A DNA stretch of 64,000 bases from Saprospiraceae bacterium (GTDB taxonomy: Bacteria; Bacteroidota; Bacteroidia; Chitinophagales; Saprospiraceae), in assembly GCA_020628645.1 (NCBI GenBank), contig JAHDES010000021.1:1-64000 (forward strand). Direction: 5' to 3'. The notes beneath the pieces were generated by a model. The model did not search any database, had not been told where the DNA came from, and saw nothing but the letters and a program-made list of their open reading frames with translations. This document shows positions 1 through 64,000 of this stretch, piece by piece (the first letter of the stretch is position 1; each line of letters opens with the position of its first letter). Both the position numbers and the translations under genes were made by a program.

Positions 1-163
1 AAGTCCTTTTTTTATTTGTTTAACATATTACAAAAATTTACCGTTCAGTAATTAGCCTTTTTTTGTATGAAATCAAATTTCATTTTTTTTAATAAAAGTG
101 GAATTGAATTTTTCCTAACAAAAGTCCTATTTTGTGGCAAAAGAATAAGGAGACACCAAAAAA

Positions 164-1135
164 ATGGAAGATTTCTATAATAACATAAAGAGAAGTCAGT
201 TAGAAAAAGCCTTCAATGAACTAGAACGGCTAGCACCCAATGACTATCAAAATCAGCTCATTTTGTTAAGAAGTAGATTCAATAAACTTCAACAAGACAA
301 GCGAATGGGCATTTTGACTAGTCAAGAAGCAGAAATCAATAATAATAGAATAGTAAATTCATTATTGGAATTAGGCAATCAAATTGCTGAAGACATTGGG
401 TATAATGCTGCATCCAATACTTCTTCTCAAAATAATAGAGACAGTAAAAGAAGTACTGCTCCAATTTCCGACGGAAGAAAACGTGGCATAGTTCGTAGAA
501 AAAAATCCTATCCACGAGAAGCATCGAATATCATAGAAGTACCCATGCTTTCTACCCAACCATCATTTAGTTCGTTTGCAGAAATGGAGGATCACATAAA
601 GATACTTTTCATGTCCGCCACACCAAGTAATACAGGACAACTCAACACGGCTTTAGAAAGTCGATTTAAAGATTTGATTCGTTATTTTGATCGTGAACGT
701 AAAATAAAATTAGTAGAAGAACATGGAGTTGATGTAGAACAATTTACCAATTTTTTAATGCACGAAAATCCTCATATTTTACACTATGGAGGACATGGAG
801 AAGTAGAAGGAATCGTCTTAGAACAAGACCACTTAGAAGCGGATGTATTTGAAAGCTTAATTCAATTATCTAGAAATACTAAATGTGTACTACTAAATGC
901 CTGTAATAGTTTACCCATCGCTAAAGCACTCGCTCAACATGTCCCTTATGTTATTGGAACACAAGATGTGATTGATGACGGAGCTGCTATTGCTTTTGCC
1001 AAAGGCTTTTATATGGGTATTGTTTCAGGAAAAACTGTTGAAGAAGCTTTTAAATTAGGCATTATTAAAATCAAAACAGGACGATTACCAGATGCAGATG
1101 TCCCTATATTAGTAAAAGGAGTACATTCAAAATAA
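164..1135 (+). CDS. EAD11-CHAT caspase-like protease, probable conflict-system effector
   Basis: Predicted cytoplasmic cysteine protease of a bacterial conflict system. Residues 1-78 form a short helical domain resembling effector-associated domain 11 (EAD11), a death-domain-like adaptor that in known systems links effectors to partner proteins. A basic, Ser/Asn-rich linker (about 80-140) follows, then a CHAT (caspase HetF-associated) domain at about 144-300. The catalytic dyad is visible: His211 in LHYGGHGE and Cys247 in LLNACNS, both in the usual context. There is no signal peptide or membrane segment. The next gene starts 7 bp downstream and encodes a Trypco1 domain, so the two are almost certainly co-transcribed. 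The family is known from comparative genomics of EAD systems and from CHAT proteases that cleave target proteins on activation. That this pair is a defence or suicide module is inference. Further members could lie upstream of the window edge. Confidence 0.85.
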   Translation: MEDFYNNIKRSQLEKAFNELERLAPNDYQNQLILLRSRFNKLQQDKRMGILTSQEAEINNNRIVNSLLELGNQIAEDIGYNAASNTSSQNNRDSKRSTAPISDGRKRGIVRRKKSYPREASNIIEVPMLSTQPSFSSFAEMEDHIKILFMSATPSNTGQLNTALESRFKDLIRYFDRERKIKLVEEHGVDVEQFTNFLMHENPHILHYGGHGEVEGIVLEQDHLEADVFESLIQLSRNTKCVLLNACNSLPIAKALAQHVPYVIGTQDVIDDGAAIAFAKGFYMGIVSGKTVEEAFKLGIIKIKTGRLPDADVPILVKGVHSK

Positions 1136-1142
1136 TACCACT

Positions 1143-1469
1143 ATGCCCAATACCATTTATGAATACCTCAACGAGGATGGCGAAATCATCCGTATTCAAG
1201 TTCAAGAAACGAGCGATCGCGTACGTGGAGGAAGAGGCAATACAGACGCCACCCTGCAACGCGTTGAAACAAGCTTTGAAAAAGCACTTGGCACCGTCAA
1301 AACAGCCACCAAAGGATTGAAAAAAGTCATCAACGAGGTGAGTCCAGATGAAGCCAAAGTAGAATTTTCCATAAAAGCGGCTGGCGAGGCGGGCTTGTTT
1401 ACCATTTGTAAAGCCACCACAGGAGCAGAATTTAAAATTACCTTGACCTGGAAAAAGGAGAAGGGATAG
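1143..1469 (+). CDS. Trypco1 (CU044_2847-type) domain protein
   Basis: A stand-alone trypsin-co-occurring domain 1 protein of 108 residues. It shows the family pattern: an N-terminal beta hairpin (YEYLNEDGEIIRIQV), a linker with Gly/Arg, a central helix (about 40-65), and a C-terminal strand pair where VEFSIKAAGEAG leads to a final FKITLTW. In the family this small domain is usually encoded next to trypsin-like or other effector proteases and EAD proteins, and is thought to be a regulatory or substrate partner. Here the neighbouring protease is a CHAT caspase-like enzyme 7 bp upstream, so Trypco1 may gate it or be cleaved by it; this is inference. There is no signal peptide. Its codon choice looks more GC-rich than that of the CHAT gene. 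Confidence 0.8.
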   Translation: MPNTIYEYLNEDGEIIRIQVQETSDRVRGGRGNTDATLQRVETSFEKALGTVKTATKGLKKVINEVSPDEAKVEFSIKAAGEAGLFTICKATTGAEFKITLTWKKEKG

Positions 1470-1536
1470 TCAAAAACTTAACCATTAGAAAACTGACAAA
1501 TAATAATTCCTTAAAATTAATCCTGAGGAATTTATG

Positions 1537-1545
1537 TAATTTTAG
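1537..1545 (+). promoter_or_regulatory. possible -7 promoter element for the macroglobulin gene
   Basis: TAATTTTAG resembles the Bacteroidota -7 element TAnnTTTG with one change. It lies 35 bp before the ATG at 1580, in the gap after the Trypco1 gene. No clear -33 element is seen. Confidence 0.3.
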
Positions 1546-1579
1546 GAAGATGAACATCCTTTGAGAAACATCTTCTACC

Positions 1580-4500
1580 ATGAGAACAACTCTACTCCTA
1601 CTCTATCTACAACTTGCTGTATTAACCTTCCTTCATGCGCAATACTCATCGTATGATACAACTTCTTATATTTTCAAACTAAGCAGTAATGAAGCAAGGG
1701 CTTTATTTCAAGATCAAAATGGCTTGGAGGAAGCTTATTTTCACACCTTAGTGGATTCGTTTCATTTTCGAGCATCGCCACTTTTGCCCCAATCTTATCC
1801 TAAAGGGCATTATTTAGTGGCGCGAGCTCAAGGGGAAGATATTAATGTAAGTTTTGAATCTGTCAATACCATTTCTGCTGTTATTTTACCCAACAAACGC
1901 GATTTACTAATCCAAGTTTATGATAGTCTTGGTCAACAAATTAAGGATGCAAAAATCACTATTGCTCAAAAAAATATTCCTTTTAATGCTAAAAAAGGAG
2001 GCTATTTTAAATCAAAATGGAAAAAAGAAGCTTTTGTAGAGATTAATGCTGCCAATGAGACATTATTTTATCAACTCAAAAAGAAAAATGGGCGTTGGAA
2101 TTTATTTCGAGAACGCTATCGCTATTTTAGCCGAGGTAGATTAGGACGAATCCTCACTACTCCAATTCGCTGGGGCAAAGGCATTTATAATTACGTAAGA
2201 GGAGCTATTAAATATCAAAATTTCACGCCGCCTCTTTTTCATCGAATTGGCGATAAATGGAATGAAAAATTTGACTACAAAGGCTATACCGCCATCCAAC
2301 AACCCAAATATCAACCCAATGATACCGTCAAAATCAAAGCCTACATCACCAATCATCGTGGAAAACCTTTAAAAAAAGACCTTCATCTTAAACTTACTAA
2401 AAGTAGAGGTTCTAAACCCTATTTTGATCTCCCTATTTCGCCTGATAAAAATGGAAATTACACCCACGAATTTGTCCTAAGTGATAGCCTTCAATTAGAT
2501 CAAAGCTACCTACTTACTTTTTATGATAAAAAGAAACGCTACTGTAGAAGTGATTTCTCACAACAGTTTCGTTATGAAGATTACCAACTCGACGAAGTCA
2601 CTTGGCAACTAGAAATTCCTGAAGATAGTTATCAAAATGGAGAGCGCATCATTTTATTTGCGGAAGGTAAAGATGCAAATGATAATACCATTCCTGATGG
2701 ACAAATTGAATTAATCTTGACTAGTAGCAATGTTCAACAACATTTTGATAATCCTAGTTATATTCCTGATACCCTTTGGCAATGGAAGGGATCGCTTCGC
2801 GCACGTGGAAAAACGCAAATTATTGTTCCTGATAGTATTCTCCCGAATGCCAATATGAAGATTCTAGCACAAGCAAGCTTTGTAAATGCGAATGGAGAAC
2901 GCAGCAAAAAAATCAACTCATTTAGGATCAATAAAAATCTTGAACGCATCGAGACGGATATTCAAAATGGATATTTATATGCGACGTATTATAAAAATCG
3001 AAAAGTGATAGATACCACTGGCGTTTTAACAACCTCCTTGAAAGATGCCCTACAACTCTCCACCACAGAAACGGTTCAGTTTCCACTAAAAAAAAGAATT
3101 AATCCGTATGTCATGGAGTATGAGGTGAAGCTAGGGCAGGTAAATGAAAGTATATCCCTTTCGAGCAACTATATGAGTGGTATTAGTCCGAATATTAGTA
3201 TTAATGGCAGTTGGAAGGAGGGCGTCGCTCAATTTCAACTCAATAATCCTCATCAAATACCTGTACATTACACCATACAAACCAAAAATCAGGTCGTTCT
3301 TCGTGATAGTAGCAGCACTAGTGAAACGATTTTTTCAAAATCTAAACACCAAGGAGCTTATTTTATCCAATATAGTTATGTTTGGGGTGGTACTACTCAT
3401 GATGAAGAAAGTAGTTTACAACCGTATAAACAACAATTGAGTATAAAGGTCAATCAAGCATCGAAAGTGCGTCCGGGAGATTTAGTGAATACTGAAATTG
3501 AAGTACTCGACTACAAAGGAAATAGCGTACAAGGAGTGAATCTCACCGCAGGAGCAATTAATGCACAGTTTAAAAAAATTAATAATTTTAGTACGCCTAA
3601 AATCAGTTATAAGCGAAAACGAAAGCCTTTTCAGTTTACTAATTTTGAACTTGAAGCTGCAAGTTTAAACTTGAAAAAGCCACCGCTGACTGAAAAATTT
3701 TATAGTGATTTTAATTTAGAAGATCATTTATTCTACAAAGCTCGTTTTGACAATCCCAACGGAATTATTTTACAATATGACTCGCTGAGTAATGCTAAAT
3801 TTTCTGAACTAGCACAAGTGGCGCCTTATCTTATCGAAAACGGGAAAGAAGTACCCATTCATCTCATTTACATCAATCAAAAATTGGTTTATTATGCAGG
3901 AACTACGATTCCGCGTCCTTATAGTTTTTTAGGTTTTGAAGGTAAAAACACCATTACATTACGTACTAGAGATCAGGAATATAAATTCCGAGAAGTCGTT
4001 CTTAAAAAAGGGTATAAACTGGAAATGATCGTCAATTTAAACACACTTTGGCAATCTGATTTTAAGGAAAAAAGTGCAGTTTATAATATTCAACAAACCC
4101 TTAGTCTACAAGAAAAGAAATTACTAAATCGTTCGCTTTTTCAGTATAATAACATTTCCTTTTATGGTGCAAAAAAATACATCTGGCAAGAAAATGAACC
4201 TGTTTTTATCATCCCTAAACACTTAGGTTATAAGAAAAATCTAATTTTGGGGCCTTTAACGACAAGCCAGCCGACGGGTTTTGTGGTAGAAAATAAATTT
4301 ATCCGCGATTTTGTAAATACACCACATTATGTATTTGATATTTTTCCTACTCGCGAACAGCTCATTAAAAATAAACTATTTGATCTTCAGGAAAAATTCA
4401 CCCTTCCCAAAATAAGAGCGGTCAACTCCCTTGGGCAAGTTGTCTTTACGACCCAAGACATCAAAACACAAACCCCTCAATATAAAGAATTCCAATTTGG

Positions 4501-7500
4501 TACATCTAATTTTGAGCAAAAAGAAAATAGTGGCGATTATCAATATAAAATCAAGCAAGACAGCCAATTAATCGCTATTATAATAACAAATGAAGATGAT
4601 GATGTCCTGCGCATTCTTAAACCTAATATTCATAAACTTTCCAACTTAGCAACAGCTAATTATCACCTCTACTTATTTACCAAAAATGACTATTATAGCA
4701 AACATTCATTTCGTATAAAAGCGAACCATTTATTGTATGAAGATTTATCGGATGTAGTGTATCAAAAAGATAGTTTACAAGAACAATTATTGCGTTTTAT
4801 AACAATTGAAGAAGCTCCGCCTCAACGGCAAATGGACGACTATACGGCTCATTTTTTCAATAAAAAACAACAAGGTATTATTGGACAAATCAAAACGCCC
4901 CATCCTGATAGTATTGCTCAAATATTTGAATTACAACTATTAAAAGATGATCTTTTAGTCACGCAAACAAGGACGGATAGTAGTGGCTATTATCAACTAA
5001 GTTGTTATCCAGGAATTTATCAATTAAATGTAGTTCATACCGCTAATAAAAGTAGTTTTGAGTTTCCCATTTTTGTAACGGATAGTAGCTTGGTACGCCT
5101 TGATTTAGTGTATCATCAAAAAGCATTTTACCTCAATCAAGTAGAAGTTATTGGGTATCGCATCTCCTATCTAAAACAAGATAATAGCAAAATGAGTATT
5201 TCTGCTCCTTTGACCATAGAAAGTCGAGAAATAGTGGCTTTAAAAGGAAAAGTTGCAGGCATCAATATAGATGACAGAAGTGATATACGTATCCGTGGGT
5301 CGCGCTCCGTCGATACGCAGTATTATGTAGATGGAAGTAATATTAGTGCTGTTGATTTGACAGAAGAAATTTCAGGAACAATCAAAGATGCTTCAGGTGA
5401 AGTCTTGATTGGCTGCAGTGTTTTACTAAAAGTCAATGATAAATTAATTGGCGGTACAATTACAGATATTGATGGCTTTTATACACTCAAAGTACCCGAT
5501 GGACCTTTTGAGTTGGAAATTAGTTATGTAGGATATAAAAGTTATAAAGTCGAAACAAATGCTTTGAGCAATGAATTTGATTTTAGCTTAAATGAAAGTG
5601 ACGTTTTGCTAGATGAAGTGGTCGTCGTAGGCTATGGAATTCAAAGGAGTACCTCTTCTCCCGTTCGTGTAAGTGCTCTAGATTTTGATGCTCCTCCCCC
5701 ACTCGAAGGTGGTATACAATTGCGTTCTGATTTTAAAGATTATGCTTATTGGCAACCCAATTTAATTACCGATAAAAATGGAAAAGCAAGTTTTCAAACC
5801 GTCTTTCCTGATAAACTCACCTCTTGGCGCACCTTTGTCATTGGTATGGATCGAAAAACTAGAGCTGGCGTGGGTTATTCCAATACACAATCGTTTAAAC
5901 CGCTAGTGGCACAATTAGCAATTCCTCGTTTTCTAGTAGCAGGCGATCAATCTAATATTATTGGAAAAAGTGTGAATTATACCCAAGATACTTATCCTGT
6001 GGAAACTCAATTTTTACAAGAAAATCAAGTATTACAAAGTAATCAAGAAAACATCAAAGAAGCTTTAATTGAAAGCACAAAAATTATTGCTCCAATAGAT
6101 GTAGATAGTATTTCGCTTACCTATAAATTACAAACTGGTGATTATGGCGATGGCGAAAAACGTCAAATTCCTGTCTTTCCAAATGGCATTGAAGAAACGA
6201 ATGGAGCGTTTCATCTCCTAGAAGGTGATACTTCTTTGACCTTACAATTTGATCCTAAAAAAGCACCTATTACCTTATATACCCAAAGTGATGTGTTAGA
6301 ATTGATGCTGGAAGATTTAGATTATCTGGTAAAATATCCTTACGGATGCAATGAACAAACCGCTAGTCGATTGATCGCTTTATTATTAGAAAAACAAGTA
6401 CGTGAACAATTGAATCAGCCCTTCGAACACGAAGATAAAATCATCAAAATGATCGTTCGCCTCAAAAAGAACCAAAATAAAGATGGCTCATGGGGTTGGT
6501 GGACGGGCAATCAATCTAGTAATTGGATAACAATTCATGTCTTAAAAGCATTAGCACAGGCAAAAACTGCAGGCTATTCGACCAAGGCACTCGATAAAGG
6601 ATTGCGTTATATCACCAATTTTTTACCAACTTCTACCCCAAGTCAACAAATTGATATTTTGGAACTCCTTTCTTCCATTAATCAACAAACAAATTATGCT
6701 GACTATTTCACTAAATTGGATAGCATGAAATGGGGTTTAGAAGAACAATATACCATTATCAAAATTAAGCAAGAACAGAACTTACCTTATCAATTGGATA
6801 GTTTGGAAGCCTATCGTAGAAGCAATTTATTTGGTGGTTCATATTGGGGAAAGAAATCTTGGAATATCATCAGTGAAGATGTAAAATTGAGTCTTTTGGC
6901 GTATCAAATTTATCAAAATACTGGCAATGAAGCACGTACACGTTCTATTCGTCAATTCTTTTTGATGCGACGTTCAGAATTAAGTCAAACCTATGGGCGT
7001 CGATTTGGGCGAAACACCTATGAAACTGCCAAAATAATTGCCACGCTGCTCCCCGATTACTTGCTACAAACGCCCTCTAATGGGTTAAAAGCAAATGAAT
7101 TAACCATTTTAGGAAATGACGCAGAAACAATTACAGATTTTCCTTTCAAAAAAACACTAAATGGACAAAAATCGATTCGCATTCAAAAAACAGGAACAGG
7201 CATCTTGTTTTTAACAGCTTATCAACAATTTCTAAATCCTAGTCCTTCTCCCAAACGAGATCTTTTTGATATTCAAACGCAATTGCTTCAAAATGGAGAA
7301 AAAGTTAGTGAATTAACCCAAGGTGAACGCGTGCAATTAGTTGTGGAAGTAACCGTAGCTAAAGATACCGAATACGCCATGCTTGAAATTCCGATTCCAG
7401 CAGCTTGTTCGTATTACAGTAAACCCAATTATCGTCGTGGTGTAGAAGTGCATCGAGAATATTTCAAAAATAAAACCGCTATTTTTTGCCGAAAACTCCC

Positions 7501-7639
7501 CAAAGGGGACTATCAATTCAAGATAGATTTAGAAGTTCGTTTTGCTGGAGATTACACCCTTTTACCCGTAAAAGTAGAGCAAATGTATTTTCCTGTTTTT
7601 TATGGAAGAAATGGGGTGAAGAAAGTGAAGGTGGAGTAA
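1580..7639 (+). CDS. alpha-2-macroglobulin family protein with thioester and SusC-type modules
   Basis: Exported giant protease-trap-type protein (2019 residues). An N-terminal Sec signal ends near LHAQ, with no lipobox, unlike the lipoprotein macroglobulins of proteobacteria. MG-type beta domains fill the first half, with an MG2-like stretch from about 234. The alpha-2-macroglobulin core begins near 1386 (YWQPNLITDKNGKASF). The thioester motif is intact at 1588-1593 (YGCNEQ, Cys1590/Gln1593), followed by the alpha/alpha-toroid region with DGSWGWW. The C-terminal 120 residues look like a receptor-binding-type beta domain. Unusually, about residues 1120-1345 carry two carboxypeptidase-regulatory/SusC-start modules (ending NQVEVIGY and LDEVVVVGYG) around a short TonB-plug-like segment (IRIRGSRS then YYVDG). 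Role in family: covalent trapping of attacking proteases. Location in the periplasm or at the outer surface is inferred. Confidence 0.9.
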   Translation: MRTTLLLLYLQLAVLTFLHAQYSSYDTTSYIFKLSSNEARALFQDQNGLEEAYFHTLVDSFHFRASPLLPQSYPKGHYLVARAQGEDINVSFESVNTISAVILPNKRDLLIQVYDSLGQQIKDAKITIAQKNIPFNAKKGGYFKSKWKKEAFVEINAANETLFYQLKKKNGRWNLFRERYRYFSRGRLGRILTTPIRWGKGIYNYVRGAIKYQNFTPPLFHRIGDKWNEKFDYKGYTAIQQPKYQPNDTVKIKAYITNHRGKPLKKDLHLKLTKSRGSKPYFDLPISPDKNGNYTHEFVLSDSLQLDQSYLLTFYDKKKRYCRSDFSQQFRYEDYQLDEVTWQLEIPEDSYQNGERIILFAEGKDANDNTIPDGQIELILTSSNVQQHFDNPSYIPDTLWQWKGSLRARGKTQIIVPDSILPNANMKILAQASFVNANGERSKKINSFRINKNLERIETDIQNGYLYATYYKNRKVIDTTGVLTTSLKDALQLSTTETVQFPLKKRINPYVMEYEVKLGQVNESISLSSNYMSGISPNISINGSWKEGVAQFQLNNPHQIPVHYTIQTKNQVVLRDSSSTSETIFSKSKHQGAYFIQYSYVWGGTTHDEESSLQPYKQQLSIKVNQASKVRPGDLVNTEIEVLDYKGNSVQGVNLTAGAINAQFKKINNFSTPKISYKRKRKPFQFTNFELEAASLNLKKPPLTEKFYSDFNLEDHLFYKARFDNPNGIILQYDSLSNAKFSELAQVAPYLIENGKEVPIHLIYINQKLVYYAGTTIPRPYSFLGFEGKNTITLRTRDQEYKFREVVLKKGYKLEMIVNLNTLWQSDFKEKSAVYNIQQTLSLQEKKLLNRSLFQYNNISFYGAKKYIWQENEPVFIIPKHLGYKKNLILGPLTTSQPTGFVVENKFIRDFVNTPHYVFDIFPTREQLIKNKLFDLQEKFTLPKIRAVNSLGQVVFTTQDIKTQTPQYKEFQFGTSNFEQKENSGDYQYKIKQDSQLIAIIITNEDDDVLRILKPNIHKLSNLATANYHLYLFTKNDYYSKHSFRIKANHLLYEDLSDVVYQKDSLQEQLLRFITIEEAPPQRQMDDYTAHFFNKKQQGIIGQIKTPHPDSIAQIFELQLLKDDLLVTQTRTDSSGYYQLSCYPGIYQLNVVHTANKSSFEFPIFVTDSSLVRLDLVYHQKAFYLNQVEVIGYRISYLKQDNSKMSISAPLTIESREIVALKGKVAGINIDDRSDIRIRGSRSVDTQYYVDGSNISAVDLTEEISGTIKDASGEVLIGCSVLLKVNDKLIGGTITDIDGFYTLKVPDGPFELEISYVGYKSYKVETNALSNEFDFSLNESDVLLDEVVVVGYGIQRSTSSPVRVSALDFDAPPPLEGGIQLRSDFKDYAYWQPNLITDKNGKASFQTVFPDKLTSWRTFVIGMDRKTRAGVGYSNTQSFKPLVAQLAIPRFLVAGDQSNIIGKSVNYTQDTYPVETQFLQENQVLQSNQENIKEALIESTKIIAPIDVDSISLTYKLQTGDYGDGEKRQIPVFPNGIEETNGAFHLLEGDTSLTLQFDPKKAPITLYTQSDVLELMLEDLDYLVKYPYGCNEQTASRLIALLLEKQVREQLNQPFEHEDKIIKMIVRLKKNQNKDGSWGWWTGNQSSNWITIHVLKALAQAKTAGYSTKALDKGLRYITNFLPTSTPSQQIDILELLSSINQQTNYADYFTKLDSMKWGLEEQYTIIKIKQEQNLPYQLDSLEAYRRSNLFGGSYWGKKSWNIISEDVKLSLLAYQIYQNTGNEARTRSIRQFFLMRRSELSQTYGRRFGRNTYETAKIIATLLPDYLLQTPSNGLKANELTILGNDAETITDFPFKKTLNGQKSIRIQKTGTGILFLTAYQQFLNPSPSPKRDLFDIQTQLLQNGEKVSELTQGERVQLVVEVTVAKDTEYAMLEIPIPAACSYYSKPNYRRGVEVHREYFKNKTAIFCRKLPKGDYQFKIDLEVRFAGDYTLLPVKVEQMYFPVFYGRNGVKKVKVE

Positions 7640-7644
7640 AAAAA

Positions 7645-7689
7645 TTACGATGCTCCCTTGTAGCGCATTTCTTCAAGGGAGCATCGTAA
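7645..7689 (-). terminator. strong intrinsic terminator for the 7707-11351 genes
   Basis: A perfect 16-bp stem (7645-7660 with 7674-7689) has a 13-nt loop. Read on the minus strand the stem is followed by a run of T (plus-strand A-run 7638-7644), so it ends the two minus-strand T9SS cargo genes. On the plus strand it is followed by A, not T, so it is at most a 3' stabilising hairpin for the macroglobulin mRNA. Confidence 0.85.
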
Positions 7690-7706
7690 AAAAATAAATA
7701 TCAAAA

Positions 7707-8408
7707 TTATCTTTTCACAATCTTTTTTGTAATAATGCCATTTCCATTTTCATTTTCATTTTCATCCCAAAAACGAATAAAGTAAATGCCTTTGGTAAAA
7801 TGAGCAATATCGACGTGTTGTTGAGGATGATTATAATTCGCCATTATTCGCCCCACCGCATCAAAAATTACGAAGGAATAATCCGTATATTCAGTTTTAA
7901 TTTCAAAATGGGTATCCACTAAAGAAGGGATAATCTCCATCTTTTGATGATCTAAAGCTAAATCTGCTATCGAAGTAATCGCACTTTCTACACCACCATT
8001 ACTACTCAAGATACTCCAATTTCCAATAAACGAACCAGGCAATACTTCTGTTTCTTCCCAAAATATAGTATCCGCTATCGAACAAATAAAGCCTTCCATT
8101 TCATTGGTGATAATAATGCTCACTTTCATAGAGTCCGTTATAGGAATAGCATGATCAAAAGAGGTACTCGATTGCTCATCGGATGAATCACCCGAAGTAA
8201 CATCCTCATGGACTAATTCACCTGAAAAAGTAGTGACTTCCCATTCACATACATTCGCAAAGCCAGATGGAATATTGAAAAAACCTGCATTATACAATTT
8301 GATAGAAGTTGTATCTGAATTTGCAATTTGTGCGCCCACAGTCGAACATTGAGCGTGAGAAATAATAGTTGCTATAATAAAAACAAAAAACAAAAGTATT
8401 TTTTTCAT
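7707..8408 (-). CDS. small secreted protein with T9SS type A sorting domain
   Basis: Exported protein of about 233 residues. The start is set at the ATG giving MKKILLFF, because an N-terminal signal ending SHAQ follows directly; an ATG eight codons upstream (8432) is in frame but less likely. The middle (about 25-145) is unrecognised. It is Ser/Thr/Asp-rich and has three cysteines after the signal, two of which could bridge. The last ~75 residues are a type A sorting domain: IIPSLVDTHFEI, then FVIFDAVGRI, then TKGIYFIRF and a basic end KKIVKR. The T9SS removes this domain and anchors or releases the cargo at the surface. Just before the last strand is an in-frame hexanucleotide repeat encoding Glu-Asn pairs. 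The M60 peptidase gene lies 75 bp upstream on the same strand, so the two are probably co-transcribed. Function unknown. Confidence 0.75.
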   Translation of the reverse strand: MKKILLFFVFIIATIISHAQCSTVGAQIANSDTTSIKLYNAGFFNIPSGFANVCEWEVTTFSGELVHEDVTSGDSSDEQSSTSFDHAIPITDSMKVSIIITNEMEGFICSIADTIFWEETEVLPGSFIGNWSILSSNGGVESAITSIADLALDHQKMEIIPSLVDTHFEIKTEYTDYSFVIFDAVGRIMANYNHPQQHVDIAHFTKGIYFIRFWDENENENGNGIITKKIVKR

Positions 8409-8483
8409 AATCGGAATATTGATTTTTAACAACTAACTTACAATGTTAAGCTCGCAATCTTAATGCCATATCTAAAATAGAGA

Positions 8484-11351
8484 TCACTGCTTAATAATCT
8501 TCTTCAAACAAACTTGTGCATTTTGATTGTTCGTGATTTCAACAAAGTGAAGCCCCACAGGTAATTCTGAAATATCTATAAAATGAGAATTTCCAGAGCA
8601 ATTAATCGTTCTAATGACCATGCCATTCGTATCAATTATTTTAATGGTATAACCACTCATCAATCCCGTAATTTCAAAAATTCCATCTGTAGGATTGGGT
8701 AAAAGTGTAATGGCTTCTTGTTCCAAAAGCACGTCTACATCCGTTAACTCACAATTGGTATCAAAATAAGTACACAAAATTTCATCTAGTTGAAAGAAGA
8801 TGGAATCCGCAGTAGTGTTATCATAAGTGAGGAGCATATCATCATAACGAACTCGATGATGTTCTTCTATATTTGGGGTAATGATCGAATGAATGGCTTG
8901 AAATTCAGCAGCATTATTCGGTACGAGTGATCGGTAATGTAAAATACGTTCCTTGATGCGATTTTCTTTATCGTAATTATCCAATTGATTAATTAAGGAT
9001 GGCGAAGGAATACTTCCCCAAAGATGCCAAAGTGGCGCAAAATTAAAACCTAATTGATCGGAAGCTACCTCGATATATTCATCTGGAGAAACATATTCAA
9101 TACCATCAGCGGGTTCTGGTCCGTTTAAAAAGAGATCATACCAATGTTGATGAATCAAACCTAAAGTATCCCAAGAAAACAGTCGAGCGACATCTGTATA
9201 TTTTGCGACCCCTCTCAGTTGATACGATACTTCTAAATACTCCGCAGGTTCTCCTTTTCTAAATCGAGGATCTAAAATCCAATCTAAAGCAGCTTGATCG
9301 CCATCTAAAAATTGAAAGCCAGAAGAATAGTACAAAGCCGTATCCAAAGGTACGCCAAATACCATATTAAATGCGGTTACATTGATGATGTCAACATTGG
9401 TTTCTCCTTCTTCAAACATGGTGGGGATGCTGTGTAAATGTCCTAATTCGTGTAGCATCGTTGTACCATCATAGGTACTCATATAAATTTGAGGATCTAT
9501 TGCAGAAACAGGAAGTGCAAATACATCTGCTTCATTCAAATCTCCATTAGGAATCGACATTGGATAAGCAGCTGGATAAGTCCCTTGTGTATAGGATTGT
9601 GGTTCAGAGATGATGTATTCTGAACGTATTTTTGTAGATGGACGCCCTGTAATGACATTAAACTGTCCGACCATGGCATTTAAAGGGGTTAAAATGGCAT
9701 CAGCATCTGGAGAAATCTCCGCGAGTGCTTTAGGAAAGGTACACATAAAATTATCAGATTCGATATCCACCCAATTGACGTATCCATTACTCAAATCCGT
9801 TTGATATTGTGTAAGGCTATTCGTAAAACCAGTTTTTGTGCTGTAATAAGGTGATTTGACCGCATTAGCGAAGGAAACATTGACACTTCCAAAATTTGAA
9901 CCATCTGGAAAGACCAAGTAGATAGCACCTCCAAATGGATTGGCAACGGATATGGAGGTATTGGTGACCTCAAATTTGGTTGCCATCATTGGAAATCGCT
10001 GAAATCCTCTATGGTCTTCTCGAATATCGATATAGTGCGCCCCTACATGTATTTTGACGCCTTGATTTAAGATAGCTGAAGGCAAGCTAACATCAACTAT
10101 TTCGCCTGGGGCAGCGTAGTATCCTGTTGGGCGTATCACCTCTTCTGGGTTATTCAAATAGAAACCTGGACTTGTATTATAGGTTCCATCAATTGTTGCT
10201 GTTCCTGAAATTCTGGGGGCTGTCGTTTCCACTATACCGGGCATCAGTTCATGATCTAAAAAACTAATACCAGCCATCGAACTGACATTTGAATTCGTAT
10301 ACAAATTATCAATCATATATTGCATCAACATAAACTGTAAAGCACGAGGCGCACTCACTTCTTTAGGATCAATATATTCAGCGTAAAATTCATAAACCGT
10401 TCCTTCTTCTTGCTCATAAATGGATAGATAACTCAAAATATCCGCTGTAATCGCAGCATAAGTATTATCATCCCAATTATCAACAATAGTAGTGAGTTGA
10501 GTTTGCTGCTGACTAGATGACAAAATAGCTGTACCGTTAATATGATTCGTCATTGCGGTAAGTGCCGTAGCTACCGCAGCGGCGTTTCCAACAGAAATGG
10601 GATTATAAATCTTTATATAATCAATAGATACTTCCGCATAGGCATATTCCTCAAAACCTTGTACATTGTCTAAATCTGTTCCTACCCAAAGTTCTTGCGA
10701 ATTTAAGGATGTTTTAAAATTGGCAAGATCAACATAATACGTATTAAAAGGGAAGTGGTGGTAATAACCATTTAATTTATAGACAATACTTGGTCTATTT
10801 GTGTTTAATCGCATGATTACTTTAAGCTCCGTCCAAACATTTTCTTGAATTAAGTCATTAAAGATAAAAATACCTTCACCGCCTTGCTCATCACCAAAAG
10901 ACATTGCTAAACGGTATTCATCATCCATTTCAATCACAAAAATATCAAAGCCTTTTTCACTAATGAAGTTGGGTTTATTCGAGATCAAAATACGCTTTCC
11001 ATCTTGCCCAAATTCTCCTGTTCCTGAAAAAGGTGAATCCGCATAAGTATTCGTGACTTTAAAGCGAATTTGTAGTTCTACATCTTGATTAGGATCAATA
11101 GTTTGGTGTAAAGCAACGGGCATACTCAAGTAATCGTCTCCGTCGAGTTGTACGACTTGATTTCCTCCATCATTTATAAGAGTTGGATTTCCAAAAGCAG
11201 TGGGTGAAAAGCCAGTTACTACATCGTTCAAATTGGTGTTGAAGGGAAAATCGGCTATTTGTGCATGTGATAAAGTAGTGGCAATTAGTACGAGTACATA
11301 AATACTACTTTTGTAAAAGTGTTTAAGGAAATTGATTTGGGATAAATTCAT
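8484..11351 (-). CDS. secreted M60-family zinc metallopeptidase, LamG-like N-terminus, T9SS type A
   Basis: Cell-surface or secreted peptidase of 955 residues. The signal peptide ends LSHAQ near residue 31. Residues ~35-250 have the pattern of a LamG/concanavalin-A-like carbohydrate-binding fold (DGDDYLSMP, later VSIDYIKIYNP). The M60 (enhancin/mucinase) region covers ~385-760: the lead-in TGYYAAPGEIVDVSLP and FGGAIYLVFP are typical, and the zinc motif HELGH is at 634-638, with Glu650 in GETNV as the likely third ligand (HEXXH plus 11 residues plus Glu). The last ~75 residues are a type A sorting domain (LLPNPTDGIFEI, then LPVGLHFVEI, then KKIIKQ). M60 enzymes cleave O-glycosylated mucin-like proteins, so degradation of host or environmental glycoprotein is the likely job. 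The shared terminator at 7645-7689 suggests one transcript with the small cargo downstream. Confidence 0.85.
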   Translation of the reverse strand: MNLSQINFLKHFYKSSIYVLVLIATTLSHAQIADFPFNTNLNDVVTGFSPTAFGNPTLINDGGNQVVQLDGDDYLSMPVALHQTIDPNQDVELQIRFKVTNTYADSPFSGTGEFGQDGKRILISNKPNFISEKGFDIFVIEMDDEYRLAMSFGDEQGGEGIFIFNDLIQENVWTELKVIMRLNTNRPSIVYKLNGYYHHFPFNTYYVDLANFKTSLNSQELWVGTDLDNVQGFEEYAYAEVSIDYIKIYNPISVGNAAAVATALTAMTNHINGTAILSSSQQQTQLTTIVDNWDDNTYAAITADILSYLSIYEQEEGTVYEFYAEYIDPKEVSAPRALQFMLMQYMIDNLYTNSNVSSMAGISFLDHELMPGIVETTAPRISGTATIDGTYNTSPGFYLNNPEEVIRPTGYYAAPGEIVDVSLPSAILNQGVKIHVGAHYIDIREDHRGFQRFPMMATKFEVTNTSISVANPFGGAIYLVFPDGSNFGSVNVSFANAVKSPYYSTKTGFTNSLTQYQTDLSNGYVNWVDIESDNFMCTFPKALAEISPDADAILTPLNAMVGQFNVITGRPSTKIRSEYIISEPQSYTQGTYPAAYPMSIPNGDLNEADVFALPVSAIDPQIYMSTYDGTTMLHELGHLHSIPTMFEEGETNVDIINVTAFNMVFGVPLDTALYYSSGFQFLDGDQAALDWILDPRFRKGEPAEYLEVSYQLRGVAKYTDVARLFSWDTLGLIHQHWYDLFLNGPEPADGIEYVSPDEYIEVASDQLGFNFAPLWHLWGSIPSPSLINQLDNYDKENRIKERILHYRSLVPNNAAEFQAIHSIITPNIEEHHRVRYDDMLLTYDNTTADSIFFQLDEILCTYFDTNCELTDVDVLLEQEAITLLPNPTDGIFEITGLMSGYTIKIIDTNGMVIRTINCSGNSHFIDISELPVGLHFVEITNNQNAQVCLKKIIKQ

Positions 11352-11500
11352 AAATGATAAGTGTTTAAGATTAATCTTGAATCACTGCTTTGAAATATAA
11401 ATTAGGATTTGTTGGATAAGCGATTTAAATAAAATGCTGTCCTATAAATTATTAGTAGGTAGGAAATATTTAGGAATAAATTGTAGGAAACGATATTCTT

Positions 11501-11646
11501 AGTAGTTGGGCACGAATAAATTTACATTCTTAATTCCTCGAATTAACTCAATTAACTTCATTTTCAATGACTTACCTGTCCGCATGACAGGCGGGTAATT
11601 TTCGCTATTTCAAGGAAAGTAAATTTATTTTCTCCGCGTGCCTTAG
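11501..11646. repeat. dispersed repeat R1, copy 1 (146 bp, inverted relative to copy 2)
   Basis: This stretch is closely similar to the reverse complement of 17422-17565. Conserved blocks include AATAAATTTACATTCTT, ATTCCTCGAATTA and the right end AAATTTATTTTCTCCGCG. The middle differs: this copy holds a small GC-rich hairpin (CCTGTC-CGCAT-GACAGG). The right end runs into the stop codon of the 11643-11984 gene. The rest of the 11352-11642 gap shows nothing else recognisable. Confidence 0.8.
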
Positions 11647-11984
11647 GGTGAACGAACGTTTAAATTTTGGAAAACAATATTCATTAACAAAAGAGTAGCA
11701 TCATTTCCTGTGATGAGGTACTTATCGTCCTCATCTACAGGATTTTTTAGGATGGCAGAAGCATCTTCTGTCTCTAAATAATTTTCAAAAGTGTTCCCTA
11801 TAATTCTGGCTTGAATAATAGAAAGATTTGGTTTTTTGAGCTGTATGATTTCTGAGTATGTAGCAACCATACACTTTGTAGAACAATCATGCTGTGTTTC
11901 GTTTGGTTGAGTAAGATTATTTATTTGGAGGAGAAAGATTGTAAAACTAATTACACCTATAGCTAATGTAATTTTGGGCAGCAT
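11643..11984 (-). CDS. hypothetical small membrane-anchored protein
   Basis: 113 residues. The N-terminus (about 4-20, ITLAIGVISFTIFLL) is a single membrane anchor or uncleaved signal; the remaining ~90 residues would be outside the cytoplasm. Two cysteines (CSTKC) lie close behind the anchor and could form a disulfide or bind metal. No family is recognised. It stands alone on the minus strand, 140 bp downstream of the DUF1801 gene, and its stop codon lies within repeat R1. The ORF is real-looking because of the clear anchor plus soluble domain, but it has no homology support here. Confidence 0.5.
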   Translation of the reverse strand: MLPKITLAIGVISFTIFLLQINNLTQPNETQHDCSTKCMVATYSEIIQLKKPNLSIIQARIIGNTFENYLETEDASAILKNPVDEDDKYLITGNDATLLLMNIVFQNLNVRSP

Positions 11985-12124
11985 AAAGAAATGTGTTTAT
12001 TAAATTGGATTGGGTAAAAACTAGTTTTATTCTATCAATTTAGGAATTATATCTATAAAGAGGGGAGGCATTTTCCGAAAGAACAGTTTCAACTTCCGAG
12101 TGATTGATTTCTGTTTCCGAAGCA

Positions 12125-12562
12125 TTAATGTTTCTTTCCCAAGAGTGGCAAATGTTTGAGGCGATGATAATTTAAAGCAAGCGAAATACAATCTTTTAGG
12201 GCTTCCTCTGGAATGTCTTCTTCTAATTGAAACAGTATTGCTCTCGTTTTTTCATACTGAAAAAGATCACCATAAATAGCTTTAAAGGTCGGTACTAATT
12301 TAGAGGTACATTTGAAATAGATGGCATATTGTTCTGGCGTTTTGGCTTTCCAATCCATACGAATGGTACTGCCTTTTTTGACTAAGTAGCTTGGTTCGCC
12401 CCATTTGAGCGTTTCTTCTAGGTGAGTAATATTTTCGTCCTCAGTGGCAGTGGTGATAATAAGTTGTCTTAAATAGATAAGTTTTTCTTTTACAAGAGGA
12501 GAATAAGTTTGAAATTTCTCTTCTACTACTGGATCTTGTTCTATAATAAGTGCTCCAATCAT
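12125..12562 (-). CDS. DUF1801 domain protein
   Basis: 145 residues from the ATG at 12562. This start is chosen because its ATGA overlaps the stop of the aminotransferase gene by 4 bp, giving translational coupling; a longer in-frame start at 12637 would lie inside that gene. The sequence fits DUF1801 (YdhG-like): LRQLIITTA in the first helix, then the conserved LKWGEPSY, an IRMDWK strand, and QYAIYFKC. Family members are small cytoplasmic proteins of uncertain biochemical role with a fold related to the frataxin-like YdhG group. The overlap indicates one operon with the HisC-like gene, but no functional link between the two is established. Confidence 0.8.
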   Translation of the reverse strand: MIGALIIEQDPVVEEKFQTYSPLVKEKLIYLRQLIITTATEDENITHLEETLKWGEPSYLVKKGSTIRMDWKAKTPEQYAIYFKCTSKLVPTFKAIYGDLFQYEKTRAILFQLEEDIPEEALKDCISLALNYHRLKHLPLLGKKH

Positions 12563-13665
12563 TTCCCTAAAACCACTTTTAAACCAGCAATAAAAGCACG
12601 ATTGGCTGCTGCTGTTCCTATTGTCACACGTACACAACCGGGTGCGCCAAAGCTCGTTGCAGGACGCACCATAATGCCTTCTTGTAAAATGCGATCTCTA
12701 AATTCTATCTCTGACATTGGAGGATTAAGTAGAATAAAATTAGCTTGACTTTTCCAATATTTGATCCCTATTTTATCCAATTCTGGATAGAGATAAGTCT
12801 TTCCTTCATTAACCACTTGAACCGTTTTTTGAATAAATGCATCATCGTCCAAAGCAGCAATAGCTGCCTCTAATGAAAGGGTATTGATCAAAAATGGGCG
12901 GCGTAATCGACTAACATATTTAGCAATTTCAGTTGTACTATACGCATAACCAACTCGTAATCCTGCTAAACCATACGCCTTTGAAAAACTATTAATCGCA
13001 ATAACATTTTTTCCAGCAAACACATAAGGCAAACCTCTTGTATAATCATCTGCCGTCGCAAATTGATAATACACCTCATCATAAATCACAACTACATGTT
13101 CGGGCACTTCTTCAAGGAGAGCATCTACTTGTGCTTTAGGAATATGCGTACCCGTAGGATTATTAGGACTACACAGCCAAATTAAACGTGTTTTATCTGT
13201 AATGGCATTAAGAATTCCTTTTACATCCAACTCAAACTGATTGCCTATCAAAGGAATATCTATTGCTTTTGCGCCTACTTTTTTTGGGAAACTACTGTAG
13301 GGAATGAATGCTGCATTTGAAAAAATGCATTCTAAACCTTCCCCTAAAAAAGCATTGACAATCAATTGTATAATCCCCACTCCACTATTGTCTGTGATAA
13401 ACTGATCGGCACTTAACTGGTAATCGTAAAAATGGCTCAATGCTTTTCTGAATCGTTCATCGGAAGGATCAGGATAAACATGTAATTTTTGGAGATGCGC
13501 CTGAATAGCAGCTACTGCCTTGGGCGATGCGCCTAGAGGATTTTCATTAGAAGATAATTTATAAAGTGGTTTGTCAATCTTAATACTATCAGCCGATGGG
13601 CCTCCTTTGTAGCCATCTATTTCATTTTGTAAATAGGGCTTAAAAGGCGAAATGGTGTTGGACAT
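12559..13665 (-). CDS. HisC-like PLP-dependent aminotransferase
   Basis: Fold-type I aminotransferase, class I/II, of 368 residues, closest in pattern to histidinol-phosphate transaminase and related amino-acid transaminases. Visible landmarks are SSNENPLG near 38-45 (substrate and phosphate binding), NNPTG at 168-172, the cofactor-contacting Asp196 in IYDEVYY, the Schiff-base Lys229 in NSFSKAYGLAGLRVGY, and the C-terminal carboxylate-binding Arg in VRVTIGT. No other his genes are nearby, so it may act in another pathway (aromatic amino acids, for example) rather than histidine synthesis. It is cytoplasmic. It leads an operon with the DUF1801 gene (4-bp overlap) and has a good promoter motif about 40 bp upstream. 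Confidence 0.85.
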   Translation of the reverse strand: MSNTISPFKPYLQNEIDGYKGGPSADSIKIDKPLYKLSSNENPLGASPKAVAAIQAHLQKLHVYPDPSDERFRKALSHFYDYQLSADQFITDNSGVGIIQLIVNAFLGEGLECIFSNAAFIPYSSFPKKVGAKAIDIPLIGNQFELDVKGILNAITDKTRLIWLCSPNNPTGTHIPKAQVDALLEEVPEHVVVIYDEVYYQFATADDYTRGLPYVFAGKNVIAINSFSKAYGLAGLRVGYAYSTTEIAKYVSRLRRPFLINTLSLEAAIAALDDDAFIQKTVQVVNEGKTYLYPELDKIGIKYWKSQANFILLNPPMSEIEFRDRILQEGIMVRPATSFGAPGCVRVTIGTAAANRAFIAGLKVVLGK

Positions 13666-13701
13666 GTATAATTTGGTTTTTAAACTATTTAGTTAGTACA
13701 A

Positions 13702-13709
13702 CAAATATA
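13702..13709 (-). promoter_or_regulatory. TAnnTTTG promoter element of the aminotransferase operon
   Basis: On the minus strand the sequence reads TATATTTG, an exact match to the Bacteroidota -7 consensus, 36 bp before the ATG. A TTTG is found 15 bp further upstream (13725-13728), slightly closer than the usual -33 spacing. Confidence 0.55.
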
Positions 13710-13754
13710 CAGTTTTATAGTTTGCAAAAAACAAGTCCATTAAAAGAAATAATA

Positions 13755-14672
13755 TTACCCGACTGTTTCAATCAAGAAGAAGAGATAAAATAAGAGAAGC
13801 AAAACACCTTCCCATTGGGTGATTTTTTTATTATTAGAAGTGATGCCAAAGATAATTGTCATAGCCACCATAAATGGTAAACTAAAAGACAGCATCGTTT
13901 CAGAAATTTTGAGTGTACCAAATAATGAAGCAATTCCTGTCACAACATAAGTATTGAAAATATTAGAGCCCAATACATTTCCAACAGCCATAGAAGTTTT
14001 CCCTTTACGAGCAGCATTCATACTTACGATTACTTCTGGAAGAGAGGTGCCTAATGCAACTCCTGTAATGGCAATAATTTCAGGTGATACTCCAGCAAAT
14101 TCGGAGAGTTTACACAAGGCAGTAATAGTATAATCTGCTCCAACTGCAACTAAAGCTCCTGCTAATATCAGTAAAATATAATCTTTCCATGATACTGGGG
14201 TTCGCTCATTCTCTTCGCCCTCATCACTTTGAAAAGAGTAACTCAAAAACAAAACGATACCCAACAAAAGAACAATACTCTCCAGTCGTGTCACCTCATA
14301 ATCATGAGCTACAAAATATAATAAAAAAGCAGACCCCCACAAATATGGCATATCGACATGCCAAATATTGTACTCTAAATCTATTTGCTTGACCACAATA
14401 GCAACCAAGCCCAATACCAAAGCAATATTGGTAATATTTGATCCTACTACATTTGCTAGTACAATTTCTGATTGCCCATCTAAAACAGCAACTACTGAAG
14501 TAGCTAATTCTGGTAAGGATGTACCAAAAGCAATAATTGTTACGCCAATAATAAAAGGCGAAATACCAAGTGATAGCCCAATTTTTTCCGCCTCATCAAT
14601 AAACTTATCAGAAGCCCATAACAAGACCGCCAAGGCTACGATAAACATTCCAATATAAGCTACAATTTCCAA
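13755..14672 (-). CDS. calcium/sodium antiporter (CaCA family, YrbG-like)
   Basis: Inner-membrane cation exchanger of 305 residues with about ten membrane segments in two homologous halves. Both alpha repeats are present: GTSLPELATS at 50-59 followed by NVVGSNITN, and GTSLPEVIVS at 208-217 followed by NVLGSNIFN. The acidic residues of the repeats (Glu55, Glu213) are the expected ion ligands. A charged cytoplasmic loop (SDEGEENERT, about 149-158) separates the halves. The family exchanges Ca2+ for Na+ (sometimes K+ or H+), usually exporting calcium. Length and layout match the prokaryotic YrbG group. It is a single gene with no obvious partner. Confidence 0.9.
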   Translation of the reverse strand: MEIVAYIGMFIVALAVLLWASDKFIDEAEKIGLSLGISPFIIGVTIIAFGTSLPELATSVVAVLDGQSEIVLANVVGSNITNIALVLGLVAIVVKQIDLEYNIWHVDMPYLWGSAFLLYFVAHDYEVTRLESIVLLLGIVLFLSYSFQSDEGEENERTPVSWKDYILLILAGALVAVGADYTITALCKLSEFAGVSPEIIAITGVALGTSLPEVIVSMNAARKGKTSMAVGNVLGSNIFNTYVVTGIASLFGTLKISETMLSFSLPFMVAMTIIFGITSNNKKITQWEGVLLLLFYLFFLIETVG

Positions 14673-15012
14673 TACTTCTTGATTTAATGTCCTTTAAATA
14701 TATTGATAAAACAGAATATATCTTTTTTCAAGCTTGATTTCCTAAAACTTCTTACATTAATTTGTCACAATGCAGGCGCAAATGTACATCTTTTTCTTTT
14801 TGAAAACTCCATAAATGAAAAAGAGGTTGCAGAATTACTATGAAATCTAGTGTAAAATGGACAAAGTTCTCTATAAAAAAGACAAAAATAAAATGTGATT
14901 TCTCAATGAAATTGTACTTTTGCACTTCTAACCAAATAGTTTCCTAAACAACAGCATCCTTATTGCTGTAAATCCGTTTATAACATCTTAAACAGTGATT
15001 TGATTTCCACTT
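14673..15012. other. intergenic region between divergent antiporter and GH57 genes
   Basis: This 340-bp stretch separates divergently transcribed genes and should hold both promoters. The only clear element is the plus-strand motif at 14915-14922. No ORF or RNA gene is recognised. Confidence 0.6.
14915..14922 (+). promoter_or_regulatory. TAnnTTTG promoter element for the GH57 gene
   Basis: TACTTTTG matches the Bacteroidota -7 consensus exactly. It predicts a leader of roughly 80 nt before the ATG at 15013. The -33 region holds only a weak TGTG. Confidence 0.5.
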
Positions 15013-17415
15013 ATGAAAAATAAATACATCTGTATTCACGGTCATTTTTACCAACCCCCACGCGAAAATGCTTGGTTAGAAACAGTAGAATTACAAGATT
15101 CTGCTCTACCCTTTCACGATTGGAATGAGCGCATCAATTTTGAATGCTATGCTCCCAATTCTGCTGCTCGAATCTTAAATGAGCAACAAAATATCATCAA
15201 AATCACCAATAATTACTCCAAGATCAATTTCAATTTTGGCCCCACGCTCTTATCTTGGATGGAACAAGCCGACCCCGATGCTTATCGGGCTATTCTAGAA
15301 GCAGATCAAAAAAGCCAAACGCGCTATAATGGGCATGGTTCTGCCATAGCGCAAGCACATAGTCACTTGATTCTTCCACTTTGTAATGCTAGAGATAAAG
15401 AAACTCAAGTCATCTGGGGAATCAAAGATTTTGAACATCGTTTTGGGCGAAAACCTGAAGGTATGTGGCTCGCTGAAACGGCTACCAATACGGATTCTTT
15501 AGAAGTTTTAGCAGCACAAGGAATAAAATATACAATCCTCGCTCCACGCCAAGCAAAAGCTTATCGTAAAATTGGTGAAAAAAATTGGCATCAACTACCA
15601 CATGATAGTGTTGACCCTCGTCGTCCCTATCTTTGCAATTTACCTTCTGGAAAATCGATTTATTTATTTTTCTATGATGGAAATGTAGCCCAAGATGTAG
15701 CTTTTAATGGTTTACTGAATAATGGAAAAGCTTTCGCTAATCGTTTAATTCAAGCATTTGATAAAAACGATGAACCTCAAATTGTGCATATTGCTACGGA
15801 CGGAGAAAGCTACGGACACCACCATCGTTATGGCGAAATGGCATTGGCTGATTGTTTAAATAATATTGGAGAAAAAGGAATTGCTCAACTTACAAATTAT
15901 GGTGAATATCTAGATCTTTTTCCACCTACCTATGAGATTCAAATTCATGAAAATAGTTCTTGGAGTTGCGTACATGGTGTAGAACGATGGAAAAGTAATT
16001 GTGGTTGTAATACAGGTGGTCGTCCACATTGGAATCAAGAATGGCGGTCGCATTTAAGAAACTTATTAGATTGGTTACGAGATGAATTGATCCCTATTTA
16101 TGAGCGAGAAGCAGGTAAACTGCTGAAAGATGTATGGGCAGCTCGAAATGATTTTATTGAGGTTTTATTAAATCGAAATGATGAAAGTGTAGATGCCTTC
16201 ATAAAGCAACATGCTAAAAAAGCATTGGGGAAAAATCAAAAAATTCAACTCTTACGTTTAATGGAGATGCAGCGGCATGCTATGTTTATGTATACAAGTT
16301 GTGGTTGGTTTTTTGATGAAATTTCGGGTATCGAAACGAATCAAATTTTGCAATATGCCCTTCGTGCTATCAATTATGCTGAACAAGTTGGAGGTATTAA
16401 TTTACATCCTGCCTTTCTCAAAAAATTAGAAAAAGCACCGAGCAATGTTTATAAAAATGGAGCAGTCAGTTATAAAGACCATGTCATTCCTGCCAAGGTA
16501 GATTTGGTACGAGTAGGAATGCATTATGCTGTATTATCTTTATTTGAGAAACAACCTCAACGCCTTGAATTTTTAAACTATATCGCTACCACAGAATTTT
16601 TTGAGCGCATAGAGGCTGGTAATATGAAACTGGCAATCGGTCGTACCACCGTTAAATCCAAAATCACTTATTCCGAAAAGCACTTTAGTTTTGGGGTTTT
16701 GTATTTGGGCCAACAAAATATCATTGGTAATATTTCCATTGATATGAAAAAATCTACTTTTGATGAAATGCATCAAAAAATAACCACTGCTTTTCATTCT
16801 ACCAATTTGGGGGATGCTATAGGCACGATGAAAGATTATTTTGATGGTAATCGTTTTACCATTTGGCATTTATTTAGAGATCAAAAACGAAAAATTCTTC
16901 GCCAAATCAGTAAAGAATCGCTAAATCGTTCTGAGGCAGCATTTCGAGAAATTTATAAGGACAATTATCAATTGATGACTGGTATGGCACAAAGTAATAT
17001 CCCAATTCCTAGTGCCTATCGCTCTGCGGCTGAATACATTATCAATACGGATTTGCATCGTTTTTTCTTACAAAGCAACTTAAATATCGATGACTTAAAA
17101 CGTTTTACAGGCGAACTCAAAAAATGGGACATCAACCTCAACAATCAACAATCCTTTAAATTAGCCGCTAGTGAACGTCTCTTTTTTGAAATTAAAAAAA
17201 CTGCAATTGAGGGGGTTGAAATATCGCATTTAAAAATGCTTAATGAAATTTTTGATCTCTTAAAACAAATTCAGGTAGAATTAGATATTTGGAAGAGCCA
17301 AAATTTCTTTTTCTCCATTACAAAAGGCTATAAAAAAGGAGATTGGGTATTTAGCAATGAAGAATGGAAAAATGAGTTTATACGCCTCGGAAAGCATTTA
17401 AAAATAGTGATGTAG
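15013..17415 (+). CDS. glycoside hydrolase family 57 protein with DUF3536
   Basis: 800-residue cytoplasmic enzyme; no signal peptide is seen. The N-terminal half is a GH57 barrel: HGHFYQPPRE at 9-18, then GPTLLSWME, and the nucleophile-region motif GMWLAETA with Glu155 as candidate catalytic residue, followed by HIATDGESYGHHH, where the Asp is the candidate acid. The C-terminal half (from about 300, with CGCNTGGRPHWNQEWR) is the DUF3536 extension seen in a distinct GH57 subgroup. GH57 enzymes act on alpha-glucans (amylases, branching enzymes, 4-alpha-glucanotransferases). The exact reaction of the DUF3536 subgroup is not settled, so glycogen or malto-oligosaccharide metabolism is inference. 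It is a single-gene unit with a promoter motif upstream and repeat R1 immediately downstream. Confidence 0.9.
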   Translation: MKNKYICIHGHFYQPPRENAWLETVELQDSALPFHDWNERINFECYAPNSAARILNEQQNIIKITNNYSKINFNFGPTLLSWMEQADPDAYRAILEADQKSQTRYNGHGSAIAQAHSHLILPLCNARDKETQVIWGIKDFEHRFGRKPEGMWLAETATNTDSLEVLAAQGIKYTILAPRQAKAYRKIGEKNWHQLPHDSVDPRRPYLCNLPSGKSIYLFFYDGNVAQDVAFNGLLNNGKAFANRLIQAFDKNDEPQIVHIATDGESYGHHHRYGEMALADCLNNIGEKGIAQLTNYGEYLDLFPPTYEIQIHENSSWSCVHGVERWKSNCGCNTGGRPHWNQEWRSHLRNLLDWLRDELIPIYEREAGKLLKDVWAARNDFIEVLLNRNDESVDAFIKQHAKKALGKNQKIQLLRLMEMQRHAMFMYTSCGWFFDEISGIETNQILQYALRAINYAEQVGGINLHPAFLKKLEKAPSNVYKNGAVSYKDHVIPAKVDLVRVGMHYAVLSLFEKQPQRLEFLNYIATTEFFERIEAGNMKLAIGRTTVKSKITYSEKHFSFGVLYLGQQNIIGNISIDMKKSTFDEMHQKITTAFHSTNLGDAIGTMKDYFDGNRFTIWHLFRDQKRKILRQISKESLNRSEAAFREIYKDNYQLMTGMAQSNIPIPSAYRSAAEYIINTDLHRFFLQSNLNIDDLKRFTGELKKWDINLNNQQSFKLAASERLFFEIKKTAIEGVEISHLKMLNEIFDLLKQIQVELDIWKSQNFFFSITKGYKKGDWVFSNEEWKNEFIRLGKHLKIVM

Positions 17416-17421
17416 TATTAT

Positions 17422-17565
17422 CTAAGGCACGCGGAGAAAATAAATTTACTTTCCTTGAAATAGCGAAAATCATAAGTCATTGAAAATGCCTGTCCACCTT
17501 TGGTGGGAAGTTGATTGAGCTAATTCGAGGAATCAAGAATGTAAATTTATTCATGCCCCACTACT
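17422..17565. repeat. dispersed repeat R1, copy 2 (144 bp)
   Basis: Inverted copy of 11501-11646. Both outer thirds match closely, while the centre carries a different GC-rich palindrome (CCACCTTTGGTGG). It fills nearly the whole space between the stop of the GH57 gene and the stop of the convergent O-antigen-ligase-like gene, ending 5 bp from the latter. It may serve as a bidirectional 3'-end element. Confidence 0.8.
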
Positions 17566-17570
17566 AATAC

Positions 17571-19376
17571 TTATTTTTTACGATCACATTGTTCTATTGA
17601 TTGCTTCATTAATAGATCAAGTGGGAGCTCTAATTGTTGTCGATCAGCTTTTTTAGAAATTTGTTTAAACCAAGAATTAAATTTTGGATTACAAGGGTTA
17701 ATTTTTGTCAAAATAACTAATTGATCAAAGGCTTCTTTTAACCTATTTTTACTCATATACAAAGCAAATAAATTTGTTCTTGCAGCTTGATGATAAGGAA
17801 AGTCTTGAATTGTTTGTAATAAATTTTTCTCAAAAACAGCTTCGTCTTTTTTGTTAAAAATAGCTTTCTGGAAAGCGATGGGTCTATTTTTGTTTTTATT
17901 ATACCAATTTAAATCAATCTCTTCAAACTTTTGCACAATCTGTGTAGAGTCGGCTGATTGCTCGATCAATAATTGTACTTCATTGTACGTTTGCTTATTT
18001 GTGTTCATATAAAACAAACTAAATAATAGAGACACAGCTCCAACAAAAAGTAATCCCTTTCCTATATTAGAAAAAGTAGATGTTTGAATAGAAGCATCAT
18101 TTTTTAATAAAGTAAACATTGAATTGATGACGCCCCAAAGCATCACAAAAATGATAGCATTATTCAATTTAAAAAACACCTCATTAATTAACGATAAAGA
18201 TAAATAACTAAGCAAACTTGTAAATAGTAACACCAATATTGTTTGCTGGTATATATCTTGATTTTTTCTCAATATTTGTACCGAACGATACACCAGAATT
18301 CCAATTAAGGTATAAAAAATCAAGAAGCCAAGTATTCCTATTTCTGCAAGAATTCGAATATAATCACTAAAAATATGCTTTCGACGTTCTTGGATACCAT
18401 AAGCAATTTTTTCCACGTCCCACTGTCCAATTCCATTGCCCCAAATAGGACTATCTGAAAAGTATTGTAAGCTTTGTCCCCACAGCATCATTCTACTACC
18501 AATTTTCTTATTGCCAATGAGTTCAATGAAATTCTCATAATCAACCATTTGAAAATAGAATACGAGTAGTCCAATAAAAATTAGAACACCAAAATTAATA
18601 CGTTTGAAATTGGGTTTATTGATAATAATATTAACAACTAGATATAAAACTAAACTAATATAAGCGTTTCTAGATCCTAGAAATAGGATCATCATTAATA
18701 ACATAACAAACGATAAAATACTTATAAAACTCCATTTGCCCCTTAAAAAAAAGATCAAACTTATAGGAAAAACCATCATGAAAAAGATGGCTGTAGCATT
18801 TTTGCCTCCTATAAAACTTTGAGTCTTATAGATGATGTTTCGATAACTTGCATTTGGATTATCTAATTGTCCTAATAATTCCCCATTTGTTATAAAATAG
18901 GAAGGAATAACTATAAGAATTAAAATGGGTACTGTCCAAGCAATTATACTACTAACCAATTTTTTTTCGTGTAAATAGAGCTGTTTAAATATGCTATAAA
19001 ATAAAAAAACACTTAGCATGAGGTTCGCACTATGCAATGCGTTTGCCGTATTCACCGACCAAAAAATGGATAAATAACACCAAAGTGTAAAACAAGCAAA
19101 TAGTCCATCAAAATAATCAAAGGAAATTTCCTTTTTATAATAAATGCTCCATCCTAAGATGAAAAAGCCGCCAATTATTATAAGTGCTTTTAACACGTCT
19201 CCCATCAAAAAGCTAGGAATGGGATCATTTAAAAAAATAGCTGGGAAAAAATATTCAGACGTGTGGTAACTTTTCCATAAAAAACAATACAAAAAGATGC
19301 TTACCAACCATCCGATGGTAAAAATTTGGAATCCTCCTCTATAGTATGTCTGTTGCTCCGTCATTACACAAATCAC
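17571..19376 (-). CDS. O-antigen ligase/polymerase-like membrane protein with C-terminal helical repeats
   Basis: 601 residues with about eleven or twelve membrane segments over residues 15-460. The large periplasmic loop has the Wzy/WaaL signature: an Arg-rich start (RMMLWGQSLQYF), then SPIWGNGIGQW and a conserved HIFSDYIRILAEIGILGF stretch, as in O-antigen ligase-like proteins. The C-terminal ~130 residues form amphipathic helices resembling TPRs (AARTNLFALYMSKNRLKEAF). The family joins or polymerises lipid-linked glycans at the outer face of the inner membrane. Whether this one ligates O-antigen, polymerises exopolysaccharide or modifies protein is not visible, and no glycosyltransferase cluster surrounds it. 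The start is ambiguous between the ATGs at 19376 and 19364. Confidence 0.75.
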   Translation of the reverse strand: MICVMTEQQTYYRGGFQIFTIGWLVSIFLYCFLWKSYHTSEYFFPAIFLNDPIPSFLMGDVLKALIIIGGFFILGWSIYYKKEISFDYFDGLFACFTLWCYLSIFWSVNTANALHSANLMLSVFLFYSIFKQLYLHEKKLVSSIIAWTVPILILIVIPSYFITNGELLGQLDNPNASYRNIIYKTQSFIGGKNATAIFFMMVFPISLIFFLRGKWSFISILSFVMLLMMILFLGSRNAYISLVLYLVVNIIINKPNFKRINFGVLIFIGLLVFYFQMVDYENFIELIGNKKIGSRMMLWGQSLQYFSDSPIWGNGIGQWDVEKIAYGIQERRKHIFSDYIRILAEIGILGFLIFYTLIGILVYRSVQILRKNQDIYQQTILVLLFTSLLSYLSLSLINEVFFKLNNAIIFVMLWGVINSMFTLLKNDASIQTSTFSNIGKGLLFVGAVSLLFSLFYMNTNKQTYNEVQLLIEQSADSTQIVQKFEEIDLNWYNKNKNRPIAFQKAIFNKKDEAVFEKNLLQTIQDFPYHQAARTNLFALYMSKNRLKEAFDQLVILTKINPCNPKFNSWFKQISKKADRQQLELPLDLLMKQSIEQCDRKK

Positions 19377-19378
19377 AT

Positions 19379-19399
19379 AGATCGTTAAATGAACGATCT
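19379..19399. promoter_or_regulatory. perfect dyad directly upstream of the O-antigen-ligase-like gene
   Basis: AGATCGTT-AAATG-AACGATCT is a perfect 8+8 bp inverted repeat with a 5-bp centre. It ends 2 bp from the upstream ATG of the gene. It could be a repressor site or an mRNA hairpin over the translation start. Confidence 0.4.
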
Positions 19400-19781
19400 G
19401 ATAACATTATTTTTTTATTTTTTAAATCAGCTCCTTTTTTGTGGTTATTACTGACATCTAATTAAAATAAATAGTAATATTACAAAAACCTATCCAATTG
19501 AGTAAATATTAATGACATATAACTCTAGATTTTTTTGAATCTAAAATTCTAGAAAAGCGATTTCTCCATTGAGTAATAGACGAACAATACTACTAATGAA
19601 TTAATGCCTTCGTATATAAAATACCTTTTGAGAAAATTTTCTGTATGTTAAGACGTTAAACTACTTTTTGAAACCATACAATAACCTTAATTTCTATAGC
19701 CAGAAAAGCATAAAAAATCTGCGTAATTAGCGAAATCTGCGGGAAAGCTAATTTTGTATGGTTTTAAGAAGCTACTTAAGA
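19400..19781. other. intergenic region with inverted repeat
   Basis: No gene is supported here. A 10-11 bp inverted repeat (AAACCATACAA at 19671-19681, TTGTATGGTTTT at 19754-19765) encloses the phrase AATCTGCG...AATCTGCGGG, which looks like a short intergenic repeat. It lies just past the stop codon of the minus-strand hydrolase gene, so it may form that transcript's 3' end. Confidence 0.5.
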
Positions 19782-21332
19782 TCAGGCAACAGGATAATTT
19801 GCCTTTAATTTTTGAATGATAAAATCACAGAGTTGCCAATTTAGATATTGTTTACCATGTCGTTGACCGCCTTCTTCTTCACTTACGATCATTGTATTGT
19901 TTGCCAAGTTGACAATAATGGGTTCTCCGAGATATCCATAATCAGCGTCTGCATAAAATTGTCCAATCATACTCGCCACAGGAACTAATTTGTCACTAGG
20001 TTTATTCTTAAAGATGGGGCCTTCTTTTTTAAATTCCGTCCCAACAAAATAGTCGTTTGTTCTATTAAGCAAATTATAATTTTCATTGATTATTGCCAAA
20101 TTTTCACTTTTACTACTAAGATCCATTACTCCAATCATTTCATTTACAAAGCCTGAACCAAATTTAGCTATAAATTGTACTATTGGGTTGGGAAAAAACT
20201 CCAAAAAGTCTAATATATTAGGTACGATATAGGCGGCCGTAGCAACAGGAGTTCCAAGGTTTGGTCCATTGACACAAATAATAGAATTTACTTGTTTTAC
20301 TTTATTTCCTAGTTTATGAATTAAGTCTCTTGCTACCAAGCATCCCGTACTAGTACATAGAAAATCCAGTTCTTTATCATTTATGTCTAAATCATCAAAC
20401 ACCTGATTCAAAAAATCACCTTTAGAACGAGTATCTTCAAACCAAGTAGGATAGTTTAGTAGATAAATTTCATCTTTATAAATGTTTTGAAACGCCTGTA
20501 GAAATTCTTGATTTGCCAATAATTCATAGAAGCCTGTTCGATGTTTGCCCAATCCTTGAAAAAGAAACAAAGCGCGTTTCCCTTCTATTTTCATATTAGG
20601 AAAAGATTGTTTTTCTTTTCTAATACCTGGGAAATTTAGTTTCTGGAGGCATTTATTTTTCCAATAACTTTTTTTGACCACATCAATAGTCACTTTTAAA
20701 GGAGAGTTGTCATCTGCAGAAGTTTGAACATATTCTTCTGTTTTTATTTTGGCTGGTCGATCAGAAAAAACCCTTAGTGCTTCATTAATATCAAATTTGA
20801 AAATTTTATAATTCCTATCGAGCAATTTAACGATCAACTTGAGTGTAACATCATTGACAAGATACTTAGCATTGGTAATATTTATCCCTTCACTAATTAA
20901 ATCAGTAACATTATCATTCAAGGAATAAGGACGAATGTTATCAAGTGCCACAGCAGCCAATCGTTCATCTGGCAATTCCGTATAATTAGATGTTTTTTGC
21001 TCATAGGCTAAGATTTGATAATCTTCAACATACTCAATGTGATCCAATAGAACAGATAACTCCGTGTTTGAATCATCGCCACTATTAAACGAACGTTCAT
21101 CTATTTTTTCTTTGTTGATAAATGCTTTATCATAAATTATATTTATAAAAAAAGGAAACTCATTACACATCTGCCCCACTTCATTCTTGGAAAGATTTAT
21201 TGCTTCTTCATATAACGAAAAATCATTAATTATGGGAGAAACAATTTCAAGACTTCTTGTACGGGGCTGTACTAATCTTACACAATCATTTATACCTTTT
21301 TCTGTTTTTATTTTTTCTCTTCGAATTTCCAT
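19782..21332 (-). CDS. alpha/beta-hydrolase-fold protein with altered oxyanion and nucleophile motifs
   Basis: 516 residues, cytoplasmic. Residues 1-250 are not recognised. From about 258 the pattern is an alpha/beta hydrolase: RALFLFQGLG takes the place of the usual HG oxyanion strand, with Gln where His is normal. The nucleophile elbow reads LDFLCTSTGCLVARDL (Ser328), with Cys at the first glycine of GxSxG. Late candidates for the acid and histidine are Asp in SDKLVPV and His in GGQRHGK. The Ser-Asp-His set may therefore be complete, but the motif is atypical. The elbow resembles the lipase/DUF7379-like hydrolases that turn up in effector contexts. It lies 206 bp downstream of the Clp-type ATPase gene on the same strand, so joint expression is possible. 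Substrate unknown. Confidence 0.6.
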   Translation of the reverse strand: MEIRREKIKTEKGINDCVRLVQPRTRSLEIVSPIINDFSLYEEAINLSKNEVGQMCNEFPFFINIIYDKAFINKEKIDERSFNSGDDSNTELSVLLDHIEYVEDYQILAYEQKTSNYTELPDERLAAVALDNIRPYSLNDNVTDLISEGINITNAKYLVNDVTLKLIVKLLDRNYKIFKFDINEALRVFSDRPAKIKTEEYVQTSADDNSPLKVTIDVVKKSYWKNKCLQKLNFPGIRKEKQSFPNMKIEGKRALFLFQGLGKHRTGFYELLANQEFLQAFQNIYKDEIYLLNYPTWFEDTRSKGDFLNQVFDDLDINDKELDFLCTSTGCLVARDLIHKLGNKVKQVNSIICVNGPNLGTPVATAAYIVPNILDFLEFFPNPIVQFIAKFGSGFVNEMIGVMDLSSKSENLAIINENYNLLNRTNDYFVGTEFKKEGPIFKNKPSDKLVPVASMIGQFYADADYGYLGEPIIVNLANNTMIVSEEEGGQRHGKQYLNWQLCDFIIQKLKANYPVA

Positions 21333-21538
21333 TTGATTATTTCTTTAGGATAAATTTTATGTTTTTATGCCGTACTTATACATAAAAAGCAAATAGCACA
21401 GGATACCATTTAGATACAGTCTAAAAATAGTATGAATGTACCGTTATTCTACTTTCGTATGGAATAAAACATGTAACAATATTCATTCAGGCACAAAATA
21501 GCAAAGAAATTCAAATTAGAGAAGAAAAAACAAGGCAT

Positions 21539-23806
21539 CTATTTAGAGGATAACAAAATCTTTTCTTTTAGATAATCTACTTTCAAAATTTTGTTCTTTA
21601 GCTTAGTATGATCTAATAACCAAGCTGCAATTGGAGCGACAATTTGCTGTTCTATGGCTCGTTGTAAAGGACGTGCACCATAACGCTCATCAAAGCCTAC
21701 CTGCATTAAAAATTCTACCACAGCGTCTGAAAATTGTAATTCTATCCTTCGTTTTTGTATTCCTTCTCGTTTTTGTAGTTCAAGAAGTTCTTTACGTGCT
21801 ATTTGCTCTACTACACCTCGTGTTAAGCTATTAAAAGGAACAATACTATCTATTCGATTGACAAATTCAGGGCGAAAATATCGACCAATGGCTGATAAAT
21901 AATTGGCTTCTTCATCGCCATTTTCTGCAAATCCAATTGAATTTCGATTAGATGCCCCTAAATTAGTGGTCATAATGATGATCGTATTCCTAAAATTGGT
22001 CACTCGACCAAAAGCATCTACGAGCATTCCTTCATCCAATACCGTTAATAAAGCATCAAAAATGGCAGGATTGGCTTTTTCTACCTCATCTAATAATAAT
22101 ACAGAAAAAGGACGCTCCCGTATATCTTGCACCAATTGCCCAACCTCACGTCCTGCACCAATGAAACGACTGATTTGACTAGGATGCTGAAACTCACTCA
22201 TATCAATACGGATCAAGGGCGTTTTCTTTTGTCCTTCTCCAAAAAAATAATCGGCTAATGCTTTAGCACTAGCAGTTTTACCTACTCCTGTTGGGCCAGC
22301 AAACAAAAGTGTAGCAATGGGTTTATAAGGATTATTTAACCCAGCTTTAAATATTTTGATAATACCTGTTAACTTGTTAATAGCTTGATCTTGTCCGATA
22401 ATTCTACTTTGAAAAAATTGTTGCAAGTTTGTATTATCAAGCAATAAATCGTCTCGCAAAAATAAAGCAGGCAGACCTGTTTGTTTGATAAAATGTTCAA
22501 TCACTGCATTTTTATCAATAGAAGAAGATTGAGTAATGGCTGCCTCACTAACACATTGCCCGAGGAACTTAATTGCCTTACCCGGAAAGCTCTCATAAGG
22601 AAAATAACGTAACAATAAGCGATAAGCCAACTGCATGGCATTTCCTTCAATATTTATTTTGAGTTGTTCATTACTAAACTCGGCAATTTTATCTAAAATG
22701 GCATGAATTTTCTTTTCTGGAAGTTCATCAATTTGGACAATTTGAAAACTCTGTACAAAATTGGGTAGCATTCGACGCATACTTTCCAATTCTTGCACTG
22801 TTAATTCCCCAATTAATCGCAAACGCCCTTCTTGTAAAAAAGAACTCCAAAAAGCAGCTACACTATCTTCTGCGCCTTCTCCTCCCGTTTGCAATAAACG
22901 AATCATATCCGTAACCCATAAAATACCATTTGCCAAGGATAATTCTTCTACCAAATCTTCACAGGCTTGCTGCCATTCTCCCAAATATTTAGAAGAAGCC
23001 GTAATACGTTGCGCTTGTATGCGCCAGAATGTTCTGTTATAATTATTTTTTCTAGAAAGAGTATCTATTTTACGAATGGCTTGTTTCAAGACGGCACTTT
23101 TACCAACTCCATGTTTCCCTACCACAATCACATTTGCACCTTGATACAACAATTTTTCGACCACCAAATTCACTTTGCCCTCTAATTCCCAAGCTGCTTC
23201 TGGAAACGTATTCATGCTTTTACGAATAGCTTTGGAATAAGGATAAGGTTCACATAAGCGATTAAGCAGTTCAAAATCTCTAGCTGTATGTTGATACCAA
23301 TGCGTTTCACGGTCTTTTTTTACTCGTAAACTGATAATATCCAATGCAGGCGTTGGATAAACTAAAAATTGATGAAGCTCTTCTGGTGTATATTGATTTA
23401 AAAGATTGGTTGCAAAATAATTGACCAATGAATTAAATTGCTTACTATCATAGTAGTAAAAACTTTCGTTAAACAAAGGCAAATAACATTCAAAATAATT
23501 ATTCTCGGTAGCCCCATAAATGATAGGAACAGGTATTTTTAAATTGCTACTCGAAGGATAAACCCCAGATTGATCTCTGTATTTAGGACGAATATTAATT
23601 TCCAGAATTTTCAATTTTGGGGAAGTAATTTCTACGATGGGATAGTAATCATATTTTTTATAGTCCTTTTGCAAAAATTGCAACAAACCCATTCGGACAC
23701 TTTTTAAGTCAGCTTCCACCATTTTATAATCTGTACCCACAAGCATCCCTAGAACTGCCTGTTCTCCAATTGGATAATATAATAATGGATAATTAATGAC
23801 TTGCAT
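21539..23806 (-). CDS. Clp-type double AAA+ ATPase with non-Clp N-terminal domain
   Basis: 755-residue unfoldase-like ATPase. Residues 1-190 form an unrecognised N-terminal domain in place of the usual Clp N repeats. The first AAA+ module has Walker A GKHGVGKSA (Lys236) but a poorly conserved Walker B (ILWVTDM, Asp without the following Glu), so it may bind but not hydrolyse ATP. The second module is canonical: GPTGVGKTA (Lys510), VLLLDEVEKA, RFIGAGREVG pore region, and FRPEFVNRID with the arginine finger, then a C-terminal small domain (YGARPLQRAIEQ). There is no coiled-coil middle domain as in ClpB and no evident ClpP-docking loop. It probably remodels a specific protein complex rather than feeding a protease. 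The downstream hydrolase is a possible client or partner; that is inference. Confidence 0.8.
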   Translation of the reverse strand: MQVINYPLLYYPIGEQAVLGMLVGTDYKMVEADLKSVRMGLLQFLQKDYKKYDYYPIVEITSPKLKILEINIRPKYRDQSGVYPSSSNLKIPVPIIYGATENNYFECYLPLFNESFYYYDSKQFNSLVNYFATNLLNQYTPEELHQFLVYPTPALDIISLRVKKDRETHWYQHTARDFELLNRLCEPYPYSKAIRKSMNTFPEAAWELEGKVNLVVEKLLYQGANVIVVGKHGVGKSAVLKQAIRKIDTLSRKNNYNRTFWRIQAQRITASSKYLGEWQQACEDLVEELSLANGILWVTDMIRLLQTGGEGAEDSVAAFWSSFLQEGRLRLIGELTVQELESMRRMLPNFVQSFQIVQIDELPEKKIHAILDKIAEFSNEQLKINIEGNAMQLAYRLLLRYFPYESFPGKAIKFLGQCVSEAAITQSSSIDKNAVIEHFIKQTGLPALFLRDDLLLDNTNLQQFFQSRIIGQDQAINKLTGIIKIFKAGLNNPYKPIATLLFAGPTGVGKTASAKALADYFFGEGQKKTPLIRIDMSEFQHPSQISRFIGAGREVGQLVQDIRERPFSVLLLDEVEKANPAIFDALLTVLDEGMLVDAFGRVTNFRNTIIIMTTNLGASNRNSIGFAENGDEEANYLSAIGRYFRPEFVNRIDSIVPFNSLTRGVVEQIARKELLELQKREGIQKRRIELQFSDAVVEFLMQVGFDERYGARPLQRAIEQQIVAPIAAWLLDHTKLKNKILKVDYLKEKILLSSK

Positions 23807-24169
23807 AGAATGATGTCAAGCTTAAACTTTAATGGTTATCAAATTAGTAGAAATATGAGTTATACCGAATAAGGTGGATATATTTCCATCTTTAATCGTG
23901 AAATGTGAATTAAGTAGTCAGTCAAAATTACTTGTGCAAAAAAAACTGCCGTCATAAAAAGAGTAAATAACTGATTGAAAAGAAGTTATGCACCCTGCCC
24001 GACTGGTCAGGCGGGGATTATTCTGGCGGATTACTAGATTTATTTTGTACTAATTTTACTGACGAACTACTTAAGGTGCTCTAAGCACATGGATGAGTGG
24101 ATAGTTATTCCCGAAAAACACTAAAAGTGTTTTTTAGATACCCATTTTCACTTATCCACCTAGAACTTT
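23807..24169. other. intergenic region with GC-rich palindrome and hairpin
   Basis: No gene is supported. It holds a GC-rich imperfect palindrome (CCTGCCCGACTGGTCAGGCGGG, about 23996-24016) like those inside repeat R1, and the terminator-like hairpin listed separately at 24114-24135. Confidence 0.5.
24114..24135 (-). terminator. intrinsic terminator of the 24170-24901 gene
   Basis: An 8-bp stem AAAAACAC/GTGTTTTT has a 5-nt loop and gives a T-run on either strand. It lies 35 bp past the stop codon of the minus-strand gene. Confidence 0.55.
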
Positions 24170-24901
24170 TTAATAACCCGTTCCACCAATAAATTTAGTA
24201 CGTCCGCCACAAGTACGCTTGGCAAAATGACCAATTCCCCAGTTAAATTCCACCATAAATTCTACAAAGATAGGATTGGTTTCTGTATAAGAACTGTAAG
24301 GATTTTTAACGCGTGTAGCTGGATAATTATTCACCATTCCAGCTTCATTGATCATATCTTGAAATGCATAATGTGCGCGAAGACCTACCATAACTGTAAA
24401 GGTGTCATTTCCAGCTAAATAGCCGCCTACCCCAAATACACCTGATAAATATTGATCGGTATAAAAACTTGCGACAGAAGCATCATTTAAATCTGTACCT
24501 GTATCCGTTTGATTCACCGCTCGGATATTTGAAATCATTGGTCCCAATTCGATGTATGCCCCCGTTAAACTAGCTCGATAAAGGATGTAATAATCTATAT
24601 TCGACCATTTTATATCATTGATAAAATCTTCACTATCAATGGTATAATTAAAATTCTGTTTCATTTGAGAAAATAGTAATTCTCCCGTTAAACCTGATAC
24701 TCGACCAAAATTAATTCCTGCTTTAAAGCCTACATTATATGAACCACTAATCGTATGAGAATAGGTGTTATCATCAAATATATTTTGATTGTTCATCAAT
24801 GCGATTCCATAACCGCCTTTTACTCCAGCATCTAACCAAATTTGGGCATTTACTTGGTAAAAACCAATCATAACGAGTAATAGAAAAATTATTTTCTTCA
24901 T
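24170..24901 (-). CDS. outer-membrane beta-barrel protein (OmpA/PorT-like barrel)
   Basis: 243 residues with a clear signal peptide (MKKIIFLLLVMIGFYQVNAQ). The mature part is a run of alternating amphipathic strands with Gly/aromatic content (DAGVKGGYGIALM, GSYNVGFKAGINFG, FTVMVGLRAHYAF, PIFVEFMVEFNWGIG), typical of the small 8-10-stranded barrels common in Bacteroidota. Two cysteines at most. No specific function can be assigned. It is a single gene with its own terminator. Confidence 0.7.
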   Translation of the reverse strand: MKKIIFLLLVMIGFYQVNAQIWLDAGVKGGYGIALMNNQNIFDDNTYSHTISGSYNVGFKAGINFGRVSGLTGELLFSQMKQNFNYTIDSEDFINDIKWSNIDYYILYRASLTGAYIELGPMISNIRAVNQTDTGTDLNDASVASFYTDQYLSGVFGVGGYLAGNDTFTVMVGLRAHYAFQDMINEAGMVNNYPATRVKNPYSSYTETNPIFVEFMVEFNWGIGHFAKRTCGGRTKFIGGTGY

Positions 24902-24986
24902 AAAAATTAGATTTTAAAAGTAATTCTATTGGTACATAAAATAAATTCAAAAATATCTAATTTTTTCAGGATAAAAGAATTTATCT

Positions 24987-25021
24987 AAGCTTTCATACTA
25001 TAAAATTAGGTAGTATAGCTT
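24987..25021. promoter_or_regulatory. interrupted dyad upstream of the beta-galactosidase gene
   Basis: AAGCT-ttc-ATACTA is mirrored by TAGTAT-AGCTT across a 10-bp centre. It ends 11 bp before the ATG at 25033. It could be an operator for sugar-responsive control or an mRNA hairpin. Confidence 0.35.
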
Positions 25022-25023
25022 AA

Positions 25024-28579
<3,556 letters not shown>

Positions 28580-28777
28580 ATGTTTATTTATATTTTCAGT
28601 GATGGTCATATGGAACTTACCACGATGAAATAATCATTTCTTTGTGTGTTTAAAGATTATTTAATCATGGACGTTTCATACGCTTTTTACTTTTTAGATA
28701 CTTCTATTTCATCCCAAAAACAAAAGAGAAAGACCAACTTCTTGTAAATTTCTATTAAAAAAGTAAGTTTAAATCAA

Positions 28778-28805
28778 TTGCTTTTCAAGAGAAGAATTAC
28801 CTTTG
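28778..28805 (+). promoter_or_regulatory. galactokinase promoter (-33 TTG, -7 TACCTTTG)
   Basis: TACCTTTG at 28798-28805 matches the TAnnTTTG consensus. TTG at 28778-28780 lies 17 bp upstream, near the expected -33 spacing. The ATG follows at 28830, leaving a short leader. Confidence 0.65.
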
Positions 28806-28829
28806 TGATTCATTTATATTGAGTATCTA

Positions 28830-29942
28830 ATGAATCCAACGACACTTACGATACACGCGCCTGGACGAATTAATTTAATCGGTGAACATACGGATTATAA
28901 TGGTGGTTTCGTTTTACCCGCTGCTATTGATAAACATGTTTTATTAGAACTAGAAAGCAATGGTTCCGATTCAGTTTGTAACCTAAAAGCACTCACACTA
29001 AATGAGTCGTTTACCTATGATTTAACTCATCAAACTCCTTCTCCTCAAGGATGGCAAAAATATGTGGTTGGAATCATTGAAGAGTTGCGAAAACGAGGTG
29101 CTGTGCTAAAAGGTTTTGATGCGACATTTAAAGGGAATGTACCGCTGGGATCAGGGATGAGTTCGTCTGCTGCTTTGGAAAATTCTTTCGCATTTGGTTT
29201 GAATGAATTATTTCAATTGGGTTTTGATCGAATGGAATTGGTAAAGGTTTCCCAATTAGCTGAACACAATTATGTGGGGACGAAATGTGGTATCATGGAT
29301 CAATTTACGAGTATGTTCGGACAAGAAGAACAAGTTATCTTACTCGATTGTCGATCCTTGGAGTATGAATATTTACCTCTTTCTTTAGGGGATTATGAAT
29401 TATTGCTTTTGAATACGAATGTATCTCATTCTTTGGCAGATTCAGAATATAATACGCGCCGCGCAGAGTGTGAAGCTGGTATTGCCACAATTCAAAAAAA
29501 ATATCCTACTGTTCAATTATTAAGAGATGTAAGTATGGATATGCTGAATGAACACAAAGACCAATTATCCGAAACTATTTATCGTCGTTGTGCTTATGTT
29601 ATCCAAGAAAATGAACGCGTTTTACTTGCTAAAGCTGCTCTCCAAAATGGACAATTACAAGAATTAGGCAACTTAATGTATGCTTCGCATCAAGGGCTTT
29701 CCAAGGAATATGAAGTAAGCTGTAAAGAACTAGATTATTTAGTAGAATATACCAAAGATAAACACTTTATCCTGGGTTCAAGGATGATGGGGGGTGGCTT
29801 CGGAGGCTGTACGATTTCTATCGTGCGTAAGGATCGTAGGGATGCCTTTGTCGATGAAGTCGCCCCTTTCTATCAACAAAAATTTGGACGGGTATTAAGT
29901 GCTTATAGTGTGAATATTGGACAAGGCGTCCATTTGAGATAA
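28830..29942 (+). CDS. galK: galactokinase
   Basis: 370-residue GHMP kinase that phosphorylates galactose at C1 with ATP, the entry step of the Leloir pathway. The family signatures are all present: RINLIGEHTDYNGGFVLPAA near the start (galactose binding), the ATP-binding glycine/serine loop VPLGSGMSSSAALE near 105-118, KCGIMDQFTSMFG with the catalytic Asp, and the C-terminal SRMMGGGFGGCTISIV. Length is typical of bacterial GalK. It is cytoplasmic. It follows lacZ on the same strand but with its own promoter, and a convergent hypothetical gene lies between them. galT, galE and galM are not in the window. Confidence 0.95.
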   Translation: MNPTTLTIHAPGRINLIGEHTDYNGGFVLPAAIDKHVLLELESNGSDSVCNLKALTLNESFTYDLTHQTPSPQGWQKYVVGIIEELRKRGAVLKGFDATFKGNVPLGSGMSSSAALENSFAFGLNELFQLGFDRMELVKVSQLAEHNYVGTKCGIMDQFTSMFGQEEQVILLDCRSLEYEYLPLSLGDYELLLLNTNVSHSLADSEYNTRRAECEAGIATIQKKYPTVQLLRDVSMDMLNEHKDQLSETIYRRCAYVIQENERVLLAKAALQNGQLQELGNLMYASHQGLSKEYEVSCKELDYLVEYTKDKHFILGSRMMGGGFGGCTISIVRKDRRDAFVDEVAPFYQQKFGRVLSAYSVNIGQGVHLR

Positions 29943-29958
29943 GAGAAATTGATGCGTA

Positions 29959-30249
29959 TTACGACAAACCTAAATAATACAAACCCACCGATACAATCAA
30001 CGAACTCGCCAAGCCCATCATAAAACCAATAATGCGTTCTACCCATTTATCCCGTTCTTGTTGTTTAACTTGAATTTGAAGAATAGCTCTAACCATTTCT
30101 TCTAAGGGCATATCATCTGTACTTATAATACGTGTAACCGACTGTTGTTCCAAAGCTTGTTTCTTTTTTTGTTTGGAATCCATAATAATCGCAAGAACAG
30201 CAATCAAAATACCACCAATCATTGGTGCTAAAACGAAAAATTCTTCCAT
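29959..30249 (-). CDS. small membrane protein with two TM segments
   Basis: 96 residues. Membrane segments at about 5-23 (LAPMIGGILIAVLAIIM) and 70-93 (GFMMGLASSLIVSVGLYYLGL) flank a charged cytoplasmic loop containing KQKKKQALEQQ and a helical stretch with DMPLEEMVRAI. The layout resembles the small DUF6249-type proteins of Bacteroidota, but that match is only by pattern. It ends 17 bp from the convergent galK and stands alone. Function unknown. Confidence 0.6.
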   Translation of the reverse strand: MEEFFVLAPMIGGILIAVLAIIMDSKQKKKQALEQQSVTRIISTDDMPLEEMVRAILQIQVKQQERDKWVERIIGFMMGLASSLIVSVGLYYLGLS

Positions 30250-30306
30250 AATCTTAATACCGTTTTAAATGATAAATGTCGTATACTCCATTTCCATTAC
30301 ATCGGC

Positions 30307-30362
30307 ATTATACCTTTCCTATCGCAGAGATGTACGACATGTACCGCTAGGAAAGGTATAAT
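30307..30362 (-). terminator. long hairpin after purB
   Basis: An 18-bp stem with one mismatch (ATTATACCTTTCCTATCG at 30307-30324; CGCTAGGAAAGGTATAAT at 30345-30362) has a 20-nt loop. It lies 25 bp past the purB stop. No T-run follows on the minus strand, so it may be a 3' stabiliser or a repeat-derived hairpin rather than an efficient terminator. Confidence 0.5.
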
Positions 30363-30386
30363 TTGTTGATGAGTAGGTATACGCTT

Positions 30387-31721
30387 TTAATAGATACCCA
30401 CATAATTGTGTGGTGTAATGCCTTTCAGTTCTTCTTTTACTGCATTTTCAATCGCCAGTCCTTCTATGAAATCGTGCATATCACTTTGTGTAATGGAAGC
30501 TTTACCTCGTGTTAATTCTTTCAGTGCTTCATAAGGTTTATCAAAACCTTCTCGACGAAGAATATTTTGAATGGCTTCTGCTACCACCATCCAGTTATTT
30601 TCTAAATCTTGATGAAGTTTCGCCTCGTTTAATAGTAATTTGCTTAATCCTTTTAAGATGGATTTGAAAGCAATAATACTATGTCCAATGGGAACACCCA
30701 CATTTCGAAGTACCGTACTATCTGTCAAATCACGTTGTAAGCGAGAAATGGGTAATTTATCTGCCAAATGGGTAAAAATAGCATTTGCCAAGCCCATATT
30801 GCCTTCTGCATTTTCAAAATCAATGGGATTGACTTTATGTGGCATAGCGGAAGAACCTACCTCTCCTTTGATGACTTTTTGCTTGAAATAATCCATTGAA
30901 ATGTAGGTCCAAATATCTCTAGCTAAATCAATGAGAATCGTATTGATTCGTTTCATTGCCTGAAAAATAGCAGCTAGATTATCATAATGGGCAATTTGAG
31001 TAGTAAACTGGGAACGATCTAAACCTAAATATTCTTGTACAAAATGATTTCCGAAATTTTGCCAATCTATAGAAGGATAGGATACGGCATGCGCATTAAA
31101 ATTACCAGTTGCACCACCAAATTTTGCCTTAAATGGAATGGATTTTAATTGACGAATTTGCTCATCCAATCGTTCTACAAAAACTCTAAATTCTTTCCCC
31201 AAAATGGTAGGCGATGCAGCTTGTCCGTGTGTACGTGCCAACATTGGAATCCCCATCCATTCATCTGCCAAAGATTTAATCGTATCCCGTACATTTTGAA
31301 TCGAAGGTAAATACACGGTCTCCATTGCTTGTTTAAGTAATAAAGGCGTAGCAGTATTATTGATATCTTGAGAAGTTAAAGCGAAATGGATAAACTCTTT
31401 ATGGGTACTAATACCTAAAGCATCAAATTTTTCTTTGAGGAAATACTCTACTGCCTTGACATCATGATTGGTTGTTTTTTCAATTTCTTTTACACGGAGT
31501 GCATCTTGTAGATTAAAATTTTCAAAAATAGCATTCAAAACATCTACTTTTTCCAAATCAAAATCACTCAATTGAGGTAAAGGACATTGACAAAGTGCAA
31601 TAAAATATTGAATCTCAACAAAGACACGATATTTTATTAAAGCATATTCAGAAAAATAGTCAGAGAGCTCTTTTGTTTTGGCTTGATAACGTCCGTCAAT
31701 AGGAGAAATGGCAGTTAGCAT
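30387..31721 (-). CDS. purB: adenylosuccinate lyase
   Basis: 444 residues of the fumarase/aspartase superfamily. It catalyses two purine steps: SAICAR to AICAR plus fumarate, and adenylosuccinate to AMP plus fumarate. The signature loop GSSAMPHKVNPIDFENAEG carries the catalytic serine. TSQDINNTA and RTHGQAASP are the substrate-binding motifs of the E. coli-type PurB group (the short TSQD variant). Cytoplasmic homotetramer in the family. A TAnnTTTG promoter lies 14 bp before the ATG, so it is expressed independently of the small upstream gene. purM is elsewhere in the window (50658), so purine genes are dispersed. Confidence 0.95.
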   Translation of the reverse strand: MLTAISPIDGRYQAKTKELSDYFSEYALIKYRVFVEIQYFIALCQCPLPQLSDFDLEKVDVLNAIFENFNLQDALRVKEIEKTTNHDVKAVEYFLKEKFDALGISTHKEFIHFALTSQDINNTATPLLLKQAMETVYLPSIQNVRDTIKSLADEWMGIPMLARTHGQAASPTILGKEFRVFVERLDEQIRQLKSIPFKAKFGGATGNFNAHAVSYPSIDWQNFGNHFVQEYLGLDRSQFTTQIAHYDNLAAIFQAMKRINTILIDLARDIWTYISMDYFKQKVIKGEVGSSAMPHKVNPIDFENAEGNMGLANAIFTHLADKLPISRLQRDLTDSTVLRNVGVPIGHSIIAFKSILKGLSKLLLNEAKLHQDLENNWMVVAEAIQNILRREGFDKPYEALKELTRGKASITQSDMHDFIEGLAIENAVKEELKGITPHNYVGIY

Positions 31722-31734
31722 AGTAGGTTTTTCG

Positions 31735-31742
31735 CAAAAATA
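31735..31742 (-). promoter_or_regulatory. TAnnTTTG promoter element for purB
   Basis: The minus strand reads TATTTTTG, an exact consensus match, 13 bp before the purB ATG. The implied 5' leader is very short, which is tolerable in a phylum that rarely uses Shine-Dalgarno pairing. Confidence 0.5.
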
Positions 31743-31773
31743 AGGCGATTCGTGGAAAAAATGGCATCAAATC

Positions 31774-32094
31774 TTATTTTTTAAGCGTCACATAAATTAA
31801 GCTCCAAACCAATAAAACTAACAAACCAATGGGAATACTGACTAATAATAACCAGTGCATAAAAAACAATTGATATACTACATCTCCAACACTCATCCCC
31901 CATAAATCACAATTTGGGGCATTCCCACCATTCGATTCACAATTGGCAGCCCAAGAAAGTACCCCACCCAAAATGGTTAAGACCAAAGGGAGTAGCATTA
32001 ATACAATCGTCACAATCAGTCCTTTATAAAATATTTTTTTCGACAAGTCTATAAATTTATTTATACATTTGAATATCCAATCAATAAAAGACAC
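31774..32094 (-). CDS. hypothetical small membrane protein
   Basis: 106 residues with two clear membrane segments at about 24-47 (GLIVTIVLMLLPLVLTILGGVLSW) and 72-100 (LFFMHWLLLVSIPIGLLVLLVWSLIYV). Between them is a short extracytoplasmic loop with two cysteines (CESNGGNAPNC) that could form a disulfide. No family is recognised. It lies 52 bp upstream of purB on the same strand but is separated from it by the purB promoter. Confidence 0.55.
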   Translation of the reverse strand: MSFIDWIFKCINKFIDLSKKIFYKGLIVTIVLMLLPLVLTILGGVLSWAANCESNGGNAPNCDLWGMSVGDVVYQLFFMHWLLLVSIPIGLLVLLVWSLIYVTLKK

Positions 32095-32316
32095 AATGTA
32101 AAATTATTCGTACCCAACTACTACGTAGAAATACCTACTTTTATTTTTCCAGTATAATAACGCTTTAAATAACATTGCAAATAAATGATCTTTGTAATGT
32201 CAATTTAAACAAGCCTTTCAAATAACTACTACTACTTCTACAAAATTCAATCCGTTAACCCCAGAATTTTACTGTTGTTGTAAGAATAGTATAGTTCTAC
32301 CTAACCAAATGAAATC

Positions 32317-32883
32317 ATGGCAGATACCGCAATCCGTCCAGATGATAGGCATATCCATGCCCTTTTTCATGTACCTTTTGAAATCACAGCTACAGCTCAA
32401 GTTCCTTTTGGCGGTACAACCAATATCAAATTTGATCCTCAATATTTAGAATTACTGACCTCTTCCATTCAAGGAAGTACCATAGTTTGGAAATTCAATT
32501 CAAAAAGAACAGGTAACACCTCTATAAGCGTACGAGAATTTGGTGGCATTACGCCTTATATTAAGGAGACCTCGTATGAAGTCAACATTTTTGTCTTACA
32601 AGCACGCCCTTCTTATATTGTAATAGCATCAAAAGATGATCTAACCAAAATTGAAGGCGTTGGTCCTAAAATTCAAGATATTTTACATCAAGCAGCCATT
32701 CATACCTTCTCTGATTTAGCTACAGCACAACTATCTCATTTAGATGAACTTTTGAATAAGGCAGGCAAACGCTACAACTTACATGATCCTTCTACTTGGC
32801 CACAACAGGCACAACTTGCTGCCGATGGAAAATGGGATGATTTAAAGGTTTTGCAAGATCAATTAATTGGAGGTAAAGTCTAA
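32317..32883 (+). CDS. protein with novel beta domain plus helix-hairpin-helix domain
   Basis: 188 residues, no signal peptide. Residues ~10-98 are a beta-rich domain, with HVPFEITATAQVPFGG and then YLELLTSSIQGSTIVWKF. A close copy lies in the downstream gene at about 130-225. Residues ~105-188 are a helix-hairpin-helix (HhH) type domain: LTKIEGVGPKIQDILHQA and then LDELLNKAGKRYNLHDPSTW, the arrangement seen in DUF4332-like and ribosomal-protein-associated HhH tails that bind nucleic acid or act as protein adaptors. The two genes are 196 bp apart on the same strand and look like a functional pair. The HhH part is recognised; the beta domain is not. Confidence 0.65.
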   Translation: MADTAIRPDDRHIHALFHVPFEITATAQVPFGGTTNIKFDPQYLELLTSSIQGSTIVWKFNSKRTGNTSISVREFGGITPYIKETSYEVNIFVLQARPSYIVIASKDDLTKIEGVGPKIQDILHQAAIHTFSDLATAQLSHLDELLNKAGKRYNLHDPSTWPQQAQLAADGKWDDLKVLQDQLIGGKV

Positions 32884-33079
32884 ATTTTATCATCCCCGTA
32901 AAAATACCTGTTTTTTAATCTCAAGTACTTCCGCGCTGACGAAAACAAAGTATTCACAAGATATTTGCATTGTCAACATAAGAATCATAAAAGAAAACAT
33001 CAAAAAACCAATATTTATTTAACCCTAGAATGAAGCCAATATTATCCGAGCCGATTTCTGCCTAAAACCTATTAACGTC

Positions 33080-34243
33080 ATGGGATTTTACAACTTAATC
33101 TCCGCTTCTAAACTTTCTGCCATTTACGATGGAATTCAAAACAACCTTATTCTTTATGCTGAGGGTGAAGTTCAAAACTACACGACTGGTATTGCCTTCA
33201 ATCGAGATCAACACTTCGTTGGTGGATTAAAATTTGATCTTGGTGGCTGGACGGGTCCTCTTGCTTCTCCTCCATCTTCACGCCATTACAGTCATTCACA
33301 GCGAATTGATGTCCCCTTACCTAAAACTGATACCGTAATCATTGCTGATGCTGAAAATCCAAATGGTGTTCCTGTAAAAGTAATGGTGATTACAGCGGGC
33401 GAGCAAATGCCAAGGATGCTTGCGAATGCTGAAACTACAGCAGTTACTACACCAGGTGCTCCGGGTGAAAAATACATCAATAGCTTATTTGGTGTGCCTT
33501 TTGAAATAAAGGCGGATGCACAAGTTCCTCAAGGAGGAGGTGTGACTATTCAATATGATAATAAGTTTTTAGAGCTTTTAACCTCTTCTATCCAAGGCAA
33601 TCAAATTGTTTGGAAATTCAATTCTAAGCAAACAGGAAATAGCAAAGTTACGGTGAATACAAGTGGAGGAATTGCCACATTTGTTATGACAACCGTTTAT
33701 GATGTCAATGTTTTTGTATTAAAACAAACCAATACGGCTGATGCTATGATTCCACTTAGTTTCTTGGGTATGACGAATATTGGACTTAATAAAATTCGTC
33801 AAAAATATCCAAATGCGAAGCTTTATGAAGTAGATGGAAAAGCAAGTTCACCAACGACAGTAGCTACTGGTATTGATAATATGCGTATTGTATGTCAATT
33901 ACCTAATAACTGCACAGCCATGGTTAGTTCTACTTCCTGGGGCGAATTTGGTCCAGTAGAATTTTATAAACAACCATTTCTTGAAGATCAAGTGATTCCT
34001 TGGCCTGTACAATTAGATTTGGATGAAGCGGTCAATTTATTACACAAGGCGGGTTACAGCGGTACATTTAATAACGTGACTTTACGTAAGCCATTGTACC
34101 CAGGTGTAGTAGAGCCATCTTACATTTTTGGTATGACCAATGGTGAAATGATTTTTGTAGGTGTTGATACAAAGAAAGTTACCAATCATTCAAAAGGAAG
34201 AACAACTTCTAAATCGAAAAAATCAACCGTTTCTGCGAACTAA
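33080..34243 (+). CDS. three-domain hypothetical protein sharing the beta domain of the upstream gene
   Basis: 387 residues, apparently cytoplasmic (no signal peptide). An N-terminal beta domain (~1-95, YNLISASKLSAIYDGI, QHFVGGLKFDLGGWTG) is followed by a linker, and then by the paralogous domain (~130-225, GVPFEIKADAQVPQGG and FLELLTSSIQGNQIVWKF), about half identical by eye to that of 32317-32883. The C-terminal domain (~230-370) ends with LDEAVNLLHKAGYSG, LRKPLYPGVVEPSYIFG and MIFVGVDT, a pattern I cannot place with confidence. The tail is Lys/Ser-rich. A strong terminator follows at 34335, closing the two-gene unit. Function unknown. Confidence 0.6.
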   Translation: MGFYNLISASKLSAIYDGIQNNLILYAEGEVQNYTTGIAFNRDQHFVGGLKFDLGGWTGPLASPPSSRHYSHSQRIDVPLPKTDTVIIADAENPNGVPVKVMVITAGEQMPRMLANAETTAVTTPGAPGEKYINSLFGVPFEIKADAQVPQGGGVTIQYDNKFLELLTSSIQGNQIVWKFNSKQTGNSKVTVNTSGGIATFVMTTVYDVNVFVLKQTNTADAMIPLSFLGMTNIGLNKIRQKYPNAKLYEVDGKASSPTTVATGIDNMRIVCQLPNNCTAMVSSTSWGEFGPVEFYKQPFLEDQVIPWPVQLDLDEAVNLLHKAGYSGTFNNVTLRKPLYPGVVEPSYIFGMTNGEMIFVGVDTKKVTNHSKGRTTSKSKKSTVSAN

Positions 34244-34334
34244 ATAATATCAAAGAGAAAACTACCATAAGTTTTTCTACAAAAATATTAGCTTGGTTTT
34301 AAGGGAACCTACCCGTTCTCTTAGAGATGACCAT

Positions 34335-34379
34335 AGGGGCTAAAGAACGAGATTTGTTCTTTGGCCTCTTTTTATTTTT
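34335..34379 (+). terminator. strong intrinsic terminator
   Basis: A 14-bp stem with two G-T wobbles (AGGGGCTAAAGAAC at 34335-34348 with GTTCTTTGGCCTCT at 34356-34369) and a 7-nt loop is followed by TTTTATTTTTA. It closes the 32317-34243 gene pair. Confidence 0.85.
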
Positions 34380-34698
34380 AGGGTTTAAAAAATGGCGACA
34401 ATTTGTTGTGAATAAAAGCAATATGCCCTTATACTGTCACATTTTTAGACGAAAAAAGACAGTTATAAATATAAAAAAACAACATCTTGTAAATTGTAGT
34501 CAACCTAATTCAAGGACATTCATAAATCATTGTCTTTGAATAACTTATCCCTCCCTACTATTTCCCCAATAACGGTAACTTTAATTTGTACTCCGTAGTA
34601 AGATGATCGGTTTTAATTGCTGTTAGATTAATTTTTATATCAACCGTCTTGAATTTAACAACACTCCACTCATCTACTGCCCCTAACAGAATGTCAGT
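34380..34698. other. intergenic region before the PKD gene
   Basis: A gene-free stretch after the terminator. TTAATTTG near 34581-34588 is a near match to the -7 promoter consensus, about 110 bp before the PKD gene. Nothing else is recognised. Confidence 0.4.
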
Positions 34699-37600
34699 AT
34701 GAGATCACTGCAAGAAGCAAAAATAAATCTACTTCTCGGAATATTTTTACTATTCGGATACTCATCCTTTGCCCAATTAGTTGCTGATTTTGACTATAGT
34801 TTTGGTGGTGAAGGACTTCCTTGTGTCCCATTAACCGTCAATTTTACAAATACCTCTACAGGAGACATCAATAGTTATTCTTGGACTATAGAAGATACTT
34901 TTTTTTCCAATCAACCGAATCCACTTCGAAATTTAACCTTTGGAGCACCATATCAAGTATGCTTACGCATTACGGATACGAATGGAAATTTAGATGAAAT
35001 TTGTAAAACGATTGAAGTATTTAATCCTCCAAATTTTACACTTTCTACAAATAGTGATAACTATTGTAGTCCGTCAAATGTCACATATTCCATTGAAGCA
35101 GATGTTCCCATAGATTCCTTAATTATTGATTATGGTGATGGTACAATTGAAGAAAAGAAATTTGCAGCAACGACAACTTATGATATCTCCTACACTTACG
35201 AACAAGCAGGAGATTACTCCATCTCGGCAACGATTTTTGAAACACATGGCTGTTCTTCTACACAAGCATTTGCCAATATTATTAGCGTAACCAACTCACC
35301 TGATGCTAGTTTTACAGCATCTCCAACGGCTAGTTGTACCATTCCTTTAAATGTGAGTTTTAGTATAAATAACCCTTCCATTAATTCTACAACCTATGAA
35401 TGGAGTTTTGGAGACGGGACTAGTTCATCAGGTTTTAATCCAATTCATCAATATATTGAAGCTGGAAGTTTTGATGTTCAATTGATTGCGACTGATGATT
35501 TATCAGGTTGTTCTGATACCGTTTTTCATGAAAACTTGGTCAATATTGGAGAAAATGCAGCTGCATTTGAAAGTGAAATCATTTATAATGGCAATTGTGG
35601 CAATACAGAAGTTCATTTTACAAATCTTACAGATGGTGAAATCGTTTCCATTCTTTGGGATTTTGGAGATGGGAATACTTCAACAGAAGAAAATCCAATT
35701 CATATTTATACCGATGAAGGTTGCTATACTCCTACGATGAATATCAATACCGCAGGAGGTTGTGAAGCCAGTTCTACCGCTACCGAATGTATACCAGTAA
35801 ATGGAAATGTGTCCGCCACTTATACCATTGGAGGGGATGCTAGTTCTTGTACAACTGAAAATGGTACGACAATCAATTTCTTTGGAAATGCTCCTGAAGC
35901 CATCAGTTTTTTATGGAATTTCGGCGGTTTAGGTACTTCAACAGAACAGAATCCAAGTTTCACCTTTACCCAATCTGGAACTTATCCCATTTCGATGACT
36001 GCCACATTTGCAGACGGTTGTTCTATGAGTGTAGTAGAAGAAACCATTAAACTATCTCCCTTAGCCATACAAGTTAATGCTAGTGAACGTGCGGGTTGTG
36101 CGCCTTTTTCTGTAAGTTTTGAAAATACAGCTACTTTTGACGCGCCTGTTACGGCTTACGAATGGGATTTTGGGTTTACTACTTCTAACCTTCCTAATCC
36201 AACTGTAGTTTATCCAGACACAGGTGATTTCAATGTGATTTTAAAAATAACAACACAAGATGGCTGTTCTACTTCTATTTTGTTAGAAAATTATATTTCA
36301 GTAGGACATCCGCCAGCTATAGATTTCTTTGCAGACCCTTTACTAACTTGTGCAGAACAAGAGGTATTTTTCACATCCATTTCTGATGAGACTGCCGATA
36401 AATGGTACTGGGAATTTGGAGATGGAGAAACGTCAGAGGATGAAAATCCTTCTCATAAATATACTAGTACAGGTGTTTTTGATATTAGTCTTATTATTGC
36501 TAGCAATGGTTGCGAAAGTAGTCTTATTAAAGAAGATTACATCACGATTATTCCTCCATTAGCCAATTTTGAAGCGACCACTTTTTGCGATCAACTAAGT
36601 GTAGAATTATTGGATAGTTCTTTAGGCGCAGATAGTTGGTTGTGGGATTTGGGGGATGGAACAACTTCAGATGAACAACATCCAACGCATACTTATACCA
36701 GTGCAGGTACGTATACAATAAGTTTAACCGTATTTAATTTACTCACAGGTTGTGATGATACCTTGACGGAAGAAGTAAACATTACAGATACGAAAGCAGA
36801 TTTCACTTTAAACTCTTTTTCTGCCTGTCCAAGCGACTCCATTTCTATAAAAAATATATCAACCAATGCTGCTTTTTATCAATGGATTTATCCAGCAGGG
36901 GTAAGCATGACTCCGAATAGTTTCTTAAATGATAGACCAACATTTAGTTTTCCTTTTCCAGGAAAATATACCGATTTTGGACTGATCGTTACAGATGTAA
37001 ATGATTGCACAGACACTCTTATGTTAACGGATACCGTTACTATTTGGGATGTAACCGCATTTTTTGATTATCAAATCAACTATTCTTGTTTACCTGTAGA
37101 AGTAGAATTCACTGATTTTTCTTCTAGTATTCTAAGTGATGTAGTCAGTTACTATTGGGAATTTGGAGATGGTAATACATCTTCTGATCCTAACCCCATC
37201 CATCCATATGAAGAAAATGGTATCTACACTGTGACCTTAACCGTCAAGAATGCACAAGGCTGTGTGGACACTTATATTCGCCAAAATAGCATTGAAATAG
37301 ACGAACCCGTCCCCACTTTTGAGATACAACAAAATAATTGTTCTACGCTAGATTTATCCTTTGTCAATACCACCATTACAAATGCAGGCTTTGCTTATGT
37401 TTGGGATTTTGGAGATGGAACGACTTCTAACGATCAAAGTCCATTACATACCTTTGCTTCAGAAGGCACTTATACGGTTTGTTTGTCTGCCACAAGTGGC
37501 TCTGATTGTACCGAACAAACTTGTAGAACGATAAATGTATTTCTTCCTGTAGCCAACTTCTCTGGAGATAATTTGACCTTATCTTGTCCAAGTACACCAT

Positions 37601-40272
37601 TGATTACTAATTTTACAGATAATTCTTCAGGTGCGATGACATGGGCTTGGGATTTTGGAGATGGTGTAAGCTCAAGTTTACAACACCCATCTCATCTATA
37701 CCCTGAAGCAGGAAATTATACCGTTTGTTTAACAGTGACTAATGAATTTGGATGTGCCGATACTTTTTGTCAAGATGATTATATCCAAGTTTCGGGGCCA
37801 TCTGCGAGTTTTAGTTTTACACCAGAAGAAGGGTGTAGTGCCTTAGAGGTTGTTTTTTCAGCTACGGCAAATAATGTTGTCCAATACAATTGGGATTTTG
37901 GAGATGGAGATGGTATTGTTCAAACTACAACTGATAATAGCAGTGAGGTGCAACATACCTATACCTTAGGTGGATTTTTCGCTCCTACCTTAATTGTTGA
38001 AGATTCGACGGGTTGTGCCGTATTAATTGAAGCAGAAGAATTAGTAGAAGTTCAAACCTTAGGAGCAGATTTCACCTCCACGGCTAGTGAATTCTGTGAG
38101 GGAGCAGTTTTACCCATCAATTTCAATGCGCAATTTGATGATCCGTCTATTGTCAATGATATCAATTGGTATTTTCCAGGTTCCAATACGCCTGTGAGTG
38201 CCCAAACGAATCCAGCGGGTGTCATTTATACCAACCCCGGTACTTATAATGCCACTTTAGAAGTCATTACAGATTATTGTACCATAACAATTGTAAAAGA
38301 AGATTTAATACAAATACATCCACAACCTTCTGCTTCATTTATTGTAGATTCTGAAAATGGTTGTTTAACACAAACCATAGAATTCTTGGATGATTCTTCG
38401 ATACCCGTAGGAGTTATCAATGATTGGCATTGGCACATGGATGGAGAAATTATCAATACGGATAGTTCATTTACTTACAATTTTCCAATGCCTGATACGT
38501 CTTATGTCATTTCATTAGATGTGATGTCAGAAGAAGGTTGTACCGATACCTTTCAAGATACTCTTGCGGTAGTTGAAGGGATTTTAGTTGATGCTGGAGA
38601 TAATATTTCTATTTGTCAAAATGAAAGTAAACAATTAAATGCATCTACCACTTCTGACAATATCCTCAATTATAATTGGAGTCCTAGTGCTGGACTCAGT
38701 TGTACGAATTGTCCCAACCCGATGGCAAGTCCTTCTAGTACAACGACTTATTATTTGACTATTTTAAATAATGATGGTTGTTATGCTGTAGATTCTGTGG
38801 AAGTAGTTGTGAGTACTTTAGTCGCCCCTATAGTAGAATTAACCGCTGACACAGCTATTTGTGTTGGAGAAATTATTCAAATTTTTGCTTCAGGAGGAGA
38901 TTCCCCATTTAATTATACGTGGGATGATTCCGCAGAAGGATTGAGTTGTTATACCAATTGTTTAAATCCTATTGCTTCACCCGAAAATACGACAACTTAT
39001 ACTGTTTATGTAGATAATGCAGATGGTTGTACCAGTTCAAAATCAGTAACTGTCGAGGTTTTAGATACTGACTTTATTGTTTTAGGAGAAGATAAAACGA
39101 TCTGTGAAGGCGCATCTACTCAATTAGAAGTGTTAAACGGAACGAATCCTTCTTGGGAAAACGATCCAAGTTTAAGTTGTTTGGATTGCTTCACTCCTAC
39201 CGTTAGTCCACTTGATACGACGACTTATGTTGTAAGCACTATTAGTCCAAATGGTTGTGAAATCACAGATGAGATTCAGGTTAATATTTTATCCGATGAA
39301 TATATTGATGCTGGAGATGATGAAGCCATTTGTTTAGGAGATAAAGTTACGCTGTTTGGCAATTTTGATGGAGAAGTTGTTTGGACAGAGAATGGAGAAA
39401 TCGTTGCCATCAACGAACCACTTTTAAATGTAGAACCAACTGAAACTACTGATTACACCCTTAGTGTTACTGTCGATGAATGTACCATCACCGATCAATT
39501 AACTATCACAGTATACGATAAGGCAGATGTTTTAACGGAAGACTACGAAGTTTGTGAAGGGACTTCTATTCAAGTAGAAGCGAGTGGTTTAGCTACTCAA
39601 TTTGAATGGATTTATTCTCCTGATTTAAATGTTATTGATGTTCCAAATCCAATTATTACGCCAAGTGAACCAAGTACATACACCGTCATTGGTCGCATTG
39701 GCAATTGTGAGCCAGATACCAATACTGTTTTTGTAGATATATTAGACAATCCTTCCATTTCGATGGTCGAAAACTACACCTTTACTCAAGGCGAAAGCGT
39801 AACGGTAAATCCACAAGTACAAGGCTTGGGCTTTTATGATTATCAATGGACCAATTCACCCGATTTATCATGTTGGGATTGTCCAAATCCTGTTATTACA
39901 CCTGACACCAATTCTGTGTATCAATTGACTGTTTTTGATGAAAATGGGTGTGCGGATTCTGTCATGTTAGTGTTTAGAGAATTATTCATTTGTGAAGAAA
40001 CCTCTATCGTTGTACCTACTGCTTTCACCCCGAATGAAGATGGTCATAATGACGAATTTATGGTACGAGGTTCAGCAGAATTTAAATCAATGCGTATCTA
40101 TAACCGTTGGGGCAAACTCATTTTTGAATCTACTGATCCTAATCAAGGATGGGATGGACGATATAAAGGGCAATTACTCAATCGGGATGCTTATACCTAT
40201 CATATAGAAGCTATTTGTCGCTTAGATGGAAGTGTAATTTCAAAAACTGGAGACATCACATTGATCCGATAA
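34699..40272 (+). CDS. giant PKD-repeat surface protein with T9SS type B (gliding-motility-associated) C-terminus
   Basis: 1857 residues, exported. A signal peptide ends near SSFAQ. The body is a string of about fifteen PKD-like Ig domains, many with the core WDFGDG followed by TSS/NP and a CADP-like ending. About six cysteine-bearing modules follow, with the shape LSCTNCPNP then STTTYYLTI. The last ~90 residues are the type B sorting domain: VPTAFTPNEDGHNDEF, MRIYNRWGKLIFES, WDGRYKGQLL, and an end TGDITLIR. The T9SS exports such proteins and attaches or releases them at the cell surface, where PKD arrays act as adhesin stalks. A PorP/SprF gene starts 14 bp downstream, the standard partner for type B cargo. 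Adhesion is inferred. Confidence 0.9.
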   Translation: MRSLQEAKINLLLGIFLLFGYSSFAQLVADFDYSFGGEGLPCVPLTVNFTNTSTGDINSYSWTIEDTFFSNQPNPLRNLTFGAPYQVCLRITDTNGNLDEICKTIEVFNPPNFTLSTNSDNYCSPSNVTYSIEADVPIDSLIIDYGDGTIEEKKFAATTTYDISYTYEQAGDYSISATIFETHGCSSTQAFANIISVTNSPDASFTASPTASCTIPLNVSFSINNPSINSTTYEWSFGDGTSSSGFNPIHQYIEAGSFDVQLIATDDLSGCSDTVFHENLVNIGENAAAFESEIIYNGNCGNTEVHFTNLTDGEIVSILWDFGDGNTSTEENPIHIYTDEGCYTPTMNINTAGGCEASSTATECIPVNGNVSATYTIGGDASSCTTENGTTINFFGNAPEAISFLWNFGGLGTSTEQNPSFTFTQSGTYPISMTATFADGCSMSVVEETIKLSPLAIQVNASERAGCAPFSVSFENTATFDAPVTAYEWDFGFTTSNLPNPTVVYPDTGDFNVILKITTQDGCSTSILLENYISVGHPPAIDFFADPLLTCAEQEVFFTSISDETADKWYWEFGDGETSEDENPSHKYTSTGVFDISLIIASNGCESSLIKEDYITIIPPLANFEATTFCDQLSVELLDSSLGADSWLWDLGDGTTSDEQHPTHTYTSAGTYTISLTVFNLLTGCDDTLTEEVNITDTKADFTLNSFSACPSDSISIKNISTNAAFYQWIYPAGVSMTPNSFLNDRPTFSFPFPGKYTDFGLIVTDVNDCTDTLMLTDTVTIWDVTAFFDYQINYSCLPVEVEFTDFSSSILSDVVSYYWEFGDGNTSSDPNPIHPYEENGIYTVTLTVKNAQGCVDTYIRQNSIEIDEPVPTFEIQQNNCSTLDLSFVNTTITNAGFAYVWDFGDGTTSNDQSPLHTFASEGTYTVCLSATSGSDCTEQTCRTINVFLPVANFSGDNLTLSCPSTPLITNFTDNSSGAMTWAWDFGDGVSSSLQHPSHLYPEAGNYTVCLTVTNEFGCADTFCQDDYIQVSGPSASFSFTPEEGCSALEVVFSATANNVVQYNWDFGDGDGIVQTTTDNSSEVQHTYTLGGFFAPTLIVEDSTGCAVLIEAEELVEVQTLGADFTSTASEFCEGAVLPINFNAQFDDPSIVNDINWYFPGSNTPVSAQTNPAGVIYTNPGTYNATLEVITDYCTITIVKEDLIQIHPQPSASFIVDSENGCLTQTIEFLDDSSIPVGVINDWHWHMDGEIINTDSSFTYNFPMPDTSYVISLDVMSEEGCTDTFQDTLAVVEGILVDAGDNISICQNESKQLNASTTSDNILNYNWSPSAGLSCTNCPNPMASPSSTTTYYLTILNNDGCYAVDSVEVVVSTLVAPIVELTADTAICVGEIIQIFASGGDSPFNYTWDDSAEGLSCYTNCLNPIASPENTTTYTVYVDNADGCTSSKSVTVEVLDTDFIVLGEDKTICEGASTQLEVLNGTNPSWENDPSLSCLDCFTPTVSPLDTTTYVVSTISPNGCEITDEIQVNILSDEYIDAGDDEAICLGDKVTLFGNFDGEVVWTENGEIVAINEPLLNVEPTETTDYTLSVTVDECTITDQLTITVYDKADVLTEDYEVCEGTSIQVEASGLATQFEWIYSPDLNVIDVPNPIITPSEPSTYTVIGRIGNCEPDTNTVFVDILDNPSISMVENYTFTQGESVTVNPQVQGLGFYDYQWTNSPDLSCWDCPNPVITPDTNSVYQLTVFDENGCADSVMLVFRELFICEETSIVVPTAFTPNEDGHNDEFMVRGSAEFKSMRIYNRWGKLIFESTDPNQGWDGRYKGQLLNRDAYTYHIEAICRLDGSVISKTGDITLIR

Positions 40273-40286
40273 AAAATTAATCTCAA

Positions 40287-41321
40287 ATGAGAAAACGATA
40301 TACATTATTGGGAATATTAGTTCTATTTGGCGTATTGCAATTGCAAGCTCAAGATCCTCATTTTTCCCAACTATTCAATGCACCTACTTTAATGAATCCT
40401 GCCTTGACAGGTATGATGAACACGGATGCAAGGGTATCTATTCAATATCGTACACAGTGGGGATCGCTGTCTACGCCTTACAAAACCATGTTTGCCGCAG
40501 CAGATTTTGCGCCTTTGCGTTACGTTTTTAATTCGGACGATATTGTTGGAGTAGGATTGTACCTTTTAAATGATAAAGCAGGAACCGCTGAGTTACAAAA
40601 TACACAAGCTCAATTAGCTTTGGCGTATAGTAAATCTTTAAATGGGCAGGGCAACAATTATTTGAGTGTAGGCGGTCAAGTTGGATTTGGTCAACAACGC
40701 CTCAATCCGTCTAACTTAATTTTTGATAGCCAAATAGAAGGCACTTTTATTAATACGAGTTTAGATAATGGAGAAACGATGGATTTCTCAGGTTTTTCTT
40801 ACATGGACGTGTCGGCAGGAATTGCTTGGTCGTATAAACCAGAAAAATTTACCAGTATCTATCTAGGTGCTGCTGCTGCTCATTTGAATGAACCACAAGT
40901 CAGTTTTTTTGGAGATGGTTCCGAATTATTATATCGTAGATTGACGGCTTATGCTGGAGGAGAATTTCGAGTAAATTATACGCTTTCTTTACTTCCTCGC
41001 GCATTTTATCAAAAACAAGGGCCTCATAGTGAATTAGTGATGGGAGCTTTAGCCAAATTTAAGATGACGCAATCGCGCGGTTATAAAGAATTATCCTCTT
41101 TACTTTTGGGTATGATGTATCGTACAAGTGATGCATTAATCTTAATTGCTCGTTATGATTTCAATTCCTTTGGAGTGAGTTTTAGTTATGATGTGAATGT
41201 TTCTACGCTCAATCCAGTGGCGAGAGGTTATGGTGCAATGGAAGTTGCTGTGGTCTATCGAACGTCTTTTTCTTCAGGCAATAGTTACCGAAATCGGCCC
41301 ATGTCTTGTCCTACCTTTTAA
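40287..41321 (+). CDS. PorP/SprF family type IX secretion outer-membrane protein
   Basis: 344 residues with a signal peptide ending near LQLQAQ. The mature start DPHFSQLFNAPTLMNPALTG is the family hallmark, followed by RVSIQYRTQW and a FadL-like beta barrel of Gly/Tyr-rich strands (SYMDVSAGIAWSY, LLLGMMYRTSDALILIARYDF). SprF-type proteins are encoded beside long adhesins with type B sorting domains and are needed to get them to the surface. The 14-bp gap to the PKD gene fits that exactly. Genomes of this group carry many such pairs, so this is a dedicated partner and not the core PorP. Confidence 0.92.
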   Translation: MRKRYTLLGILVLFGVLQLQAQDPHFSQLFNAPTLMNPALTGMMNTDARVSIQYRTQWGSLSTPYKTMFAAADFAPLRYVFNSDDIVGVGLYLLNDKAGTAELQNTQAQLALAYSKSLNGQGNNYLSVGGQVGFGQQRLNPSNLIFDSQIEGTFINTSLDNGETMDFSGFSYMDVSAGIAWSYKPEKFTSIYLGAAAAHLNEPQVSFFGDGSELLYRRLTAYAGGEFRVNYTLSLLPRAFYQKQGPHSELVMGALAKFKMTQSRGYKELSSLLLGMMYRTSDALILIARYDFNSFGVSFSYDVNVSTLNPVARGYGAMEVAVVYRTSFSSGNSYRNRPMSCPTF

Positions 41322-41695
41322 ATGCAGGGATTTAAACCCAAACAAAAAAGTAGCACAGACATTGCTGTCTGTGAAATCAGTATTTGACCCCATACAAAAA
41401 TGGATAAGGCTTTACCATTATGCCTAGCATATTGTAAACGAAGTAACTTATGATTTCAACATGAGCAAGATCCATTGTATCATTTTGATCATCAAGGGGT
41501 TAAAACCACCTTGGATCATTCATAATTCAAGGGAATTTATTTATTGAATCCAAGTATAGTTTTGAAATGCAGGGATAGTATTTTTCTATTCGTCAAAAAA
41601 ATACTTGGATTTATCGTAGAAAGGTTAGAAAATTTTATGAGATTTAGTAGTTTAGTTACATCAAACAAAATTAATTTTCTCATCCAAAAAAATAA
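41322..41695. other. intergenic region with hairpins after the PorP/SprF gene
   Basis: No gene is supported. A perfect 8-bp hairpin CACAGACA-TTGC-TGTCTGTG (41354-41373) lies 32 bp past the stop and looks like a short palindromic insertion. A second inverted repeat, ATCCAAGTAT (41548-41557) with ATACTTGGAT (41601-41610), encloses a T-rich stretch. The phrase TGCAGGGAT occurs near both. Confidence 0.5.
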
Positions 41696-42463
41696 ATGAT
41701 GGCAACATTTCCCACACAAGTACAAGATGTAATTGATCAAGGTTATGAATTTCGCTTTGGCGATTATATCAGTAAAGGATTTGATATAATAAATAAAGAT
41801 GTCGGTTTATTCATTGCGTTTACCTTAGTTTATGGTATTATCAATTGGGCGGCTGGGATGATTCCTATTGCTGGCGATCTAGCCAATGCACTCATACTAT
41901 CGCCTTGTTTAACCGCAGGTTATTTTTTAGCTGCACGAATCGTAGATAGTAGACAATCCTTACAATTTGGTGATTTCTTTAAAGGCTTTGATTGGTTGGT
42001 TCAGTTGTTAGTTGTTGCCTTGATTCAGATAGCTATTTTTCTTCTGATTGCTGCTCCAATTTTGGGTACAATAGGTTGGTCTTTATTTACTAATGGGTTT
42101 GATGATCCAGAGGCTGTTTTGACCATGTTTGAAAGTTTTGCTCCTTGGATGTTGCTTTTACTTATCCCTGTTATTTATTTTGGGATTGTATGGTCATTTG
42201 CCCCTTATTTGATTGTATTTCATGATATGGAAGCTTGGCCAGCGATGGAGGCTAGTCGTCAAATTATTTCTCAAAAATTCTTTATATTTTTAATATTTGG
42301 TATAGTAACAGGGATCATTGCTATTCTAGGTGTATTAGGCTTAGTTATCGCATTATTGTACACGGTGCCAGCCGTTATTTGTATGCATTATGCTTGTTTT
42401 GCACACATTGTAGGCTTTCCAGAAGATCATGAAGATGAAATATTAGATCATTTGGTGGTCTAG
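41696..42463 (+). CDS. multi-pass membrane protein
   Basis: 255 residues with about six membrane segments in YciC/DUF975-like order. A soluble N-terminus (VQDVIDQGYEFRFGDYISKG) precedes segments at about 38-55, 62-82, 100-130, 150-180 and 200-240. The phrases VYGIINWAAGMIPIAGD and ALILSPCLTAGYFLAAR, and the motif AMEASRQIISQKF before the last segments, are common in Bacteroidota proteins sometimes mislabelled as beta-carotene monooxygenase. No enzymatic residues stand out. The acidic tail (EDHEDEILDHL) is cytoplasmic. Function unknown; a membrane-stress or transport role cannot be told apart. Confidence 0.65.
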   Translation: MMATFPTQVQDVIDQGYEFRFGDYISKGFDIINKDVGLFIAFTLVYGIINWAAGMIPIAGDLANALILSPCLTAGYFLAARIVDSRQSLQFGDFFKGFDWLVQLLVVALIQIAIFLLIAAPILGTIGWSLFTNGFDDPEAVLTMFESFAPWMLLLLIPVIYFGIVWSFAPYLIVFHDMEAWPAMEASRQIISQKFFIFLIFGIVTGIIAILGVLGLVIALLYTVPAVICMHYACFAHIVGFPEDHEDEILDHLVV

Positions 42464-42506
42464 ATTTATAGCGATTCATCTTTGTAAAAAGCATAAATTT
42501 TATTAT

Positions 42507-42559
42507 AAAAAGAAGGGGGCTATTATCAATTCATAATTGTTGGTATGCTCTCTTCTTTT
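42507..42559 (+). terminator. probable terminator hairpin
   Basis: AAAAGAAGGGGGCTAT (42507-42522) pairs with ATGCTCTCTTCTTTT (42545-42559), with wobble pairs and one bulge. The right arm ends in TTTT but no longer T-run follows. It lies between two plus-strand genes. Confidence 0.45.
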
Positions 42560-42653
42560 CATAAGAAGTAACCTATCTTACTTTGAGCGTCTCAAATGAG
42601 TAGATAAGTTTTCAAACTTACTTTCTTACTCATTACCCATTCAATACATTATC

Positions 42654-43334
42654 ATGCTTCGTATACTATTATTTCTGACGTTCAATTTTTACCTTTTTTC
42701 TATTCAAGCGCAAGAGAACGATCACGCGATGTATACTCAAAAAGGAGATCATCATTTAAGTGTAGGCGTAGGTTTTCCCAATGCAGCAAATGTAATTGTC
42801 AGCTTTGCCAATATTTTAAATCAAGAAGCCAAAGCCACTCCTGAATTTTCTGCCAAATATGAATTTGCTATTACTGATAAAATTGGAATTGGTGCTCATC
42901 TTGGATATTATAATGCAAAGACAGGAGAAATTCCTTTTATGATTAATACCAATCTTGAACCTGATTTTGAATGTTGTCTAGATGATCCATTAAGTAGCTG
43001 TTGTATAGGAGGTTTTTTTGCAGAAGAAGCCAGTTCTTCCTATACCATCAATGCCTATAATTTAGGAGGTCGTTTAGTTTATCATTTTCAAAGGTTTAAA
43101 GGAATTGATACTTACTCTGCTTTTGTAGCTGGATATAGTATTGTTCAACACAAAGAGCTTGGCACCCCTAATACAAGCTTTCAATCTATTAAAGCACCCA
43201 CATTTATTTATTCTGCAAGTATAGGAGGTCGCTATTATTTTAGTGATTTATTATCCATTTATTTAGAAGCAGGAAATAGTATTCTTTCGCCTCTATACAT
43301 CAGTACAGGAATGAGTTTTAGATGGTCTAAATAG
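42654..43334 (+). CDS. outer-membrane beta-barrel protein
   Basis: 226 residues. A signal peptide ends near FSIQAQ. The mature part starts with a charged segment (ENDHAMYTQKGDHHLSVGVGF) and continues as amphipathic strands (ATPEFSAKYEFAI, IGIGAHLGYYNA, YNLGGRLVYHF, IYSASIGGRYYF, PLYISTGMSFRWSK). The C-terminal aromatic strand is typical of outer-membrane barrels. A loop contains a cluster of four cysteines (CCLDDPLSSCC) that is unusual for this class and could hold disulfides or a metal. No specific function. Confidence 0.65.
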   Translation: MLRILLFLTFNFYLFSIQAQENDHAMYTQKGDHHLSVGVGFPNAANVIVSFANILNQEAKATPEFSAKYEFAITDKIGIGAHLGYYNAKTGEIPFMINTNLEPDFECCLDDPLSSCCIGGFFAEEASSSYTINAYNLGGRLVYHFQRFKGIDTYSAFVAGYSIVQHKELGTPNTSFQSIKAPTFIYSASIGGRYYFSDLLSIYLEAGNSILSPLYISTGMSFRWSK

Positions 43335-43360
43335 TTTTAGTATTGCCCTTGAAAATAGTC

Positions 43361-43465
43361 TAATACCGACTTGATTTATTCATTTCGTATATATTTTTGA
43401 ATAAATCAAGTACGGCATTATACGTTGAAGGTGTGATTTACGAAATCACTTAATCAATTGCGTAT
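43361..43465. repeat. dispersed repeat R2, copy A (105 bp)
   Basis: Nearly the reverse complement of 48943-49047. It contains two hairpins: ACTTGATTTATTC with GAATAAATCAAGT, and the 17-bp palindrome GTGATTTACGAAATCAC. It lies between two convergent genes (42654-43334 and DUF2480). Confidence 0.8.
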
Positions 43466-43469
43466 AACA

Positions 43470-43994
43470 TTATGACTTTCTTCTTGTCGTAGGTAGTTTA
43501 AAAATGGGGACAGTAGAACAAGGTTCTCCATACATGATACTTTTGGCAAGCGGTCGTAATTTCTTAGTTAGTTCTACATAAGCAGAAGGTGGGACAGGTT
43601 TATTGCTACAGCCTTTTATTACGATTCTTCGTCCTTCGTATTCGCTTACATCTAAGTTGTATAAAGCAATGTTAAATGCGTTGGTATAAAAGGCATCTAC
43701 TGTGCCTTGAAAAATATCAGTAGTATATGGTTGTGCATAAGCCGTCACTAGCATGTAAGCCCATACAGGGATGATCGCATCTGCTGAGCAAGTAATGACT
43801 AAATTCTTATCTTGATATTGTGTCCAATCGTGTTCTTTGAGTGCAGCTCTAAAATCTTTTTCTTTGAGAATCATCTCCATAAAAAGATAATCTTTCAAAT
43901 CAAAAACGACTACTTCATTTGCTGGAAAAAAATCTTCCAAATTAAGGGTAATAATTCCACTATTGGCAACTCGATTGACTAAGGGCTTATCCAT
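43470..43994 (-). CDS. DUF2480 family protein
   Basis: About 174 residues; the start MDKPLVNRVANSG is chosen over an ATG 9 bp upstream because it matches the family N-terminus. Family features are ITLNLEDFFP, VVFDLKDYLFMEMILKEKDFR, and the C-terminal VIKGCSNKPVPPSAY. DUF2480 is a Bacteroidota-specific cytoplasmic family of unknown biochemical role, often encoded near Fe-S assembly or housekeeping genes. Here it sits 33 bp downstream of scpB on the same strand, so the two may be co-transcribed. Repeat R2 begins 4 bp past its end. Confidence 0.85.
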   Translation of the reverse strand: MDKPLVNRVANSGIITLNLEDFFPANEVVVFDLKDYLFMEMILKEKDFRAALKEHDWTQYQDKNLVITCSADAIIPVWAYMLVTAYAQPYTTDIFQGTVDAFYTNAFNIALYNLDVSEYEGRRIVIKGCSNKPVPPSAYVELTKKLRPLAKSIMYGEPCSTVPIFKLPTTRRKS

Positions 43995-44027
43995 GAAATT
44001 CAAATTACAAGGTTCAAAAAAGGACGA

Positions 44028-44723
44028 TTATTCTTCTTCACTTTTGGGGGACTCCTCCATGCTCACTTGTTCTTCGATGGGTGCCTGCTCTCCAATGGAT
44101 TCATCTGGTGCTTTAAAATCTTTGGGTTTAGGTAAATCTTGAAGACTACTGATACCAAAATAATCCATGAATTTTTCGCTTGTCCCATACAAGAGTGGGC
44201 GACCAGGGCCATCACTACGTCCTACTATAGTAACCAATTCCTTCTCCAAAAGTTTCTGAACAGAATAATCACAGCTTACTCCACGTATTTTTTCCATCTC
44301 CACTTTTGTTACAGGTTGTTTGTATGCAATGATGGAAAGCGTCTCTATGGCAGCCTGCGACAATCGTTTTTTAGTGGATTGCCGTAAGAATGTACCTACT
44401 GTTTCGTGATAAGCTCCTTTGGTTAAAAATTGATAGCCTTGAGCAATTTCAACAATTTCAAAAGCAAATTGAGGAGCAGCATACCGCTCTTTTAATTGAG
44501 CAATTCCAGCTAGTAAATCTTCTTCTGGAAAACGCTGTTCGAGGGTTTCTTCTAAACAATTCCCAATTTCTTCTAAACTGACAGGATGTTCTGTTGTGAA
44601 AATGAGGCTTTCAATATGTTGAGTTAAGTATTCCACTAATAATGATGCTTGTTTTGAACAGTAAAGATACAATAGATTTTTGGTATGAATCTTAATTGAA
44701 AGGGTGTTTTCGTTTATTTTCAT
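44028..44723 (-). CDS. scpB: segregation and condensation protein B
   Basis: Kleisin-associated winged-helix protein of the SMC-ScpA-ScpB condensin, which compacts and segregates chromosomes. The tandem winged helices are clear: IESLIFTTEHPVSLEEI in the first, and TLSIIAYKQPVTKVEMEKIRGV followed by LLEKELVTIVGR and GRPLLYGTSEKFMDYFGI in the second, the strongest signature. The acidic tail (about 25 residues) is extra. The start is uncertain: the ATG at 44723 gives 231 residues with a non-conserved lead, whereas a GTG at 44636 would begin right at the conserved HIESLIF helix and give 202 residues. scpA and smc are not in the window. Confidence 0.88.
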   Translation of the reverse strand: MKINENTLSIKIHTKNLLYLYCSKQASLLVEYLTQHIESLIFTTEHPVSLEEIGNCLEETLEQRFPEEDLLAGIAQLKERYAAPQFAFEIVEIAQGYQFLTKGAYHETVGTFLRQSTKKRLSQAAIETLSIIAYKQPVTKVEMEKIRGVSCDYSVQKLLEKELVTIVGRSDGPGRPLLYGTSEKFMDYFGISSLQDLPKPKDFKAPDESIGEQAPIEEQVSMEESPKSEEE

Positions 44724-44737
44724 TAACGCAAGCTTTA

Positions 44738-44812
44738 GTCGTGCCACGACAATAAAGGAAAAATATTTCTTTAAGCTGTGTTTATTTTTCAACAAAAAAG
44801 TCGTTGCACGAC
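44738..44812. repeat. two short palindromes upstream of scpB
   Basis: GTCGTGCCACGAC (44738-44750) and GTCGTTGCACGAC (44800-44812) are 13-bp palindromes 62 bp apart, differing at two positions. They could be a paired binding site near the scpB promoter or short dispersed palindromes. Confidence 0.5.
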
Positions 44813-44935
44813 CTCCAACCCACAAGATTAACGCTCCTTTAACGAAATCCTAAAACAGTTTAACGAAAAAAGAAATGATCTTAGCGATATCAAAGCGACC
44901 AGCTCTTTTTTATTACTGTCAAACTACTTAGACTT

Positions 44936-45619
44936 ATGAAACGAATACATTTTATTCTCGCTCTGATAGCGGCATTTACGACCTCTGATATTTTAGCTTC
45001 TGCTCTTGATGGCTTATGGCAAAGTCAATTATCCAACCAAACGATACGCGTACGACAGGTGCAAGATGGTATCAAAGTACAATCAGCAGGTCGAGGCGAT
45101 TGGAATTTTTATCGTACTTCAAATGATGGCTATACTTTTATAGATCGAAATGGAGGACGCTTTTATTTTTATAATTATGATGGGGTGTTAGAATGGAAAG
45201 AACGTAGTTATAGTAATGGCGTTCCTTTTGTTAGAATAAATGGAGGATCCTATTATGGAAATAATGATTGGGATGATAACTGGTATGAAGATGATTGGGA
45301 CGATCATTATTACAATGAACATCATTATGATGATTTTTCAAATTTATATGGCAATTGGCGTTCTTTTGATTCAGGAGATCAAATGTATATTAAATATGCA
45401 AAATCAGGTTTACTTGCAAAAGTGAATGGTCGATCTTGGAATAAATTTCGTCGTACAGGCGGAAATAAATTTAAAGATCGAAACGGTAATGCTATCAAAA
45501 TATTAGATCGTAATCGTCTTCAATGGAAGAGTCATTGCGGTCGTTATCGAATCATTTATGAACGTGATAATAATCGTAGACCTAGAAATAATCGTGGAAG
45601 TTGTGGAAGGAGGTATTAA
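44936..45619 (+). CDS. secreted protein with tandem duplicated beta domain
   Basis: 227 residues with a signal peptide (MKRIHFILALIAAFTTSDILAS). Two copies of one small beta-rich domain follow. The first (~25-98) runs LDGLWQSQLSNQTIRV, DWNFYRTS, FIDRNGGRFYFY, LEWKERSY. The second (~137-215) runs LYGNWRSFDSGDQMYI, SWNKFRRTG, FKDRNGNAIKIL, LQWKSHCGRYRIIYE. They are joined by a linker of about 30 residues extremely rich in Asp, Trp, Tyr and His (DWDDNWYEDDWDDHYY). The C-terminal tail is Arg/Asn-rich. No family is recognised; the repeat looks lipocalin-like or like a small carbohydrate- or metal-binding module, which is inference. Single gene with a strong terminator. Confidence 0.65.
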   Translation: MKRIHFILALIAAFTTSDILASALDGLWQSQLSNQTIRVRQVQDGIKVQSAGRGDWNFYRTSNDGYTFIDRNGGRFYFYNYDGVLEWKERSYSNGVPFVRINGGSYYGNNDWDDNWYEDDWDDHYYNEHHYDDFSNLYGNWRSFDSGDQMYIKYAKSGLLAKVNGRSWNKFRRTGGNKFKDRNGNAIKILDRNRLQWKSHCGRYRIIYERDNNRRPRNNRGSCGRRY

Positions 45620-45640
45620 AATTTAGGAATTTTCTTTAGT

Positions 45641-45686
45641 AGTAAGCCATCTCAAATGATACCATTCGAGATGGCTTACTTTTTAT
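45641..45686 (+). terminator. strong intrinsic terminator
   Basis: A perfect 13-bp stem AGTAAGCCATCTC/GAGATGGCTTACT (45641-45653, 45668-45680), extended inward by AATG/CATT, is followed by TTTTTA. It ends the 44936-45619 transcript. Confidence 0.88.
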
Positions 45687-45692
45687 AATAGA

Positions 45693-46265
45693 TTACCATT
45701 GAATGTCAAAAGCATTGGAGAACCATACTTGGTTTCTAGGAAATTCTGTCCATCCTTCTTCAGAATCATGCAAACTAACAATGACTTTTATTTGATTGCC
45801 CTCCGCTATGATACTTTTAGGAACTTTTACCCGATAATTCATATGAGCTTGCTCCAAATTTTCAGTAGAAGAAAAGTTAATCGTACCAGAAGTATCATCA
45901 AAGAATTCACATGGTGTAAGGGTTTGTTGATCTTTGATATAACTCACGCAAACAGCTCCATCTTCTAGAATACCAATGGTTAAATCTACTTCGGAATCTA
46001 TTATTCCATTATTATTGTAATCAATAACCAATCTAAAAATATCATTATTGGGAAATGAGCCAAGTCGTCCATCACTCAAATCATTGAGCGCATCAAAAAA
46101 GAACTCTATATCATCTCCATCGCTAGTGAATTGCAAGATGGTATTACCATCCTCATAAAAAACTACTGGATCAGCAGCTATTTCTTCTTTTTTACAAGAA
46201 GATACTATGAGCAATAAAAGCATTAAAAAAGAGAGAGAAAACGGAAATTGGTTGAAATTCTTCAT
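45693..46265 (-). CDS. hypothetical lipoprotein
   Basis: 190 residues. The N-terminus has a hydrophobic stretch followed by the lipobox IVSSC (MLLLLIVSSCKKEE), so it is a lipid-anchored envelope protein. The mature part is acidic and beta-rich, with calcium-loop-like runs (DYNNNGIIDSEVDLTIG) similar to EF-hand-like or dockerin-type Asp/Asn loops, but not a full domain. No family is recognised. It stands alone, and its end nearly meets the terminator of the convergent gene. Confidence 0.65.
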   Translation of the reverse strand: MKNFNQFPFSLSFLMLLLLIVSSCKKEEIAADPVVFYEDGNTILQFTSDGDDIEFFFDALNDLSDGRLGSFPNNDIFRLVIDYNNNGIIDSEVDLTIGILEDGAVCVSYIKDQQTLTPCEFFDDTSGTINFSSTENLEQAHMNYRVKVPKSIIAEGNQIKVIVSLHDSEEGWTEFPRNQVWFSNAFDIQW

Positions 46266-46348
46266 AATCTTTAGTTTAAAATTTTCTATAATTTATCATC
46301 TAAAAATTTAACGAATTTCTTATTGGCAAATTGCGATCCATTCCTTTT

Positions 46349-47107
46349 TTACTGCCGTTCGGTCGTCATTTCATAAGTAGTATTATAATCCTTTCTTAGC
46401 GTTCCCATCCAACGATCCCAGATTAAAAAATACAAGCCATAATTTCCATCAAAACCTTTATGGTGTAGATTGTGTGCTACAGAAGTGTTGATCCATTTAC
46501 CAATGGCTGTTTTATGAAAATTTTTAGGATACAATTCAAATCCTAGATGCCCATAAACATTATAGATAATTTGAAAGAATAAGAAAGCCCCTATGGCTGG
46601 GCCATGAATAGGAATACCAAAGGCGAGAATAGGTACAATCATCGCTTCTAAAAAAGCTTCAAATGGATGAAAAGCATAGGCTGTCCAAGGAGAAGGATTG
46701 GTCGATTTATGATGAACTAAATGCACCCATTTAAAGAGCGTAGGATGGTGCATCATACGGTGCATCCAATAAAAATACGTATCATGAATAAAAAACATAT
46801 ACACCCACGTAAACAAATAATACCCCCAGTTATAAGTTTCTATGTCTCGATAAATATGCGTGTATTCTCCATTAAAAAAGAAGACAACTACCGCTACACT
46901 AGCAAAAATTCCAATTGAAATTAGCGAATAAATGATATCTCGCCCATAATCTGATAGTTTGGGAAGTTTCTTTTGTACTTTCCTAAACCAAAGCGGCTTT
47001 TTCAATATGATATAAAACAACACAAAAAAGCTACTCGCAAAAAGAAAGTACTCTCCCATCGCCTCCAAGACTTCCCGCCACCAAAAATTAAACATGTCCA
47101 TATTCAT
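46349..47107 (-). CDS. sterol desaturase / fatty acid hydroxylase family protein
   Basis: 252-residue integral membrane di-iron oxygenase. The histidine boxes that bind iron are all present: His108, His116, HRMMHH (His116-121), HLVHH (129-133), and the C-terminal HNLHH (212-216). About four membrane segments flank them, with the active site on the cytoplasmic side in this superfamily. Members hydroxylate or desaturate sterols, carotenoids, fatty acids or alkyl-lipids. The substrate here is not visible and no lipid gene adjoins. The pattern DTYFYWMHRMMHHPTLF is typical of the bacterial clade. Single gene. Confidence 0.88.
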   Translation of the reverse strand: MNMDMFNFWWREVLEAMGEYFLFASSFFVLFYIILKKPLWFRKVQKKLPKLSDYGRDIIYSLISIGIFASVAVVVFFFNGEYTHIYRDIETYNWGYYLFTWVYMFFIHDTYFYWMHRMMHHPTLFKWVHLVHHKSTNPSPWTAYAFHPFEAFLEAMIVPILAFGIPIHGPAIGAFLFFQIIYNVYGHLGFELYPKNFHKTAIGKWINTSVAHNLHHKGFDGNYGLYFLIWDRWMGTLRKDYNTTYEMTTERQ

Positions 47108-47256
47108 CTATTATTTAAGCAGTAAGCTAAAAAATTGGAATAAGAACTTCTGTTAAACCCTTCAAAACATCCTGCATAACTTACATGTTTTCAGTTATTT
47201 AGTCAATTTTTGAAGAACGAAGTTATTATATGGTCAATTTTCGTTTAGCACTTATA

Positions 47257-48261
47257 CTACCATTCTACAACGATCTTACCAAAATGCTTTCCACTTTCTT
47301 GATAACGGAAAGCATCCGCCAATTCTTCTAGTTTAAAACGTTTATCAATGATCGGTTTCCAGCCAGAAATGTTGATAGAATCCACCATTTTTTCTTGCAT
47401 GGCTCTGCTTCCTACCGCTAAACCAGACATTGTCAGTTGCTTAAAGAATAACTTTGGAAAAGTAATCGTTCCTTTTCGTCCATTTCCTAAAATACCAATA
47501 GAAGCGATGTGTCCGCCGATGGCAGCCGCTGCAATAGATTGATTCATCGTACTTCCGCCTCCCACATCTAATACATGATCGACTCCTCCATCTGTCATTC
47601 TGAAAATGGTTTTTCCCCAACGTTCATCTTCTTTATAATTAACTACTTCAGCCACCCCCATTTGTTTTAAGCGTTCTGCTTTTTCATTAGAAGAAGTAGT
47701 TGCATAGACCCTCGCACCTGCTGCTTGTGCGATTTGTAAAGCAAAAATAGACATACCACCTGTCCCTTCAATCAAAACCGTTTGTCCTGCTTGCAGATTT
47801 CCTTCTTCGATCAACGCACGCCAAGCCGTGAGTGCTGCACAAGGAAGCGTAGCGGCTTCTGCATACGAATAGCCCTCAGGAATACGAGTGACGGAATCCG
47901 CCAGCACACAAGATTGCTCGACTGCAAAACCATCCACTAATTCTCCTGAAAGGGGTGCCATTTTCATCGCAGTCGCTTTCCCTTCTAACCAGCCTTGAAA
48001 AAAGAGCGACATTACTTTGTCACCCACCTCCCATTGATGTACATCATTTCCTTTTGCTACGACTTCTCCTGCACCATCAGACATGGGAATTCGCCCATCC
48101 ATTACAGGAATTCCTCCAATGGCGACTAAATAATCGTGATAATTGAGGGAAGTTGCTCGCCAGCGAACAAGTATCTCATTGGCTTTGGGTGTTGGAATAT
48201 CTTTTTCAACAAGAGTGAGATTTTCTAATCCTCCTCCATTTTTGACTTGTATAGATCGCAT
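47257..48261 (-). CDS. zinc-free MDR-type NAD(P)-dependent oxidoreductase (quinone-reductase-like)
   Basis: 334 residues, cytoplasmic, medium-chain dehydrogenase/reductase. The N-terminal catalytic fold has SLNYHDYLVAIGG and DGAGEVVAKG. The Rossmann domain has VLIEGTGGMSIFALQIAQ for cofactor binding and DVGGGSTMNQS. The usual catalytic zinc ligands and the four-cysteine structural zinc loop are absent, placing it with the quinone-oxidoreductase/zeta-crystallin branch. Reaction: NAD(P)H-dependent reduction of a quinone or an enone/aldehyde; the substrate cannot be read from sequence. Single gene. Confidence 0.85.
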   Translation of the reverse strand: MRSIQVKNGGGLENLTLVEKDIPTPKANEILVRWRATSLNYHDYLVAIGGIPVMDGRIPMSDGAGEVVAKGNDVHQWEVGDKVMSLFFQGWLEGKATAMKMAPLSGELVDGFAVEQSCVLADSVTRIPEGYSYAEAATLPCAALTAWRALIEEGNLQAGQTVLIEGTGGMSIFALQIAQAAGARVYATTSSNEKAERLKQMGVAEVVNYKEDERWGKTIFRMTDGGVDHVLDVGGGSTMNQSIAAAAIGGHIASIGILGNGRKGTITFPKLFFKQLTMSGLAVGSRAMQEKMVDSINISGWKPIIDKRFKLEELADAFRYQESGKHFGKIVVEW

Positions 48262-48496
48262 GTATTAAATTTTGATTCTTTGACTTTTCCCCTGAAAAAA
48301 GGCAATTCAAATCTAAAATCGTTCACTTCTTTCAGTCGTTTACTCTTTTTTTTGAACTGACCATGGGATTTGTCAAAGAAGGTTGTTTTTTAGTTTGATT
48401 GCAATATGGCTAAATAAACGTTCATATTTAAAAGATTGTCGAATAAATTCGACGAGAATTGCAATGAATTTTAATTTTTTATGTTTAAAAATGGGC

Positions 48497-48898
48497 TTAT
48501 ACCAATTTTGTCCGTTTTCCTGCAAGCCAAAAAATATAAAGCGCAATGATTATGTCAAATCCAATACATGCCCCTGCATACCAATGGGGTACAAAAGGAG
48601 TCGTTGATGGCGAATGCAAGAATACATCCCAAGCAATATGTAAAATCCATCCTGCTGAGAGCCAGTATAAGCTATATCGTTTAGACAAAAAAGCGAACGT
48701 GCCGTACAATAAAACACCTCCTAATTCCATGAATAAATACGCCGCATCCTTCGCAAATAAAAGAAAACCTACATAAATAACAGCAGCGATAATCAAACCC
48801 ATTCGCCAAAAAGCGTGATCTTTATTGGGGTAGATTTGTCGAACGATGAAGACGGCGATTATCGCTAAAACCGCACCAACGATTATTTCGTATATCAT
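48497..48898 (-). CDS. DUF6010 family membrane protein
   Basis: 133 residues with four predicted membrane segments (about 3-20, 34-50, 55-75, 105-127). Conserved features are AFWRMGLIIAAVIYVGF, ELGGVLLYG, WILHIAWDVFLH with a membrane-proximal His/Asp pair, and VPHWYAGACIGFDI. This matches DUF6010, a small uncharacterised inner-membrane family. The His and Asp residues in the third to fourth segment could bind a metal or be catalytic, but this is a guess. Single gene. Confidence 0.75.
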   Translation of the reverse strand: MIYEIIVGAVLAIIAVFIVRQIYPNKDHAFWRMGLIIAAVIYVGFLLFAKDAAYLFMELGGVLLYGTFAFLSKRYSLYWLSAGWILHIAWDVFLHSPSTTPFVPHWYAGACIGFDIIIALYIFWLAGKRTKLV

Positions 48899-48942
48899 AG
48901 AAAAGTGATAATTTTGTCTTTATAAATATTTAATTTCTTCTT

Positions 48943-49047
48943 ATACGCAATTGATTAAGTGATTTCGTAAATCACACCTTAAACGAATAATGCCGATTTT
49001 AAAAAATCAAAAATTATATACGAAAGGATTTTTTCAATTCGGTATTA
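48943..49047. repeat. dispersed repeat R2, copy B (105 bp)
   Basis: Same length as, and inverted relative to, 43361-43465. The first ~50 bp (with the palindrome GTGATTTCGTAAATCAC) are almost identical. The second half keeps the hairpin and the end GGTATTA but has diverged in the stem. Confidence 0.75.
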
Positions 49048-49125
49048 ATATAAAAGCATTGCATAACGGTAATTGTTTTTAAAAGTAAATATTGTAAGTT
49101 GTGAAGCATTAAAAAAGTGTACTAA

Positions 49126-49722
49126 ATGAAAAAGAATACGAAAAGAATCCTTAAATATTTGATCGAATTTCTAATCGTGGCGTTTGGGGTATTTTTGGGT
49201 ATCTATGTAAGTGAATTACAAAGTGAGCAAAAACTAAAAAAAGAAAAAGAGGCATCTATCAATTTTATACTGGAAGAATTAAGCAATAATAAAAAAAATC
49301 TTGAACGATCTATCAATTATCATCAATCAATAAAAGTTGAATTGGATAGTATCGCTAAGACTTTTACAGAGAAAGATTTATTCAAAACGTATCTAGGGAA
49401 TGACGTTTTTAGGCATCATAATATAAAAGGTTGGGAAGGAATTGCATTGGCAAGTCTTGAAAACACGGCTTTTGAAGCTGCTAAAATTAGTGGAATCATC
49501 AAAGAGTTTGATATTGAATTGATCCAAAAAATTTCTAAAATTTACAATTATCAAGAAGAATATGTAGAATTTGGCAATACAATACTCACTAAAATGATCA
49601 ATATAAATGCTACATCTAAAATTGCTGATGCATTTGGCACTATAGAATTAATGGCTTATGACCTACTCAATTTTGAAGAAACATTAGTAGATGAAATAGA
49701 AAAAGTAAAAATGCTTAATTGA
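49126..49722 (+). CDS. DUF6090 family protein
   Basis: 198 residues. A short basic start (MKKNTKRILKYL) leads into one membrane segment (IEFLIVAFGVFLGIYVSEL) and a long helical extracytoplasmic part (KKEKEASINFILEELSNNKKNLERS), the classic DUF6090 arrangement. These are single-anchor envelope proteins common in multiple copies in Bacteroidota; function unknown. It stands alone, with a MITE-like element 39 bp downstream. Confidence 0.75.
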   Translation: MKKNTKRILKYLIEFLIVAFGVFLGIYVSELQSEQKLKKEKEASINFILEELSNNKKNLERSINYHQSIKVELDSIAKTFTEKDLFKTYLGNDVFRHHNIKGWEGIALASLENTAFEAAKISGIIKEFDIELIQKISKIYNYQEEYVEFGNTILTKMININATSKIADAFGTIELMAYDLLNFEETLVDEIEKVKMLN

Positions 49723-49760
49723 TTTTTTAAAAAAGAAAACGATATTCAATCAAGACGAAT

Positions 49761-49899
49761 TAAGTAGTTTTAGGGGATTAATCGGGCAGAAAAAAATCCT
49801 TTAAGATTTCCCAAAAAGGTCTAAAAACCTCCATACTGTCGGTATTTTTGCCCATTTCAGAAAATCATTTTTTTGCCCAATTAATTAATACCCCTTACT
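49761..49899. repeat. MITE-like element, copy 1 (139 bp)
   Basis: Almost identical to 62699-62836, differing mainly by one base in an A-run. Ends are imperfect inverted repeats: the left end TAAGTAGTTTTAGGGGATTA is mirrored by a right end reading TAAGTAAGGGGTATTAATTA on the other strand, and GGGCAGAAAAAA by GGGCAAAAAAA. It has no coding capacity and lies between two plus-strand genes. Confidence 0.85.
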
Positions 49900-49956
49900 T
49901 AAATCTTATGACTAAACATTATTTTTCATTTTCATTTTTATTCTGAATGATTTTTT

Positions 49957-50571
49957 ATGGCTAAAAAACGATTACTCGGACCAGTAGAAAAAGTTGTATT
50001 AGTGCTCACGATCTTATTATTTGGTTATCTTTTTTTACAAAAAAAAGGAGTCGATCTTGTTGATCGCACCAAATCAGTAGAAATAACGGACAATCCTAAT
50101 ACGCCCACTGCTTCTTCAAAGAAAAAAACAAAGAAAGTATCTTCCGAAGTGGAACGCATTTTAGATGAATTATCCAATCGCTCAAATAAACCCCAACATT
50201 TAACCAGTTCCAATAATTTTGATTGGTATACGGCGGATGAACGCGATTATTATCGAGAACTCACCAAAAAGCATCAATTGGAAGCCGAAAAAGTAGCAGA
50301 AAAAGATGCTTTAGCGATTCTGCAATCAGGACAAAAAACCTATCGTGCCATTCGCTCTTTTTTTCAAGATCCCAACGAACCACCCAAAAGTGATGCACAA
50401 CTCTTAATTGAAGATGTAAGTAGCCTCTTGCAAAATGATTTGATAGCCAAAACCATTTATGATAAACTCGAAACAGAATTTGCCATTCCAGCCGAAAAAA
50501 GTGAAGAATTTGCCAAAAAAGGAGGACAAGCTGTGAGTGATTGGGTGAAATTTGTACAAGAAAATCAGTGA
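49957..50571 (+). CDS. hypothetical single-anchor protein
   Basis: 204 residues. The N-terminus has one membrane segment (EKVVLVLTILLFGYLFLQKK, about 11-30). A Lys/Thr/Ser-rich linker (PTASSKKKTKK) follows, then an acidic and basic helical region (RDYYRELTKKHQLEAEKVAEKDAL) and a C-terminal helical part. No family is recognised. It ends 86 bp before purM on the same strand, but purM has its own promoter. A scaffolding or envelope role is possible, without evidence. Confidence 0.6.
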   Translation: MAKKRLLGPVEKVVLVLTILLFGYLFLQKKGVDLVDRTKSVEITDNPNTPTASSKKKTKKVSSEVERILDELSNRSNKPQHLTSSNNFDWYTADERDYYRELTKKHQLEAEKVAEKDALAILQSGQKTYRAIRSFFQDPNEPPKSDAQLLIEDVSSLLQNDLIAKTIYDKLETEFAIPAEKSEEFAKKGGQAVSDWVKFVQENQ

Positions 50572-50628
50572 ACCAACCATTGTGTAAAACTTTCCCACCT
50601 CTGATGCTTCAATTCTAGTGAAAGGTCG

Positions 50629-50636
50629 TACTTTTG
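50629..50636 (+). promoter_or_regulatory. TAnnTTTG promoter element for purM
   Basis: TACTTTTG is an exact consensus match, 21 bp before the ATG, implying a leader of about 15 nt. Only a weak -33 region is seen. Confidence 0.55.
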
Positions 50637-50657
50637 TCCTTCATTAAATTTTAAGCA

Positions 50658-51833
50658 ATGTCTGAGAAATTTCGATACGATATGCGTGGTGTTTCTGCCA
50701 CTAAAGATGAAGTACATGCTGCCATTAAAGACCTCGACAAAGGGCTTTTCCCCAATGCCTTTTGTAAAGTGTTGCCTGATATAGCAGCGGGTGATCCTGC
50801 TTATTGCAATTTGATGCATGCAGATACCGCAGGTACAAAAACGAGCTTGGCATATTTGTATTGGATGGAAACAGGCGATGTTTCGGTTTGGAAAGGAATT
50901 GCGCAAGATGCCATTGTGATGAATTTGGATGATATGGCTTGTGTGGGATGCTTGAATAATATTTTGTTGTCTTCCACCATTGGTCGAAATAAGAATTTGA
51001 TTTCTGGAGAAGTTATCTCTACCATCATAAATGCCGCTGTTGAGTTTACGGATATGTTGCGGGAGCATGGAGTGAATATTCACTTGGCAGGTGGTGAAAC
51101 GGCAGATGTAGGAGATATTGTGCGCACGATAGATGTAGGTTATACTGCTTTTGGACGCTTACGAAGAGATGAATTAATCGTTAATAATATCCAAGAGGGC
51201 GATGTAATTGTAGGATTGGCATCGTATGGTCAAGCTACCTATGAAGATAAATACAATGGTGGAATGGGAAGTAACGGTTTGACTTCTGCCCGCCACGATG
51301 TATTCAACTTTGAATATGCAACGGATTATCCAGATAGTTTTGATCCGAACACACCTGAAGAACTCGTTTATGTTGGAGTAAAATCTTTGACGGATAAACT
51401 AGATATTGATGGAATCAAATCCAATGTCGGATCACTCGTCTTATCGCCTACCCGTACTTATATGCCTGTTTTGAAAAAAGTATTTGATGAAATTCGTACA
51501 CACATTAATGGGCTTATTCATTGTACAGGTGGTGCACAAACCAAGGTCTTAAAATTTGTAAAAGATCGACACATCATCAAAGATAATCTTTTGGAAGTTC
51601 CACCTTTATTTGAAATGATACAGCAACAATCAGGCACTTCGTACAAGGAAATGTATCAGGTATTTAATATGGGGCATCGTTTAGAATTCTACCTAAAAGA
51701 AGAACATGCGCAAACGGTGATTGATATTGCCAAATCATTTCATATTGATGCACAAATCATCGGTCGTGTGGAAGCCGCACAGGGCGAACAACTTACTTTA
51801 CATGCACCCAATGGTGAGGTGATTACTTATTAA
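50658..51833 (+). CDS. purM: AIR synthase (phosphoribosylformylglycinamidine cyclo-ligase), Bacteroidota type
   Basis: 391 residues of the PurM/PurL ATP-grasp-like superfamily (AIR synthase fold). It closes the imidazole ring of FGAM with ATP to give AIR in purine synthesis. Landmarks are MHADTAGTKTSLAYLYW, DAIVMNLDDMACVG (metal- and ATP-binding Asp pair), HLAGGETADVGDIV (second nucleotide/metal motif), SYGQATYEDKYNGGMGSNG, and the C-terminal GHRLEFYLKE. It is longer than E. coli PurM (about 345) and belongs to the variant AIR-synthase group found in Bacteroidota, so assignment to the cyclo-ligase step is by family and not by a diagnostic residue. Cytoplasmic homodimer expected. Confidence 0.85.
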   Translation: MSEKFRYDMRGVSATKDEVHAAIKDLDKGLFPNAFCKVLPDIAAGDPAYCNLMHADTAGTKTSLAYLYWMETGDVSVWKGIAQDAIVMNLDDMACVGCLNNILLSSTIGRNKNLISGEVISTIINAAVEFTDMLREHGVNIHLAGGETADVGDIVRTIDVGYTAFGRLRRDELIVNNIQEGDVIVGLASYGQATYEDKYNGGMGSNGLTSARHDVFNFEYATDYPDSFDPNTPEELVYVGVKSLTDKLDIDGIKSNVGSLVLSPTRTYMPVLKKVFDEIRTHINGLIHCTGGAQTKVLKFVKDRHIIKDNLLEVPPLFEMIQQQSGTSYKEMYQVFNMGHRLEFYLKEEHAQTVIDIAKSFHIDAQIIGRVEAAQGEQLTLHAPNGEVITY

Positions 51834-51933
51834 TGATTTTATGAGTTTAAACATATTGATAAAATTATAAAATAAATTCTTCTTTTGATGTGTTAAAATC
51901 ATAAACAACAGCATATTTCCAGTCTATTGTCTG

Positions 51934-51941
51934 TATATTTG
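51934..51941 (+). promoter_or_regulatory. TAnnTTTG promoter element for the thioredoxin-like gene
   Basis: TATATTTG is an exact consensus match, 69 bp before the ATG at 52011. It sets this gene apart from purM. Confidence 0.5.
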
Positions 51942-52010
51942 CACGAATCCCACCCATTCAAGTTTTTTTGCAGTATTTTTTTTGTTATTCAACCATCGAG
52001 AAAGCTTTAG

Positions 52011-55000
52011 GTGTTCATGTTTATACGTCTATATATCGTATTATTATTTATAGGACTTTTTACATTACAGGTAAATGGACAAGGTCGCGACGGCTTTACC
52101 GCGAGTTCTATTCATATCACTTCCGAAATTGATAACAATTCTTCTATTGAAGGTATTATACACGAACCTACGCACTCTCATTTGAGTCTTCGTATTTTAA
52201 AAAATACGGTTACGCTCGACGAAGAAATTTTACAAGTGCCGATCTTACAAGGCAATCGTTTTTCGCTGACCTTTACTTTGAGTGAACCTACTACTGCTTT
52301 TCTATCTTATAATGGACACGAAATAGAATTATACTTAGAACCCGAAGATCATCTACATGTAGAAACTAATGCTACTCAATTTATTGAAACGCTTGAATTT
52401 TCAGGTAAAGGAAGCGTTCACAATGAATATTTATTAGCTTATCAACAAGCTTTTTCGGATTGGAATAACACTTTTTTATTGTATGAAGTAGGCGAACGTA
52501 CCATGTTTTCGTATCGTGCTTTATTAAATGAAATGCAAGATAAAAAATGGGATTTCTTTCAACAATATGATTTAGCCAAGCGCAAACAATTTTCAAAAGA
52601 GTTTACACAATTTGCTTTTGCAGAAATTGATTATTGGTGGGGCTATCATTTATTGAAATATCGAATTGATCGTCCTATGGTGAAGGGGCTGCCCATTCCG
52701 ATGGCATTGCCTGCTGATTATTATTCCTTTTTACAAGAACTGATTATTAGTAATGATTTGGCTCTTTCTAATCGTCATTATCTCAATTTTTTAGAAGAAT
52801 ACATTCATTTACAACAAGAAAAACAAGTCGCTTTTTCTAACAATAGTGATGATACTCGCTATTATTTTGTCGATCAAGATGACATTAATTTATACCAAGA
52901 TAAAACCCTGAGCCGACTTAAGACAACAATTGCTCAAGGAACACGACTACAACATTTAAACAATCAAAAAGAAAATAAACTTTCCTATCGGGTAAAAGAT
53001 GAGGCTGGAAATATTGGTTGGGTCAACAAATCGGAAGTTCGGACCATTGAAGGCCCCATTAAACAACAAGTTTCCAATACAAGTATTGCTCCCTCTAAAA
53101 TTGAACGCTACTTATTGACGCGCATTGAACGTGTAGATGTACGTTCTATTGCACATGATCCTGAAAGTATAGTAACCACTTTATCTAGGGGTACTGAATT
53201 AGAATACTTACTTGTTAAAACCAGTGAAACGTTTAAATATCCACTTAACGGACAAAATTTAAGTTACATTGATTATTTCTACAAGGTGAAAACGCCAAAA
53301 GGCATTGTCGGTTGGGTGCCACGAGTAGGGGTAGAATTTAAAGAACGAGAAGTACAATTGGAAGCTACTGAAATTGCCAATACTGTTACTTCTTTAACGA
53401 ACACCAAAAATGTAGAGCAATATCTGGCAGGAAAAGCCTTGTATTATGTCCTTGCTAGAGGATTGTACTGGAAAACTAAATTAGAATCCATTGATGGATT
53501 GGGGCGTGAATTAGCCCATTTTCGAGCGATTAATACCCATCCTACTTTTACAAAAGTCTTGAGTGCAGCCTATGAAATTGCACAATTAAGAGGAAAAGGG
53601 GAAGACCAATTTTTGAGTTCTTCTTATACGTATAGTGTGGTGAAAACACCAATGGTCGAGGGGGTAGCTATTCCGCTACCTTTTAGTAGTAATTCTAAAA
53701 TCAAAGCAGCACCACATGTTGATTTATTTGTGGATAATAATCAAAACTTTATTCCTTTACCAGAACGAAAAACTGCACGTATTGGAGAAAACACTTATTT
53801 GAAAGGACAATTTAAGTTTTCTGCTCCCGATCAAGCCTTTTTAGTCTTGCAATTTGATCCAATTCTAATGCAAGAAAAACGCTATCCACTTACTGCTGAT
53901 TTTGAATTGGAATTGAGTATTAATACACCGATTATTGGACGCATTGAGTATCAAAATGAGCATATTCCTGTTTATATTGAACCAGGGGATAAGTTGACTA
54001 TTCAGATGAATCGTTTGAATTCCTTAAAAAATATCAGTTTCCAAGGAAAAGGTGGCGTACACAATCAATACTTGCTCGAAGAAAAGATGGCATTTCTTTC
54101 TTCAGAAACAGAATTGCAAACTAAAATTCGATATGCTTCTACACAGGAATTTCAAGCGTATATCGAAAAAATTACCACTCGAAAACAGCAATTTAGAAAG
54201 AAACACAAATTAAAAGACGATTTTTCTTCTCGTTTTGCCCAATATGCCAAAGTCGATACAGACTATTGGAAAGCCTTTCATTTATTGAATTATACCATCG
54301 AGCATCCACTTTATCGCAACCAAAGTGAACGATTGGAAGTGGCTTCTTCTTATTATGATTTTCTGGATAAAATGGCATTGTCACAAGATGGTATTTTACC
54401 CAATAACAATTACATTTATTTTTTAGAAGAATATTTCAACTATAAATCTGAACAAGCCGATTTTGAGCATTTATCTACCATTGAATTAGCCGATCAATTT
54501 TTGGATAGTGAAGCTAAAGATTATATGATTGCTCGTGAACTTACCCTTGCTTGTAAACGAGGTAAGGCTTCCGAAATGGGAGAACAAATTGCTACTTTCA
54601 TCAAAAACTGCAAAAATGAAGACTACAATGATGTCTTACGCGAAAGTTATCGTGCGGCTAAAGGCTTACAAATTGGAGATGAAGCACCTGATTTTCAGTT
54701 GATGACGAGTAATGGGACATCTGTCGAATTAGCTGACCTAAAAGGAAAAGTAGTAGTATTGGATTTTTGGGCAACTTGGTGCCGTCCTTGTATTCGTTAT
54801 TTGCACCGTAGTCAGGATTTGATGAAAAGTTTTTCGGAAGAAGAAGTAGTATTTGTGTACGTTTCAGTAGACGAAAACAAATCAAGTTGGGAAAATTATC
54901 TAGCTTCTAATGATTTGGCAGGTGTACACGTGCATGTTTCCAATGGAGGTTTATATCAATCAGAAGTTTCTCGTTTGTATAATGTAAAACAATTGCCTAC

Positions 55001-55112
55001 TATCATTTTAATAGATAAAGAAGGACGAATTGCCTATAATTCCACCAAGCAACGACAAGGCACAATTAGTGTACAGATAAAACGATTATTGGGTAAAAAA
55101 GAGAAGTTTTAG
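52011..55112 (+). CDS. TlpA-like thioredoxin protein with duplicated DUF4369-type halves and SH3-like domains
   Basis: 1033 residues, exported (signal ends near LQVNGQ). The first part (~40-290) is a DUF4369-like beta domain (ILKNTVTLDEEIL, GHEIELYLEPEDHLHVE, FSGKGSVHNEYLL) plus a helical region. Two SH3-like domains follow at ~285-350 (VNKSEVR) and ~365-445 (IVGWVPRVGV). The beta plus helical part is then repeated at ~575-850 (EHIPVYIEPGDKLTIQ, FQGKGGVHNQYLL). The C-terminus (~885-1033) is a TlpA/AhpC-type redox domain with the active site WCRPC (Cys924, Cys927). It probably acts in the periplasm or at the outer membrane to reduce or shuffle disulfides. The SH3-like pair would let it bind peptidoglycan or peptides, by analogy. 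Confidence 0.85.
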   Translation: MFMFIRLYIVLLFIGLFTLQVNGQGRDGFTASSIHITSEIDNNSSIEGIIHEPTHSHLSLRILKNTVTLDEEILQVPILQGNRFSLTFTLSEPTTAFLSYNGHEIELYLEPEDHLHVETNATQFIETLEFSGKGSVHNEYLLAYQQAFSDWNNTFLLYEVGERTMFSYRALLNEMQDKKWDFFQQYDLAKRKQFSKEFTQFAFAEIDYWWGYHLLKYRIDRPMVKGLPIPMALPADYYSFLQELIISNDLALSNRHYLNFLEEYIHLQQEKQVAFSNNSDDTRYYFVDQDDINLYQDKTLSRLKTTIAQGTRLQHLNNQKENKLSYRVKDEAGNIGWVNKSEVRTIEGPIKQQVSNTSIAPSKIERYLLTRIERVDVRSIAHDPESIVTTLSRGTELEYLLVKTSETFKYPLNGQNLSYIDYFYKVKTPKGIVGWVPRVGVEFKEREVQLEATEIANTVTSLTNTKNVEQYLAGKALYYVLARGLYWKTKLESIDGLGRELAHFRAINTHPTFTKVLSAAYEIAQLRGKGEDQFLSSSYTYSVVKTPMVEGVAIPLPFSSNSKIKAAPHVDLFVDNNQNFIPLPERKTARIGENTYLKGQFKFSAPDQAFLVLQFDPILMQEKRYPLTADFELELSINTPIIGRIEYQNEHIPVYIEPGDKLTIQMNRLNSLKNISFQGKGGVHNQYLLEEKMAFLSSETELQTKIRYASTQEFQAYIEKITTRKQQFRKKHKLKDDFSSRFAQYAKVDTDYWKAFHLLNYTIEHPLYRNQSERLEVASSYYDFLDKMALSQDGILPNNNYIYFLEEYFNYKSEQADFEHLSTIELADQFLDSEAKDYMIARELTLACKRGKASEMGEQIATFIKNCKNEDYNDVLRESYRAAKGLQIGDEAPDFQLMTSNGTSVELADLKGKVVVLDFWATWCRPCIRYLHRSQDLMKSFSEEEVVFVYVSVDENKSSWENYLASNDLAGVHVHVSNGGLYQSEVSRLYNVKQLPTIILIDKEGRIAYNSTKQRQGTISVQIKRLLGKKEKF

Positions 55113-55666
55113 AAACGTTGCATCAATTCTATTCCTAATAATAAGATAGCCCCCTCCCCTACTGGACTGCCCTCTGTTTTCACATTGATTTCATACCCAA
55201 AAGCGATCGTTGGTGTAAAAACATAATCGTCTTTTTGACCAAATACAATTGAATAACCTCCTTTGAGCGTAGGTTGAGCCACTATGATTTTACTTTGTCC
55301 CCTGAGTTCATCAAAAGAGTCAATGTTATCCTTCCAATTTAAGGTATTCCACCAAAAATCATTTCTTGCATCTAAAACAAAGCCGTCATGTCCTTCCCGA
55401 AAATATTGACGATAGCCAATCGTAAAACCAAAACCGCTTCCAATTTCACTTTCATGCACCCCTAAATCTCGATGATTAATTTGTTGATATCCAAGTCGCA
55501 AATTCATAGCCGAATACGGACTAATCGCCTTTTGTAAATGAAGCCCTGGAATTACCCCCGTAGGATAAACTTGCACTTCAATGCCAAAATCAAATGGTTT
55601 TTCTTGTGCTAAAAGGCATAAATTTAATACACAAAAAAGGAAAAGAAAAGATGATTTCTTGAGCAT
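55109..55666 (-). CDS. hypothetical outer-membrane beta-barrel protein
   Basis: 185 residues with a signal peptide ending LCLLAQ. The mature part starts with DFGIEVQVYPTGVIPG and continues as amphipathic strands (YSAMNLRLGYQQIN, GSGFGFTIGYRQYF, DYVFTPTIAFGYEINV) ending in LLGIELMQRF, typical of an 8-stranded barrel. Its stop codon overlaps the stop of the convergent thioredoxin-like gene (4 bp shared). No specific function. Confidence 0.65.
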   Translation of the reverse strand: MLKKSSFLFLFCVLNLCLLAQEKPFDFGIEVQVYPTGVIPGLHLQKAISPYSAMNLRLGYQQINHRDLGVHESEIGSGFGFTIGYRQYFREGHDGFVLDARNDFWWNTLNWKDNIDSFDELRGQSKIIVAQPTLKGGYSIVFGQKDDYVFTPTIAFGYEINVKTEGSPVGEGAILLLGIELMQRF

Positions 55667-55759
55667 AATACTATGATTTTCTTAGGTTCAAAAATAGAAA
55701 ACAGTAGATATTTTCGTGTCAAAATTAGTATTTTAGTCTTAAAATAGCTTATTCATTAG

Positions 55760-56497
55760 ATGAAAGAACAGCCAATTCATAAAGAAAAATTAGAATTAAA
55801 AGTAGTTCCAAAAACAGAAGTGGCACTTCCATACACCAAAATTTGTTGTCCTTCCTGTGCAATAGATGTTCCTGCTGTAGATTTAAACATTCATGATAAA
55901 ATTGCCAAATGTACCAATTGTGATGTAGTCTTTTCTTTTCAAGATAAAGTAACCACAAGTGCTCCTGCTACCATTAAACAAGAAGTCATTCGTCCTGAAG
56001 GGATCGATTTGTTTTATTATAAAGACGAAATGGAAGTTACTGTAGCTCAACCCTTTAGTGTGTGGGAATTTATTCCTATACTTTTAGTTCCATTCTACGT
56101 AATGATAACGACCATCATCTTTCTTACAAAAGGCATGCATTTTATATGGCCCTTATTAAGTTGGTTATCCGTTATAGTATCTAGTTATTATTTGTACACT
56201 TGGGTCACGAAACACAAGGTGAATTTACATATTGATAAAAAATACTTATCCGTTGAATGGCGACCCAAAAAAATGATTAAAGACAAGACCTATTCTGTAG
56301 CAGATATTGATCAATTGTATGTAACAAAAGGAGATGGATACATGCTTTATATGACGCTTAACACCTTAGATGGACAAAAACATGTTCGTCTTCTTCGAGG
56401 AATCAATAGTATATCTAAAGCGCGATATTTGGAACAAGAAATCGAACGTCATTTGGGCATTGAAGATCGAGTAGTTCCTGAAGAGTTGAAAATATGA
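55760..56497 (+). CDS. zinc-ribbon membrane protein
   Basis: 245 residues. An N-terminal zinc ribbon (CPSC about 34-37 and CTNC about 57-60, separated by a stretch containing VDLNIHDKIAK) probably binds one Zn2+. Two membrane segments follow (about 105-130, IPILLVPFYVMITTIIFL, and 132-152, FIWPLLSWLSVIVSSYYLY). A cytoplasmic PH-like/YcxB-type beta domain (VNLHIDKKYLSVEWRP, YSVADIDQLYVTKGDGYMLYM, HVRLLRG) forms the rest. This arrangement is seen in uncharacterised stress-type membrane proteins. The zinc ribbon starts close to the N-terminus and would be cytoplasmic. Function unknown. Confidence 0.7.
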   Translation: MKEQPIHKEKLELKVVPKTEVALPYTKICCPSCAIDVPAVDLNIHDKIAKCTNCDVVFSFQDKVTTSAPATIKQEVIRPEGIDLFYYKDEMEVTVAQPFSVWEFIPILLVPFYVMITTIIFLTKGMHFIWPLLSWLSVIVSSYYLYTWVTKHKVNLHIDKKYLSVEWRPKKMIKDKTYSVADIDQLYVTKGDGYMLYMTLNTLDGQKHVRLLRGINSISKARYLEQEIERHLGIEDRVVPEELKI

Positions 56498-56571
56498 TCT
56501 TATGTTATTCAATAAATGGAAATATGGGTACCGTAAATACTTGCTATGTTTGTGAGGTATAGGTTTGAAAA

Positions 56572-57246
56572 TTATTTCATTTGATAAATACTTTTCACGA
56601 ATAGATGATTCTCTTTTTTATCAAAAATGGCTGGAATAGGAATAACTAATCCTTCAATGGTAGAAGCCGTAATTTCGCCAGTTTTCGTTTTCAATTCTAA
56701 TTGATATTCTTTCTTTTCATTAAGAAGGTATTGTTCTACAATCTTCTTATTAGGTTCAATAATCCAATATTCTTTTACACCATGATTTTGGTAGTCTTGA
56801 TATTTGATTCCTCGGTCTCGTGCTTCTGTTCCTTTAGATAACACCTCAACAATCAAATCTGGAATAGGAAATAGCGCTTGATCTTTTTTGAATTTTTTCG
56901 CTATTGTTTTATTAAAAAAGCATAAATCTGGCTCATAATCATTTCTTGTACATTGTATCAAAATTTTCTCAAAGCCTACAAAACCAAGATCATTTTCAAT
57001 AGTATACGTTTCAATAATTTTTAGCAAATTTCCACAAACTTCATTGTGTGATTTTTTAACAGGGGAATGAATAATTATTTCTCCATTAATAAATTCTGCT
57101 TTTTCTTGTTCCGTAATTTGATTATAAAAGGCTTCTCTTTTTTCTTTTTCTTTATCTAAAATTGCTTTAACCCTTTCGACCAAAACAGGAGCATTGGGAG
57201 AATTTAAAATTTCAGTAATTAAATGTTCATTTAAACCAATCGTCAT
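56572..57246 (-). CDS. Uma2 family PD-(D/E)XK nuclease-fold protein
   Basis: 224 residues. A Uma2 (DUF820) restriction-endonuclease-like fold at about 45-190. Active-site pattern: EFINGEIII, YEPDLCF (Asp107), DLIVEVLSKGTEARDRGIK (Glu124, Lys138), DYQNHGVKEYWIIEP. The first ~45 residues are an extra helical segment. Uma2 proteins are abundant in cyanobacteria and filamentous Bacteroidota, often near mobile or repeat-rich DNA; their natural role is unresolved, with nuclease activity predicted and not shown. It lies 77 bp downstream of the glycerate kinase on the same strand but is probably not part of that pathway. Confidence 0.85.
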   Translation of the reverse strand: MTIGLNEHLITEILNSPNAPVLVERVKAILDKEKEKREAFYNQITEQEKAEFINGEIIIHSPVKKSHNEVCGNLLKIIETYTIENDLGFVGFEKILIQCTRNDYEPDLCFFNKTIAKKFKKDQALFPIPDLIVEVLSKGTEARDRGIKYQDYQNHGVKEYWIIEPNKKIVEQYLLNEKKEYQLELKTKTGEITASTIEGLVIPIPAIFDKKENHLFVKSIYQMK

Positions 57247-57323
57247 AAAGAAGAAACTAGTTTTTTACAAATTATCACTTTTCTGATAAAAACGCATTTT
57301 TTATCTTATGTTTTTAAAATAAA

Positions 57324-58436
57324 TCAATTGGAAAGAATTAAATCAACAGCCATATTTCTCAAATAAGCTGCTCCATTTTTCATCGCATCGTCTATATTAG
57401 AAGTCTGTTCTAAAATAGAATGAATTTTTACTGCATCTAACTGTATTTGTTCCTGTTTTGACAACTCATTTTTCCCCACAAAAAGCATCAATGGCTTTTG
57501 ATATTTTTTACATAGACTAGCAACGCCATCAACCACTTTTCCTTGCAGCGATTGGGTATCCAGTCGTCCTTCTCCGCTAATCACAAGATCAGCTTGTTGA
57601 ATTTGTTCTTCTAAATGCGTAAGTTCAATGAGACTTTCTATTCCACTTTTGATCTTCGCATCATATAGAGGAACAAGCGTTGCCGCAATCCCTCCCGCTG
57701 CGCCACTTCCTGCTAACTCAGCTATATTGATCCCAGTTTGTTGGTGAATCAATTGGCTAAACTGTCGCATGCCTTGGTCAAGTTCTACAATCATCGCATC
57801 ATCTGCGCCTTTTTGTCTAGCATAGACATGCGCTGCTCCATTAGTACCATAAAGGGGATTCGTCACATCACAAAGAAGGGTAATATTGACGTCTTTTTTG
57901 TAAAAAAAAGGATTATTTCGAATGGTCACCACTTTTGCGAGATTTCCACCAGAGGGATATAGGTTTCTCCCGTCTTTATCTAAAAATTCTGTTCCTAAAA
58001 CAGCCGCAATTCCCATACCGCCATCATTCGTTGCTGAACCACCTATAAAAAGATAGATTTCTTTATACCCCCAATCAATGGCATGTTTAATCAATTGACC
58101 TGTGCCTAGTGTAGTTGCTTTGAGGGGATTTCGTTCCTTTTCATCAAGCAAAACTAAACCACTTGCTTGTGCTAATTCTATAAAAGCAATCTTATTTGCA
58201 GTATAATAATAGGTTTCAATTTCTCGTCCCAAAGGATCAGATACTTGTACGAAGCGTTGCTTTAAGGTCAAATGTTGGCTCAAAATTTCTAAGGAACCAT
58301 CTCCCCCATCTGCCATCGGATGAAGGTGAATTTTCACATTTTTATTTTGCTGTAAAAGACCAGTTTGAATGGCTTTACACACTTCTATTGCAGAAAGTGA
58401 ACCTTTAAATTTATCGGGAGCGATTAGAATGTTCAT
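57324..58436 (-). CDS. glxK: glycerate kinase (GlxK/GarK type)
   Basis: 370 residues, cytoplasmic. ATP-dependent phosphorylation of D-glycerate, giving 2-phosphoglycerate in the GarK/GlxK type, which enters lower glycolysis. Family features are the N-terminal MNILIAPDKFKGSLSA, HPMADGGDGSLEIL (the conserved DGGDGS loop), IGGSATNDGGMGIAAVLG (nucleotide and substrate loop), and VISGEGRLDTQSLQGK near the end. Length is normal. It is downstream of a Na+/solute symporter and, further up, a GH63 hydrolase predicted to release glycerate, which makes a glycerate-consuming role coherent. Confidence 0.92.
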   Translation of the reverse strand: MNILIAPDKFKGSLSAIEVCKAIQTGLLQQNKNVKIHLHPMADGGDGSLEILSQHLTLKQRFVQVSDPLGREIETYYYTANKIAFIELAQASGLVLLDEKERNPLKATTLGTGQLIKHAIDWGYKEIYLFIGGSATNDGGMGIAAVLGTEFLDKDGRNLYPSGGNLAKVVTIRNNPFFYKKDVNITLLCDVTNPLYGTNGAAHVYARQKGADDAMIVELDQGMRQFSQLIHQQTGINIAELAGSGAAGGIAATLVPLYDAKIKSGIESLIELTHLEEQIQQADLVISGEGRLDTQSLQGKVVDGVASLCKKYQKPLMLFVGKNELSKQEQIQLDAVKIHSILEQTSNIDDAMKNGAAYLRNMAVDLILSN

Positions 58437-58517
58437 CTACTTCACCTATTAATTTTAAAAATATACATGGGTCAGTAAAATAGCGATTATTGCTTTACTT
58501 TTTTCATATATAACTTT

Positions 58518-58675
58518 GTTCTTTTTTACCGCAAAAAAGAACCAAAAAGCTCGTCGAATCGCATATTTTTCAGAACTTTTAACCTAGATTTTTAAATTTT
58601 TCCGCTACGACTCCAAAATCTTAAAAATTCTCCCTGAAGGGCGGTTAAAATTCTGGAAATTGCTTTTTTCGACAG
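58518..58675. repeat. palindromic intergenic element, copy 1
   Basis: Begins with a perfect hairpin GTTCTTTTTT-ACCGC-AAAAAAGAAC (58518-58542). A larger imperfect inverted repeat follows, CAGAACTTTTAACC (58571-58584) with GGTTAAAATTCTG (58643-58655), around smaller pairs. The hairpin plus AAAAAGC start resembles 61087-61162. It covers most of the gap between the symporter and glycerate kinase genes. Confidence 0.55.
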
Positions 58676-58726
58676 TCCTAATCTTAGCAATACGTGGCTT
58701 TCTTAAAATATTTATGCCTTTGTTTT

Positions 58727-60367
58727 TTAGCTAAAAAAAGTCGGTACCATATAACAAATTGCCAAAATGATCACAAAATAGGATAGTAAGATAATCGGTT
58801 CTTTCGATAAAAAGGAGGGTAATTGATAACTTGTTAAACCCTCTGTTTTGTTAGAAATTGAAGGTGTCATTGCGCTCACTAAATAAGCAATAGCTACCGT
58901 CAATGCAAAACCTGTAAAGTTCAACCACATCCAGAAAATACTAAATCCAAAATCTAATCCAAACATATTTTGCATCGTTTTAGAGAATACCAAATTTACT
59001 AGGACAGCGATGATAATACCTGCTTTCATACCTTGAGCATTGACCTTTTTAGAAAAAATAGCCAATACAAAAGTCGCTAAAACAGGCCCATAAAAAACCG
59101 ATCCAATGGCATTGATAATTTCTATAACGGGGCTATCACTTCCTCCAAAAAGGAAAGCCGCTCCGATACAAATCACGCCCCAAAATACCACTCCCAATTT
59201 GGAGATACGCATGTAGCGTTCATTGCTTAATTTCTTTGTACCACGATTGAAAAAATCTTCAACTGATACTGCTGATAAAGAATTGATGGTGCTACTCAAG
59301 GAAGACATTGCTGCCGACATGATACCAATCATCAAAATACCAATAAGTCCGTGTGGTAAATATTTCATTATAAAAACAGGAATCATTAAATCGGGTTTGA
59401 TTCCATTTTTGGCATATTCTTCTGGAAAAGAAGCTTGTGTTAAAGCTGTGATTTCATTCATAAAATCAGGCGTGGACAATGCCAGTGCGCCAACGATCAA
59501 GCCCATACAACAATACACAAAAACCACGGGGAAACGCAACAAGCCATTAGCAAGCAAAAGCTGTCGAATCGTCTTTTCATTTTTGGCGGATAATAATCGT
59601 TGGGCTTGCGTTTGGTCACAACCATAATAGGAAGCATATAAAAAGAAACCGCCAACAATCATCGGTACCAATCCATACTCCTCCCCTTTTGCAAATCCCC
59701 AATTATAATCCACAACTTGCAATCGTTCTGGTACTAAAATGGCTTCAAAACCACCATTAGCATCAATTAAACTCCAACCATAAAAAAGGCAAATCACCAA
59801 ACCAGAAAAAAGGATAATCATTTGAATAGCATCGCCCCAAACGACGGCTTTCATCCCTCCTTGCCAAGAATAAATTATGGTAATCACACTTATGATCAAA
59901 ATCGTATAAACAAAATCGATATTCAATACCGCTTGCAAAATAAAGGCAATTGTATAGACCATTACACCTGTACCTAAGGCTTTACTTATTTGGAAAACGA
60001 CACTCAATATCAAGCGAGTAGACGTATCAAAACGTTTTTCTACAAATTCGTAAATACTCACAATCCCTGAACGGTACAAAGGCGGAATGATTACCAACAT
60101 TATAAAGATCATCGCCAATGGAACAGCTAATTCGTAGGAGAGCCATTTCATACCGCCATTCAATTTGAGCCCTACAAAAGCAGGTGCCGAAATAAAACTG
60201 ATAGCAGATAATTGCGTCGCCATAGTCGAAAGGCTCAATGGAAACCAGCCCAAACTCTTCCCTCCTAGAAAATAGTCTTTACTATCCTTATTATCTTTGA
60301 ATAGCATGCCGAGTAGCAAGAAGCCAATAATATAGCAGGCAATGACGATATAGTCGATGTAGTTCAT
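58727..60367 (-). CDS. sodium:solute symporter (SSS family)
   Basis: 546 residues from the ATG giving MNYIDYIVIACY, chosen because it begins at the first membrane segment; an in-frame ATG at 60454 would extend into the upstream GNAT gene. About 13-14 membrane segments have the SSS signatures: DYFLGGKSLGWFPLSLS early, YELAVPLAMIFIML, and the Na+-site stretch AMSSLSSTINSLSAV in the middle. The family co-transports Na+ with sugars, carboxylates, amino acids or osmolytes. The closest pattern is the sugar/sialic-type SGLT-like branch. It starts 11 bp after the GNAT stop, so the two are co-transcribed. Substrate is inferred from context as a sugar, glycerate or glycosylglycerate. Confidence 0.9.
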   Translation of the reverse strand: MNYIDYIVIACYIIGFLLLGMLFKDNKDSKDYFLGGKSLGWFPLSLSTMATQLSAISFISAPAFVGLKLNGGMKWLSYELAVPLAMIFIMLVIIPPLYRSGIVSIYEFVEKRFDTSTRLILSVVFQISKALGTGVMVYTIAFILQAVLNIDFVYTILIISVITIIYSWQGGMKAVVWGDAIQMIILFSGLVICLFYGWSLIDANGGFEAILVPERLQVVDYNWGFAKGEEYGLVPMIVGGFFLYASYYGCDQTQAQRLLSAKNEKTIRQLLLANGLLRFPVVFVYCCMGLIVGALALSTPDFMNEITALTQASFPEEYAKNGIKPDLMIPVFIMKYLPHGLIGILMIGIMSAAMSSLSSTINSLSAVSVEDFFNRGTKKLSNERYMRISKLGVVFWGVICIGAAFLFGGSDSPVIEIINAIGSVFYGPVLATFVLAIFSKKVNAQGMKAGIIIAVLVNLVFSKTMQNMFGLDFGFSIFWMWLNFTGFALTVAIAYLVSAMTPSISNKTEGLTSYQLPSFLSKEPIILLSYFVIILAICYMVPTFFS

Positions 60368-60377
60368 ATGGTTGATG

Positions 60378-60956
60378 TTATGTTTTAGATTGATTTTCCC
60401 ATTCCTCTCGTAAAATACTAAAAAGATGGAGGTGCACGCGCTTATTTCCTTCAATACTGTATAAAAAATTGCGGAGTACGCCTTCTTCTTGTACCCCTAT
60501 TTTTTTTAAGGCGGCTATACTTCTTAAATTTTCAGCATGTACCCCAAATCCTATTCGTTCTAATTGCAAAGTTTCAAAAGCAAATTGAAAAAGAAGATAC
60601 TTCGTTTGCGTATTCAATCCAGTTCCCCAAAATTCTCTGCCGTACCACGTATGTCCTAATTTGATGATTTTTAAAGCTGCATCATAACTATAAAAGCGCG
60701 TGATGCCAGCAAATTGATGGGTCTTTTTATCAAAGATAACAAAGGGATATTCTGAATTTTCTTTTCTTTTTTGAATGGCTTCGGTAATGTAGTTGGTTAA
60801 AGCTGTTTTTCCTTGTCCTTTTTCTAAAAAGTACATCCAAATTTCTGCATTTTCCGAAAGGATAGACAAGGCATCAATATGTTCCAACTGCAACGGACTT
60901 AATCGAACTCGATCATTTTCTAAGGTATAATTTTTTGAGAAATCAAATGGAGGCAT
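60378..60956 (-). CDS. GNAT family N-acetyltransferase (RimJ/RimL type)
   Basis: 192 residues, cytoplasmic. Acetyl-CoA-dependent acyltransferase fold: RVRLSPLQLEHIDAL at the start, a central PFVIFDKKTHQFAGITRFY, then HTWYGREFWGTGLNTQTKYLL in place of the usual Q/RxxGxG/A acetyl-CoA loop, and LERIGFGVHAENLRSIAALKKIGVQEEG near the end. This is the RimJ/RimL-like subfamily, which acetylates N-termini of ribosomal proteins or small amines. Its stop is 10 bp before the symporter ATG, so they form an operon; its role there is unclear. Confidence 0.85.
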   Translation of the reverse strand: MPPFDFSKNYTLENDRVRLSPLQLEHIDALSILSENAEIWMYFLEKGQGKTALTNYITEAIQKRKENSEYPFVIFDKKTHQFAGITRFYSYDAALKIIKLGHTWYGREFWGTGLNTQTKYLLFQFAFETLQLERIGFGVHAENLRSIAALKKIGVQEEGVLRNFLYSIEGNKRVHLHLFSILREEWENQSKT

Positions 60957-61086
60957 AATTATAAATTACTTTTTTATACTCTATAGAAAAAGTCTATTAC
61001 GTTAATTCATTTTCAGTTTATCATCAATTTTTAATCGTCTAAATATTTGTTTTCAAGCTAATTGTCGCCTCTAGCCGGCTGGGCTT

Positions 61087-61162
61087 TTCTTTTTGACATT
61101 GCCTCAAAAAGAAACAAAAAACGCTAGAAAAGATAAACTCCTCCGTCAGACACTATCTTTTC
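61087..61162. repeat. palindromic intergenic element, copy 2
   Basis: Begins with the perfect hairpin TTCTTTTTGA-CATTGCC-TCAAAAAGAA (61087-61113), followed by ACAAAAAACGC and then a second inverted repeat GAAAAGATA/TATCTTTTC (61127-61135, 61154-61162). The layout matches 58518-58675 although the sequence is not the same. It lies in the 286-bp gap between the GH63 gene and the GNAT gene. Confidence 0.45.
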
Positions 61163-61242
61163 GAGCCTCCCGCCAGTATTTTAGGTTATATTTATTCAAA
61201 AAACTACAATTCTATTCAAAATTCATTTTTGCCATACTCGAC

Positions 61243-62550
61243 TTAACAATCCCTTACTAAATCTAAAGTACAAGCTGCTGTCCAACTAAAATTGCCACCG
61301 CCATAACCCGTTTCTAAACGAGCTGCTACGTCTTTTTGAGATTCAAAATATTCATAAAAACCCAATTTAGAAACGAGTTCTATCAAATCAGCTTTTACAA
61401 TGGCTGCTGTATCTTCAAAACCATAGGCTTTTAAACCATGATGAATCATCCAATTCATCTGTGGCCAGATCGGGCCTCTCCAATAGCGTTTGGAATCAAA
61501 GAGCGGACTATCCACATCAAAGCTTGGACAAATGTAGTAGCCTCGCTGATGTAAACTTTGTAAATAGTTATTTAATTTTAGGGCTTGCAATGAAGTAGGA
61601 ATCTCTGCATAGAGCGCAGATAAGCCACCTATTTCTTTATGAGAAACAGCATGATTGGCACGAAGATCGTAAACCGTAAAGGTTTCCAATTCTTCATTCC
61701 ATAATTTCTCTGCAAATTTAGGTTTGGCTTGTTGTTGCCATTCTTCGATTTCAGCAGTATCAAAACCAAATCGTTTTCCTAGTTGTATCAAGGAATCATT
61801 CGATTTGATTAATACCGCATTCATTAGGGTATCTTGGATGAGAAAAGGACTTTCTTCGAAGATGCCTCGTTCATCGTATTTGTATTTTTTACCCAATTGC
61901 AATAAATAGACATAGCGATCATATTGGTAAGAGGTCGGCCGTTCATCTGCGTGGGCGATACTCGTATCTCTACGTTGATAGTTTGGTAAATCTTCTTTAT
62001 TAAAAACGGTACGATCCATCGATTCATCCCAAAGGGGGGAATTATCCCGTCCAGATTCCCAAGGATGAAAAATAAAGGTTAAACCCTCTCTTTCAGGATC
62101 ACGATATTGATAAAACCAACGATGTAATTTGACTATTTTAGGAAAAAGTTCTTTTGCAAAAGCGACTAATTTTTCGCTATCAGGAAATTGCTCCAACAAT
62201 CGTTCTAAAACAAAACCATGAACAGCAGGTTGGGTAATGCCAGAGGTTTTGGGTTTATCAGGTGCACCTATATTTACATTGGCATCCCAAAAATCATAGT
62301 TTGGGAAATAGGTTTTTTCATTTTCACTATGAAAAACAATGTGGGGAATCATTCCATTTTCCCATTGAGCAGAAAATAAGGATTGTAATTCCCGAATGGC
62401 GAAATCGAGATCAAAATGCCCCTGCCCTAGCGCAGTAAAGCCAGAATCCCAATTCCATTGAAATGGATATAAACGACTGGTCGGAATAGTAAAACCATCT
62501 TTCCAGTTTTTTATCAAAATTTGTTGAGCGGGTTGTACGAGTTGTTCCAA
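61243..62550 (-). CDS. GH63-type glycosidase, probable glucosylglycerate/mannosylglycerate hydrolase
   Basis: 435 residues, cytoplasmic (no signal). An (alpha/alpha)6-barrel of the trehalase/GH63 clan: FQWNWDSGFTALGQGHFDLD at the start, YDFWDANVNIGAPDKP, HPWESGRDNSPLWDESMDR with Asp169 as candidate general acid, RGPIWPQMNWMIHHGL, and a C-terminal ETGYGGGNFSWTAA with Glu413 as candidate base. Size and motifs fit the compact bacterial GH63 enzymes that split glucosylglycerate or mannosylglycerate into a hexose and D-glycerate. The wider trehalase-type superfamily also holds trehalases and alpha-glucosidases. Downstream on the same strand are GNAT, Na+/solute symporter and glycerate kinase, which supports the glycerate-releasing reading. 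Confidence 0.8.
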   Translation of the reverse strand: MEQLVQPAQQILIKNWKDGFTIPTSRLYPFQWNWDSGFTALGQGHFDLDFAIRELQSLFSAQWENGMIPHIVFHSENEKTYFPNYDFWDANVNIGAPDKPKTSGITQPAVHGFVLERLLEQFPDSEKLVAFAKELFPKIVKLHRWFYQYRDPEREGLTFIFHPWESGRDNSPLWDESMDRTVFNKEDLPNYQRRDTSIAHADERPTSYQYDRYVYLLQLGKKYKYDERGIFEESPFLIQDTLMNAVLIKSNDSLIQLGKRFGFDTAEIEEWQQQAKPKFAEKLWNEELETFTVYDLRANHAVSHKEIGGLSALYAEIPTSLQALKLNNYLQSLHQRGYYICPSFDVDSPLFDSKRYWRGPIWPQMNWMIHHGLKAYGFEDTAAIVKADLIELVSKLGFYEYFESQKDVAARLETGYGGGNFSWTAACTLDLVRDC

Positions 62551-62571
62551 GACAATATGCTTTAAAAATTA

Positions 62572-62614
62572 AGGGAATTGGAAAGTAGAATTTTAGTCGT
62601 CTTTCCAACTCCCT
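62572..62614 (-). terminator. hairpin upstream of the GH63 gene
   Basis: A 14-bp stem with one mismatch (AGGGAATTGGAAAG at 62572-62585; CTTTCCAACTCCCT at 62601-62614). On the minus strand it is followed by TTAATTTTT, so it may terminate readthrough from the receptor gene or attenuate GH63 expression. Confidence 0.5.
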
Positions 62615-62663
62615 AAACTAGTTGTTTTTATAAAATTTATAAAAGCTAATTTAGATAAAAAAC

Positions 62664-62690
62664 ATTGGTGGACGAAATTCGACCACCAAT
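62664..62690 (-). terminator. intrinsic terminator of the TonB-dependent receptor gene
   Basis: An 11-bp stem with one mismatch (ATTGGTGG-a-CGA with TCG-a-CCACCAAT) has a tiny loop and is followed on the minus strand by GTTTTTTATC. The MITE-like element lies between it and the stop codon of the receptor. Confidence 0.75.
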
Positions 62691-62698
62691 ATACCTAA

Positions 62699-62836
62699 TA
62701 AGTAGTTTTAGGGGATTAATCGGGCAGAAAAAATCCTTTAAGATTTCCCAAAAAGGTCTAAAAACCTCCATACTGTCGGTATTTTTGCCCATTTCAGAAA
62801 ATCATTTTTTTGCCCAATTAATTAATACCCCTTACT
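62699..62836. repeat. MITE-like element, copy 2 (138 bp)
   Basis: Direct copy of 49761-49899, almost identical along its length. It has the same imperfect terminal inverted repeats and lies in the 3' untranslated part of the TonB-dependent receptor transcript. Confidence 0.85.
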
Positions 62837-62851
62837 ATAGTATGAAACGTC

Positions 62852-64000
62852 TTAGAAGTTTAAGGTACCTGTTACGAAAATCCTTCTTGGAAGAATTGGA
62901 CGACCAAAGAAAAATTCGTTTTCCCCTTGTACAATAGCTCTTGGATTTCCTTCTGTAATTCCTTGCGAATCGGTTAGGTTAAATACAGAGAAACCTAAAC
63001 GGAATGATTCTGTTCCAGCAGTTCCCAAACCAAAGGTATAACCCGCACCAAGACGCATTAAATTGATTGGATCTAATTCAATATCGTTGTTATCATTAGT
63101 GAATTTAGCACCTGTATGGTTTAAGGTAAAGAAAGCATCAAAAGCATCATTGTCATAGTATAAACCAAGGAAACCCAACATATTTGGCTGACGACCTAAT
63201 TCATTTCCTTCATTTACTGTTTCTATTTCCCCTGTAATTAAATCTTCTCTGGTATTCGTCGTGATTTCATGATCTTGGAAGGTGAATGTACCTCTTAAAT
63301 TTAGATCATTGGCTAATTGGTAATCAAAGGTTAATTCCAAACCAAGAGTAGCTGTATTTTGCTCATTTCGTTTTACAGGTTCTAAACGACCATTGACAAA
63401 AGAGTTCTGAATAGAAATACGATCAGAAAGTCCTACATAATAAATCGCAGCCGAACCACTTAATTTTTCTGTTCCTAATTTAACACCTACTTCCCCTTGT
63501 AAAATGGTTTCAGGATTATAATCCGTACCTGTAAATCCAGTTGCAATTGGCGCAAATCCACGGAATTGAGGGAAGAAATATCCTCTAGAAAAGTTCGCAT
63601 ATAAATTCATCGCATCACTCATCTCATACAAACCTGCTAAAGAAACGGCCCAACTAGAAGCATCAATACCCGCACGGACGAAACTACCATCTGCAAAACG
63701 AACATTTGCCAATCCTGCTGATAAATTTGGATCATCATAAACCGTAGATTCTACGATATTACCATTGCTAAATTGTCCTTTTGTATTTTCAAAACGGAAC
63801 CCTACATCAAAACGCCATCTGTCTGCCACGATCTCATCGGTGATATAAAAGGCAGTTCGATTTTGTTGTAAAAAGCGATTACTCGTTTGACCAATACGAT
63901 TAGAAATCCCCCCTTGCGAATGAATCACTTCTTGACCAGTAGAATCCGTATAAGTAATATCTACTAATTTGGGATTGTTGTTCCATTCAGAAACGACACG
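62852..64000 (-). CDS. TonB-dependent receptor, C-terminal part (runs off window edge)
   Basis: The reading frame is open to the window end at 64000, so only the C-terminal ~382 residues are visible. They form a beta barrel: repeated amphipathic strands such as MNLYANFSRGYFFPQF, LSGSAAIYYVGLSDRISI, NTATLGLELTFDYQL, LNLRGTFTFQDHEI, MRLGAGYTFGLG, and the ending RRIFVTGTLNF, where the terminal Phe is the outer-membrane insertion signal. The family takes up siderophores, vitamin B12 or glycans using TonB energy. The plug and signal are outside the window, so the substrate cannot be read. It is upstream of, and on the same strand as, the GH63 locus, but a terminator lies between. Confidence 0.85.
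   Translation of the reverse strand, partial: RVVSEWNNNPKLVDITYTDSTGQEVIHSQGGISNRIGQTSNRFLQQNRTAFYITDEIVADRWRFDVGFRFENTKGQFSNGNIVESTVYDDPNLSAGLANVRFADGSFVRAGIDASSWAVSLAGLYEMSDAMNLYANFSRGYFFPQFRGFAPIATGFTGTDYNPETILQGEVGVKLGTEKLSGSAAIYYVGLSDRISIQNSFVNGRLEPVKRNEQNTATLGLELTFDYQLANDLNLRGTFTFQDHEITTNTREDLITGEIETVNEGNELGRQPNMLGFLGLYYDNDAFDAFFTLNHTGAKFTNDNNDIELDPINLMRLGAGYTFGLGTAGTESFRLGFSVFNLTDSQGITEGNPRAIVQGENEFFFGRPILPRRIFVTGTLNF

Follow-up and report, generated by a model that had tools for sequence, protein, structure and literature searches.

Two glycosylglycerates, 2-O-alpha-mannosyl-D-glycerate (MG, also known as digeneaside) and 2-O-alpha-glucosyl-D-glycerate (GG), are degraded by several kinds of enzymes. 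In Escherichia coli, mngA and mngB specify the import of MG by a PTS, with phosphorylation, and its cleavage by a GH38 enzyme. GG can be converted into glycerate and a glucose unit by glucosylglycerate phosphorylase (GH13_18), which acts by phosphorolysis. Finally, the GH63 hydrolases include the mannosylglycerate hydrolase of Thermus thermophilus HB8 (Tt8MgH; TTHA0978, 2z07/4wva) and the glucosylglycerate hydrolase of Mycolicibacterium hassiacum (MhGgH): the Thermus and Selaginella enzymes are similarly efficient on MG and GG, whereas MhGgH prefers GG nearly 10-fold, and in mycobacteria GgH serves the internal recovery that follows nitrogen starvation (PMC6608630). The degradation of MG has already been proposed for marine Flavobacteria: Maribacter dokdonensis is reported to have homologues of the digeneaside-degradation genes characterised in Zobellia galactanivorans by Barbeyron et al. 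2016 (PMC8072126), and digeneaside is listed among the possible substrates of North Sea Flavobacteriia (PMC6298971).

We analysed a stretch of 64,000 nt, hereafter the window, from Saprospiraceae bacterium GCA_020628645.1 (contig JAHDES010000021.1, positions 1 to 64,000). It carries what is, judging from the sequence, very probably a catabolic operon for external MG and/or GG. The hydrolase of this locus shares with Tt8MgH its length, its family, the catalytic Asp/Glu pair and the substrate contacts, but it is encoded in an operon with a TonB-dependent receptor (TBDR), an SSS Na+/solute symporter and a glycerate kinase, in a host without a recognised mannosyl-3-phosphoglycerate synthase (MPGS). 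The locus would have in common with mngA/mngB the import and cleavage of MG as a carbon source, all protein families being different, and with glucosylglycerate phosphorylase the release of glycerate and a glucose unit from GG, by hydrolysis instead of phosphorolysis. Substrate class and phylum are those of the Zobellia and Maribacter genes, but the sources consulted (PMC8072126, PMC6298971) describe no receptor, AraC or LacI regulator or GNAT protein, and no Saprospiraceae. A search of the open-access literature found no description of a Na+ symporter or a TonB receptor for glycosylglycerates.

The GH63 hydrolase and its active site

The hydrolase gene (61243..62550, minus strand) encodes a short GH63 protein of 435 aa; its start codon is an uncertain TTG, and residue numbers are therefore provisional. 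The protein matches the single-domain MgH/GgH family over its full length: PF22422 ('mannosylglycerate hydrolase MGH1-like', Pfam) is covered from 1 to 356 of 356 with 304 bits, and 2z07 aligns over residues 7-428. Its nearest solved protein is Tt8MgH (E 3.9e-96), with MhGgH (E about 1e-57 to 1e-55) and then E. coli YgjK (E 3e-6) behind. The NCBIfam model for glucosylglycerate hydrolase, NF047898, gave 323 bits, the YgjK model 47 and the TreA model 19; because the equivalog cut-off of 550 bits was not reached, we do not name the protein a GgH proper. In a tree that also contained TreA, YgjK and the trehalase-like and YgjK-like paralogues of this genome, support was 100/100 for the separation of the TreA group and 97/100 for that of the YgjK group, and the protein stayed with Tt8MgH and MhGgH, as the sequence-only reading had anticipated when it proposed a glycerate-releasing enzyme. 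Support for the node that joins Tt8MgH and MhGgH to the Bacteroidota proteins is only 83/54, and MhGgH lies on a long branch. Scores, tree and active site together ruled out that the protein is a trehalase or a YgjK.

The substrate contacts described for MhGgH (PMC6608630) were compared across 81 proteins. The catalytic acid D169 and base E400 (Asp182 and Glu419 in MhGgH) are kept in 81/81 and 80/80 proteins, respectively (one gap). The residues in contact with GG and MG, namely, in MhGgH numbering, Y36, W40, W42, D43, Y88, F89, Q115, W177, G180, D182, R216, Y222, Y375, W376, W381, E419 and W436, are all shared by the window protein and hardly vary across the set (F89 is Y in 8). The glycerate subsite is fully kept, Tyr36, Trp40, Tyr88, Arg216, Tyr222 and Tyr375 of MhGgH corresponding to Y28, W32, Y81, R204, Y210 and Y356. 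Thus, the catalytic pair and the glycerate-binding residues are those of MhGgH, from which the protein differs by its NF047898 score and by the position of Gln434, a sugar-binding residue in MhGgH (PMC6608630): the window protein and Tt8MgH both have a Phe at this position, as do all relatives in which the alignment column is occupied. The active site therefore appears to resemble the Thermus type, with MG and GG about equal, more closely than the GG-preferring mycobacterial type, and the Phe may point to a specificity that is dual or includes MG. Residues near the site (MhGgH 191, 212-215 and 432-433) vary among relatives. No signal peptide was seen in the sequence, and the enzyme is predicted to be cytoplasmic.

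Note that two relatives of the same family (L024, G032:C49, and L025, G017:C246) encode a shorter GH63-like protein of 376-382 aa without the cap stretch (model about 170-235) that bears the glycerate-binding Arg and Tyr; another substrate is therefore expected there.

Gene order and its conservation

The hydrolase gene is followed on the minus strand by genes for a GNAT acetyltransferase (60378..60956; PF13302, RimJ/RimL-like), the SSS symporter (58727..60367) and a glycerate kinase of the GarK/GlxK family (57324..58436; PF02595). The sequence-only reading had placed these four genes correctly and Pfam and NCBIfam back their families, but the locus is larger than the extent it gave: the TBDR gene (62852..64000 in the window, to 65638 on the contig, same strand) and an AraC-type regulator gene had been missed. 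The regulator gene (contig 65770-66627, outside the window) is divergent from the TBDR gene, 131 bases away from it, so that the unit reads AraC < > TBDR - GH63 - GNAT - SSS - glycerate kinase. The window edge cuts the receptor gene and leaves the C-terminal 382 aa inside; the whole gene (62852-65638, contig G000:C83) encodes about 928 aa.

For the symporter, the mechanical ORF opens at a TTG (60454), but we preferred the ATG at 60367 because the homologues begin there; it is most likely the true start, and it leaves 10 bases between the GNAT and SSS genes. The other intergenic gaps are longer (301 bp for TBDR/GH63, 286 for GH63/GNAT and 290 for SSS/glycerate kinase), so that a single transcript for the unit is presumptive. 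In related loci, overlaps of 4 bases or spacings of a few bases are frequent between the operon genes. The GH63/GNAT gap (60957..61242) and the SSS/glycerate kinase gap (58437..58726) each contain a dispersed repeat and no part of the pathway; the rest of the genome has about 20 stretches similar to the first repeat and about 6 similar to the second. At both junctions, the gaps of most relatives are much shorter. The two repeats differ from each other, and both carry an A/T-rich hairpin, such as GTTCTTTTTTGCGGTAAAAAAGAAC. They were discarded as riboswitches or known RNAs: Rfam gave nothing up to E 1, and their folding is no better than that of shuffles. The TBDR/GH63 gap (62551-62851) contains two inverted repeats, TTGGTGGTCGAATTTCGTCCACCAA and GGGAGTTGGAAAG...CTTTCCAATTCCC, the latter followed by T-rich sequence; the transcript could be ended or processed there, between receptor and hydrolase. 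At the other end of the unit, directly 3' of the glycerate kinase gene and on the same strand, a gene that by eye resembles those of Uma2-type (nuclease-fold) proteins (56572-57246) is absent from the recurrent neighbours in relatives.

We then clustered and ordered the ORFs of 80 Bacteroidota loci from Saprospiraceae, Lewinellaceae, Reichenbachiellaceae, Spirosomataceae and Flavobacteriaceae, which are the best matches of a contig scan and no random sample, restricting each count to the loci with sufficient flanking sequence. The SSS gene lies directly 3' of GH63 on the same strand in 72/75 testable loci and the glycerate kinase gene downstream of GH63 in 53/64, so that the two neighbours on which the import-and-cleavage proposal depended are indeed kept. 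Of the 66 loci testable for the receptor, 41 have a TBDR gene directly 5' of GH63 in the same orientation, and a divergent AraC or LacI gene is present in 41 of 60, the regulator being of the LacI type in Flavobacteriaceae; the receptor and a recognised regulator are missing from about a third of the related loci. A ROK sugar kinase gene is found in 5/64 loci by strict count, and adjacent to or inside the operon in six related loci. As the same order is kept in dozens of genomes, chance is excluded as the source of the gene set. This probable glycosylglycerate utilisation operon of Bacteroidota is a real and widely conserved unit, with enzymes of known kinds; what is new is mainly the full transport chain and how tightly the genes travel together.

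Symporters and receptors each fall into two subtypes (36 loci for each of the SSS subtypes), which are freely mixed, irrespective of GH63 similarity: the window symporter is 84-85% identical to those of L041 and L042 and 56% identical to that of L088, the locus with the closest GH63 protein (82%). Operon parts were therefore probably exchanged in place, with retention of the set, and the idea that the pairing of symporter and receptor subtypes forms a specificity code was dropped.

Among 59 relatives, co-occurrence was scored with thresholds of >280 bits for a full-length GH63 homologue and >280 bits for the SSS subfamily (the next SSS match had 174 bits). GH63 is present in 14 of these genomes, and the SSS subfamily in 13/14 of the genomes with GH63 versus 0/45 of the others. 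In 295 other Bacteroidota genomes, 12 have both, 4 only GH63, 3 (one genus) only the SSS subfamily and 276 neither. The Fisher p values, about 1e-12 for the relatives and about 1e-15 for the 295 genomes, are only indicative, the genomes being related. The SSS family as a whole is common throughout the compared genomes, so that the link of GH63 is to this particular subfamily.

Proposed transport and product fate

The receptor has CarboxypepD_reg-like, Plug and beta-barrel domains. It matches TIGR04056 in its N-terminal part only, with 96 bits for a cut-off of 368, and there is no SusD-like gene between the TBDR, GH63 and AraC genes; a SusC/SusD polysaccharide utilisation locus was ruled out on these two grounds. 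For a solute of about 270 Da, small enough to pass through porins, a TonB receptor is elaborate machinery.

The symporter matches PF00474 (SSF) with 139.8 bits (cut-off 22.8) and TIGR00813 with 217.5 bits (cut-off 184). Its nearest solved relative is 5nv9 (E 9e-41), the Proteus sialic acid symporter SiaT; iodide and vitamin symporters are close behind, and the ranking is therefore barely informative on substrate. Residues A50, L53, S355, S356, S358, S359 and D179 align to 5nv9 and are kept in 71-74 of 74 proteins; the assignment of a Na+-binding role among them follows SiaT, and from these kept residues we infer that the symporter is coupled to Na+. Position 129 is basic in the whole set (Arg in 72 and Lys in 2 of 74, K129 in the window) and aligns three residues before the arginine of SiaT that binds the sialate carboxylate; a basic residue at this place would fit an anionic substrate. 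Homology as such leaves the substrates of receptor and symporter unfixed, and a glycosylglycerate is the substrate to which gene context and co-occurrence point for the symporter.

The glycerate kinase is the only member of its family detected in the genome (PF02595, 415 bits, profile 1-366 of 372; 3cwc, E 1e-74). The organism's glycerate metabolism is therefore tied to the locus.

Taken together, the data lead to the following scheme. The TBDR would carry the solute over the outer membrane, and the symporter would bring it over the inner membrane with Na+. In the cytoplasm, the GH63 enzyme, from its close homology and kept active site, would hydrolyse MG or GG with inversion into free hexose and D-glycerate. 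The kinase would phosphorylate the glycerate, probably to 2-phosphoglycerate, the product of GarK, which would enter glycolysis. The hexose would be phosphorylated by a ROK-type kinase, for which genes exist elsewhere in the genome and which a few relatives have in the operon. Expression is probably under the control of the divergent regulator, which is of the AraC type here and LacI in Flavobacteriaceae. The import, cleavage and phosphorylation proposed by the sequence-only reading thus appear largely right.

The GNAT gene, which that reading had left unexplained, stays without a place in the scheme. Its product matches PF13302 with 70 bits (Pfam). The family occurs in 12/81 loci, window included; it is part of the operon in most of them, one of these operons being flavobacterial, and lies between GH63 and SSS in 9/75 loci by strict count. 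In Winogradskyella eximia (L099, 9397-9585), a GNAT tail alone matches in the 309-base gap between GH63 and SSS; the gene seems to be decaying, and dispensable, there.

Scavenging, competing explanations and significance

Scavenging and osmolyte recycling had both been considered for this locus. No MPGS was found in the genome, which is 99.8% complete (Thermus served as positive control), and GpgS gave weak, partial and generic matches of at most 56 bits for a cut-off of 262. Scavenging is therefore favoured, within a search that covered MPGS and GpgS, over own synthesis, for which the single-enzyme MG synthase (MgS, GT78) would be a further route; the receptor and the regulator agree with scavenging. 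A recycling role, in which the cell would reuse glycosylglycerate of its own making once osmotic stress has passed and the symporter would take back what has leaked out, would parallel the internal recovery shown for GgH in mycobacteria (PMC6608630), but with no MPGS, no GpgS above cut-off and with a TonB receptor and a dedicated regulator that fit scavenging, this part of the earlier proposal is weakened and we hold it to be very unlikely. The marine setting suggested at the same time is not established for this organism.

Two other explanations concern the substrate. The operon might handle a related acidic alpha-glycoside, e.g. a glycosylglycerate with an extra sugar or an acyl group (to which the GNAT protein would then relate), from which glycerate would still be released. 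Such a substrate would give a role to a GNAT family that is mostly in-operon where present, would suit the variable residues around the site and would make the receptor less disproportionate; against this, in both subsites the contact residues match those of enzymes shown to act on GG and MG, and the enclosed MhGgH site rejects even glucosylglycerol and glucosylglycolate (PMC6608630), so that we give this explanation little credence. An outright trehalose or alpha-glucoside utilisation locus, with the kinase in an unrelated pathway, is highly improbable: the Pfam Trehalase and Glyco_hydro_63 models do match the hydrolase, but weakly (38 bits each), whereas scores, tree and active site all indicate MgH/GgH, the genome has separate trehalase-like (L134) and YgjK-like (L133) genes, and the kinase is linked in most loci. 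On another contig, a GH13_18 gene (L145, G000:C44:11862-13331; 472 bits to the sucrose phosphorylase model) has a divergent LacI gene beside it and no recognised synthase nearby, and is unlinked to the GH63 locus. Candidate substrates of this phosphorylase are sucrose, sucrose phosphate and glucosylglycerate, and it could be the one that serves glucosylglycerate, instead of the GH63 locus.

Our preferred reading remains an operon for the uptake and hydrolysis of external MG and/or GG. A bolder version, in which glycosylglycerates have in the SSS subfamily their first dedicated Na+-driven transporter, fed by a dedicated TonB receptor and accompanied by a GNAT protein modifying substrate or product in a step new to glycosylglycerate pathways, is a long shot. 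GG is found in picocyanobacteria and cyanobacterial mat consortia (PMC11631117; PMC3985010). More generally, the producers of GG and MG comprise picocyanobacteria, red algae, mycobacteria and thermophiles, while their consumers are little documented. The short GH63 protein and its SSS partner would provide a marker pair by which the consumers of these solutes could be counted in genomes and metagenomes, and the SSS partner is a named candidate transporter for an anionic glycoside.
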